Part shown: positions 1-37,620 of the stretch, one piece after another
How positions within the stretch are numbered: position 1 is the first letter of the stretch
Layout: each line of letters starts with the position of its first letter
NCBI GenBank assembly: GCA_003278125.1
Contig: QCGX01000009.1
Span: 1 to 37,620, forward strand
Length of the DNA: 37,620 nucleotides
Direction: 5' to 3'
From: Pelagibacteraceae bacterium AG-390-C22
GTDB lineage: Bacteria; Pseudomonadota; Alphaproteobacteria; Pelagibacterales; Pelagibacteraceae
Program-made: the position numbers and the translations under genes
The notes under the pieces: generated by a model
Seen by the model: the letters and a program-made list of their open reading frames with translations, nothing else
Database searches by the model: none
What the model was told of the DNA's origin: nothing

Positions 1-30
1 TAAAACCCCAGGTCCCCGTAAGGTCAGTAA

Positions 31-50
31 TAGCTTTTACAAAAAAGCTA
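31..50 (+). promoter_or_regulatory. Hairpin just upstream of the aminotransferase start
   Basis: A perfect 8-bp inverted repeat, TAGCTTTT (31-38) and AAAAGCTA (43-50), with a 4-base loop, ends two bases before the ATG at 53. It would fold over the place where a ribosome binding site should be. It could limit translation, or be the remains of a terminator of an upstream gene; TAA at 1-3 could be that gene's stop. No T-run follows, so a terminator on the plus strand is unlikely. No Shine-Dalgarno sequence is visible. Function unknown. Confidence 0.35.
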
Positions 51-52
51 AT

Positions 53-1288
53 ATGAAGAATTTAACTAAGAAAAGTATTTTAAAGCTCAAACAATCTTCA
101 ACTTTAGTTATAAACGAAAAGTGTAAAGAGCTAATCAAACAAGGGAAAAAAGTTTACCAGTTTGGATTTGGACAGTCGCCATTTCCAGTACCAGAAAAAA
201 TTGTCACTACATTAAAAGATAATGCCCATAGAAAAGAATATTTGCCAATACAGGGTCTTAAAAAATTAAGAGAATCAATATCAAAAAATTTAAAAAAAAA
301 GATAGGAATTAACTATCCTACAGAAAATATAGTAATTACTCCAGGCTCTAAAGAGGCTATGCTTCTTTTACATGTAGCATTTAATGGTGAAATAATTTTA
401 TCTGCACCAAGTTGGGTTTCATATGAACCCCAAGCAATTATTGGAAGAAATAAAGTTCATTGGATACAAACTTCAAGAGAAAATAATTGGTTTCCAACTG
501 CTAAACAACTTGAAAAAAAAATCAAATCTATAAAGAATAAAAATCTTATACTTATTCTCAATTCACCAAATAATCCTTCTGGAACAATATGTAAAAACCT
601 GAAAGACTTGGCGGCTATTGCAAAAAAATACAATCTTATAGTTTTATCAGATGAAATTTATACTGATTTAACTTTTTGTAATAAATATGAGTCTATTTCA
701 AAATATTATCCAGAAAAAACATTTATTAGTGGAGGCCTAAGCAAATGGTGTGGTGCAGGTGGATGGAGAGTAGGATTTTTTGCAGTACCAAATCAATTAT
801 CAGAACTTTTGGAAAATATAAAAACTTTAGCTAGTGAGTCTTACTCTACAGTTAATAGTCCAGCTCAATATGCAGCTGTTGAAGCATATGAGGGTGACTT
901 TAGTGAATATAAAGCTAGAACTTTAAATATTTTGAGATCTGTAGGTCATTATGTTTATAACAATCTTAAATCAAATAAAGTTTTGATTAATCCACCCCAA
1001 GGAGCATTTTATTTAATGCCAGAGTTTCCTAATAAGAAATATAAAACTTCTACAGAATTATGTGAGAGCATATTAGATGACACTGGGGTAGCAATGTTAC
1101 CTGCATCTGATTTTGGTTTTGGACCAAAAAAGATGCTAACTAGATTATGCTACATTGATTTTGATGGAAATGAATTTCTTAAAGCCACAATAAACGGTAA
1201 GATTATTGATGATAAAATAATTGAAAAGTATGCACCAAATGTGGTTGAAGGTGTTCAAAAATTATCAAATTGGGCTAAAAATCTATAA
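53..1288 (+). CDS. PLP-dependent class I/II aminotransferase
   Basis: A fold-type I aminotransferase of 411 residues, the usual length for the aspartate/aromatic aminotransferase superfamily; it should be cytoplasmic. Landmarks: GQSPFPVP near 40-47 (N-terminal substrate region), TPGSKEA near 97-102, NSPNNPSG at 170-177 (the Asn that contacts PLP), SDEIYTDL around 199-206 (Asp that binds the pyridine nitrogen, then Tyr), and SGGLSKWCGAGGWRVGF with the probable Schiff-base lysine at K231. Near the C-terminus TRLCY contains the likely carboxylate-binding Arg. The amino donor and acceptor cannot be read from the sequence. The TAXI transporter starts 64 bases downstream, so the enzyme could act on an imported amino or keto acid, but that is only a neighbourhood inference. 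The start at 53 is the first ATG after the upstream hairpin. Family assignment is firm, substrate is not. Confidence 0.93.
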   Translation: MKNLTKKSILKLKQSSTLVINEKCKELIKQGKKVYQFGFGQSPFPVPEKIVTTLKDNAHRKEYLPIQGLKKLRESISKNLKKKIGINYPTENIVITPGSKEAMLLLHVAFNGEIILSAPSWVSYEPQAIIGRNKVHWIQTSRENNWFPTAKQLEKKIKSIKNKNLILILNSPNNPSGTICKNLKDLAAIAKKYNLIVLSDEIYTDLTFCNKYESISKYYPEKTFISGGLSKWCGAGGWRVGFFAVPNQLSELLENIKTLASESYSTVNSPAQYAAVEAYEGDFSEYKARTLNILRSVGHYVYNNLKSNKVLINPPQGAFYLMPEFPNKKYKTSTELCESILDDTGVAMLPASDFGFGPKKMLTRLCYIDFDGNEFLKATINGKIIDDKIIEKYAPNVVEGVQKLSNWAKNL

Positions 1289-1297
1289 AGATTCTCT

Positions 1298-1326
1298 TTG
1301 ACCTTAGTCTTTATCCATAGTTAAAT
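1298..1326 (+). promoter_or_regulatory. Candidate sigma-70 promoter for the TAXI binding protein gene
   Basis: TTGACC (1298-1303), a 17-base spacer, then TTAAAT (1321-1326). This gives 5/6 and 4/6 matches to the -35 and -10 consensus at ideal spacing. Transcription would start near 1333, about 20 bases before the preferred start codon at 1353. In such AT-rich DNA chance matches are common, so support is moderate. Confidence 0.4.
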
Positions 1327-1352
1327 TATTACATTAACAAATGGGGGATCAC

Positions 1353-2357
1353 ATGAAAAAAATAATATCAATGATTTCTGCTATTTTAGTAACTTTTGCT
1401 TTATCAAGCCCAATTACTTCAATCGCAAAATCAGCAGAGTTCTTTACAATAGGAACTGGTGGACCTACTGGAGTATACTTTCAAACAGGTAATGCTATTT
1501 GTAAAATGCTTCATAAATCAGCAATAAGCGCTGATCACGGTAGAAAAAAAGGTACAGCTAAAGCTTACAGATGTACCGCACCTTCTACAGGTGGTTCAAA
1601 CTACAATATTGGTCAAATCAAAGATGGTGAGTTCCAATTTGGTGTTGCTCAGTCAGACTGGCAGTATCATGCTTATAACGGATCAAGCAAATGGGAAGGT
1701 AAACAGTTCAGTAATTTGAGAGCTGTATTCTCAGTGCATAACGAGCCATTTCAAATTTGGGCTAGTAAAAAATCTAAAATAAAAGATTTTAAAGGCCTAA
1801 AAGGAAAAACAGTAAACATTGGTAATCCAGGTTCTGGTCAAAGAGGAACTATGGAAGAATTAATGAAAGCTATGGGAGCAGACATGAGTATGTTTAAAGC
1901 AACGACTGAACTTACGTCTTCTGAACAAGTAAAAGCTCTTTGTGATGGTAAAATAGATGCATTCGGATATTCAGTAGGATTTCCTAATGGTGCTATGGAG
2001 CAAGCAGCAACTTGTAAAGCAAAAGCTAGCCCAATTAATTTAACTGGCGCACCAGTTCAAGGATTAATTGATGGAGCTGACTATTATGCTAAAGCTGTAA
2101 TTCCAGCGGGCACTTACTCAAATCAGAAAAAAGATGCTACAACGTTTGGTGTAAAAGCTACTGTTGTAACAAGTGCCGATGTTTCTGAAGAACTAGTATA
2201 CTTAGTGACTAAAGCAGTTATGGAAAACTTCGATGCTTTTAGAGATCAACATCCTGCTTTTGGACCTCTGGAAAAGAAAAACATGATAGCTGATGGTTTA
2301 TCAGCTCCATTACATCCAGGTGCAATTAAGTATTATAAAGAAGCTGGATTAATGTAA
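1353..2357 (+). CDS. TAXI family TRAP transporter solute-binding protein
   Basis: Periplasmic substrate-binding protein of a TRAP transporter of the TAXI class; it captures the solute and delivers it to the fused permease encoded next. From the ATG at 1353 the product has 334 residues and begins with a clear signal peptide: MKK, a hydrophobic stretch, then a probable cleavage near SIAKSA. The mature start FFTIGTGGPTGVYFQTG is the TAXI hallmark, followed by the STGGSNYNIGQI segment. An in-frame ATG exists at 1341, but 1353 is preferred because GGGGGA (1343-1348) lies 4 bases before it and would serve as ribosome binding site, while 1341 has none. Characterised TAXI proteins bind glutamate, 2-oxoglutarate or similar carboxylates; the ligand here is unknown. 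A strong terminator-like hairpin follows, so this gene is probably expressed above the permease. Confidence 0.95.
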   Translation: MKKIISMISAILVTFALSSPITSIAKSAEFFTIGTGGPTGVYFQTGNAICKMLHKSAISADHGRKKGTAKAYRCTAPSTGGSNYNIGQIKDGEFQFGVAQSDWQYHAYNGSSKWEGKQFSNLRAVFSVHNEPFQIWASKKSKIKDFKGLKGKTVNIGNPGSGQRGTMEELMKAMGADMSMFKATTELTSSEQVKALCDGKIDAFGYSVGFPNGAMEQAATCKAKASPINLTGAPVQGLIDGADYYAKAVIPAGTYSNQKKDATTFGVKATVVTSADVSEELVYLVTKAVMENFDAFRDQHPAFGPLEKKNMIADGLSAPLHPGAIKYYKEAGLM

Positions 2358-2380
2358 TCCAACTACTTGATTAAATTAAA

Positions 2381-2411
2381 AAGGCCCAATTTTTATTGGG
2401 CCTTTTTTTTT
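2381..2411 (+). terminator. Intrinsic terminator between TAXI binding protein and permease
   Basis: Perfect 10-bp stem AAGGCCCAAT (2381-2390) and ATTGGGCCTT (2395-2404) with loop TTTT, running into nine T residues (2403-2411). It is the cleanest intrinsic terminator in the window. It sits 23 bases before the permease start, so it probably works as a leaky internal terminator that makes binding-protein mRNA more abundant than permease mRNA. The stem could also protect the 3' end of the upstream transcript. Confidence 0.9.
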
Positions 2412-2433
2412 AGAATAATGTATCTTAATCAAA

Positions 2434-4770
2434 ATGAGTCAAAAAATTCAAAGCAAGATCAAAGATAAAATTCAAGAAGATATTTCACCTACGCGAAACT
2501 TATCAGGAGTTCATTTAAAAATAGTTTTTGGTATTGCTATTCTTTGGACCTTATTTCAACTTTGGTATGCTTCACCATTTCCTTTTTGGTTGAACTTTGG
2601 AATGTTCAAAGGTTTACCAGCAAGAGCTATACATTTAGGTTTTGCTTTGACTTTAACTTTTTTGATTTTCCCTATGGTAAGAGGAAAAAAAATTTCAGGG
2701 TTTGATATTTTCACTAGTATTGTTGCAGCGTTTTGCTGCCTGTATATTTATTTTTTTTATGATGATCTGGTTAATAGAGGAGGAATACTTTTAGTAAAAG
2801 AGATATTTGGATTTAAAGTTCCTGTCGAGCTTATAATAGGGGCTATAGGAATATTAATTTTATTAGAGGCAACGAGACGTGCTATAGGAATGCCTTTAGT
2901 AATAATTGCTATTTGTTTTCTTTTATTTTCTTATTTTGGAAAATATGCTCCTGACATTATTTCTCATGGCGGTCTTTCTGTAAAAAGATTAGTTGGGTTT
3001 CAATGGTTTGACCAAGAAGCAATATTTGGGATACCAATAGGTGTTTCAGTAGATTTTATATTTCTATTTGTATTGTTTGGAGCTTTACTAGAAACCGCAG
3101 GTGGGGGAAAATATTTTTTAGATTTAGCATTTGCAATGGTAGGCAAGATGCGTGGAGGACCGGCTAAGGCAGCTATTTTAGGATCTGGAATGACTGGCAT
3201 GATCTCAGGTTCTTCAATTGCAAACACGGTCACAACAGGAACTTTTACAATTCCTATAATGAAAAAAACTGGATTCTCCCAAGAGAAAGCTGGGGCAATT
3301 GAAGTTTCGTCATCAGTGAATGGTCAAATTATGCCACCAGTAATGGGAGCAGCAGCTTTCGTTATGGCAAGCTTCATAGGTGTTACTTATTTTGAAGTTG
3401 TTAAACATGCTTTTTTACCAGCTATCATTTCATACATTGCTTTATTTTATATATCTCATTTAGAGGCTCTTAAATTAGGACTCAAGGGCATGGATGACGC
3501 CGATGTACCACATCTGAAGAAAACTTTTTTATCTGGGCTACACTTTTTAATACCAATTTTTGTTTTAATTTTTCTACTTGTTTATATGAGATACACCGCA
3601 GGTTTTTCTATTTTTTATGCAACTATTTCTTTAATTCTAGTGAACTTAATAAATCGTGTTATCAAAAATTCAGATTTTAAAGTTGGTATGATTGAGTGGT
3701 GGAATCAAACTATTGTAGGTTTGCAAAAAGGTGCAATTAATATGGTGGGAGTCGGAATTGCAATTGCGACAGCAGGTATAATAGTAGGCGCAGTTGGATC
3801 TACTGGGTTAAGCACTAATTTAATTATAGTTATTGAGACAATTGCCAGAGATAATGTAATTATTTTAATTTTATTAACTATTATACTTTGCTTACTACTC
3901 GGCATGGGTCTCCCAACTACTGCAAACTATGTAGTAGTGGCATCACTAATGGCTACAGTATTAGTTGATGTCGGAAATGCTTCCGGATTTATTTTTCCTC
4001 TAATCGCAGTTCATTTGTTTGTATTTTATTTTGGTTTAATGGCAGATGTGACACCTCCAGTAGGCCTAGCTTCATATGCAGCTGCAGCAATTTCAGGAGG
4101 AGATCCTTTAAAAACTGGCCTTCAAGCTATTTGGTACAGTTTAAGAACAGGAATATTGCCAATTGTATTTTTGTTTAATCATGAATTACTTTTAATTGGT
4201 GTTGATAATATTTGGCAAGCCTTATTAGTAATAATAACATCTTTAATTGGTATATTAGTTTTTACAGCTGCCACACAAAGATGGTTTATTAATAGATTGA
4301 GCTGGTATGAGATAATTGCTTTTTTAATCATCTCTATATCTTTTTTGGCCCCTGATTTTGTATTAAGTAAATTTTATCCTAAATTTAATGAGCAAAAATT
4401 ATCTTCGACTACTATTCAAGAACTTATTTTTGATCCTTCTAAAGAAGTCCATATAAAAGTAACTAGATTTACAGAGTATGGAGAAAGATATAAATTATTT
4501 GTAATAGACAAAGGTAGTTTTAAGAATGAATATAATTTGGAAGAATTTGGTATGAATTTAGTCGATGAAAATGATCAAGTTACTGTAGATAAGTTAAATT
4601 GGAAAGGAGAAGCAAAAAAATCTGGAATACAAATGGGAGATGTTATTAGTAATTTTAAAATTGAAAATCCGGATCGACCAAATAAGTCCATAGTTTATCC
4701 ATTTGCTCTCTTCTTGTTGATATTATTTGGTTATTCTAATTATAAATTTGGAAAAAAGAATCTCTCTTGA
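2434..4770 (+). CDS. TAXI-type TRAP transporter fused 4TM/12TM permease
   Basis: Inner-membrane permease of a TRAP transporter in which the small (DctQ-like) and large (DctM-like) subunits are one chain, as is normal for TAXI systems; 778 residues. An amphipathic N-terminus is followed by about four hydrophobic segments to residue 180, then the large transport domain. That domain includes the GMTGMISGSSIANTVTTG and GQIMPPVMGAAAFVMA segments (roughly 250-310) and their pseudo-symmetric partner GMGLPTTANYVVVASL and ADVTPPVGLASYAAAA (roughly 490-550). After the last main membrane segments a soluble stretch of about 100 residues (around 650-750) contains a PDZ-like AKKSGIQMGDVI motif and is followed by one more hydrophobic segment. 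This matches the C-terminal extension (DUF3394) known in this permease class. It partners the binding protein upstream. Substrate unknown; uptake is probably sodium- or proton-driven by family analogy. Confidence 0.95.
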   Translation: MSQKIQSKIKDKIQEDISPTRNLSGVHLKIVFGIAILWTLFQLWYASPFPFWLNFGMFKGLPARAIHLGFALTLTFLIFPMVRGKKISGFDIFTSIVAAFCCLYIYFFYDDLVNRGGILLVKEIFGFKVPVELIIGAIGILILLEATRRAIGMPLVIIAICFLLFSYFGKYAPDIISHGGLSVKRLVGFQWFDQEAIFGIPIGVSVDFIFLFVLFGALLETAGGGKYFLDLAFAMVGKMRGGPAKAAILGSGMTGMISGSSIANTVTTGTFTIPIMKKTGFSQEKAGAIEVSSSVNGQIMPPVMGAAAFVMASFIGVTYFEVVKHAFLPAIISYIALFYISHLEALKLGLKGMDDADVPHLKKTFLSGLHFLIPIFVLIFLLVYMRYTAGFSIFYATISLILVNLINRVIKNSDFKVGMIEWWNQTIVGLQKGAINMVGVGIAIATAGIIVGAVGSTGLSTNLIIVIETIARDNVIILILLTIILCLLLGMGLPTTANYVVVASLMATVLVDVGNASGFIFPLIAVHLFVFYFGLMADVTPPVGLASYAAAAISGGDPLKTGLQAIWYSLRTGILPIVFLFNHELLLIGVDNIWQALLVIITSLIGILVFTAATQRWFINRLSWYEIIAFLIISISFLAPDFVLSKFYPKFNEQKLSSTTIQELIFDPSKEVHIKVTRFTEYGERYKLFVIDKGSFKNEYNLEEFGMNLVDENDQVTVDKLNWKGEAKKSGIQMGDVISNFKIENPDRPNKSIVYPFALFLLILFGYSNYKFGKKNLS

Positions 4771-4771
4771 A

Positions 4772-4802
4772 AAAACTAATTTAAATATAAGTTTTATTTT
4801 TT
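4772..4802 (+). terminator. Weak terminator-like hairpin after the TRAP permease
   Basis: AAAACT (4772-4777) pairs with AGTTTT (4790-4795) across a 12-base loop and is followed by a run of T residues (4797-4802). It lies directly after the permease stop codon. The stem is short and almost all A/T, so it may be chance. Confidence 0.3.
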
Positions 4803-4806
4803 AATA

Positions 4807-4863
4807 TTAATTTACTATTAAATATAATATACCTACGACTATAAGTATTTCCCAGCCTGACAT
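4807..4863 (-). CDS. Candidate 18-residue membrane peptide with perfect Shine-Dalgarno
   Basis: A very short minus-strand ORF encoding MSGWEILIVVGILYLIVN. It is almost entirely hydrophobic after Glu5 and long enough to lie across or along a membrane. What makes it credible is AGGAGG on the minus strand (plus-strand CCTCCT at 4871-4876), seven bases before the ATG. I see no comparably perfect ribosome binding site before any other gene in the window. It lies 191 bases downstream of the thioesterase gene on the same strand, so it could be at the tail of that transcript; I see no good promoter of its own. I recognise no family. A chance ORF cannot be excluded at this length. Confidence 0.45.
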   Translation of the reverse strand: MSGWEILIVVGILYLIVN

Positions 4864-4908
4864 TAAATTACCTCCTAGAATTTAATAACAATTTTTTTTG
4901 TTAAAATT

Positions 4909-5058
4909 ATGATTAAGCGGTTGTATTTGTTATTTTGTTATCTCGGAATACATAGGTTTGAAAAAATAGATATAAACTTTAGCTTTGGACCAGGTGGCTC
5001 AACCGAAACGATAAAGTGTAAAGATTGTGGAATTAAAAAATTAAGAAAAAAGAGTTAA
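4909..5058 (+). CDS. Small CxxC protein, function unknown
   Basis: A 49-codon ORF below the usual size cut-off. The N-terminal half is hydrophobic and aromatic (MIKRLYLLFCYLGIHRFEKI), then comes FSFGPGGSTETIK, a CKDCG knuckle at residues 37-41 and a lysine/arginine-rich tail. The pattern looks like half of a zinc ribbon or a small metal-binding protein; Cys10 and His15 might supply the other ligands, which is a guess. Its stop codon overlaps the stop of the convergent thioesterase gene by four bases, a tight arrangement typical of real genes in this window. No Shine-Dalgarno sequence is visible. I do not recognise a named family. Confidence 0.5.
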   Translation: MIKRLYLLFCYLGIHRFEKIDINFSFGPGGSTETIKCKDCGIKKLRKKS

Positions 5059-5444
5059 AGAATTTTCCAAATTCCCGAGGCAGTTGCAACAATTTTTTCT
5101 GTGCCAAATATTTCACATGAGATAAATACAAGCGTCTTTGTTTTTTTTAAAACTTTTACTTTTCCAATTAATCTCTCATTTAATTTTCCAGCTGAAATGA
5201 ATTTAATATCTAAGTTTATCGTCACACATCTTTTATTTCCTGCTGCAATATGAGCTGCATTTCCCATTCCAGTATCAGCTATTGTTGCAATAAAACCTCC
5301 GTGAGCTATACCACCAGTGTTCAAGCAATTTTCTAAAATTTTTATACTATATTCAAAATTGGCTTCATCTATCTTTTTAAAAGATAAATCACCAATATTT
5401 TGCATAAAACCTTTTTTAGTTTCGTCCATAAGATTTTTTACCAT
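5055..5444 (-). CDS. PaaI-family hotdog-fold thioesterase
   Basis: A 129-residue single hotdog-domain protein, the standard size for PaaI/YbgC-like acyl-CoA thioesterases, which hydrolyse acyl-CoA or aryl-CoA to the free acid and CoA, usually as tetramers in the cytoplasm. The diagnostic segment is NTGGIAHGGFIATIADTGMG (42-61): GGxxHGG with the helix-borne Asp57 as the likely catalytic carboxylate. The start used overlaps the end of the EamA gene by 29 bases. An alternative ATG at 5429 would shorten the protein by five residues; neither has a clear ribosome binding site. Substrate unknown; it could be a housekeeping thioesterase releasing CoA. It is co-directional with the EamA transporter and the PDH genes upstream. 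Confidence 0.88.
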   Translation of the reverse strand: MVKNLMDETKKGFMQNIGDLSFKKIDEANFEYSIKILENCLNTGGIAHGGFIATIADTGMGNAAHIAAGNKRCVTINLDIKFISAGKLNERLIGKVKVLKKTKTLVFISCEIFGTEKIVATASGIWKIL

Positions 5445-6318
5445 AAATTGGGGCTAGTTGAGAGAAAATTACAGCTATTAATATTAATACTATTCCAAAT
5501 ATTTTAAGATCACTTAAGAATTGGTTTAAAAGTATCCACCCAAATATTGCAGCGAAAACACCTTCTAATGAAAAAATAATTGCTACTGGAGCTGGAGACA
5601 AATTTTGTTGACTATAAGCTTGCAACAAAAAAGCTATTCCACTTGATAAAACACCAGCGTAAAGAAGTTCATTTTTTTCCATCAATAAATTTCCTAACGT
5701 AATGTTTTCAAAGACTAAAGAAGGAATAAACGCAATTATTGACCCAATCAGACAAGCTCCCATAGTTATTGCAATAGGATAATTAAATAATTTTAAAAAT
5801 TTTGATAAATAAACAATATGAAAAGCCCAAAAAAAAGCTCCTAATAAGACTAAGGAGTCTCCTAACCTGACTGTCACGTTATTTATTTCAGTAAGTAAAT
5901 ACCCTCCAATTATACAGACGAAGACAGAAGGCCAAACAGACCAGTGGATTTTTTTAGAGAATAAAAAATAAGATATAGCAGGAACAATAAGAACATAAAA
6001 TATTGTAAAGATTGCAGAATTAGCAACATCTGTATAAAGCAAAGAGTACTGCTGTAATGCATTTCCTCCACTGAGAAAAAAACCAAGAAGAGATAGATAA
6101 AATAAAATAATATTATAAGAAAATTTTTTTTCTTTGATTTTTTTAAATTCAAAAATGAAAAAAAATGGGACTAATGCTATAAATCCCAGAAACATTCTTC
6201 CTGTAGTAAATGAAAAGGGACCGATATAATCCATTCCCATGTCTTGCGCAATGAAAGCTGAACCCCATATAAACGAGCATGAGACAGCACAAACAAGGGA
6301 GATTAATTTTTTGTTCAT
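5416..6318 (-). CDS. EamA/DMT-superfamily membrane transporter
   Basis: A 300-residue, highly hydrophobic protein with about ten membrane segments made of two EamA repeats (roughly 5-140 and 150-290), the usual size for RhaT/EamA drug/metabolite transporters of the inner membrane. The first repeat begins with SFIWGSAFIAQDMG, the typical EamA opening; the second contains VAIIFSLEGVFAAIFGWIL, the conserved E-x-x-x-A helix. Members export or import amino acids, nucleotides or other small metabolites; the substrate here cannot be predicted. It lies 23 bases after aceF on the same strand and overlaps the thioesterase gene, so the three may share a transcript. Confidence 0.9.
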   Translation of the reverse strand: MNKKLISLVCAVSCSFIWGSAFIAQDMGMDYIGPFSFTTGRMFLGFIALVPFFFIFEFKKIKEKKFSYNIILFYLSLLGFFLSGGNALQQYSLLYTDVANSAIFTIFYVLIVPAISYFLFSKKIHWSVWPSVFVCIIGGYLLTEINNVTVRLGDSLVLLGAFFWAFHIVYLSKFLKLFNYPIAITMGACLIGSIIAFIPSLVFENITLGNLLMEKNELLYAGVLSSGIAFLLQAYSQQNLSPAPVAIIFSLEGVFAAIFGWILLNQFLSDLKIFGIVLILIAVIFSQLAPIYGKKSYGRN

Positions 6319-6341
6319 GATGTTTATTATTGTAAATTATA

Positions 6342-7604
6342 TTAAACAGCAAGCTTGAAAGCGAAATCCTTACCTAAACATTCACTTAAATAGACACAAA
6401 ATCTTGCTCCCTCAGCCCCATCAATTATTCTATGATCATAAGACAAAGAAATTGGTAAAATTTTTCTAGAAACAATTTTACCTTTTAATTTTATTAACCT
6501 ATCAAAACTTTTTCCTACGCCTAGTATCGCCACTTCTGGAGGATTAATTATTGGAGTAAAAAATGTTCCTCCAATGCCTCCTAAACTTGATATTGTCATG
6601 GATCCTCCAAAGAATTCTTTTTTATCTATTTTTAATTCTCTACATAGCTTACTTGTCTTTTTTAATGCCTCACCTATTTCTTTAATGCTCATTTGGTCTA
6701 CATTTCTAATTTTAGGCACCATTAGACCATGAGGTGTATCAACGGCAAAACCTAAATGAAAATATTTTTTATAAATTATTTTATTATGAATAGAGTCAAT
6801 TGATGCATTGAAATTTGGAAAAGCTTTAAGTGCGCTTACTAAAGCTTTCGATATAAATGCAAGGGGAGTTACTTTTATCATTTCTCCAGAGTAATAATCG
6901 TACAAAGATGATCTAAATTGTTCCATTTCCGTAATATCAATTTCTTCATGCTGAGTAACATGAGGTATTTCTGTCCAAGACCTGACTAGTTGGGGTCCTG
7001 ATAATTTTTTGACTCGCGGTATATCTTTTAATTCAATTTCTCCAAACTCTTCATGAGGATACTCTTCTTTATGGATTTTTTTCTCTACTCTACCACCGTT
7101 AACAGTAACTTGTGATCTAATGAAATTTTTTACATCTTCTTCAGAGACTCTTCCTGCTCTTTGTGATCCAGGTATTTCAAGCACATTAGCGCCCAGTTCT
7201 CTTGCAAATTTTCTAACCTTTGGGCTAGCGGACTTAGTTCCACTTTGTGAACTAGGAGCGGTCGGTATAATCTCCTTTGTTTTAATTACCTGTGGCTTCT
7301 TATCTTCTATTTTTTTTTCAATTTTTTGCTCTTTATTAACTGATATTTTTTTTTCTTCTGTTTTATTTTCTGACTTGAGACTAAGAATTAGATCTCCTTG
7401 ATTTACTTTATTACCAACTTTTATTTTAATTTTTTCTACTATTCCTTCATGAGTGGAAGGCACTTCTACGCTAGATTTGTCACTTTCCAATGTTATTAAA
7501 GAGTCATTTTTTTTAATTTGTTGACCTTCTTTTACAAGAACTTCAATAACTTCTACATCTTTGAAGTCACCCATATCAGGAACTAAAATTTTTGTACTAG
7601 TCAT
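6342..7604 (-). CDS. aceF: Pyruvate dehydrogenase E2, dihydrolipoyl acetyltransferase
   Basis: Core subunit of the pyruvate dehydrogenase complex; it moves the acetyl group from E1 to CoA. Domains in order: one lipoyl domain (about 5-78) with the lipoyl lysine K43 in ESDKSS; a charged linker rich in Lys and Glu; the peripheral subunit-binding domain (about 126-162, ASPKVRKFARELGANV); then the catalytic acetyltransferase core to the end, with the DHRIIDG motif giving catalytic His391 and Asp395. At 420 residues with a single lipoyl domain it is shorter than gammaproteobacterial AceF proteins, which carry up to three. The lipoyl domain resembles AceF proteins (GDFKDVEVIEVLVK). The gene begins two bases after the aceE stop and is surely co-transcribed with it. 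No E3 gene is adjacent. Confidence 0.96.
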   Translation of the reverse strand: MTSTKILVPDMGDFKDVEVIEVLVKEGQQIKKNDSLITLESDKSSVEVPSTHEGIVEKIKIKVGNKVNQGDLILSLKSENKTEEKKISVNKEQKIEKKIEDKKPQVIKTKEIIPTAPSSQSGTKSASPKVRKFARELGANVLEIPGSQRAGRVSEEDVKNFIRSQVTVNGGRVEKKIHKEEYPHEEFGEIELKDIPRVKKLSGPQLVRSWTEIPHVTQHEEIDITEMEQFRSSLYDYYSGEMIKVTPLAFISKALVSALKAFPNFNASIDSIHNKIIYKKYFHLGFAVDTPHGLMVPKIRNVDQMSIKEIGEALKKTSKLCRELKIDKKEFFGGSMTISSLGGIGGTFFTPIINPPEVAILGVGKSFDRLIKLKGKIVSRKILPISLSYDHRIIDGAEGARFCVYLSECLGKDFAFKLAV

Positions 7605-7606
7605 AT

Positions 7607-10600
7607 TTATAAGTTAGATGGAAAATCTTTATTTTTATCAATTTTATATTTCTTAATCGCTTTTTCTGCTTTTTTTGTCTCTATTAACTGTTCTTTAGCT
7701 AAGGCACTTAAGGTGTAGGCAACTATGTGTTCTTTGTCTACTTCAAAAAACTTTCTTAAATTCTTTCTTGTATCACTTCTTCCATATCCATCAGTACCTA
7801 AAGAATAAAATGGCTTTTCAGTATAAGGCCTTATTTGATCTGAAAAAGATCTTGTATAATCAGATGCGGCAATAATTGGCCCATCTCTTTTCTCTAAGCA
7901 CTTCTGGACATAAGATTTTTTCCTTTTTTCGTTGGGATTTAAAAGGTTCCATCTTTCTGTTTCCATCCCGTCTCTTCTTAACTCATTAAAACTTGTAATG
8001 CTCCATACATCTGAGTCTATGCCATAATCTTGAGATAAAATTTTTGCTGCAGATATAATTTCTCTTAATATTGTTCCAGAGCCTAAAAGTTGAACTTTTG
8101 TTTTTCCCTTTTTATTAAATTCTTTAAAAAGATACATTCCTTTAAGTATACCTTCATCACACCCCTTTGGTTTTTCAGGATGAGAATAATTTTCATTCAT
8201 TGCAGTAATGTAATAGAAAATGTTCTCTTTTTTTTCATGCATTCTTTTAATTCCGTCTCTGAATATTGTTGCCATTTCGTAAGCAAAAGTTGGATCGTAA
8301 CTTACACAATTGGGAATATTAGAAGCTAATAAATGGCTATGGCCATCTTGGTGCTGCAATCCTTCTCCTGCCAATGTTGTTCTACCTGCCGTAGCCCCGA
8401 TTAAAAAGCCTCTAGCTTGGGAGTCGCCCGCGGCCCAGGCAAGGTCACCAACTCTTTGAAAACCAAACATAGAGTAAAAGATATAAATTGGTATCATTTC
8501 TAAATCATGATTTGTATAAGATGTACCTGCTGCAATCCAAGAAGACATAGCTCCAGACTCTGTAATTCCTTCTTCTAATACTTGACCGCTCTTATCTTCT
8601 CTATAAGAACTTAATTGTTCGGAGTCCACTGGTTCATACTTCTGTCCTTCATGAGCATAAATTCCAATTTTTTGAAAAAATCCTTCCATCCCAAATGTTC
8701 TTGCTTCATCAGGAATAATCGGCACTAACCTTGGTGATAGATTTTTATCTCGAAGAAGAGCCGTTAACATTCTAACGAGAGCCATCGTTGTTGACATTTC
8801 TTTGTCTCCAGTTGACTTCATAAAAGTCTCAAAGATATCTTTAGGAGGCGCTTTAATTGCTTTGGCAAAAGAAGATCTTTCTGGGATAAAACCACCAAGT
8901 TTCAATCTTCTATCTTTTAAGTATTTTATTTCTTCGGAATTTTCACTTGGCTTATAATATTCAATACTTTTAACCTGTTTATCTGTAAGCGGAACACCAA
9001 ATCTATCCCTGTAATATAGTAAGTCCTTTTCATCTAGTTTTTTTTGCTGGTGAGTAGTGTTCATGCTCTCACCCGATTTTCCCATACCATAACCTTTGAT
9101 AGTTTTTGCAAGTATAACCGATGGAGAACCTTTGTGTTGCATAGCTGAATGATATGCTGCGTAAACTTTATGGGGATCATGTCCGCCTCTATTTAATTTC
9201 CAAATATCTTTATCAGTCATTGAAGATACCAATTCTTTTAACTCTGGATATTTTCCAAAAAATTTCTCTCTTACATACGCTCCACCTTTTGCTTTAAAAG
9301 CTTGATATTCACCATCTACACATTCATTCATTCTCTTTACCAGTAAACCATTTTTGTCTTTTGCTAACAGTTGATCCCAATATGAACCCCATATAACTTT
9401 AATTACATTCCACCCAGTACCTCTAAAACTTCCTTCAAGTTCTTGAATAATTTTTCCGTTTCCTCTGACTGGCCCATCTAATCTTTGAAGATTACAATTA
9501 ATTACAAAAATTAGATTATCTAGCTTTTCTCTTGCAGCCAAGCCTATTGCTCCAAGCGACTCTGGTTCATCCATTTCGCCATCACCTAGGAAGACCCAAA
9601 TTTTTCTTCCTTCGTCTCTTACTAAACCTCTATTTATTAAATATTTTAAAAATCTTGCTTGATAAATCGCCATGATCGGCCCTAGACCCATCGAAACAGT
9701 AGGAAATTGCCAAAACTTTGGCATCAACCACGGATGAGGATATGAGGACAAACCACCTTCATCAACTTCTTGTCTGAAACCATCTAATTGTTTCGAGGTA
9801 AGTCTGCCTTCTAAAAATGCTCGTGCGTACATTCCAGGAGCAGAGTGGCCTTGAAAGTAAATTAAATCTCCTCCAAACTTATTATTTTTTGCCCTCCAGA
9901 AATGATTCATTCCAACGTCATAAAGAGTGGCAGCTGATGCAAAGGTTCCAATGTGTCCACCTAATTCTGAACTTCTTTTATTTGCTTTGACCACCATAGC
10001 TGCAGCATTCCATCTTATGTAAGCTCTTATTTTTTTCTCAATATTTTGATCGCCTGGTGACTTAACTTCAATTTCAGGAGGAATTGTATTTATATAAGGA
10101 GTAGTTCTTGTGTCAGGTAAAACTAAACCAGATTTATAAGCTTGATCGATTACTTGATTTAATAAATAACTCGCTCGTGGCGAACCATCATTTTCAATTA
10201 CTGAATTTAAAGATTCAATCCATTCATTGGTTTCTATTGGATCAATATCATCTTTAGAAGCAGGCTCAGCAAAAATTTTTTTAACTTGTTTAACAGGATG
10301 TAGGTCTCCATTTTTTTTTGGTTCTTCTTCAACAGGTTCTTTCGTTATTTCTTTTTTTTTAGGAGTCGGAGTTACTTGACCATTTTCAATAGTAGCTAGG
10401 ATGCTTCCCTCTGAAACCTTATCACCTATCTTAACTTTTAAATCTTTAATTTCACCAGAGGACGGAGAAGGAATTTCGAGACTAGATTTATCACTTTCGA
10501 TAGTAACGACTGGATCATTTTTATTTATCTTATCTCCAGGTTTAACCAGTACCTCAATTACTTCAACATCTTTAAAATCACCAATATCAGGAACTGAAAT

Positions 10601-10612
10601 ATTTTGAGCCAT
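7607..10612 (-). CDS. aceE: Pyruvate dehydrogenase E1 (homodimeric AceE type) with N-terminal lipoyl domain
   Basis: Thiamine-diphosphate enzyme that decarboxylates pyruvate and loads acetyl onto lipoate. The protein has 1001 residues. Residues 1-78 form a complete lipoyl domain with a lipoylation site at K42 (ESDKSS); 79-120 is a charged linker; from about 121 (DDIDPIETNEW) it aligns from memory with the start of E. coli AceE and runs about 880 residues, the full normal length. Visible E1 features: the ThDP/Mg motif GDGEMDEPES through NLQRLDGPVRGNGKI, a THQ motif matching the essential active-site His, and the GEGLQHQDGHSHL segment. Lipoyl domains normally sit on E2; in many alphaproteobacteria the E1-beta subunit carries one, but this is the unrelated single-chain E1. 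Probably the first gene of the aceE-aceF unit. Confidence 0.96.
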   Translation of the reverse strand: MAQNISVPDIGDFKDVEVIEVLVKPGDKINKNDPVVTIESDKSSLEIPSPSSGEIKDLKVKIGDKVSEGSILATIENGQVTPTPKKKEITKEPVEEEPKKNGDLHPVKQVKKIFAEPASKDDIDPIETNEWIESLNSVIENDGSPRASYLLNQVIDQAYKSGLVLPDTRTTPYINTIPPEIEVKSPGDQNIEKKIRAYIRWNAAAMVVKANKRSSELGGHIGTFASAATLYDVGMNHFWRAKNNKFGGDLIYFQGHSAPGMYARAFLEGRLTSKQLDGFRQEVDEGGLSSYPHPWLMPKFWQFPTVSMGLGPIMAIYQARFLKYLINRGLVRDEGRKIWVFLGDGEMDEPESLGAIGLAAREKLDNLIFVINCNLQRLDGPVRGNGKIIQELEGSFRGTGWNVIKVIWGSYWDQLLAKDKNGLLVKRMNECVDGEYQAFKAKGGAYVREKFFGKYPELKELVSSMTDKDIWKLNRGGHDPHKVYAAYHSAMQHKGSPSVILAKTIKGYGMGKSGESMNTTHQQKKLDEKDLLYYRDRFGVPLTDKQVKSIEYYKPSENSEEIKYLKDRRLKLGGFIPERSSFAKAIKAPPKDIFETFMKSTGDKEMSTTMALVRMLTALLRDKNLSPRLVPIIPDEARTFGMEGFFQKIGIYAHEGQKYEPVDSEQLSSYREDKSGQVLEEGITESGAMSSWIAAGTSYTNHDLEMIPIYIFYSMFGFQRVGDLAWAAGDSQARGFLIGATAGRTTLAGEGLQHQDGHSHLLASNIPNCVSYDPTFAYEMATIFRDGIKRMHEKKENIFYYITAMNENYSHPEKPKGCDEGILKGMYLFKEFNKKGKTKVQLLGSGTILREIISAAKILSQDYGIDSDVWSITSFNELRRDGMETERWNLLNPNEKRKKSYVQKCLEKRDGPIIAASDYTRSFSDQIRPYTEKPFYSLGTDGYGRSDTRKNLRKFFEVDKEHIVAYTLSALAKEQLIETKKAEKAIKKYKIDKNKDFPSNL

Positions 10613-10707
10613 ATTTGCCTATTATAAACTGGTTGGAAGATATTAAAAAGAGGGCTAATAATAAACTATAAACTCAAGACTAGGGCAAATTGCTTAATAA
10701 GTTCATA

Positions 10708-10738
10708 TTTAGACACATTTTACACTACTTTTTGTCAA
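10708..10738 (-). promoter_or_regulatory. Candidate promoter for aceE-aceF
   Basis: On the minus strand a perfect TTGACA (10738-10733) is followed after 19 bases by TCTAAA (10713-10708), 4/6 to the -10 consensus. The spacer is longer than ideal. It would give a leader of about 90 bases before the aceE ATG at 10612. No obvious PdhR-like operator is visible. Confidence 0.4.
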
Positions 10739-10759
10739 GTAAATTTAGTCATATGAGGT

Positions 10760-10861
10760 ATGAAATGGTTAATCAACCTATTATTTAAAAAGAAAGAAAC
10801 TAGATCTGACAGTGCAGTGATGGTTCAAAAAATTTTATTAAAGAAATATCTGCTTAGATAA
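10760..10861 (+). CDS. Possible 33-residue basic peptide
   Basis: A short ORF, MKWLINLLFKKKETRSDSAV followed by a basic C-terminus rich in Lys and Leu, lies alone on the plus strand between aceE and the thiolase unit. The opening (hydrophobic helix, then KKK) suggests a membrane-surface peptide and loosely recalls the start of MinE, but the MinE core is absent and I do not assign it. GAGG (10755-10758) is only one base before the ATG, too close to act as ribosome binding site. The stop lies three bases from the convergent 44-residue ORF. Weak evidence; may be non-coding. Confidence 0.3.
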   Translation: MKWLINLLFKKKETRSDSAVMVQKILLKKYLLR

Positions 10862-10864
10862 ATC

Positions 10865-10999
10865 TCAGTAATAAGCTAAATAAATAGAAATAATTAATAC
10901 CCAGAAAAAAGCATAGTAAAGAATATATCCCTTAACAGTAAAGGGCATCTTTTTAATTTTACGTTTCTTCTTACCCTTATATGGCTTTGATAGTTCCAT
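10865..10999 (-). CDS. 44-residue single-TM protein coupled to thiolase gene
   Basis: A 44-codon ORF whose ATG overlaps the thiolase stop as TAATG, the classic arrangement for translational coupling. Residues 1-17 are very basic (MELSKPYKGKKKRKIKK); residues about 24-44 are one hydrophobic aromatic segment (GYILYYAFFWVLIISIYLAY), predicted as a single membrane helix with the basic end in the cytoplasm. I do not recognise a named family. The overlap, the coherent topology and the fit between the thiolase and a convergent ORF make it a likely real gene. A functional link to the thiolase is not implied by sequence. Confidence 0.65.
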   Translation of the reverse strand: MELSKPYKGKKKRKIKKMPFTVKGYILYYAFFWVLIISIYLAYY

Positions 11000-12174
11000 T
11001 ATCTTTCAATACACATAGCAATGCCCATACCGCCACCAATACATAAAGTTGCTAAACCTTTATTGACATCTCTTTTAATCATTTCGTGAATAAGTGTTAC
11101 TAGAATTCTAGTGCCTGAAGCGCCTATGGGATGGCCTAAAGCTATTGCTCCACCATTAACATTTATTTTTTCTTCAGGAATAGAAAGAGTTCTTAAAACC
11201 GCAATGCTCTGTGCCGCAAAGGCTTCATTGATTTCAAATAAATCTACGTCTTTTATAGACCATCCTGCTAAATCTAAAGCTCTTTTTGAAGCAGGTATTG
11301 GGCCTGTTCCCATTAAAGCTGGATCAACACCACAACTTGTCCAAGATTTAATTGAAACTAGTTTTTTAAGCTTTCGTTTTTCAGCTTCTTTTTCTGACAT
11401 TAAAGTCACTGCAGCTGCTCCATCATTAATACCGGAAGCATTCCCAGCTGTAACTGTACCATCTTTTTTAAAAACAGGTTTAAGTCTCTTCAAAGCTTCT
11501 AAGTTAATTTCTTCTCTTGGATGTTCATCTTTATTAAAGTTTATTTCATTTTTTTTTGATTTAATCTTAAAACTAATTATTTCCTCTTTAAATTTATTCT
11601 CCTTTTGAGCCTTGAGAGCTTTTTCTTGAGAATTTAATGCAAATTTATCTTGATCATCTCTAGTAACTTGAAATTTTGTTGCTACGTTTTCAGCGGTTAC
11701 TCCCATATGATATCCGTGAAAAGCATCCCACAATCCATCTTTAATCATTGTGTCAGTCATTTCTGTATTGCCTAATTTTTTCCCCTCTCTTAAATGAATA
11801 GCATGAGGAGCTAAAGACATGCTCTCTTGACCTCCAGCAATTACAATTTTTGAGTCCCCAGCTTTTATGCTTTGAAATCCTGAAGCGACTGATCTCAAAC
11901 CAGATCCACAAACTTGATTAACAATATAGGCTGGTTTTTCTTTTGGAACGCCAGATTTCATGGCTGCCTGTCTGGCAGGATTTTGTCCAGCGCCCCCCGT
12001 TAGTACTTGGCCCATAATAACTTCGTCTATTTCATCATTTTTTATTTGTGATTTATTTATCGACTCAGTGATAACAGAAGATCCTAAGCTATCACCTGAA
12101 ACATTTTTCAATGATTTACCTAGCGATCCTACTGCTGTTCTAACTGCAGAAGTAATAACGACTGAATTGCTCAT
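10999..12174 (-). CDS. Acetyl-CoA acetyltransferase (thiolase)
   Basis: A thiolase of 391 residues, the standard length for biosynthetic-type acetyl-CoA acetyltransferases (AtoB/PhaA), which reversibly condense two acetyl-CoA to acetoacetyl-CoA in the cytoplasm. All catalytic residues are present: the acylated Cys89 in NQVCGSG, His348 in GHPIGASG, and Cys378 in LCIGGGMG. The positions match those of the well-studied Zoogloea enzyme. No partner genes of polyhydroxybutyrate synthesis or beta-oxidation are next to it, so its pathway (acetoacetate metabolism, fatty acid or branched-chain degradation) stays open. It shares its stop codon region with the 44-residue ORF. It is followed upstream, on the opposite strand, by tRNA-Arg. 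The gene symbol is left open because atoB, phaA and thlA cannot be separated. Confidence 0.95.
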   Translation of the reverse strand: MSNSVVITSAVRTAVGSLGKSLKNVSGDSLGSSVITESINKSQIKNDEIDEVIMGQVLTGGAGQNPARQAAMKSGVPKEKPAYIVNQVCGSGLRSVASGFQSIKAGDSKIVIAGGQESMSLAPHAIHLREGKKLGNTEMTDTMIKDGLWDAFHGYHMGVTAENVATKFQVTRDDQDKFALNSQEKALKAQKENKFKEEIISFKIKSKKNEINFNKDEHPREEINLEALKRLKPVFKKDGTVTAGNASGINDGAAAVTLMSEKEAEKRKLKKLVSIKSWTSCGVDPALMGTGPIPASKRALDLAGWSIKDVDLFEINEAFAAQSIAVLRTLSIPEEKINVNGGAIALGHPIGASGTRILVTLIHEMIKRDVNKGLATLCIGGGMGIAMCIER

Positions 12175-12234
12175 ATTGATAATATAGATTTAAATACTTT
12201 AAATACAATACTTTATTTGATATTTCATAAGTAT

Positions 12235-12311
12235 GCGCCTGTAGCTCAACTGGATAGAGCGCTTGGCTACGGACCAGGAGGTTCTGGGTTCAAATCCTAG
12301 CAGGCGCACCA
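12235..12311 (+). tRNA. tRNA-Arg (anticodon ACG)
   Basis: A complete 77-base cloverleaf. The acceptor stem GCGCCTG (12235-12241) pairs with CAGGCGC (12301-12307), followed by discriminator A and an encoded CCA (12309-12311). The D-arm is GCTC...GAGC. The anticodon stem CTTGG/CCAGG encloses loop CTACGGA with anticodon ACG, read as inosine after deamination to decode CGU/CGC/CGA. The T-arm is CTGGG TTCAAAT CCTAG. No terminator is obvious downstream. Confidence 0.97.
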
Positions 12312-12358
12312 TTTTCATGATATTGCAATTGTTTAAATTTAGATATATTCAACTTTAG

Positions 12359-12454
12359 ATGAAATTTTTATTAAACTTATCTCTTCAAAAAAGTGTTATT
12401 ATATTTTTTATTATAGTAATTGTAATTCTTATCTTTTTAAGTTTGATTTTATAA
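12359..12454 (+). CDS. Possible 31-residue hydrophobic peptide
   Basis: A short ORF downstream of tRNA-Arg encoding MKFLLNLSLQKS and then 19 almost uninterrupted Ile/Val/Leu/Phe residues: a single predicted membrane helix. It overlaps the 3' end of the convergent uppP gene by six bases. No ribosome binding site is visible, and AT-rich DNA easily yields such hydrophobic reading frames, so it may be spurious. In form it resembles small membrane peptides of the type I toxin class, but there is no antitoxin RNA evidence. Confidence 0.3.
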   Translation: MKFLLNLSLQKSVIIFFIIVIVILIFLSLIL

Positions 12455-13207
12455 GTAGGCAAATAACAAAAGACCAATACCCAAAAAAACTCTATAAATT
12501 ACAAATATATTAAGGCTAAAAGTTTTAATATATTTTAAAAAATATTTTATTGTAATGAAGGAAAACAAAAAAGATAACACTATGGAAATCATCATAAAAA
12601 AAGAAAAATTTAAACTCTGAGATCTCACTAAATTATTTAACCCAAAGATGGAAACAGCGGCTAATGTTGGAATAGATAATAAAAATGATATTTTTGCTGA
12701 GTCATATCTGCTAAATTTTAATAACCTTCCACCAGTTATGGCAATACCTGATCTACTTACCCCTGGTATTAATGATAAAATTTGCAAGAAGCCAATTAAA
12801 ATTGCTGATTTTAATGTGAAATTTGAATTGATTTTGTTCTGGACACTAGATCTATCACTTAAATAGAGCAGTATTCCAAAAATTAATGTAGTCCAACCAA
12901 TCACTTTTATATTTCTAATCTGCTCGATTAAGTTAAATTTTACTAAAAAAAATCCTACGATCATTACTGGAAAAGAGCTAATTAAAATTTTTAAAAATAA
13001 ATCTTTATTTTGAACAAAATCAAAAATTTCTTTTCTAAAGAAAACTATTACAGCTAAAAATGAACCAATATGTAAACTTACATCTATTTCTAAATTTCTT
13101 TTGTTAAATTCTAAATATTCAGAAATAATTATTAAATGAGAGGAGGAACTTATTGGTAAAAATTCTGTTACTCCCTGTATTAAAGATAGAGCAATTATTT
13201 CAATCAT
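12449..13207 (-). CDS. uppP: Undecaprenyl-diphosphatase (UppP/BacA)
   Basis: Inner-membrane phosphatase that converts undecaprenyl diphosphate to the monophosphate, regenerating the lipid carrier for peptidoglycan and other surface glycans. The 252 residues are nearly all hydrophobic (about eight membrane segments), slightly shorter than the usual 265-275. Family motifs are intact: QGVTEFLPISSSSHL (11-25, with Glu15 and His24) and PGVSRSG (148-154, Arg152), the two halves of the active site. It is transcribed divergently from gltD across a 167-base gap. It connects functionally to the glycan cassette at 30611-33872 and to the recycling genes at the right end through the shared lipid carrier and murein metabolism. 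Confidence 0.96.
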   Translation of the reverse strand: MIEIIALSLIQGVTEFLPISSSSHLIIISEYLEFNKRNLEIDVSLHIGSFLAVIVFFRKEIFDFVQNKDLFLKILISSFPVMIVGFFLVKFNLIEQIRNIKVIGWTTLIFGILLYLSDRSSVQNKINSNFTLKSAILIGFLQILSLIPGVSRSGIAITGGRLLKFSRYDSAKISFLLSIPTLAAVSIFGLNNLVRSQSLNFSFFMMISIVLSFLFSFITIKYFLKYIKTFSLNIFVIYRVFLGIGLLLFAYL

Positions 13208-13300
13208 AATTAGATTCTTATAAAATTTATGCTTGGTTATTTAATGTCATTAGAATGCATACCAGCTATGACAAAATTAATCACTTTATATAAGGGTTTT

Positions 13301-13309
13301 TGATATAAT
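13301..13309 (+). promoter_or_regulatory. Extended -10 promoter for gltD-gltB
   Basis: TGATATAAT is a perfect extended -10 element (TGn followed by TATAAT at 13304-13309). No good -35 hexamer lies at the right distance, which fits extended -10 promoters. Transcription would begin near 13316, about 60 bases before the gltD ATG, just where two dyads begin. Confidence 0.6.
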
Positions 13310-13345
13310 AGGTAATTGATACTTACCTAAATTTAGTACTAAATT
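13309..13345 (+). promoter_or_regulatory. Double dyad in the gltD leader
   Basis: Two adjacent inverted repeats lie between the promoter and gltD. TAGGTAA (13309-13315) pairs with TTACCTA (13323-13329), and AATTTAGTACTAAATT (13330-13345) is a perfect 16-base palindrome. The first spans the predicted transcription start, the second lies in the leader. They could be operators for a dimeric regulator or RNA hairpins. No known nitrogen-regulatory site or riboswitch is recognised. Confidence 0.5.
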
Positions 13346-13374
13346 ACTAAGTTTTCGATTATTTATAGAAAATT

Positions 13375-14814
13375 ATGAATAATAAAATGTTAAAATTTGT
13401 TGATTTAAAAAAAGAAACGCCTCTTAAAAGAGATACTAAAAAGAGGAGCCAAGACTTCAATGAAATTTACGATGAATTTATTAATGCCAAAGCAAAAGAA
13501 CAGTCTAGCAGATGTTCCCAGTGCGGGGTGCCATTTTGTCAGATACATTGTCCTTTAAGCAATAATATTCCAGACTGGCTGAAGCTTACAGCTGAAGGAA
13601 GGTTACAAGAAGCTTATGAAGTTTCTCAAAGCACAAATAATATGCCGGAGGTTTGCGGAAGAATTTGCCCTCAGGATAGATTGTGTGAGGGTAACTGTGT
13701 TATCGAGCAATCAGGCCATGGAACTGTTACGATTGGTTCTGTTGAAAAATACATTACAGATACTGCTTGGGAAAAAGGTTGGGTTAAACCAATAAGAGTG
13801 AAAAAAGAATTAAAACAATCAGTAGGAATTGTTGGTGCAGGTCCTGCGGGACTGGCATGTGGAGAGGAATTAAGAAAATCAGGCTACCAAGTTACTATTT
13901 ATGACAGATATGACAGACCAGGAGGATTATTAATTTATGGTATTCCTAATTTCAAATTAGAAAAATTTGTTGTTGAAAGAAGAACCAAACTTTTAAAAGA
14001 TAGCGGAATAAAATTTGTACAAAATTTTGAAGTTGGAAAAGATAAAACTTTAAATCAACTAAGAGAACTACATGACTCAATATTAATTGCAACGGGAGTT
14101 TATAAACCTAAAGAAATAAAAGTCCCTGGTGAAGATTTAAAAAATATTTTTCCTGCAATGGAATTTTTAACAGCTTCTAATAGAAAAGGATTAGGAGATA
14201 ATGTTGAGCTTTTTGATAATGGAACCTTAAATGCAGAAGGAAAAAATGTTGTCGTCATCGGAGGAGGAGATACTGCGATGGATTGTGTTAGAACAGCAGT
14301 AAGACAAAAGGCAAAATCTGTAAAGTGTTTATACAGAAGAGATAGAGAAAATATGCCAGGCTCTGCTAGAGAAGTTAAAAATGCTATAGAAGAAGGAGTA
14401 GAATTTATTTGGTTAAGTAGCCCGAAAAGATTTTTAGGTAAAAATGAGGTCGAAGAAGTAGAGGCAAATAAAATAACTTTAGGAGAACCAGACTCTTCAG
14501 GAAGAAAAAAACCTGTAATTAAATCTGGTTCAGAATTTAAACTTTCCAGTGATTTGGTCATAAAATCATTAGGTTTTGATCCCGAAAACTTACCAAAATT
14601 ATTTGATGCAGAAGAACTATCTATTTCTAAATGGGGAACAGTAAAAATTGATTTAAATTCTATGCAAACAAATCTAGATGGAGTGTTTGCTGCAGGAGAT
14701 ATAGTTAGAGGGGCATCACTAGTTGTTTGGGCCATTAAAGATGGAAGAGATGCAGCGGTTCAAATTGAAAAATATTTAGAAAAAAAAGTAAAAAAAACTA
14801 CTCGAGCAGCATAA
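13375..14814 (+). CDS. gltD: Glutamate synthase small subunit
   Basis: Beta subunit of NADPH-dependent glutamate synthase (GOGAT). It takes electrons from NAD(P)H through FAD and passes them via iron-sulfur clusters to the large subunit, which makes two glutamates from glutamine and 2-oxoglutarate. The length, 479 residues, is normal. The N-terminus has two cysteine groups, C47-C50-C55-C59 and C94-C98-C104-C108, for [4Fe-4S] clusters. The FAD-binding GAGPAGLACGEELR follows at about 154, then the NAD(P)H-binding GGGDTAMDCVRTA near 298, and a C-terminal GVFAAGDIVRGASLV. ATG at 13375 is chosen; another in-frame ATG at 13387 is possible. gltB starts eight bases after the stop, so the pair is one operon in the order D-B. 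Confidence 0.97.
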   Translation: MNNKMLKFVDLKKETPLKRDTKKRSQDFNEIYDEFINAKAKEQSSRCSQCGVPFCQIHCPLSNNIPDWLKLTAEGRLQEAYEVSQSTNNMPEVCGRICPQDRLCEGNCVIEQSGHGTVTIGSVEKYITDTAWEKGWVKPIRVKKELKQSVGIVGAGPAGLACGEELRKSGYQVTIYDRYDRPGGLLIYGIPNFKLEKFVVERRTKLLKDSGIKFVQNFEVGKDKTLNQLRELHDSILIATGVYKPKEIKVPGEDLKNIFPAMEFLTASNRKGLGDNVELFDNGTLNAEGKNVVVIGGGDTAMDCVRTAVRQKAKSVKCLYRRDRENMPGSAREVKNAIEEGVEFIWLSSPKRFLGKNEVEEVEANKITLGEPDSSGRKKPVIKSGSEFKLSSDLVIKSLGFDPENLPKLFDAEELSISKWGTVKIDLNSMQTNLDGVFAAGDIVRGASLVVWAIKDGRDAAVQIEKYLEKKVKKTTRAA

Positions 14815-14822
14815 TTTTAAAA

Positions 14823-17800
14823 ATGAATAGATACGAAAAAAATAAAAAACTTCTTTCTGAAAGCTATAACTATGATCAAAGCATGGAGCATGACGCTTGT
14901 GGCGTTGGCATGATTGCAACAACAGATGGAAAAAAATCAAGAAAAATAGTTGATTACGGAATAGAAGCGCTAAAAGCTATTTGGCATAGAGGAGCAGTTG
15001 ATGCAGATGGAAAATCAGGAGATGGAGCAGGAATACAAATAGAAATAGCCACAGAATTTTTTAAAGAGAAAATTATAGCTACAGGACATGATCCTGATAA
15101 CTCAAAAAGAATTTGTGTTGGAATGGTATTTCTTCCAAGGACAGATTATTTGGAGCAAGAAAAATGTAGAGAAATAATAGAGTCAGTATTGCTCGAGGAA
15201 AATTACTCTATTTATGGCTGGAGACAAGTTCCAATTAATTCAAGTGTTCTAGGAAAAACAGCTGAACAAAGCCGGCCTGAAATAGCCCAAGTTATGTTTA
15301 AGAAAAATCAAAATTTAGAAACAAATGATTTAGAGAGAAATTTATTTGAGACAAGGAAAAAGATTGAAAAACTAGCTAGGAAAAATCAACTTAAAAACTT
15401 TTATATTTGTTCATTTAGTTCTAGATCGATAGTTTATAAAGGAATGTTTCTAGCTGAAATGTTAGCAGAGTTTTATCCTGACTTGCATGATGAAAAATTA
15501 ACTTCAAGATTTGCGATTTTTCATCAAAGATACTCGACAAACACTTTTCCTAGTTGGGATTTAGCGCAACCATTTAGAACTTTAGCTCATAACGGTGAAA
15601 TCAACACTTTAAAAGGAAATATTAATTGGATGAAAATTCATGAACAAGATATGTCAAGTACATTATTTAAAAACGTAAAAGATTTAAAACCTGTCATTAG
15701 AAGTTCATCTGACTCTGGAGCGCTTGATAATGTATTTGAGTTACTTACACATTCAGGAAAATTAGCTCCATTAATTAAATTAATGATGATACCTGATGCT
15801 TGGTCAAAGAGGAGCAAAACAGTCCCTAAAAATCATCAAGATCTATTTAATTTTCTTAATAGCACTATTGAGCCTTGGGACGGACCAGCCGCAATTTGTG
15901 CTACGGACTCTAAATGGGTTTTAGCTTCTATGGACAGAAATGGATTAAGGCCATTAAGATATGCAAAAACTTCTGATAATTTATTTTTTGCTGGATCAGA
16001 GTCAGGAATGATCACATTTCCAGAAGAAAAAATTATTGAAAAAGGAAAATTAGGTCCTGGCCAGATAATAGCGATTGATTTAAAAAAAGGAAAACTTTAT
16101 AGAGATAAAGAAATTAAAGATTTTTTAGCTAAGGACTATAAAAAATATAGTCAACAAATAATTGATCTTGAAAAGAAAATTTCAACAGATAGTGAACAAC
16201 CAAAATTTACAGGAGACGAATTAAAAAAAAGGCAATATTTATCTGGATTAAGCATTGAAGATTTGGAGTTAATTTTACATCCAATGGCAGAGGAAGGGAA
16301 AGAGGCTTCTGGCTCGATGGGAGACGATACACCGGTGGCAGTTTTATCCAGTCATTATAGACCAGTTTCACATTATTTTAGACAGAACTTTAGTCAAGTA
16401 ACTAATCCACCAATTGACTCTTTAAGAGAGAATAAAGTAATGAGTTTAAAAACAAGATTTGGAAATCTTGGAAACATTCTTGACTTTGATAATCTAACTA
16501 AAGAAGATATTTATGTATTAGATAGTCCAATTTTAACTAATTCTCAATTTAAAAAATTTAATAAGATTTTTTCAGAAAAAATAAAAGTTATAGACTGTAC
16601 TTTTGATGTTAGCTCATCTTTAAAAGAGAGGATAGAAAGAATAAAAGAAGAATGTGAGATATCTGTAAGAGAAGGAAGTTCTGCTTTAATATTATCAGAC
16701 AAAGATATTTCAGATAACAAAACCAGTATACCTAGCGCACTAGCAGTAGGAGCTGTTCATTCTCATCTAGTTAAAAATGGACTAAGAGGTTATTGTTCTT
16801 TAAATGTCGAATGTTCAGACGCGCTTGATACCCACTCTTTTGCTGTACTAATTGGAGTTGGAGCTACAACTATAAATCCATACTTAGCTATAGATAGTAT
16901 TTATCAGAGATTTGAGAAGAAACTTTTTGGAAAATTAGATTTTGAAAGTTGTGTAATTAAATTTAAGAAATCAATTGATTCTGGCCTATTGAAAATTATG
17001 TCAAAGATGGGAATTTCAGTAATAAGCTCTTATAGAGGAGGTTGTAACTTTGAAGCCGTAGGATTAAGCAGAGCTATTGTGTCAGATTATTTTCCAGGCA
17101 TGTCGTCCAGAATTTCTGGAATAGGAATAAGTGGAATAGAAGAAAAAATAAAAGAGCTGCATCGTAAGTTTTCTAAAAAAAATATTTATACTTTACCGAT
17201 AGGAGGATTGTATCGTTATAGAAAGAGTGGTGAAAATCATCAGTATGATGGCAGCTTAATTCATTTATTGCAAAGCGCTGTAGGAACTGGGTCCTACGAA
17301 CAGTATAAAAAGTATTCAAATGGAATTTATAATCTACCACCTATAAATTTACGTGACCTTTTGCAATTTAAAAAGAGAAGAACACCAATTGATATTAAGG
17401 AAGTAGAACCAATCGAGGATATTTTAAAGCGATTTGGTAGTGGAAGCATGTCACATGGAGCTTTGTCAGCAGAAGCACATGAAGTTTTAGCTACCGGGAT
17501 GAATAGAATTAAAGGAGCATCTTGTAGTGGAGAAGGGGGAGAAGACGCTAAAAGATTTAAAACTTTACCAAATGGAGACTCAGCTAATTCTAGAGTAAAA
17601 CAAATTGCCTCTGCAAGATTTGGTGTAACCGTTGATTATCTAAATAATGCGAATGAAATAGAAATTAAAATAGCCCAAGGCGCAAAACCAGGAGAAGGAG
17701 GTCAGTTACCGGGATTTAAAGTGACTGCTGAAATCGCAAGATTAAGACATTCAACTCCAGGAGTTACTTTAATCTCGCCTCCACCTCACCATGACATTTA

Positions 17801-19319
17801 CTCTATTGAGGATTTAGCTCAACTAATCTACGATTTAAAACAAATTAATCCAAGAGCAAGAATTGGAGTAAAATTGGTTGCTTCAACAGGAATTGGAACG
17901 ATTGCTGCAGGTGTTGCTAAAGCAAAAGCTGATATAATTTTAATTTCTGGTCACTCTGGAGGAACTGGTGCCAGCCCTCAAACAAGCATTAAGTATGCAG
18001 GAGTACCATGGGAGATGGGATTAACCGAAGCTAATCAAATTTTAACTTTAAACAATCTAAGACACAAAGTTACATTGAGAACTGATGGTGGAATAAAAAC
18101 TGGAAGGGACATTGTAATTGCTGCGATGATGGGTGCCGAAGAATACGGAATGGGGACGTCCTCTTTGGTAGCCATGGGATGCATTATGGTAAGACAATGT
18201 CACTCAAATACTTGTCCAGTTGGCGTTTGTAGCCAAGATAAAAAATTAAGAGAAAAATTTACAGGCACTCCAGAAAAAGTAGTAAATCTTTTCACATTTG
18301 CAGCTAAAGAGGTAAGGGAAATCTTAGCTTCTCTTGGCTACAAAACAATAAATGAAATTATTGGTAGGACAGATTTATTATCTCAAGTTAACAAAGGAGC
18401 TCCTAATTTAGATGATCTGGATTTAAATCCTTTATTGGTTCAGGCAGACCCAGGAGAAAACCCGAGATATTGTAAAGATAAGATTATAAATAAAGTTCCA
18501 GAAACTTTAGATGAAAAAATTTGGTCAGATATAGAAAATAAAATTCAAGTTACAAAACAAAATGATTTTGAGTACGATATTAAAAATACCTTTAGATCAG
18601 TTGGAACTCGATTATCTCATTATATTTATAAAAAATTTGGTAATGAAAAATTGAATCCAGATACTATAAAAATTAAATTAAGAGGGTCAGCTGGACAGTC
18701 ATTGGGGGGGTTTTTAATGAAAGGAATAAAGTTAATAGTTGAAGGAGATTGTAACGACTATGTGGGAAAAGGACTTTCTGGAGGATCTATAGTTGTTTAT
18801 CCTTCATCTAAGAGTCAGCTGATCTCACACGAAAATTCTATTATTGGAAATACTGTTTTATATGGAGCTACGTCTGGAAAATTATTTTGCTCTGGTCAGG
18901 CCGGGGAAAGATTTGCAGTAAGAAATTCTGGAGGCCTAGGGATAGTGGAAGGATGCGGAGCTCATGGATGCGAGTATATGACTGGTGGAACAGCCATCAT
19001 ACTTGGACAAATTGGAGATAACTTTGGAGCTGGAATGACAGGTGGAATGGGATTTGTTTATGATGAAAAAAATAATTTTGAGAGCTATGTCAACCCATCT
19101 TCTATTATATGGCAACCAATAGAGACCGAATATTGGAAAAAGTTTTTAAAAGAAAATCTTAAAGATTTTTTTAAAGAAACAAATTCTCTAATAACAAAAA
19201 AAATACTAGAAAATTTTGAAATGGAAATTAAGAAATTCAAACAAGTTTGCCCAATAGAAATGCTTGATAAATTAGATAATCCCATTACTTTAAAGTCGAA
19301 GATTAAGAAAGCTAGTTAA
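14823..19319 (+). CDS. gltB: Glutamate synthase large subunit
   Basis: Alpha subunit of glutamate synthase: hydrolyses glutamine, channels ammonia and reduces it onto 2-oxoglutarate. The length, 1498 residues, is standard. Domains in order: a class II glutaminase domain whose nucleophile C26 (in HDACGVGM) becomes N-terminal after removal of a 25-residue propeptide, with RYSTNTFPSWDLAQP and HNGEIN in the same domain; a central domain; the FMN-binding synthase domain with GEGGEDAKR, PGEGGQLPG and GHSGGTGASP; the [3Fe-4S] ligands C1120, C1126 and C1131 in CIMVRQCHSNTC; and the right-handed beta-helix domain near the C-terminus rich in Gly (GGTAIILGQIGDNFGAGMTG). No residue appears lost. Its stop is immediately followed by the ATG of the next gene. 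Confidence 0.97.
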   Translation: MNRYEKNKKLLSESYNYDQSMEHDACGVGMIATTDGKKSRKIVDYGIEALKAIWHRGAVDADGKSGDGAGIQIEIATEFFKEKIIATGHDPDNSKRICVGMVFLPRTDYLEQEKCREIIESVLLEENYSIYGWRQVPINSSVLGKTAEQSRPEIAQVMFKKNQNLETNDLERNLFETRKKIEKLARKNQLKNFYICSFSSRSIVYKGMFLAEMLAEFYPDLHDEKLTSRFAIFHQRYSTNTFPSWDLAQPFRTLAHNGEINTLKGNINWMKIHEQDMSSTLFKNVKDLKPVIRSSSDSGALDNVFELLTHSGKLAPLIKLMMIPDAWSKRSKTVPKNHQDLFNFLNSTIEPWDGPAAICATDSKWVLASMDRNGLRPLRYAKTSDNLFFAGSESGMITFPEEKIIEKGKLGPGQIIAIDLKKGKLYRDKEIKDFLAKDYKKYSQQIIDLEKKISTDSEQPKFTGDELKKRQYLSGLSIEDLELILHPMAEEGKEASGSMGDDTPVAVLSSHYRPVSHYFRQNFSQVTNPPIDSLRENKVMSLKTRFGNLGNILDFDNLTKEDIYVLDSPILTNSQFKKFNKIFSEKIKVIDCTFDVSSSLKERIERIKEECEISVREGSSALILSDKDISDNKTSIPSALAVGAVHSHLVKNGLRGYCSLNVECSDALDTHSFAVLIGVGATTINPYLAIDSIYQRFEKKLFGKLDFESCVIKFKKSIDSGLLKIMSKMGISVISSYRGGCNFEAVGLSRAIVSDYFPGMSSRISGIGISGIEEKIKELHRKFSKKNIYTLPIGGLYRYRKSGENHQYDGSLIHLLQSAVGTGSYEQYKKYSNGIYNLPPINLRDLLQFKKRRTPIDIKEVEPIEDILKRFGSGSMSHGALSAEAHEVLATGMNRIKGASCSGEGGEDAKRFKTLPNGDSANSRVKQIASARFGVTVDYLNNANEIEIKIAQGAKPGEGGQLPGFKVTAEIARLRHSTPGVTLISPPPHHDIYSIEDLAQLIYDLKQINPRARIGVKLVASTGIGTIAAGVAKAKADIILISGHSGGTGASPQTSIKYAGVPWEMGLTEANQILTLNNLRHKVTLRTDGGIKTGRDIVIAAMMGAEEYGMGTSSLVAMGCIMVRQCHSNTCPVGVCSQDKKLREKFTGTPEKVVNLFTFAAKEVREILASLGYKTINEIIGRTDLLSQVNKGAPNLDDLDLNPLLVQADPGENPRYCKDKIINKVPETLDEKIWSDIENKIQVTKQNDFEYDIKNTFRSVGTRLSHYIYKKFGNEKLNPDTIKIKLRGSAGQSLGGFLMKGIKLIVEGDCNDYVGKGLSGGSIVVYPSSKSQLISHENSIIGNTVLYGATSGKLFCSGQAGERFAVRNSGGLGIVEGCGAHGCEYMTGGTAIILGQIGDNFGAGMTGGMGFVYDEKNNFESYVNPSSIIWQPIETEYWKKFLKENLKDFFKETNSLITKKILENFEMEIKKFKQVCPIEMLDKLDNPITLKSKIKKAS

Positions 19320-20195
19320 ATGAATAAAATAAATGTTTTTTGCTTTGGTTTTGGCCAGACAGCAAAAAGTTTTGTTAAAAAACTTAAAATTGAAAAGATT
19401 CCATTTAAGTTAACTGTAACATCTCGACAGGAAACCCAAAATAAAAATTTTGAAGATATTAATTATGAAAGCTTTCAATTAAATGAAAAAAAATTTGATA
19501 ATAATTTAATTAAAAACCTAGATGAGGCTGATCATATTCTAATATCAATAGCTCCAGTTAATGGTGAAGATATTGTAATAAAAAATTTTAAAGAGAGATT
19601 TAAAGACAAAAAATTTAAATGGATTACTTATCTATCCGCAACCAGCGTGTATGGAGATCACGGAGGAGAATGGGTTGATGAAACAAGTAAAACGAATCCA
19701 ACATCTATTAATGGAATTCAGAGACTAAAAGTAGAAAAAAATTGGATAGAATTATCACAACAGTATAATATGCCACTACAAATTTTTAGATTGTCAGGAA
19801 TTTATTCAAATCAACATAATGTTTTAAAAAGATTAAAGACAGGAGAAGTCAAAATAATAAATAAAAAGAATCATTTTTTCTCTCGAATTCATGTTGAAGA
19901 TATTGCCAATGCTTTATTTAAGTCTTTGGATAATTTTAAAAAGGGTGAAATTTACAATATCTCGGATGATAAGCCTGCATCTAATAAGGAAGTTATAATG
20001 TATGGTATAAAACTACTAGGTGTTGATGAGCCACCAACTATAGAAACTAGCGAGATAGAAAGTGAAATGTTAAAAAATTTTTACAAAGATTCAAAAAAAG
20101 TTAGTAACAAAAAAATGAAAAATTTTTTCGACTTTGAATTAAAATATCCTACTTATATCGAGGGATTAGACTATATCAATAACAATTCTATTTAA
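19320..20195 (+). CDS. NAD(P)-binding epimerase/SDR-like protein (YeeZ-like)
   Basis: A 291-residue protein of the extended short-chain dehydrogenase/epimerase superfamily, most like the uncharacterised YeeZ-type proteins. The N-terminal FGFGQTAKSFV (about 8-18) is the dinucleotide-binding glycine loop in its GxGxxA form. LSATSVYGDHGGEWVDE (about 104-120) corresponds to the active-site Ser/Thr region of epimerases, but the classical YxxxK is replaced: the following stretch reads INGIQRLKVEKNW with no Tyr. Such proteins may bind NAD(P) without the usual epimerase chemistry. HVEDIANALFKSLD and YNISDDKPASNKEV are typical of the C-terminal half. It starts on the base after the gltB stop, so it is probably co-transcribed with gltDB; reaction unknown. 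Confidence 0.8.
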   Translation: MNKINVFCFGFGQTAKSFVKKLKIEKIPFKLTVTSRQETQNKNFEDINYESFQLNEKKFDNNLIKNLDEADHILISIAPVNGEDIVIKNFKERFKDKKFKWITYLSATSVYGDHGGEWVDETSKTNPTSINGIQRLKVEKNWIELSQQYNMPLQIFRLSGIYSNQHNVLKRLKTGEVKIINKKNHFFSRIHVEDIANALFKSLDNFKKGEIYNISDDKPASNKEVIMYGIKLLGVDEPPTIETSEIESEMLKNFYKDSKKVSNKKMKNFFDFELKYPTYIEGLDYINNNSI

Positions 20196-20921
20196 TTCTT
20201 TAATAATTTTATTTAGAGATTTTTTATCAGACAAACTATGATCTCCATTTTTAATAATCATCAGTTTCTTCTTTGCTTTAGTAAAAATAGCCAAAACTTT
20301 TCTTGAAAATGAAACTGGGACAACTTCATCCTTTTGACCGTGAATCATTGATATTTTAATTCTAGAATTTATTTTTTTTGACAAAACTCTGTTTTTTCTT
20401 CCATCTTTTATTAACTGATAAGTAATGGGATACTTATACTGGCCACTTTCAATGTTAGTGATGCCTTTTTTAATAACCTCCTCTTTAATTTTCTTTGGAA
20501 ACTTATTCCACATTAACCTTGTTAAAAATTCTGGAGCAGACCCAATACCAAGAAATCCTTTAATTTGTTTTTTGAAATATTTAAATTGATTAAGAGCAAT
20601 CCAAGCTCCCATACTAGACCCAATAATAATGAAATCATTTTTTCTAATTATTTTTTTAATCAATAATTTTGTATTTTTAGACCAAATACTTATATTACCT
20701 TTTGTAAATTCTCCTGAAGATTTTCCATGACCAAAATATTCCAATGCTAGAAAACCTAATTTTTTTTTAATTGCATATCTTTTCAATGATTGAGGTTTTT
20801 GACCTTCTACATCAGACATAAAACCTGGAAGAAAAACGATATAAAGATTTTTTTTGTAATAATTGTCGATATATCTAAGTTTTTTAGTCTTTGAAATTTT
20901 TTGGTACTTAAATTTTTTCAT
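20166..20921 (-). CDS. Alpha/beta hydrolase, serine esterase/thioesterase-like
   Basis: A 251-residue cytoplasmic alpha/beta hydrolase. The oxyanion-loop region FLPGFMSDVEGQKP (30-43) and EYFGHGKSSGEF recall the ABHD10/YqiA-like group of small esterases. The catalytic triad is visible: Ser103 in the nucleophile elbow GSSMGAW, Asp198 in HGQKDEVVP, His228 in NGDHSLS. The length is normal and there is no signal peptide. Natural substrate unknown; ABHD10-type enzymes cleave acyl-glucuronides and S-acyl groups, which should not be assumed here. Its last 30 bases overlap the 3' end of the convergent epimerase-like gene, so both strands code there. It is divergent from the glycosyltransferase gene with 41 bases between. 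Confidence 0.87.
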   Translation of the reverse strand: MKKFKYQKISKTKKLRYIDNYYKKNLYIVFLPGFMSDVEGQKPQSLKRYAIKKKLGFLALEYFGHGKSSGEFTKGNISIWSKNTKLLIKKIIRKNDFIIIGSSMGAWIALNQFKYFKKQIKGFLGIGSAPEFLTRLMWNKFPKKIKEEVIKKGITNIESGQYKYPITYQLIKDGRKNRVLSKKINSRIKISMIHGQKDEVVPVSFSRKVLAIFTKAKKKLMIIKNGDHSLSDKKSLNKIIKELNRIVIDIV

Positions 20922-20938
20922 ATAAAGTTACAAGTTTA

Positions 20939-20955
20939 ATTTGTTAATATATAAC
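20939..20955. promoter_or_regulatory. Inverted repeat in a 41-base divergent intergenic region
   Basis: TTGTTA (20939-20944) and TAACAA (20950-20955) flank ATATA, between the divergent hydrolase and glycosyltransferase starts. It could be a shared operator, but a 6-bp A/T-rich dyad is weak evidence. Confidence 0.25.
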
Positions 20956-20962
20956 AATAAAT

Positions 20963-22120
20963 ATGGCTTCGAAAATAAAAGTTCTTCAAGTTATTCCAAC
21001 TCTAGGATTTGGCGGTGCTGAAACCGGATGTTATGACTTAGCACATTACTTGTCTGAAAAGGGTTGTATTTCTTTTATAGCAACTTCTGGAGGTAAATTA
21101 TTGAAATTCGTAAAAAAAAATAAAGTTAAAATTTTTCGACTTCCTGTTCACTCCAAAAATCCATTACTTATCATTTTAAATACGATTATCTTATCTATAC
21201 TTATATTAATAAATAACATAAATATCGTTCATGCAAGAAGTAGAGCTCCAGCTTGGTCTAGTTATTTTGCATGTTTAATAACTAGAAGAAATTTTGTCAC
21301 TACATTTCATGGAACTTATAATTTTACAAACAATTTAAAAAAATTTTACAATAGCATTATGTTGAGATCTAAGTTAACAATCGCTGGATCAAATTTTATT
21401 TTTAATCATATTAACGAGAATTACAGCGAGTATTTAAATCGAAAGAAAAAATTAAGAGTCATATTTAGAGGTATAAATGTTGATTATTTTAGTCAAAAAA
21501 ATATTTCAATTTTAAAACAAGAAAAAATTAGACAAGAGTGGGAACTCTTGCCAAACAAATTTATTATTCTTATGCCTGGAAGATTAACTTATTGGAAAGG
21601 CCAAGAGAAATTTATCGAGTCATTAAATATTTTAGTTGAAGATTATAATAATTTTAATTTTCAAGCAGTAGTCCTTGGCTCAGATCAAGGTAGAAAAGTA
21701 TATAAAAAAAAACTAATTAATTTAGTTCAAAGGTATAGATTAGGTCAAAAAATAAAATTTATTGAGCATTGTAAAGAAATGCCTTTAGCTTATTCATTGG
21801 CTGATGTAGTTGTTTCAGCTTCAACAGAACCTGAAGCATTTGGTCGAGTTTCAGTAGAAGCCCAGGCCATGGGAAAACCCATTATTGCTAGCGATCTTGG
21901 AGGATCAAAGGAAACAATTTTAAAAGGTAAGTCGGGTTTTCTATATAAACATGATGACCCTCGACAGCTTGCTAAAGCATTAAATAATGTTATTGAATTA
22001 GATCAAGATGCATTGAATTCTATAGGGAACGAAGGTAGAAAAAACGTGACAAAAAAATTTGATGTAGAAGCAATGTGCGATTCAACTTTAAGAGAGTATA
22101 AAAAATTGTTAGACATATAA
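20963..22120 (+). CDS. Glycosyltransferase family 4 protein
   Basis: A 385-residue GT-B fold glycosyltransferase, retaining type, that would move a sugar from a nucleotide-sugar donor to a cell-surface glycan or lipid acceptor on the cytoplasmic face. The N-terminal acceptor domain opens with VIPTLGFGGAETGCYDLAHY, the typical glycine-rich loop. The C-terminal donor domain has MPGRLTYWKGQEKFIESL (about 205-222), and ASTEPEAFGRVSVEAQAMGK (about 290-309) with the E-x7-E type motif that binds the donor nucleotide. DLGGSKETI follows. Donor and acceptor cannot be predicted. It stands alone between the hydrolase and thrS, with thrS starting three bases after its stop, so it may drive or share transcription with the translation operon. 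Confidence 0.93.
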   Translation: MASKIKVLQVIPTLGFGGAETGCYDLAHYLSEKGCISFIATSGGKLLKFVKKNKVKIFRLPVHSKNPLLIILNTIILSILILINNINIVHARSRAPAWSSYFACLITRRNFVTTFHGTYNFTNNLKKFYNSIMLRSKLTIAGSNFIFNHINENYSEYLNRKKKLRVIFRGINVDYFSQKNISILKQEKIRQEWELLPNKFIILMPGRLTYWKGQEKFIESLNILVEDYNNFNFQAVVLGSDQGRKVYKKKLINLVQRYRLGQKIKFIEHCKEMPLAYSLADVVVSASTEPEAFGRVSVEAQAMGKPIIASDLGGSKETILKGKSGFLYKHDDPRQLAKALNNVIELDQDALNSIGNEGRKNVTKKFDVEAMCDSTLREYKKLLDI

Positions 22121-22123
22121 TAC

Positions 22124-24043
22124 ATGCCTCAAATTCAATTATTAGATGGAAAAAAAATTTCTTTTACGAAATCAATCAATGGTTTTGATTTAACAAAAAA
22201 AATTAGCAAATCTTTAGAGAAGGCTGCTCTTATTATGGAGGTCGATGGGCAACTAAAAGATTTAAGCCATGAAATTACAAAAAACTCTAAAGTAAGAATT
22301 ATTACATCAAAAGATAAAGAGGGTTTAGAGGTTATAAGACATGATGCAGCACATATAATGGCGATGGCAGTTCAAGAGTTATTTCCAGGAACTCAAGTTA
22401 CGATAGGCCCGGTTATCGAAAATGGTTTTTATTATGATTTTGCCAGAAAGGAACCTTTTACTAGCGATGATTTAGAAAAAGTAGAAAAAAAAATGTCTGA
22501 GATTATTGATAGAGATGTTAAAACAAAACGAGAGGTTTGGAAAAGAGATAAAGCTATTTCTCACTTTAAAAAAATTGGGGAAAAGTATAAAGCTGAAATT
22601 ATCGAAAGCATTCCTAAAAATGAAGAACTATCAGTTTATCATCATGGAGATACCTGGCATGATCTTTGTAGAGGACCCCATTTAGCATCTTCAAGCAAAA
22701 TAGGAAAAGCTTTTAAGCTAACAAAAGTATCAGGTGCTTATTGGCGTGGAGACTCAAATAATGAAATGCTTCAAAGAATTTATGGCACATGCTGGAGTTC
22801 AAAAAAAGAATTAGATGATTACTTACATAGATTAGAAGAGGCTGAAAAAAGAGATCATAGAAAACTTGGCAAGGAAATGGATTTATTTCATTTTAGAGAA
22901 GAAAGCCCTGGATCAGTATTTTGGCATGAAAAGGGTTGGTTATTATTTCAAAGATTGGTTGAATATATGAGAATGAAACAACGTTTAGCAGGATATAAAG
23001 AAATAAATACGCCCGAACTTTTAGACAAAACGTTATGGGAAAAATCTGGCCATTGGGAAAAATTCGGTGAGCACATGTTTACATCAGAGACACCCGATGA
23101 AAAAACTTTTGCAATAAAACCAATGAACTGTCCTGGCTGCGTTCAAGTTTTTAACCAAGGTTTAAAAAGCTACAGAGATTTACCACTAAAATTGTCAGAG
23201 TTTGGAAAAGTGCATAGATATGAACCATCAGGTGCATTACATGGATTATTGAGAGTAAGAGCTTTTACACAGGATGATGCTCATATTTTTTGTACTGAAG
23301 ATCAAATAACTGAAGAAACATTAGAGGTAACTAATTTAATTTTAGAAATTTATAAGGCGCTTGGATTTGAAGATGTAATATTAAAATATTCAGATAGACC
23401 AGAAAAAAGAGTTGGTGATGACAGTATTTGGGACAAATCTGAAGCCGCTCTCTTATCAGCAATAAAAAAATCAAAACTTGAATACTCTATTAACAAAGGT
23501 GAAGGAGCTTTCTATGGGCCAAAAATAGAATTTGTTTTAAGAGATGCTATCGGTCGAGATTGGCAATGTGGAACATTACAAGTTGATTTAAATTTGCCAA
23601 ATAGATTAGGTGCAACATTTGTTGATAAAGATGGAACGAAAAAAGTTCCAGTTATGTTACATAGAGCTTTATTTGGATCTTTAGAGAGGTTTATAGGAAT
23701 TTTAATAGAAAATTATGCAGGAAAATTGCCTTTTTGGTTATCTCCAGCACAAGCTGTTGTGTGTCCAATAGCAGAAGAAAACAACGATTATGTTAAAAAG
23801 TTATTTGAAGATTTATTTAAAGAAGGTATAAAATGCGAAGTGGATTTAAGAAACGAGAAGATAAATTATAAAATAAGAGAACATTCTCTTGCGAAAATAC
23901 CTTTTATTATAGTTTGTGGAAAAAAAGAGGTTGCTGATAATACTGTAACTGTTAGAAAACTTGGGTCAGAAAAACAAGAAACAATTAAAAAAGAAGAATT
24001 TATCAAAAATATGCTTAAAGCAAACAAGTTGCCTTTAAACTAA
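22124..24043 (+). CDS. thrS: Threonyl-tRNA synthetase
   Basis: Class II synthetase that charges tRNA-Thr and edits mis-charged Ser-tRNA. The 639 residues match the bacterial standard. Order: TGS domain (1-60), editing domain with H73-D-A-A-H77, catalytic core, anticodon-binding domain (about 535-639, from QAVVCPIA). In the core, MNCPGC contains C336, the first ligand of the catalytic zinc, and the class II motif 2 region reads FGKVHRYEPSGALHGLLRVR. ATG at 22124 follows the glycosyltransferase stop by three bases. It heads the conserved cluster thrS-infC-rpmI-rplT-pheS-pheT, and infC starts directly at its stop codon. Confidence 0.97.
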   Translation: MPQIQLLDGKKISFTKSINGFDLTKKISKSLEKAALIMEVDGQLKDLSHEITKNSKVRIITSKDKEGLEVIRHDAAHIMAMAVQELFPGTQVTIGPVIENGFYYDFARKEPFTSDDLEKVEKKMSEIIDRDVKTKREVWKRDKAISHFKKIGEKYKAEIIESIPKNEELSVYHHGDTWHDLCRGPHLASSSKIGKAFKLTKVSGAYWRGDSNNEMLQRIYGTCWSSKKELDDYLHRLEEAEKRDHRKLGKEMDLFHFREESPGSVFWHEKGWLLFQRLVEYMRMKQRLAGYKEINTPELLDKTLWEKSGHWEKFGEHMFTSETPDEKTFAIKPMNCPGCVQVFNQGLKSYRDLPLKLSEFGKVHRYEPSGALHGLLRVRAFTQDDAHIFCTEDQITEETLEVTNLILEIYKALGFEDVILKYSDRPEKRVGDDSIWDKSEAALLSAIKKSKLEYSINKGEGAFYGPKIEFVLRDAIGRDWQCGTLQVDLNLPNRLGATFVDKDGTKKVPVMLHRALFGSLERFIGILIENYAGKLPFWLSPAQAVVCPIAEENNDYVKKLFEDLFKEGIKCEVDLRNEKINYKIREHSLAKIPFIIVCGKKEVADNTVTVRKLGSEKQETIKKEEFIKNMLKANKLPLN

Positions 24044-24589
24044 GTGTCCAACTTCAAACCAAATTATTTTCAAAGAAGAAGCAAACCGCAAGGTCCTAAA
24101 GCTAATGAAAGAATTAGAGCTTTAGATGTCCAAGTTATCGGAAGCGACGGAGGTAATTTAGGTGCAATGCCTTTAAACAAAGCAATCGAACTAGCCAAAC
24201 AAGAAGGGTTAGACTTGATAGAAATATCTCCTAACGCAAACCCTCCTGTTTGCAAAATAATGGACATGGGTAAATATAAGTATGATTTACAAAAAAAGGC
24301 TAACTTAGCAAAAAAAAAACAAAAAATTGTTTCTTTGAAAGAAATTAAACTAAGACCAGGAACAGAAGCTCATGATTATAATTTTAAAATTAAAAATGCA
24401 AAAAAATTTATTACAAAAGGAGATAAAGTTAAATTTACAGTTAAATTTAAAGGAAGAGAGATGCAACATACTGAGCTTGGAAAAGATTTAATGAACAGAA
24501 TTATTGAAGAAACAAAAGATATTGCCAAGGTTGAAAGCAGGCCTAAATTTGAGGGTAGGCAGATGGTAATGATCATTCAACCTATCTAA
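24044..24589 (+). CDS. infC: Translation initiation factor IF-3
   Basis: IF-3 binds the 30S subunit, keeps it apart from 50S and checks the start codon. The 181 residues cover the N-terminal domain (RIRALDVQVIGSDGGNLG through PPVCKIMDMGKYKYD) and the C-terminal domain (KEIKLRPGTEAHDYNFKIKNA to the end, with VESRPKFEGRQMVMII). The start is GTG at 24044, directly after the thrS TAA; the upstream in-frame codon is that stop, so no longer form is possible. Many infC genes use rare starts such as AUU for autoregulation; a GTG start with no spacing instead suggests coupling to thrS translation. Confidence 0.96.
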   Translation: MSNFKPNYFQRRSKPQGPKANERIRALDVQVIGSDGGNLGAMPLNKAIELAKQEGLDLIEISPNANPPVCKIMDMGKYKYDLQKKANLAKKKQKIVSLKEIKLRPGTEAHDYNFKIKNAKKFITKGDKVKFTVKFKGREMQHTELGKDLMNRIIEETKDIAKVESRPKFEGRQMVMIIQPI

Positions 24590-24606
24590 TTAAAGATAAT
24601 ATCATC

Positions 24607-24635
24607 TTGTAAAGATTAATTATTGCCTATATAAA
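24607..24635 (+). promoter_or_regulatory. Candidate promoter for rpmI-rplT
   Basis: TTGTAA (24607-24612), a 17-base spacer, and TATAAA (24630-24635) lie in the infC-rpmI gap. Transcription would start around 24642, only about six bases before the rpmI ATG, so the message would be nearly leaderless. There is no room for the L20-binding leader known in E. coli and Bacillus on that transcript. Confidence 0.5.
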
Positions 24636-24647
24636 ACCGAAATATTT

Positions 24648-24854
24648 ATGCCAAAATTAAAAACTAAGAGCTCTGCAAAAAAAAGATTTAGATTTACAGC
24701 TTCGGGTAAAATTAAGATGCCTCAAGCAGGAAAAAGACACGGTATGATTAAGAGAACAAATTCACAGATAAGAAAGCAAAGAGGCACTACGATAATGACA
24801 AAACAGGACTCAAAAATTGTTAAGTCGTATATGCCATATAACTTAAGAGGATAA
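24648..24854 (+). CDS. rpmI: 50S ribosomal protein L35
   Basis: Small basic ribosomal protein of 68 residues, typical for bL35. The N-terminal [20 protein letters not shown] is diagnostic, followed by [20 protein letters not shown] and a basic tail. The gene sits in its standard place between infC and rplT, one base before rplT. A candidate promoter immediately upstream may give it expression apart from thrS-infC. Confidence 0.97.
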
Positions 24855-24855
24855 T

Positions 24856-25212
24856 ATGGCTAGAACAAAACGTGGAGTCATAAGTAGAGCAAAACATAAT
24901 AAAGTTTTAAAATCCGTTAAAGGTCAGTTCGGAAGAAGAAAAAATACTATTCGTATAGCTCGTCAAGCAATGGAAAAAGCTATGCAATATGCTTATCGAG
25001 ATAGAAAAGCAAAAAAAAGAGAATTTAGATCTTTATGGATACAGAGAATCAACGCGGGCGTAAGAATGGAAGGTCTGACTTATGCAAAATTTATTAACGG
25101 TTTGGCTAAATCTAAGATTAAGTTAGATAGAAAAGTGTTAGCAGAATTGGCTTATAATAATCCAGAAGTCTTTAAATCTATAGTAAAAAAGGTTCAATCA
25201 TCTCTTAACTAA
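24856..25212 (+). CDS. rplT: 50S ribosomal protein L20
   Basis: bL20, needed early in large-subunit assembly and an RNA-binding autoregulator in some bacteria. The 118 residues are normal. The N-terminus [19 protein letters not shown] and the internal [14 protein letters not shown] are characteristic. It follows rpmI by one base. No autoregulatory pseudoknot upstream is apparent by eye. Confidence 0.97.
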
Positions 25213-25262
25213 TAAGGGACTTTGATTTAATCTCAACTTAATATAAAAAATCATAATACCTA

Positions 25263-26330
25263 ATGAGTGATTTAGATAAAATAAATTCTATTTTTAACGC
25301 TAAGATAGATTCTATAAAATCAAAAGATGAATTACAGAACTTAAAAACTGAATTTTTCGGTAAAAATGGTCAAATTACAAATCAGTTTAAAAATTTAGCA
25401 TCTCTATCGGATGAACAGAAAAAAGAATTTGCTTCTAGTTTAAATAAACTAAAATCTAGTTTATCTAATCAAATTGAAGTAAAAAATTTAGAAATTGAAA
25501 CACAAGAAATTAATGAAAAATTAAAAAATGAAAAAATTGATGTAACTTTACCTATAAGATCTTATAGACAAGGAAGAATTCATCCTGTATCTCAAGTTAT
25601 AGATGAAATTTCTTCTATATTTTCAGAGATTGGATTTTCAGTTGCAGAAGGCCCTGATGTAGAAACAGAATATAATAATTTTACTGCTCTTAATACGCCC
25701 GAAGATCACCCAGCAAGAGATATGCATGACACCTTTTATCTAGATAAAAACAAAAAACTTTTATTAAGAACACACACTTCACCAGTTCAAATTAGGAGCA
25801 TGTTAAATGAAAAACCACCTTTTAAGATTATCGTGCCTGGAAGAACTTATCGATCAGATAGCGATCAAACTCATGCTCCTATGTTTCATCAACTAGAAGG
25901 TCTTCACATAGACAAGAATATAACAATGGGGCATTTAAAAGGATGTTTAGATTATTTCATAAAGGAATTCTTTGAAGTCAGAAATGTTAGTATGAGATTT
26001 AGGCCAAGTCATTTCCCATTTACTGAACCTTCGGCTGAAGTAGATATTGGCTATAGATTAGAGAACGGAAAAATAGTTATTGGAGAGGGTGATAAATGGC
26101 TAGAAGTTTTAGGTTGTGGAATGGTTCACCCTAATGTTTTAAAAAATGTCAAAGTCGATACAAAAAAATATCAAGGTTATGCGTTTGGAATCGGAATAGA
26201 TAGGCTTGCGATGCTAAAATATGGAATTAATGATCTAAGGGCACTTTTTGAAACAGATTATCGATGGTTAAGTCATTTTGGTTTTGATCCTTTGGATGTG
26301 CCAACAAATTATAGAGGCTTAAGTAAATGA
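25263..26330 (+). CDS. pheS: Phenylalanyl-tRNA synthetase alpha subunit
   Basis: Catalytic subunit of the alpha2-beta2 enzyme that charges tRNA-Phe. The 355 residues are typical. An N-terminal coiled coil (about 1-90, rich in Lys/Glu/Asn) contacts the tRNA; the class II core follows with motif 2 [20 protein letters not shown] and motif 3 region [11 protein letters not shown], plus [13 protein letters not shown], which shapes the Phe pocket. The last four bases overlap pheT (ATGA), giving translational coupling and equal synthesis of the two subunits. A 50-base gap separates it from rplT; no convincing promoter or attenuator leader peptide is visible there. Confidence 0.97.
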
Positions 26331-28729
26331 TTATTACAATCTCTTGGCTCAAAGAGCACTTACAAACAAAAGCAAATGAGTCCAAAATAATAGATCAATT
26401 AACTAATATTGGGCTTGAAGTTGAAAATGTAAAAGAAAATTCAGGCGAACTAAGTGACTTTAAAGTTGCAAAAATTTTGAAAGTAGAAAAACATCCTAAT
26501 GCTGACAAGCTAAAAGTTTGCGATGTAAGTCTAGGGGACAACAGAATTATAAAAGTAGTTTGCGGAGCATCTAATGCTAGAGATGGTTTAGTAACTATCT
26601 ACGCCCCCCCAGGAGCAACTATTCCCAGCACAAAGTTTAAATTAAAGATAGCTAAAATAAGAGGAGTGGAGTCTAGAGGAATGCTTTGTTCAGAAAATGA
26701 ATTAAATTTATCAGATGAAAGCGCTGGTATTATAGAATTAAAGAATAAGGAAAAAGAAATTGGTAAAAGTTATTTTAAAACTAAATTAGAAAATGTTCTA
26801 GATATCGCTATTACACCAAATAGAGCTGACTGCCTTGGAGTAAGAGGGATAGCAAGAGATCTTTCATCATCTGGATTAGGAAGTCTTTTAAAATTAAAGA
26901 AAAAAAAATTTAGACAAATTTTAAAGCAACCTATCAAAGTATCAATCTATAAGGAAAAAAATCAAGGATGTTTATCCTTTGGAAGTTGTTATATAAAAAA
27001 TATTACAAATAAAGAAAGCCCAGAATGGCTTAAAAATAAAATTTTAGCGCTAGGTTTAAAGCCTATTTCAGCTGTTGTGGACATTACAAATTATGTAATG
27101 TTTGATCTTAATCGACCTTTGCATGCATATGATGCTGATAAAATAGACAAAGAAATTATAGTAAGAAATTCTCTAGAAGGAGAGGAGTTTGAAGGATTAG
27201 ATAATGAAAAATACAAACTTAAGAAAGGAATGTGTGTTATTGCAGATAAAAGTAGCATTCTTGGACTCGGAGGAGTCATAGGAGGAACAAAAACATCAAC
27301 TGAGTTTGGCACAAAAAATATATTATTAGAGTCTGCTTATTTTTTACCATCATCTATTAGAAAAACAGCTCGTGAATTAAACATTAATACAGATGCTAAA
27401 TATAGATTTGAAAGGGGAATAGATCCTAATTCGATAAAACAAGGCTTAGAAATAGCCACAGGATTAATAATTAAGATTTGCGGAGGAGAAGCAAGTAAAT
27501 TTGTTATTACTGGTCAAATTTCTCAAAAAAATAAAGTTATAAATTTTGATATTGAAAAATTTAATGATTTAATTGGCATATCAATTTCAATTTCTGAGGC
27601 TGATAAAATTCTATCATCTTTAGGTTTTAAGGTTAAAAAAACAAAAAAAATTTTAAAAGTCGAAATTCCTTCATGGAGACCAGATGTCTCACAAGATGTT
27701 GATTTAATTGAAGAGCTAATTAGAATTAAAGGATTTGATAAAATTCAGGTAATTGAACCTGAAAAAGGAAGGGAAAATGAGACTCTAAATTTTAATCAAA
27801 AACTGTTTCATCTTTCTCAAAGAGCTTTAGCGTCAAAAGGTTATATGGAAACAGTTACTTGGTCATTTACAGACTCAAATATTGATAAGCAATTTACAAA
27901 AGGCGAAAAAGAAATAAATATTTATAATCCAATATCTTCAGATTTAGACGTTTTGAGGAGATCAATATTTTCTAATCTCTCTATTCATTTGAAAAAAAAT
28001 CAAGACAGAGGATATAGTGATTTATCTTTTTTTGAAATAGGACCAACATTTTTTGGAAAAAACCCTGGTGAACAACAAATAGTTGTTGGAGGAATAAAAT
28101 CTGGACAAGTCAACAGAAGAAGCTGGTCTGATAAGGCAAGAAATATTGATGTCTTTGATGTTAAAAGTGATGCATTAAGAACACTAGTTGAATTAGGTAT
28201 AGATGAAAAAAATCTATTTATAAGTGATTTAACAAAAAGCAGTTATCATCCAGGCCGATCAGGATCTATTAACTTAAAGTCAGATAAAGGACCCCATCTT
28301 GCATATTTTGGAGAATTACATCCTGCTATATTAAAAAAAATGGATTTTAAAGATAAAAATATATTTGGATTTGAAATTTTCTTAAAAAATATACCTAAAC
28401 CCAATAAAAAGGCAAGACAGACAAAAGTAAATTATACAGCTTCTGATTTTCAAAAGTCAGAAAGGGATTTTGCATTTGTGATAGACAAATCTTTTAAAGT
28501 TGGTTTACTTGAAAAATTGATTAAAGAAGTGGATGTAAATATTATTCAAAAAGTATTTACTTTTGATGTTTTTGAAGGAGAAAATATTCCTAAAGATAAA
28601 AAGTCCGTAGCTATTAACGTAACTCTTCAAGCTTTAGACAAAACTTTAAGTGAAAAAGATTTAGATCAAGTTAGCCAAAAAATAATCGAAGTTGTTAAAG
28701 AAAAAACTGGCGCAACAATCAGGTCCTAA
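26327..28729 (+). CDS. pheT: Phenylalanyl-tRNA synthetase beta subunit
   Basis: Beta subunit, 800 residues, the usual bacterial size. Order: N-terminal helix, EMAP-like tRNA-binding domain (about 40-150, [18 protein letters not shown]), B3/B4 editing domain with HAYDADKI and [14 protein letters not shown]5 DNA-binding-like domain, a non-catalytic class II core, and the C-terminal anticodon-binding FDX-ACB domain (about 705-800, [16 protein letters not shown]). Here the conserved P before the FDX-ACB Arg is replaced by S (FQKSERD rather than FPxxxRD), a minor change. It overlaps pheS by four bases and shares one base with lepA, so translation of the three is likely coupled. Confidence 0.97.
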
Positions 28730-30540
28730 TGTCAGACATAAGTAGAATTCGTAATTTTTCAATAATTGCGCATATAGATCATGGAAAATCTACTATAGCG
28801 GATCGAATTATTCATAAATGCGGAGGGTTAACTGATCGTGAAATGAAAACTCAAGTTCTAGACTCTATGGATATTGAAAGAGAAAGAGGAATTACTATAA
28901 AAGCCCAAACTGTAAAGTTAAAATATAATGCCAAAGATGGAAAAGAATATATTTTAAATATTATAGATACACCTGGCCATGTTGATTTTGGCTATGAAGT
29001 AAGTCGATCTTTATCAGCCTGCGAAGGCTCACTATTAGTTGTAGATAGCACCCAAGGTGTTGAAGCACAGACATTGGCAAATGTTTATCAAGCGTTAGAA
29101 ATTAATCACGAAGTTATACCAGTATTAAATAAAATAGATTTGCCAGCATCTGATATTGAAAAAACAAAAAAAGAAATCGAAGATGTAGTGGGAATTGATA
29201 CTTCAAATGCAATTAAATGCTCAGGAAAGACCGGAGAAGGAGTTGAAGATATTTTGGAAGCGATAGTTAAAAATTTACCAGCTCCAAAAGGTGTTCAGGA
29301 AGAAAAACTTAAATCTTTATTAGTTGATAGTTGGTATGACACTTATCTAGGCGTTGTTATTTTAGTGAGAGTAATAAATGGTAAAATCAAAAAGAATATG
29401 AAAATTAGATTAATGTCTAATGAACAAGAATACATTATTGAAAAAGTGGGCATATTTACTCCTAAACCTACTGATATAGAGGAATTAAATTCTGGAGAAA
29501 TAGGATTTATAATAACTGGAATTAAATCTTTATCAGAAACAAAAGTTGGTGACACAATTTGTGATGCATCAAATCCAATTGAAACACCCTTACCTGGATT
29601 TAAACCCAGCAAACCAGTAGTTTTTTGTGGTTTATTTCCCGTCGATAGTTCCGAATATCAAAAATTAAAAGATGGTTTAGGAAAACTAAAACTTAATGAT
29701 GCTAGCTTTTCTTATGAAGCGGAGTCCTCAAGTGCTTTAGGCTTAGGTTTTAGATGTGGCTTTCTGGGCTTACTGCATCTTGAAATTATAACTGAGAGAT
29801 TAGAAAGAGAATTTGATGTAAATTTAATTACTACTACACCAGGTGTTATTTATAAAGTTCATAAAGTTAAAGGTGAAGTTGTAGATTTGCAAAATCCTTC
29901 TAGCATGCCTGATCCAACTCAAGTTGTAAAAATAGAAGAACCTTGGATTAAGGCTACCATTATTACGCCCGATGAGTATTTGGGTTCAATTATAAAAATT
30001 TGCCAAGATAAGAGAGGTATACAAACCAACTTAAGTTACTCTGGAAATAGGGCAGTGTTGTCTTATGATTTACCACTTAATGAAGTCGTATTCGATTTTA
30101 ATGATAGATTAAAATCTGTTTCAAGTGGATACGCTAGTTTTGATTATGAAATCACTGGACATAAGGAAGGCAACTTAGTGAAGCTAGGTATATTAGTAAA
30201 TGGAGAGTCCGTTGACGCCTTAGCAATGATAATCCATAAAGATTTTGCTCAATCTACAGGTAGACAAGTTTGTGAAAAGTTAAAAGACTTAATACCAAGA
30301 CACAATTTTATGATTCCAATTCAAGCAGCTATTGGTGGAAAAATTGTAGCAAGAGAGTCAATCAAAGGGTTTTCCAAAGATGTTTTGACTAAAATACATG
30401 GAGGCGGCGCAACTGACAGGAAGAAAAAATTATTAAAAAAACAAAAAAAAGGTAAAGCAAGATCTAAACAATTTGGAAAGGTTGAAATACCTCAAGAAGC
30501 ATTTATAGGTGTATTAAGAATCAATAAAGAAAATTCTTAA
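28729..30540 (+). CDS. lepA: Elongation factor 4 (LepA)
   Basis: Translational GTPase that acts on stalled or initiating ribosomes. The 603 residues are standard. G-domain motifs: [10 protein letters not shown] (13-22), [14 protein letters not shown]; then domain II, the EF-G-like III and V domains, and the LepA-specific C-terminal domain with [20 protein letters not shown] and the conserved [13 protein letters not shown]. The start overlaps the pheT stop (TAATG). It ends the translation block; a 70-base gap with no recognised terminator precedes the sugar-nucleotide cassette. Confidence 0.97.
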
Positions 30541-30610
30541 AAGTTTTAACATTGATAAAAAATAATGTATATCTGAGATTAATTTTTATATTAACAAAAG
30601 ATAATTAACT

Positions 30611-31924
30611 ATGGACTATAAGAAATTACTTAAATCAAGAAAATTTAAAATAGCTGTATGGGGCACTGGTTATATTGGGTTGTCAACTATGGTTTACTTT
30701 TCGAAAAAAAAAATAAAATGTGTTGGATATGACATTAACCAGGAAAAAGTGAGAAAGATCAATTCAGGAATTCTTCCGTTAGCAGATCTTAAAAATTGGT
30801 TTGGATTTGAAATAAAAAAATTAGTTAAACAAAATTACTTGAAAGCAACTTATAACTATAACGATTTAATTACTGACGATTTCTTAGTTCATTTTGTAGC
30901 AATACCCACAGAAAAAGATGGTAAACCATACTATAAACCACTATTAAACGTATTAACTAATATAGCAAAAATTAATCGAAAAACTAAAAATCCCCCAATC
31001 ATCATTATCGAGTCTACACTTGCTCCAAAGGTTTCGGATAAAAAAATTATTCCTTTTTTAAAAAAGAAAAAACTTACGATTGGTAAAAATATTTTATTAT
31101 CTGTTGCTCCACGAAGAGATTGGTTTATAGAAGGAGTGAAAAATCTTGAAAATTTAGACAGAGTATATGGATCGACCGACACAAAGTCTGCGAAAGTAAC
31201 CAAAGATGTTTTATCAATAGTATGTAAAAAACTCCACTTGGCTAGTTCCTATAAAGTTTCAGAAATGGTTAAGAGCGTGGAGAATGCCTATAGACATATG
31301 GATATTACTCTTGCGAATCAGCTTTCACTCGCTTTTCCAAAAGATAATATAAGAGAAGTTTTAAAATTAGTTGGAACAAAATGGAATGTTGAAACTTTTC
31401 ATCCAGGAATAGGTACAGGAGGATATTGTATACCTTTATCAAGCAGGTATATTTTATCTCAAGTTAAAAGCAGAAATAAACTATCTTTATTAAGAGAAAC
31501 GATCAAGACAGATGACGGAATGAGTCGAGCAGTAGCTCATTCGATTGCAAATAAAGGTTTTAAAAAAATTGGTATTTTAGGATTATCTTATAAAGGAGAT
31601 TTAAAAGTTAGTGTTTTATCAAAGGTTATTCCCTTAGTTAAATCTTTAACAAAAAAAAAATTGAAAGTAAGATTATTTGATCCATATTTTACAAAAAAAG
31701 AAATAAAAGATGCTGTTAATGTTGGTACCTTTAAATTTCCAAATGAATTGAGAAAATTTGACTGTCTGATAGTAACTGTAGATCACAAACAATTTAAGAT
31801 TCCAAAAAAAGTTTTAAAAAAGTATTTAAAAAAATGTAAACTTATAATTGATCATGACGGAGCATGGAAAAACTACGATTTAGACAGCAATTATCATTTA
31901 TCTGGAGATACAGGATGGATCTAA
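30611..31924 (+). CDS. UDP-sugar (UDP-glucose/UDP-ManNAc type) dehydrogenase-like protein
   Basis: A 437-residue member of the nucleotide-sugar 6-dehydrogenase family, which oxidises UDP-sugars twice to uronic acids using NAD+. The N-terminal Rossmann motif is WGTGYIGLSTMVYF (17-30). The middle helix ENAYRHMDITLANQLSLAF recalls WecC-type enzymes. The catalytic thiol is C273 in GTGGYCIPLSSRY. Unusually, the Asp that family members have four residues after the Cys (as in CxxxD) is Ser277, and the next residue is also Ser. The C-terminal UDP-binding domain has GILGLSYKGDLKVS and a conserved-looking FDCLIVTVDH. The epimerase gene begins one base after the stop, so the two act in one unit. Substrate and whether oxidation goes to completion are uncertain. 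Confidence 0.88.
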   Translation: MDYKKLLKSRKFKIAVWGTGYIGLSTMVYFSKKKIKCVGYDINQEKVRKINSGILPLADLKNWFGFEIKKLVKQNYLKATYNYNDLITDDFLVHFVAIPTEKDGKPYYKPLLNVLTNIAKINRKTKNPPIIIIESTLAPKVSDKKIIPFLKKKKLTIGKNILLSVAPRRDWFIEGVKNLENLDRVYGSTDTKSAKVTKDVLSIVCKKLHLASSYKVSEMVKSVENAYRHMDITLANQLSLAFPKDNIREVLKLVGTKWNVETFHPGIGTGGYCIPLSSRYILSQVKSRNKLSLLRETIKTDDGMSRAVAHSIANKGFKKIGILGLSYKGDLKVSVLSKVIPLVKSLTKKKLKVRLFDPYFTKKEIKDAVNVGTFKFPNELRKFDCLIVTVDHKQFKIPKKVLKKYLKKCKLIIDHDGAWKNYDLDSNYHLSGDTGWI

Positions 31925-31925
31925 A

Positions 31926-32834
31926 ATGAAAGGTTTAAGATCAGTTGTGACCGGAGGCGCTGGTTTTATAGGAAGCAATTTAGTTGATCATTTAGTAAGA
32001 GTTGGTCACAAAGTTATAGTATTGGATAATTTTGTTTCAGGAAAAAAAAGCAATCTAACTCATCATAAAAAAAAGGATGTAAAAATAATAAAGATAGATA
32101 TATCCAAGTGTAAAATATTAGACAAATATTTTAAAAGAGCAGATTATGTCTTTCATCTAGCAGGACTTGTTGAAATTGGGCCAAGTATAAAAAATCCAAA
32201 AAAATATTTTAATACTAACGTTCTTGGTACACTTAAAGTTATAGAAGCAGCAAGAAGAGCAGGTATAAAAAAATTAATTTATGCGGCTTCATGTAGCTGT
32301 TATGGCTCACCAAAAAAATTTCCAACTTCGGAAGATGAAAAAATTGATATACAACATCCGTATGGTTTAACAAAATTTTTAGGAGAAGAATTAGTTCTTA
32401 AGTACGCAAACATTTTTAATATGCCAAACATTTCATTTAGATTTTTCAATGTTTATGGACCAAGACAAAATATGTTAGGACAATACAGCGCTGTTTTTGG
32501 AAGCTTTTTGAGACAAAAAAGAACTAACAAGCCTTTAACAGTAGTAGGTGATGGAAAGCAAACTAGAGACTTTATTCATGTCGATGATTTAACCAATGCA
32601 TTTATAAAAGTTGCAAAAAGTAGATTCGTAAATAAAATATATAATTTAGGTTCAGGTAAAGAAATATCAATTAATAAAATTGCAAATTTATTTGGAGGAA
32701 AAAAAATTTTTATTCCAAAAAGACCAAGAGAACCCAAAAGATCATTAGCAAACATCTCAAAAATTAAAAAAGATATTAATTGGAAACCTACAATTACAAT
32801 TCAAGAAGGTATAAAAAGGTTATTAAAAAATTAA
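31926..32834 (+). CDS. NAD-dependent nucleotide-sugar epimerase/dehydratase
   Basis: A 302-residue extended SDR of the UDP-glucose 4-epimerase-like group. It has the NAD-binding GGAGFIGSNLVDHL (10-23), DNFVSG typical of 4-epimerases (35-40), the active-site SCSCYG (122-127) with Ser124, and Tyr146-Lys150 in HPYGLTKFLGEE. RFFNVYGPRQ and GDGKQTRDFIHVDDL follow in the expected order. It is likely to interconvert the product or substrate of the dehydrogenase encoded just upstream, for example a UDP-hexuronate. The exact sugar is not readable. Its stop codon is immediately followed by the stop of the convergent glycosyltransferase gene. Confidence 0.92.
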   Translation: MKGLRSVVTGGAGFIGSNLVDHLVRVGHKVIVLDNFVSGKKSNLTHHKKKDVKIIKIDISKCKILDKYFKRADYVFHLAGLVEIGPSIKNPKKYFNTNVLGTLKVIEAARRAGIKKLIYAASCSCYGSPKKFPTSEDEKIDIQHPYGLTKFLGEELVLKYANIFNMPNISFRFFNVYGPRQNMLGQYSAVFGSFLRQKRTNKPLTVVGDGKQTRDFIHVDDLTNAFIKVAKSRFVNKIYNLGSGKEISINKIANLFGGKKIFIPKRPREPKRSLANISKIKKDINWKPTITIQEGIKRLLKN

Positions 32835-33872
32835 TTATCTATTAATAACATTTGAAATTTGTTTAAACATATCCTTTTCAAGTGGAAATTTATTCTTTTC
32901 AATATCTTTTTGAATTTCGTAATAATTTTGCATTATATATTTTGTTATCTCAACAAAAGAGTGAATATTTCTTTTAGATACAAAAATTCCTTTTCTATCT
33001 TTAATTATATGTTTGATATCCTCAAATATAAGAACAGGACGTCTACGAGCTAGAGATTCATCCACCACATAAGGCTGTCCTTCAGTGTAAGATGGCAAAA
33101 TCAAAATATTGTGTTTGTCATAAGTATCAATTAGCAATTGTCTATCTGAAATATATCCTGGAAATTTTATATTTTTATTATTTCCAATAATTGATTGAAA
33201 TTTTTTTTGAAGTGTTGAACTTTTAGTTTTGCCAATTATTGAGATTTCTGCATCAATTTTTATTTTCTTAAACATTTCTAAAAATTCATAAATTCCTTTT
33301 TCAGGATTTACTCTTGAAACATTTAAAAATCTAACTTTATCAAGTTTTACTTCTTTAAAATTTTTCAACCAATTTTCATCTAAAGTAGAAGAAGCTATTA
33401 CATGGCCATTTTTTTTCTTGTAAAGTCTATCATGAAGCGCAATTACAGTAGAATTAGAAGTCACTATTTTAAACATTATATGATAAATCCATACAGACCA
33501 CGATCCTAATATAAACTTCCACTCTTCGTAACCACTACTAATTAGATATACAAATACTTTTTTTCTAAAAAGAAAAAGAAATAAGAAAGATATAAAAGTA
33601 TATGGAGAAATTGTGATTATGTAATATTTTGTATTCTTCTTTTTGAAAGTTGAGATTACAAAATAAATAAATTGAATAATATTTGAAGCAATTTTTACAT
33701 TTTGTAAGTTTAATTTATGATGTTCTTTAGTTTTAGATTTTCTTACTATATATTCAACTTTAAAATACTTGTTTAATCCCTCGGGAAGAATTTTAAAATT
33801 ATAATTTCTGGAGTAAAATTCATTGTTTTCTTTTGAAACTTTTTCGTTGTTTAAAACAACTAAATTATCCAT
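32835..33872 (-). CDS. Glycosyltransferase family 4-like protein
   Basis: A 345-residue GT-B type glycosyltransferase. The donor-binding half is clear: FLNVSRVNPEKGIYEFLEMF (about 187-206), GYISDRQLL, then SYTEGQPYVVDESLARRRPV (about 261-280) with the Glu pair of retaining GT4 enzymes. The N-terminal half is divergent and includes two hydrophobic stretches around 65-75 and 85-105 (IIQFIYFVIST; YTFISFLFLFLF) that may tether it to the membrane. It probably adds a sugar made by the two preceding enzymes to a surface glycan, an inference from position. Its AT content is very high even for this window. It is convergent with the epimerase with no gap and begins 44 bases from tRNA-Ser. Confidence 0.85.
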   Translation of the reverse strand: MDNLVVLNNEKVSKENNEFYSRNYNFKILPEGLNKYFKVEYIVRKSKTKEHHKLNLQNVKIASNIIQFIYFVISTFKKKNTKYYIITISPYTFISFLFLFLFRKKVFVYLISSGYEEWKFILGSWSVWIYHIMFKIVTSNSTVIALHDRLYKKKNGHVIASSTLDENWLKNFKEVKLDKVRFLNVSRVNPEKGIYEFLEMFKKIKIDAEISIIGKTKSSTLQKKFQSIIGNNKNIKFPGYISDRQLLIDTYDKHNILILPSYTEGQPYVVDESLARRRPVLIFEDIKHIIKDRKGIFVSKRNIHSFVEITKYIMQNYYEIQKDIEKNKFPLEKDMFKQISNVINR

Positions 33873-33916
33873 TCGATTTTATAACCTAAATACTATAAAA
33901 AAAAAGACTATGTTTT

Positions 33917-34006
33917 GGAGAGGTGGCCGAGTGGTTGAAGGCGCACGCTTGGAAAGCGTGTAAACGGGAAACCGTTTCGAGGGTTCGAATCCCTCTCTCT
34001 CCGCCA
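33917..34006 (+). tRNA. tRNA-Ser (anticodon GGA)
   Basis: A 90-base class II tRNA. Acceptor stem GGAGAGG (33917-33923) pairs with TCTCTCC (33996-34002) with one G-T pair, then discriminator G and encoded CCA (34004-34006). Anticodon stem CACGC/GCGTG holds loop TTGGAAA, anticodon GGA, decoding UCC/UCU. The long variable arm (ACGGGAAACCGT) is typical of tRNA-Ser, and the T-arm is GAGGG TTCGAAT CCCTC. Confidence 0.97.
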
Positions 34007-34082
34007 CTAAATCTTTTTTTATTATCCACACTCAACTAATAAGAGTCTTAATTTTTATTCACGAATCATTTAAATTACATTT

Positions 34083-34114
34083 AAGGGCAGTGGAGGGAGA
34101 CTGAAGCTGCCTTT
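34083..34114. other. GC-rich hairpin after tRNA-Ser, unknown
   Basis: AAGGGCAG (34083-34090) pairs with CTGCCTTT (34107-34114) with one G-T pair around a purine-rich 16-base loop (TGGAGGGAGACTGAAG). It is markedly GC-rich for this intergenic DNA. On the plus strand it is followed by pyrimidine-rich GCCTTTT, so it may end the tRNA-Ser transcript. On the minus strand it lies just after the peptidase stop codon but lacks a T-run. A small structured RNA is also possible. Confidence 0.35.
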
Positions 34115-34119
34115 GCCTT

Positions 34120-34860
34120 TTAAAGCCTTTTAACTCCTATTACTTTTAAATTAGCAGTCTTTTCTATCTTTTTAATTGTTTGATCAATTCCCATTATTAC
34201 AGTTTTTTTCATAGGCCCGTAGGCATGAATAAGTTTTTTATTTGATAGAGCTAATGCAACATGACCCTTCCAATAAATGATATCGTTTTTCTTAATGTTT
34301 TTTAATTTTATATTTTTTTTGAAATATTTAATCTGATCTTTTGCATCCCTTGGACAAAATTTATTATTAAAATTTAGAAATACTTGTATTAAAGCAGAAC
34401 AGTCAATTCCTTTATAGGATTTACCTCCCCATTTATATTTTATATTTTTAAAAAATTCTATTCTTTTAAAAATATTTTTTTCTTTATAATTTAATGGTTT
34501 AACATCGTTTTTACTAATCCAACCTTTTTCAAATTTAATAAATGCAGAATTTTTTTCTATAATTTTCAACCTTGATCCAAATGTTAATTCATTTATTTTT
34601 CTTTTTTTATTAGGAAATTTGTAAACTCGCGCCTTCAATTTGTGCACTTTATGGGTGGCTCTGATATATAAGTTGAGATTTTTATTTAACATGAATCCTT
34701 TATAGCCATCTTCTTTAATTTTAATTTTAAGCCATTTTCTAGTTTTTTTTATAACTGAAAAGTTATCACCATAAATCATTTGTGTTACAATCTCTGATTT
34801 ATCAGAAGCTTTTTTATGAATATTAATTATTGGGTAGGTATTAGTAAAAAATCTAGCCAT
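34120..34860 (-). CDS. NlpC/P60 cysteine peptidase with SH3 domains (YkfC-like)
   Basis: A 246-residue NlpC/P60 peptidase that cuts gamma-D-Glu to diamino-acid bonds in peptidoglycan peptides. Residues 1-65 and about 66-120 look like two bacterial SH3 domains (ASDKSEIVTQMIYGDNFSVI; KWLKIK; EKGWISKNDV). The catalytic domain follows with Cys154 in GIDCSALIQ, His200 in YWKGHVAL and His212 in LIHAYGP, the expected Cys-His-His order. There is no signal peptide or lipobox, so it should stay in the cytoplasm, like the murein-peptide recycling enzyme YkfC rather than the secreted cell-wall hydrolases. Its ATG overlaps the last eight bases of the AmpG-like permease gene, which strengthens that reading. 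Family is firm; the recycling role is inference. Confidence 0.88.
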   Translation of the reverse strand: MARFFTNTYPIINIHKKASDKSEIVTQMIYGDNFSVIKKTRKWLKIKIKEDGYKGFMLNKNLNLYIRATHKVHKLKARVYKFPNKKRKINELTFGSRLKIIEKNSAFIKFEKGWISKNDVKPLNYKEKNIFKRIEFFKNIKYKWGGKSYKGIDCSALIQVFLNFNNKFCPRDAKDQIKYFKKNIKLKNIKKNDIIYWKGHVALALSNKKLIHAYGPMKKTVIMGIDQTIKKIEKTANLKVIGVKRL

Positions 34861-36226
34861 TAAGCTTTAATTTATTTCTAATCATGTAAAGAAAGATCAG
34901 CGAAGGTATCACCATCACTGCAGTAATTATAAAAAATATACCCCAATCTCCATTTAACCAATCAACTAATGCACCAGATGATGCCGCCAAAGTAGTCCTT
35001 CCTGCAGTTCCAATTGAAGCAAGAAGTGCGTATTGAGTAGCAGTATAAGTTCTATCGACTAGCATTGAAATAAACGCCACGAAAGCAACAGTTGCAAATG
35101 CTGCTGCCATGTCATCAAAAATTACTGCAATAGCAAATAGCAATTCTGATTTACCTGACCAAGCAAGCAAAGAGAACAACAAGTTAGTAGACGCCATCAA
35201 TATACCGGAGATAAACATTGCTTTTATAACACCTGAACGAATTGCAAACAAACCTCCTAGCAAAGTAAATATTACAGTAGTTATCCATCCTAACCCTTTA
35301 GAATAAAGAGCAATATCTGATTTGGTAAAACCTATTTCTTTATAAAAAATAACTGACATTCTGCCGAGAAATGCTTCTCCAATTTTAAAAAGAAAAACAA
35401 ATCCCAAGATAGCTAAAGCAATATTGAAACCATTTTTTTTGAAAAAACTCATCACAGGACCAAAGACTGTTCCTGTAATCCATGCCGCTGTTTTTGTTGC
35501 AAAATTAGAGGACCCAAATTTACCTTCGATCAATTTATCAGTCTTAGCTTGAGAATCTTTTCTTTGATCAGTTCTTGGTTCATGAACAAACATTAATCCA
35601 ATATTGCAGGCTATAATTACTACACCTAAAACTAAAAAAGTGATTTGCCAATAATTTTCAAATCCTGATAACTCGAAAAACTCAGCAACGTTTAATGCTA
35701 TAACTCCTCCTAATTTATAACCAGTCCACCATCCAACAACAGCCATAGCTGCACCAGCTTGCATCGATCTTCCTTCGTGTTCTCCGATTTGTTCAATTCT
35801 AAGAGCGTCAACAGTTATGTCTTGTGTGGCCGAAGCAATTGCAATTATTAGACCAACACTTATTACCAAGGCTAAATTTGCCGTAGGATTTATTACACTC
35901 CAACAAACTAGACTTAACAAAATTATAGTTTGCATTGAAACAATCCATCCTCGTCTATGACCAATTTTGTTAGTTAACCAAGGAATTCTAATTCTATCTA
36001 TTATTGGTGCCCATAAATAATTAAAAGCATAAACGGCAAATATTAAACCTGCCCAACCAATTGTGCTACGACTTAAGCCATCTTCCTTAAGCCATAGACT
36101 CAAACTACTACCAATTAATACCCATGGAAATCCACTAATAGCTCCAAGCAATAAAATTCTAATCATCCGTCTATCAAAATAAACAGAGAAAGTTTCTGAA
36201 AGCGTTTGTTTTTTATATATTTCCAT
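34853..36226 (-). CDS. AmpG-like muropeptide permease (MFS)
   Basis: A 457-residue inner-membrane transporter of the major facilitator superfamily with about twelve hydrophobic segments. It fits the AmpG group, which imports anhydromuropeptides released during wall turnover. Supporting segments: GFPWVLIGSSLSLWLKEDGL near the N-terminus, LWAPIIDRIRIP, RRGWIVSMQ, and ATQDITVDALRIEQ (about 133-146, the AmpG/acetyl-CoA-transporter signature). Late in the chain comes DRTYTATQYALLASIGTAGR, also typical. A basic cytoplasmic loop of about 40 residues divides the two halves (around 215-255). The NlpC/P60 gene overlaps its end, so import and peptide cleavage appear co-expressed. Other MFS substrates cannot be fully excluded. 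Confidence 0.87.
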   Translation of the reverse strand: MEIYKKQTLSETFSVYFDRRMIRILLLGAISGFPWVLIGSSLSLWLKEDGLSRSTIGWAGLIFAVYAFNYLWAPIIDRIRIPWLTNKIGHRRGWIVSMQTIILLSLVCWSVINPTANLALVISVGLIIAIASATQDITVDALRIEQIGEHEGRSMQAGAAMAVVGWWTGYKLGGVIALNVAEFFELSGFENYWQITFLVLGVVIIACNIGLMFVHEPRTDQRKDSQAKTDKLIEGKFGSSNFATKTAAWITGTVFGPVMSFFKKNGFNIALAILGFVFLFKIGEAFLGRMSVIFYKEIGFTKSDIALYSKGLGWITTVIFTLLGGLFAIRSGVIKAMFISGILMASTNLLFSLLAWSGKSELLFAIAVIFDDMAAAFATVAFVAFISMLVDRTYTATQYALLASIGTAGRTTLAASSGALVDWLNGDWGIFFIITAVMVIPSLIFLYMIRNKLKLNG

Positions 36227-36237
36227 AATTTATCTTT

Positions 36238-37620
36238 TTAATTTCTCCAAAAAGATGGAAAAAATAATACTAAAACAGCAAATAGTTCCAATCTTCCTAG
36301 CAGCATACCTATAGATAATATCCATTTTGATAGATCAGGTATAGCCTTATAATTTCCATTTGGGCCTATCATATCCCCAAGTCCTGGCCCTACATTTGAT
36401 ATAGCGCTTGCTGCACCAGAAATGGAAGTTAGAAAATCAAGTCCAGAAATCGACAAAAGCATAGCTATGATTAAAAAAATAAATAAAAATGAAAAAATAA
36501 ACACAATTACCGAGTTAATAAAATTATCTGATATTTTTTGATTATTATATTTAGATATTATTATACTGTTAGGATAGATTAATTTTTTTACTTGGTTTTT
36601 TAAAAAAATTAACAACATTTGTAATCTAAAAATTTTTATACCACAGGCTGTAGATCCGGCGCAACCACCTATGAACATTAAGAATAAAAAAAATATTAAA
36701 GAAAATTTTCCCCATAGACCAAAATCATCTGTGACATACCCTGTTCCTGATAAAATAGAAATTACATTAAACGAAGATATTCGGATCTTGTCTAAAATGT
36801 TACTTTCATATCCTATAAACAATAAATATAAAAACATTATTAGCACAGATATTAAAACCAACTGAATCAAGCCCTTAATCTGTACATCCTGAAAAAAAAT
36901 TTTTTTATTGCCTTGTGCGAATTTTAAATATGAAATGAAAGGTATGCTCCCTAAAACTATGAAAATACTTGCTATAATTTCTATATTAGAATTGTTAAAA
37001 AAACCTATAGAGTCATTGTGAGTTGAAAACCCCCCTGTAGCTATTGTCGTCATTGCATGAGAGACGCTATCAAATATTGACATGCCAAATAGCCAGTAAA
37101 AAAGACCACATAGAAACGTTAAAACTAAATAAGTTGATATAATAATAGCTGCTACCTCAAATGTACGAGGTAAAATTTTTTCAGTACTATCTGGCCCTTC
37201 CATCTTGAATAATTGCATCCCTCCTACTTTTAGTAGAGGTAAAATCGTAATAGCCATTACAACTATACCTATTCCTCCTAACCATTGCATTATAGCTCGC
37301 CATAGCAAGATACTTTTTGGACTTCCATCTAAATCTGCAATAATCGTTGCTCCAGTTGTGGTTATTCCAGACATGCTTTCAAAAAAAGCTTCACTGAAAG
37401 TAAATTCTTTAGGAGACAATAGAAAAGGTAGACTTCCAAATATAGCCACCATTAACCATGCTAAAGTAGAGAAAAGAAAAGTTTGCCTTAAATTCAATTT
37501 AAAATCTTTTTCTAAATTGGCTAAAATGAATAGTATTCCAATAAAAATAGTTACAAATGATGATGCAACAAAGCTATGACTGTTTTCGTTATATATTATT
37601 TGTATTGTATAAGGAACCAA
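36238..37620 (-). CDS. TrkH/KtrB-type potassium uptake protein, N-terminus beyond window
   Basis: A partial gene (460 residues visible) for the membrane channel subunit of a Trk/Ktr potassium transporter. Its 5' end lies beyond the right edge; the first visible codon, TTG, is probably internal and not the true start. Family TrkH proteins are about 480-500 residues, so perhaps 20-30 are missing. The pore-loop repeats are visible: ESMSGITTTGATII (first filter), IATGGFSTHNDSI (second), SGTGYVTDDFGLW (third) and ISNVGPGLGDMIGP (fourth), each with the key Gly. MQWLGGIGIVVMAITILPLL and GGCAGSTACGIKIFR are strongly TrkH-like. It works with a cytoplasmic TrkA regulator not in the window. It lies 11 bases upstream of the AmpG-like gene on the same strand. 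Confidence 0.93.
   Translation of the reverse strand: MVPYTIQIIYNENSHSFVASSFVTIFIGILFILANLEKDFKLNLRQTFLFSTLAWLMVAIFGSLPFLLSPKEFTFSEAFFESMSGITTTGATIIADLDGSPKSILLWRAIMQWLGGIGIVVMAITILPLLKVGGMQLFKMEGPDSTEKILPRTFEVAAIIISTYLVLTFLCGLFYWLFGMSIFDSVSHAMTTIATGGFSTHNDSIGFFNNSNIEIIASIFIVLGSIPFISYLKFAQGNKKIFFQDVQIKGLIQLVLISVLIMFLYLLFIGYESNILDKIRISSFNVISILSGTGYVTDDFGLWGKFSLIFFLFLMFIGGCAGSTACGIKIFRLQMLLIFLKNQVKKLIYPNSIIISKYNNQKISDNFINSVIVFIFSFLFIFLIIAMLLSISGLDFLTSISGAASAISNVGPGLGDMIGPNGNYKAIPDLSKWILSIGMLLGRLELFAVLVLFFPSFWRN

Follow-up and report, generated by a model that had tools for sequence, protein, structure and literature searches.

AceE of SAR11 bacteria carries an N-terminal lipoyl domain, probably the only swinging arm of pyruvate dehydrogenase in many relatives

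The window, a stretch of 37,620 nucleotides, is one contig of a 27-contig, 1.04-Mb draft genome of the SAR11 order (Pelagibacterales), family Pelagibacteraceae. The most similar named records, with identities of up to 91%, come from single-cell genomes and MAGs of this family. The genes for the E1 (aceE) and E2 (aceF) components of pyruvate dehydrogenase (PDH) lie in it side by side (Table 1). The 1001-residue AceE is composed of a complete lipoyl domain, a disordered linker and a full-length homodimeric AceE, and differs in this from the canonical arrangement, in which E1 has no lipoyl domain. Residues 4-75 match Biotin_lipoyl with 72.8 bits against a cut-off of 22.1, and a genome-wide profile search places the match at 10388-10603. 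Residues 119-998 match the NCBIfam aceE model with 1450 bits against a cut-off of 859.9. An earlier note, made from the sequence alone, had described residues 1-78 as a complete lipoyl domain with K42 as the lipoylation lysine, a charged linker, AceE from about residue 121, and an E2 with one lipoyl domain of its own. The domain is indeed complete here and is present in all 30 relatives examined first, the layout holds, and Pfam finds a single lipoyl domain in the E2 frame; only the exact start of AceE differs, since homology begins at residue 119. The linker sequence is variable in the alignment of relatives.

Table 1. Positions of aceE, aceF and their parts in the window
Feature	Position	Strand	Basis or remark
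aceE open reading frame	7607-10612	minus	1001 aa, ATG start
AceE N-terminal lipoyl domain, residues 1-78	10379..10612	minus	Pfam PF00364, AF2, dN/dS
K42 codon of AceE lipoyl domain	10487-10489	minus	
Charged AceE linker, residues 79-118	10259..10378	minus	pLDDT <50 at 79-112; dN/dS 0.33
AceE part (homodimeric E1p), residues 119-1001 and stop codon	7607..10258	minus	TIGR00759
aceF (E2p)	6342-7604	minus	420 aa, two bases downstream of aceE
E2 single lipoyl domain	7380..7592	minus	profile match
E2 peripheral subunit-binding (E3_binding) domain, residues 126-159	7128..7229	minus	PF02817
E2 catalytic domain, residues 195-410	6375..7022	minus	PF00198

The AlphaFold model of AceE supports this division. 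With just 14 sequences the mean pLDDT was 49.5, and the model built with 57 sequences (mean pLDDT 82.7) was used instead. Residues 1-78 are modelled with pLDDT of about 74-90, the linker is disordered up to residue 112 and the E1 part is mostly confident. K42, part of the motif IESDKSSLE, occupies the lipoylation turn, which joins strands 34-39 and 44-48. The matches in the structure comparison cover the E1 part of AceE only. E. coli AceE (2g25) superposes on it with Z 57.1 and 1.6 A rmsd over 800 residues, which gives it the E1p fold, and a second E. coli structure (1l8a) matches at residues 121-998. With the E1-E2 complex of E. coli (4qoy) the superposition starts at model residue 128, indicating that the linker is followed by a retained N-terminal segment of E1.

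Selection on the gene indicates that the N-terminus is translated and constrained. In the 55 pairs formed by 11 proteins of the same genus, the lipoyl domain has a median dN/dS of 0.043 and E1 one of 0.028, against 0.33 in the linker, so that the lipoyl domain is under nearly as much constraint as the enzyme part. Synonymous sites are near saturation in these pairs, of which 13, 2 and 3 could not be corrected for lipoyl domain, linker and E1, respectively; the raw pN/pS values fall in the same order (0.107, 0.518 and 0.082). An internal start near residue 115, which the earlier note had named as a result that would refute its reading, is contradicted by this pattern.

The lipoyl domain was present in every SAR11 AceE examined that lies beside aceF and has its N-terminus on the contig. 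Among the loci examined first, L010 is cut by a contig end within the domain and L020 is frameshifted after it. Of 31 Pelagibacteraceae loci that were not chosen for their E2 state, 29 have the domain and the other two are cut by the contig end. A larger table was obtained from 117 SAR11 loci by discarding those that failed a completeness filter. In 103 of its 108 loci E1 carries one or more lipoyl domains, one of the 103 (L206) being a fragment at a contig end; four of the remaining five are contig-cut and the fifth has an intact domain upstream of a frameshift. Some members of two genera (L165, L167, L252 and others) have two lipoyl domains on E1. Wherever an E1 lipoyl domain extends over the lipoylation site (111 domains), it has the lysine (ESDK). 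In L020 and L191 a frameshift lies between the lipoyl domain and the E1 part.

In a survey of the order Pelagibacterales, 178 of 247 genomes had an AceE over the cut-off, and the second family of the order had no AceE match better than E 1e-10. Among the matches listed, the AceE open frames are at least 998 residues long, except one of 931 residues; this is L020, where the lipoyl domain stands in a shifted frame. All ten tested genomes without AceE are also without AceF. One SAR11 genome, G001, has an additional, divergent second AceE without a lipoyl domain, away from aceF or any other E2 gene.

Outside SAR11 the domain was not found on AceE. A survey of the class drew 385 genomes and found full-length AceE in all five SAR11 genomes drawn, G001 being one of these, and in six others; the lipoyl domain was present in 5/5 of the SAR11 loci and 0/6 of the other alphaproteobacterial loci. 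Together with 49 non-SAR11 loci, all without the domain, this gives 0/55, and at the non-SAR11 loci the same lipoyl model does score the neighbouring E2 and E3-like genes highly. A survey of the phylum (398 genomes) gave 161 genomes with an AceE match at E 1e-100 or better. Among the matches listed, only those of two SAR11 genomes begin at the lipoyl part; G787, whose match starts at position 61, was examined and is without a lipoyl domain.

The complex encoded in the window has one lipoyl arm on each of E1 and E2. Many of its relatives have an E2 with no arm at all. The E2 adjacent to AceE lacks a lipoyl domain in 43 of the 108 SAR11 loci, has one in 58 and two in 7; merging three identical pairs leaves 105 distinct loci, 40 of them with a lipoyl-less E2. 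The proportion of 43/108 is not a frequency, because the set is enriched: 31 of 32 short-E2 genomes were included and the others only partly. In the set that was not chosen for E2 state, a lipoyl-less E2 occurs in 10 of 31 SAR11 loci. Among the matches listed, 32 of 150 E2 frames are shorter than 340 residues, one of them (G669) contig-cut, and in a further SAR11 sample 7 of 14 full AceF-type frames are below this length. In some SAR11 loci lipoyl-less aceF has 298-308 residues. The SAR11 layout thus ranges over one or two lipoyl domains on E1 and two, one or none on E2; in the seven two-domain loci the second E2 domain is without the lysine.

The short E2 frames retain the other two domains. 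In three lipoyl-less E2s, E3_binding and 2-oxoacid_dh were the only Pfam matches over the cut-offs, and in these loci the aceF start overlaps the aceE stop or lies within 3 bases of it. Across the whole set the lipoyl-less frame opens at or near the aceE stop, and frames that are not contig-cut open 7-34 residues ahead of the binding domain. The catalytic SYDHR motif is present in 47/47 lipoyl-less frames. Apart from the E1 domains, no frame of at least 40 residues beside a lipoyl-less E2 has a lipoyl domain.

The main tree was built from the E1 and E2 catalytic parts with the lipoyl domains left out. After removal of near-copies it contained 78 of the 108 SAR11 loci, together with 8 of 40 outgroup loci. 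The E2 lipoyl state changes seven times on this tree, six of the changes being forced by well-supported branches, and likewise seven times on a tree of E1 only. A topology that holds all lipoyl-less loci together in a single clade is rejected (p-AU 1e-60). Since E2 has its lipoyl domain in the outgroups used and on one side of the basal SAR11 split, the seven changes are most simply losses, with regains possible. The E1 lipoyl domain beside aceF shows no loss on the tree. The view that the essential work falls to the E1 domain rests mainly on this contrast between repeated loss on E2 and none on E1.

SAR11 AceE forms one clade (support 100) with no clear sister. The origin of its lipoyl domain was studied in a tree of 77 columns, for which 25 SAR11 loci were picked by hand and only even-numbered other loci were used. 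The E1 and E2 lipoyl domains of SAR11 cluster together among AceF-type domains (support 92). The E1 domains do not form a single clade; those of one large genus lie nearer to E2 domains, possibly through gene conversion. The E1 domain is of AceF type. It most likely goes back to an E2 lipoyl domain that was copied in the SAR11 ancestor or earlier, although this part of the tree is weakly resolved.

A search of whole genomes with Biotin_lipoyl found no other PDH lipoyl domain in 17 genomes with a lipoyl-less E2. AceE and an AccB-size frame account for the strong matches, along with a SucB-size frame in 16 of the 17; the exception, G631, is an incomplete and partly contaminated assembly. Weak, partial matches in three genomes proved to be an HlyD-type adaptor in G056, a contig-end fragment beside an ABC exporter in G631 and GcvH in G713. 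Four control genomes with a lipoyl domain on E2 (G003, G005, G013 and G015) each gave a fourth strong match, and three genomes without AceE gave matches only to AccB and SucB. GcvH was a strong match in 7 of 10 genomes and would not be expected to serve PDH. Since the genomes with a lipoyl-less E2 are drafts, a gene may have been missed in any single one, which is less likely for all of them together.

E3 does not carry the arm either. In all 20 genomes examined for it, the single full-score Lpd has an open frame of 466-482 residues, which is too short for a lipoyl domain; two of the 20 have in addition a lower-scoring relative of 456 residues. Of the lipoylation genes, LipB was found in 14/14 SAR11 genomes and LipA in 11/14; LipA was not found in G000 (the genome of the window), G056 and G627, which are all draft assemblies.

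We consider it likely from these comparisons that the swinging arm has moved from E2 to E1 in SAR11, where the E1 domain is the only PDH lipoyl domain found in many relatives of the window's genome. The arm would have been copied onto E1 and become indispensable there, after which the arm of E2 was dispensable. LipB and LipA would lipoylate K42, and the ThDP site of E1 would reductively acetylate the lipoyl-K42 of the same or of a neighbouring E1. E1 presumably docks on the subunit-binding domain of E2 through its own N-terminal segment, which is kept in the sequence; because of this docking, the flexible linker would let the E1 lipoyl domain visit the active sites of E2, and then E3 for re-oxidation. 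The conserved domain with its lipoylation lysine very probably carries acetyl groups, and where the E2 arm has been lost, it probably does the whole job. It is likely that several SAR11 lineages run PDH on E1-tethered arms alone, around an arm-less E2 core, with the E2 arm lost independently about seven times and no loss seen of the E1 arm beside aceF.

The genome of the window keeps both arms, so function as the sole arm is a claim about its relatives. The earlier note had proposed that a lipoate-bearing E1 could acetylate itself, present the acetyl group to E2 and raise the number of arms in the complex. The last point holds for the complex in the window, but many relatives have lost the E2 arm, and there the E1 arm takes its place. 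The interpretation is partly supported: its direction was right, but it understated the case for relatives with a lipoyl-less E2.

The E1 linker is about 46-88 residues long by the measure used. The median is 66 beside a lipoyl-less E2 (n=31) and 55 beside an E2 with a lipoyl domain (n=33), a difference that would be expected if a longer reach is required of the E1 arm. Six independent pairs hardly ever run against this trend, yet it is not significant in them. Lengthening of the linker with loss of the E2 domain is suggestive only.

An alternative is that the E1 domain is auxiliary or structural and that the lipoyl domain of SucB serves the lipoyl-less PDH in trans. A SucB-size lipoyl frame is indeed nearly always at hand in these genomes, Lpd is encoded near SucB, and the actinobacterial OdhA uses the lipoyl groups of AceF in trans, as a part of PMC10415282 describes. 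An auxiliary domain would hardly be expected to keep its lysine without exception under strong purifying selection, or to escape loss beside aceF while the E2 domain is lost repeatedly. The E1 domain of the window's genome is also closer to the lipoyl region of AceF (45/91 aligned residues identical) than to the SucB lipoyl domain (27/77). We regard this alternative as unlikely. It is very unlikely that the lipoyl-less E2 genes are decaying and that PDH is being lost in those lineages: some SAR11 genomes are without both AceE and AceF, but the lipoyl-less E2 keeps its subunit-binding and catalytic domains with an invariant SYDHR, and the state is common to clades of many species in which E1 is full length. 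An artefact, either a wrong aceE start codon or a misassembly giving a lipoyl-less E2, is scarcely credible, since the frameshifts in L020 and L191 might point to it but the selection pattern across the aceE start contradicts a start-codon error, lipoyl-less E2 occurs in single-cell and MAG records and in several separated clades, and frames beside it show no lipoyl domain except that of E1.

In typical alphaproteobacteria a lipoyl domain is found at the N-terminus of E1-beta (PdhB). This is similar to SAR11 in that the domain is N-terminal on an E1 chain in the same bacterial class, but the E1 of those bacteria is made of alpha and beta chains, whereas SAR11 has the homodimeric AceE with an AceF-like domain. 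The family that we take to be the lipoyl-bearing PdhB is NCBIfam NF008854, a model of 464 positions. None of 32 genomes of the SAR11 order was over its cut-off, and the six best E1-beta-like matches in this search start at model position 101 or later; one of 14 control genomes was over the cut-off, presumably Caulobacter. An E1-alpha/beta pair in the genome of the window was set aside, as it is below the cut-offs, gives no match to a lipoyl model and has an aminotransferase-like gene next to it. PdhB lipoyl domains were left out of the lipoyl tree, so clustering with AceF-type domains is no direct test of an origin from PdhB. The two layouts with the arm on E1 look convergent, as the earlier note had suggested. 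SAR11 is itself alphaproteobacterial and uses the homodimeric E1 fold, which brings the two cases nearer to each other than was assumed there.

Other known complexes resemble that of SAR11 in single features. In textbook PDH the lipoyl domains are covalently part of E2, according to passages of PMC8421416 and PMC10415282, and each E. coli E2p has three of them, as stated in a passage of PMC8421416. E. coli PDH shares the AceE fold and the AceF-type E2 beside AceE, but its AceE of 886 residues has no counterpart of SAR11 residues 1-120. The lipoyl-bearing E3 (Lpd, PDB 5u25) has a lipoyl domain of similar sequence on a peripheral subunit, E3 in place of E1; in the beta- and gammaproteobacterial loci examined that have an E3-like lipoyl frame beside aceF, E2 still has a lipoyl domain according to simple-motif labels. 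In the actinobacterial OdhA an E2 catalytic domain also works without its own lipoyl domain, but E1o and E2o activities are joined in one chain and the lipoyl groups come from AceF in trans, as part of PMC10415282 reports, whereas the lipoyl domain of SAR11 is covalently attached to E1.

Among the matches listed from the open-licence literature, we found no title or abstract on a lipoyl-bearing AceE or a lipoyl-less AceF. In the field of SAR11 genomics, PMC10030771 records aceEF and multiple aceE copies, and the word 'lipoyl' does not occur in its main text. Domain databases may already display this AceE architecture without comment.

The swinging arm on E2 is a textbook principle of the 2-oxo acid dehydrogenase complexes, and the layout proposed for SAR11 would reverse it. 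If the arm can sit wholly on E1 and be absent from the core, active-site coupling would not require it to be part of the core subunit. Sister species that differ in whether E2 has its lipoyl domain occur naturally and would make this long-standing assumption directly testable.

Doubling of the lipoyl domain was observed on both E1 and E2. AceE has two N-terminal lipoyl domains, each with its lysine, at loci L165, L166, L167, L168, L233, L240, L252 and L253. Two lipoyl domains on AceF were found at L169, L170, L213, L215, L237, L238 and L252, and the inner domain of such an E2 has lost its lysine (for example DEENAYEIPSP) and is still recognisable.

Neither AceE nor AceF was found in the draft SAR11 genomes G040, G142, G076, G105, G183, G230, G154, G165, G173 and G197. 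In the survey of 247 genomes of the order, AceE exceeded the cut-off in none from f2, its second family, and lipoyl-type PdhB exceeded the cut-off in 0 of the 12 f2 genomes tested. A divergent second AceE paralogue in genome G001 adjoins a TRAP-type solute-binding gene. Multiple aceE copies are described for SAR11 IIIa in a published account (PMC10030771).

Coordinates of the features
Feature	Location	Positions	Strand
Two-lipoyl-domain AceF	L169	5841-7382	
AceE paralogue without lipoyl domain	L174, G001 (genus g2)	2922-5597	
PDH-like E1-alpha/E1-beta pair without lipoyl domain	L177, G000 contig C5	2960-4994	
Fused TRAP transporter permease with DUF3394 domain	window	2434-4770	opposite to aceEF

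In the window, the TRAP permease gene is situated past the aceEF, EamA and thioesterase genes. The E1-alpha/E1-beta pair on another contig of the same genome adjoins an aminotransferase-like gene, and this pair is probably not a PDH.
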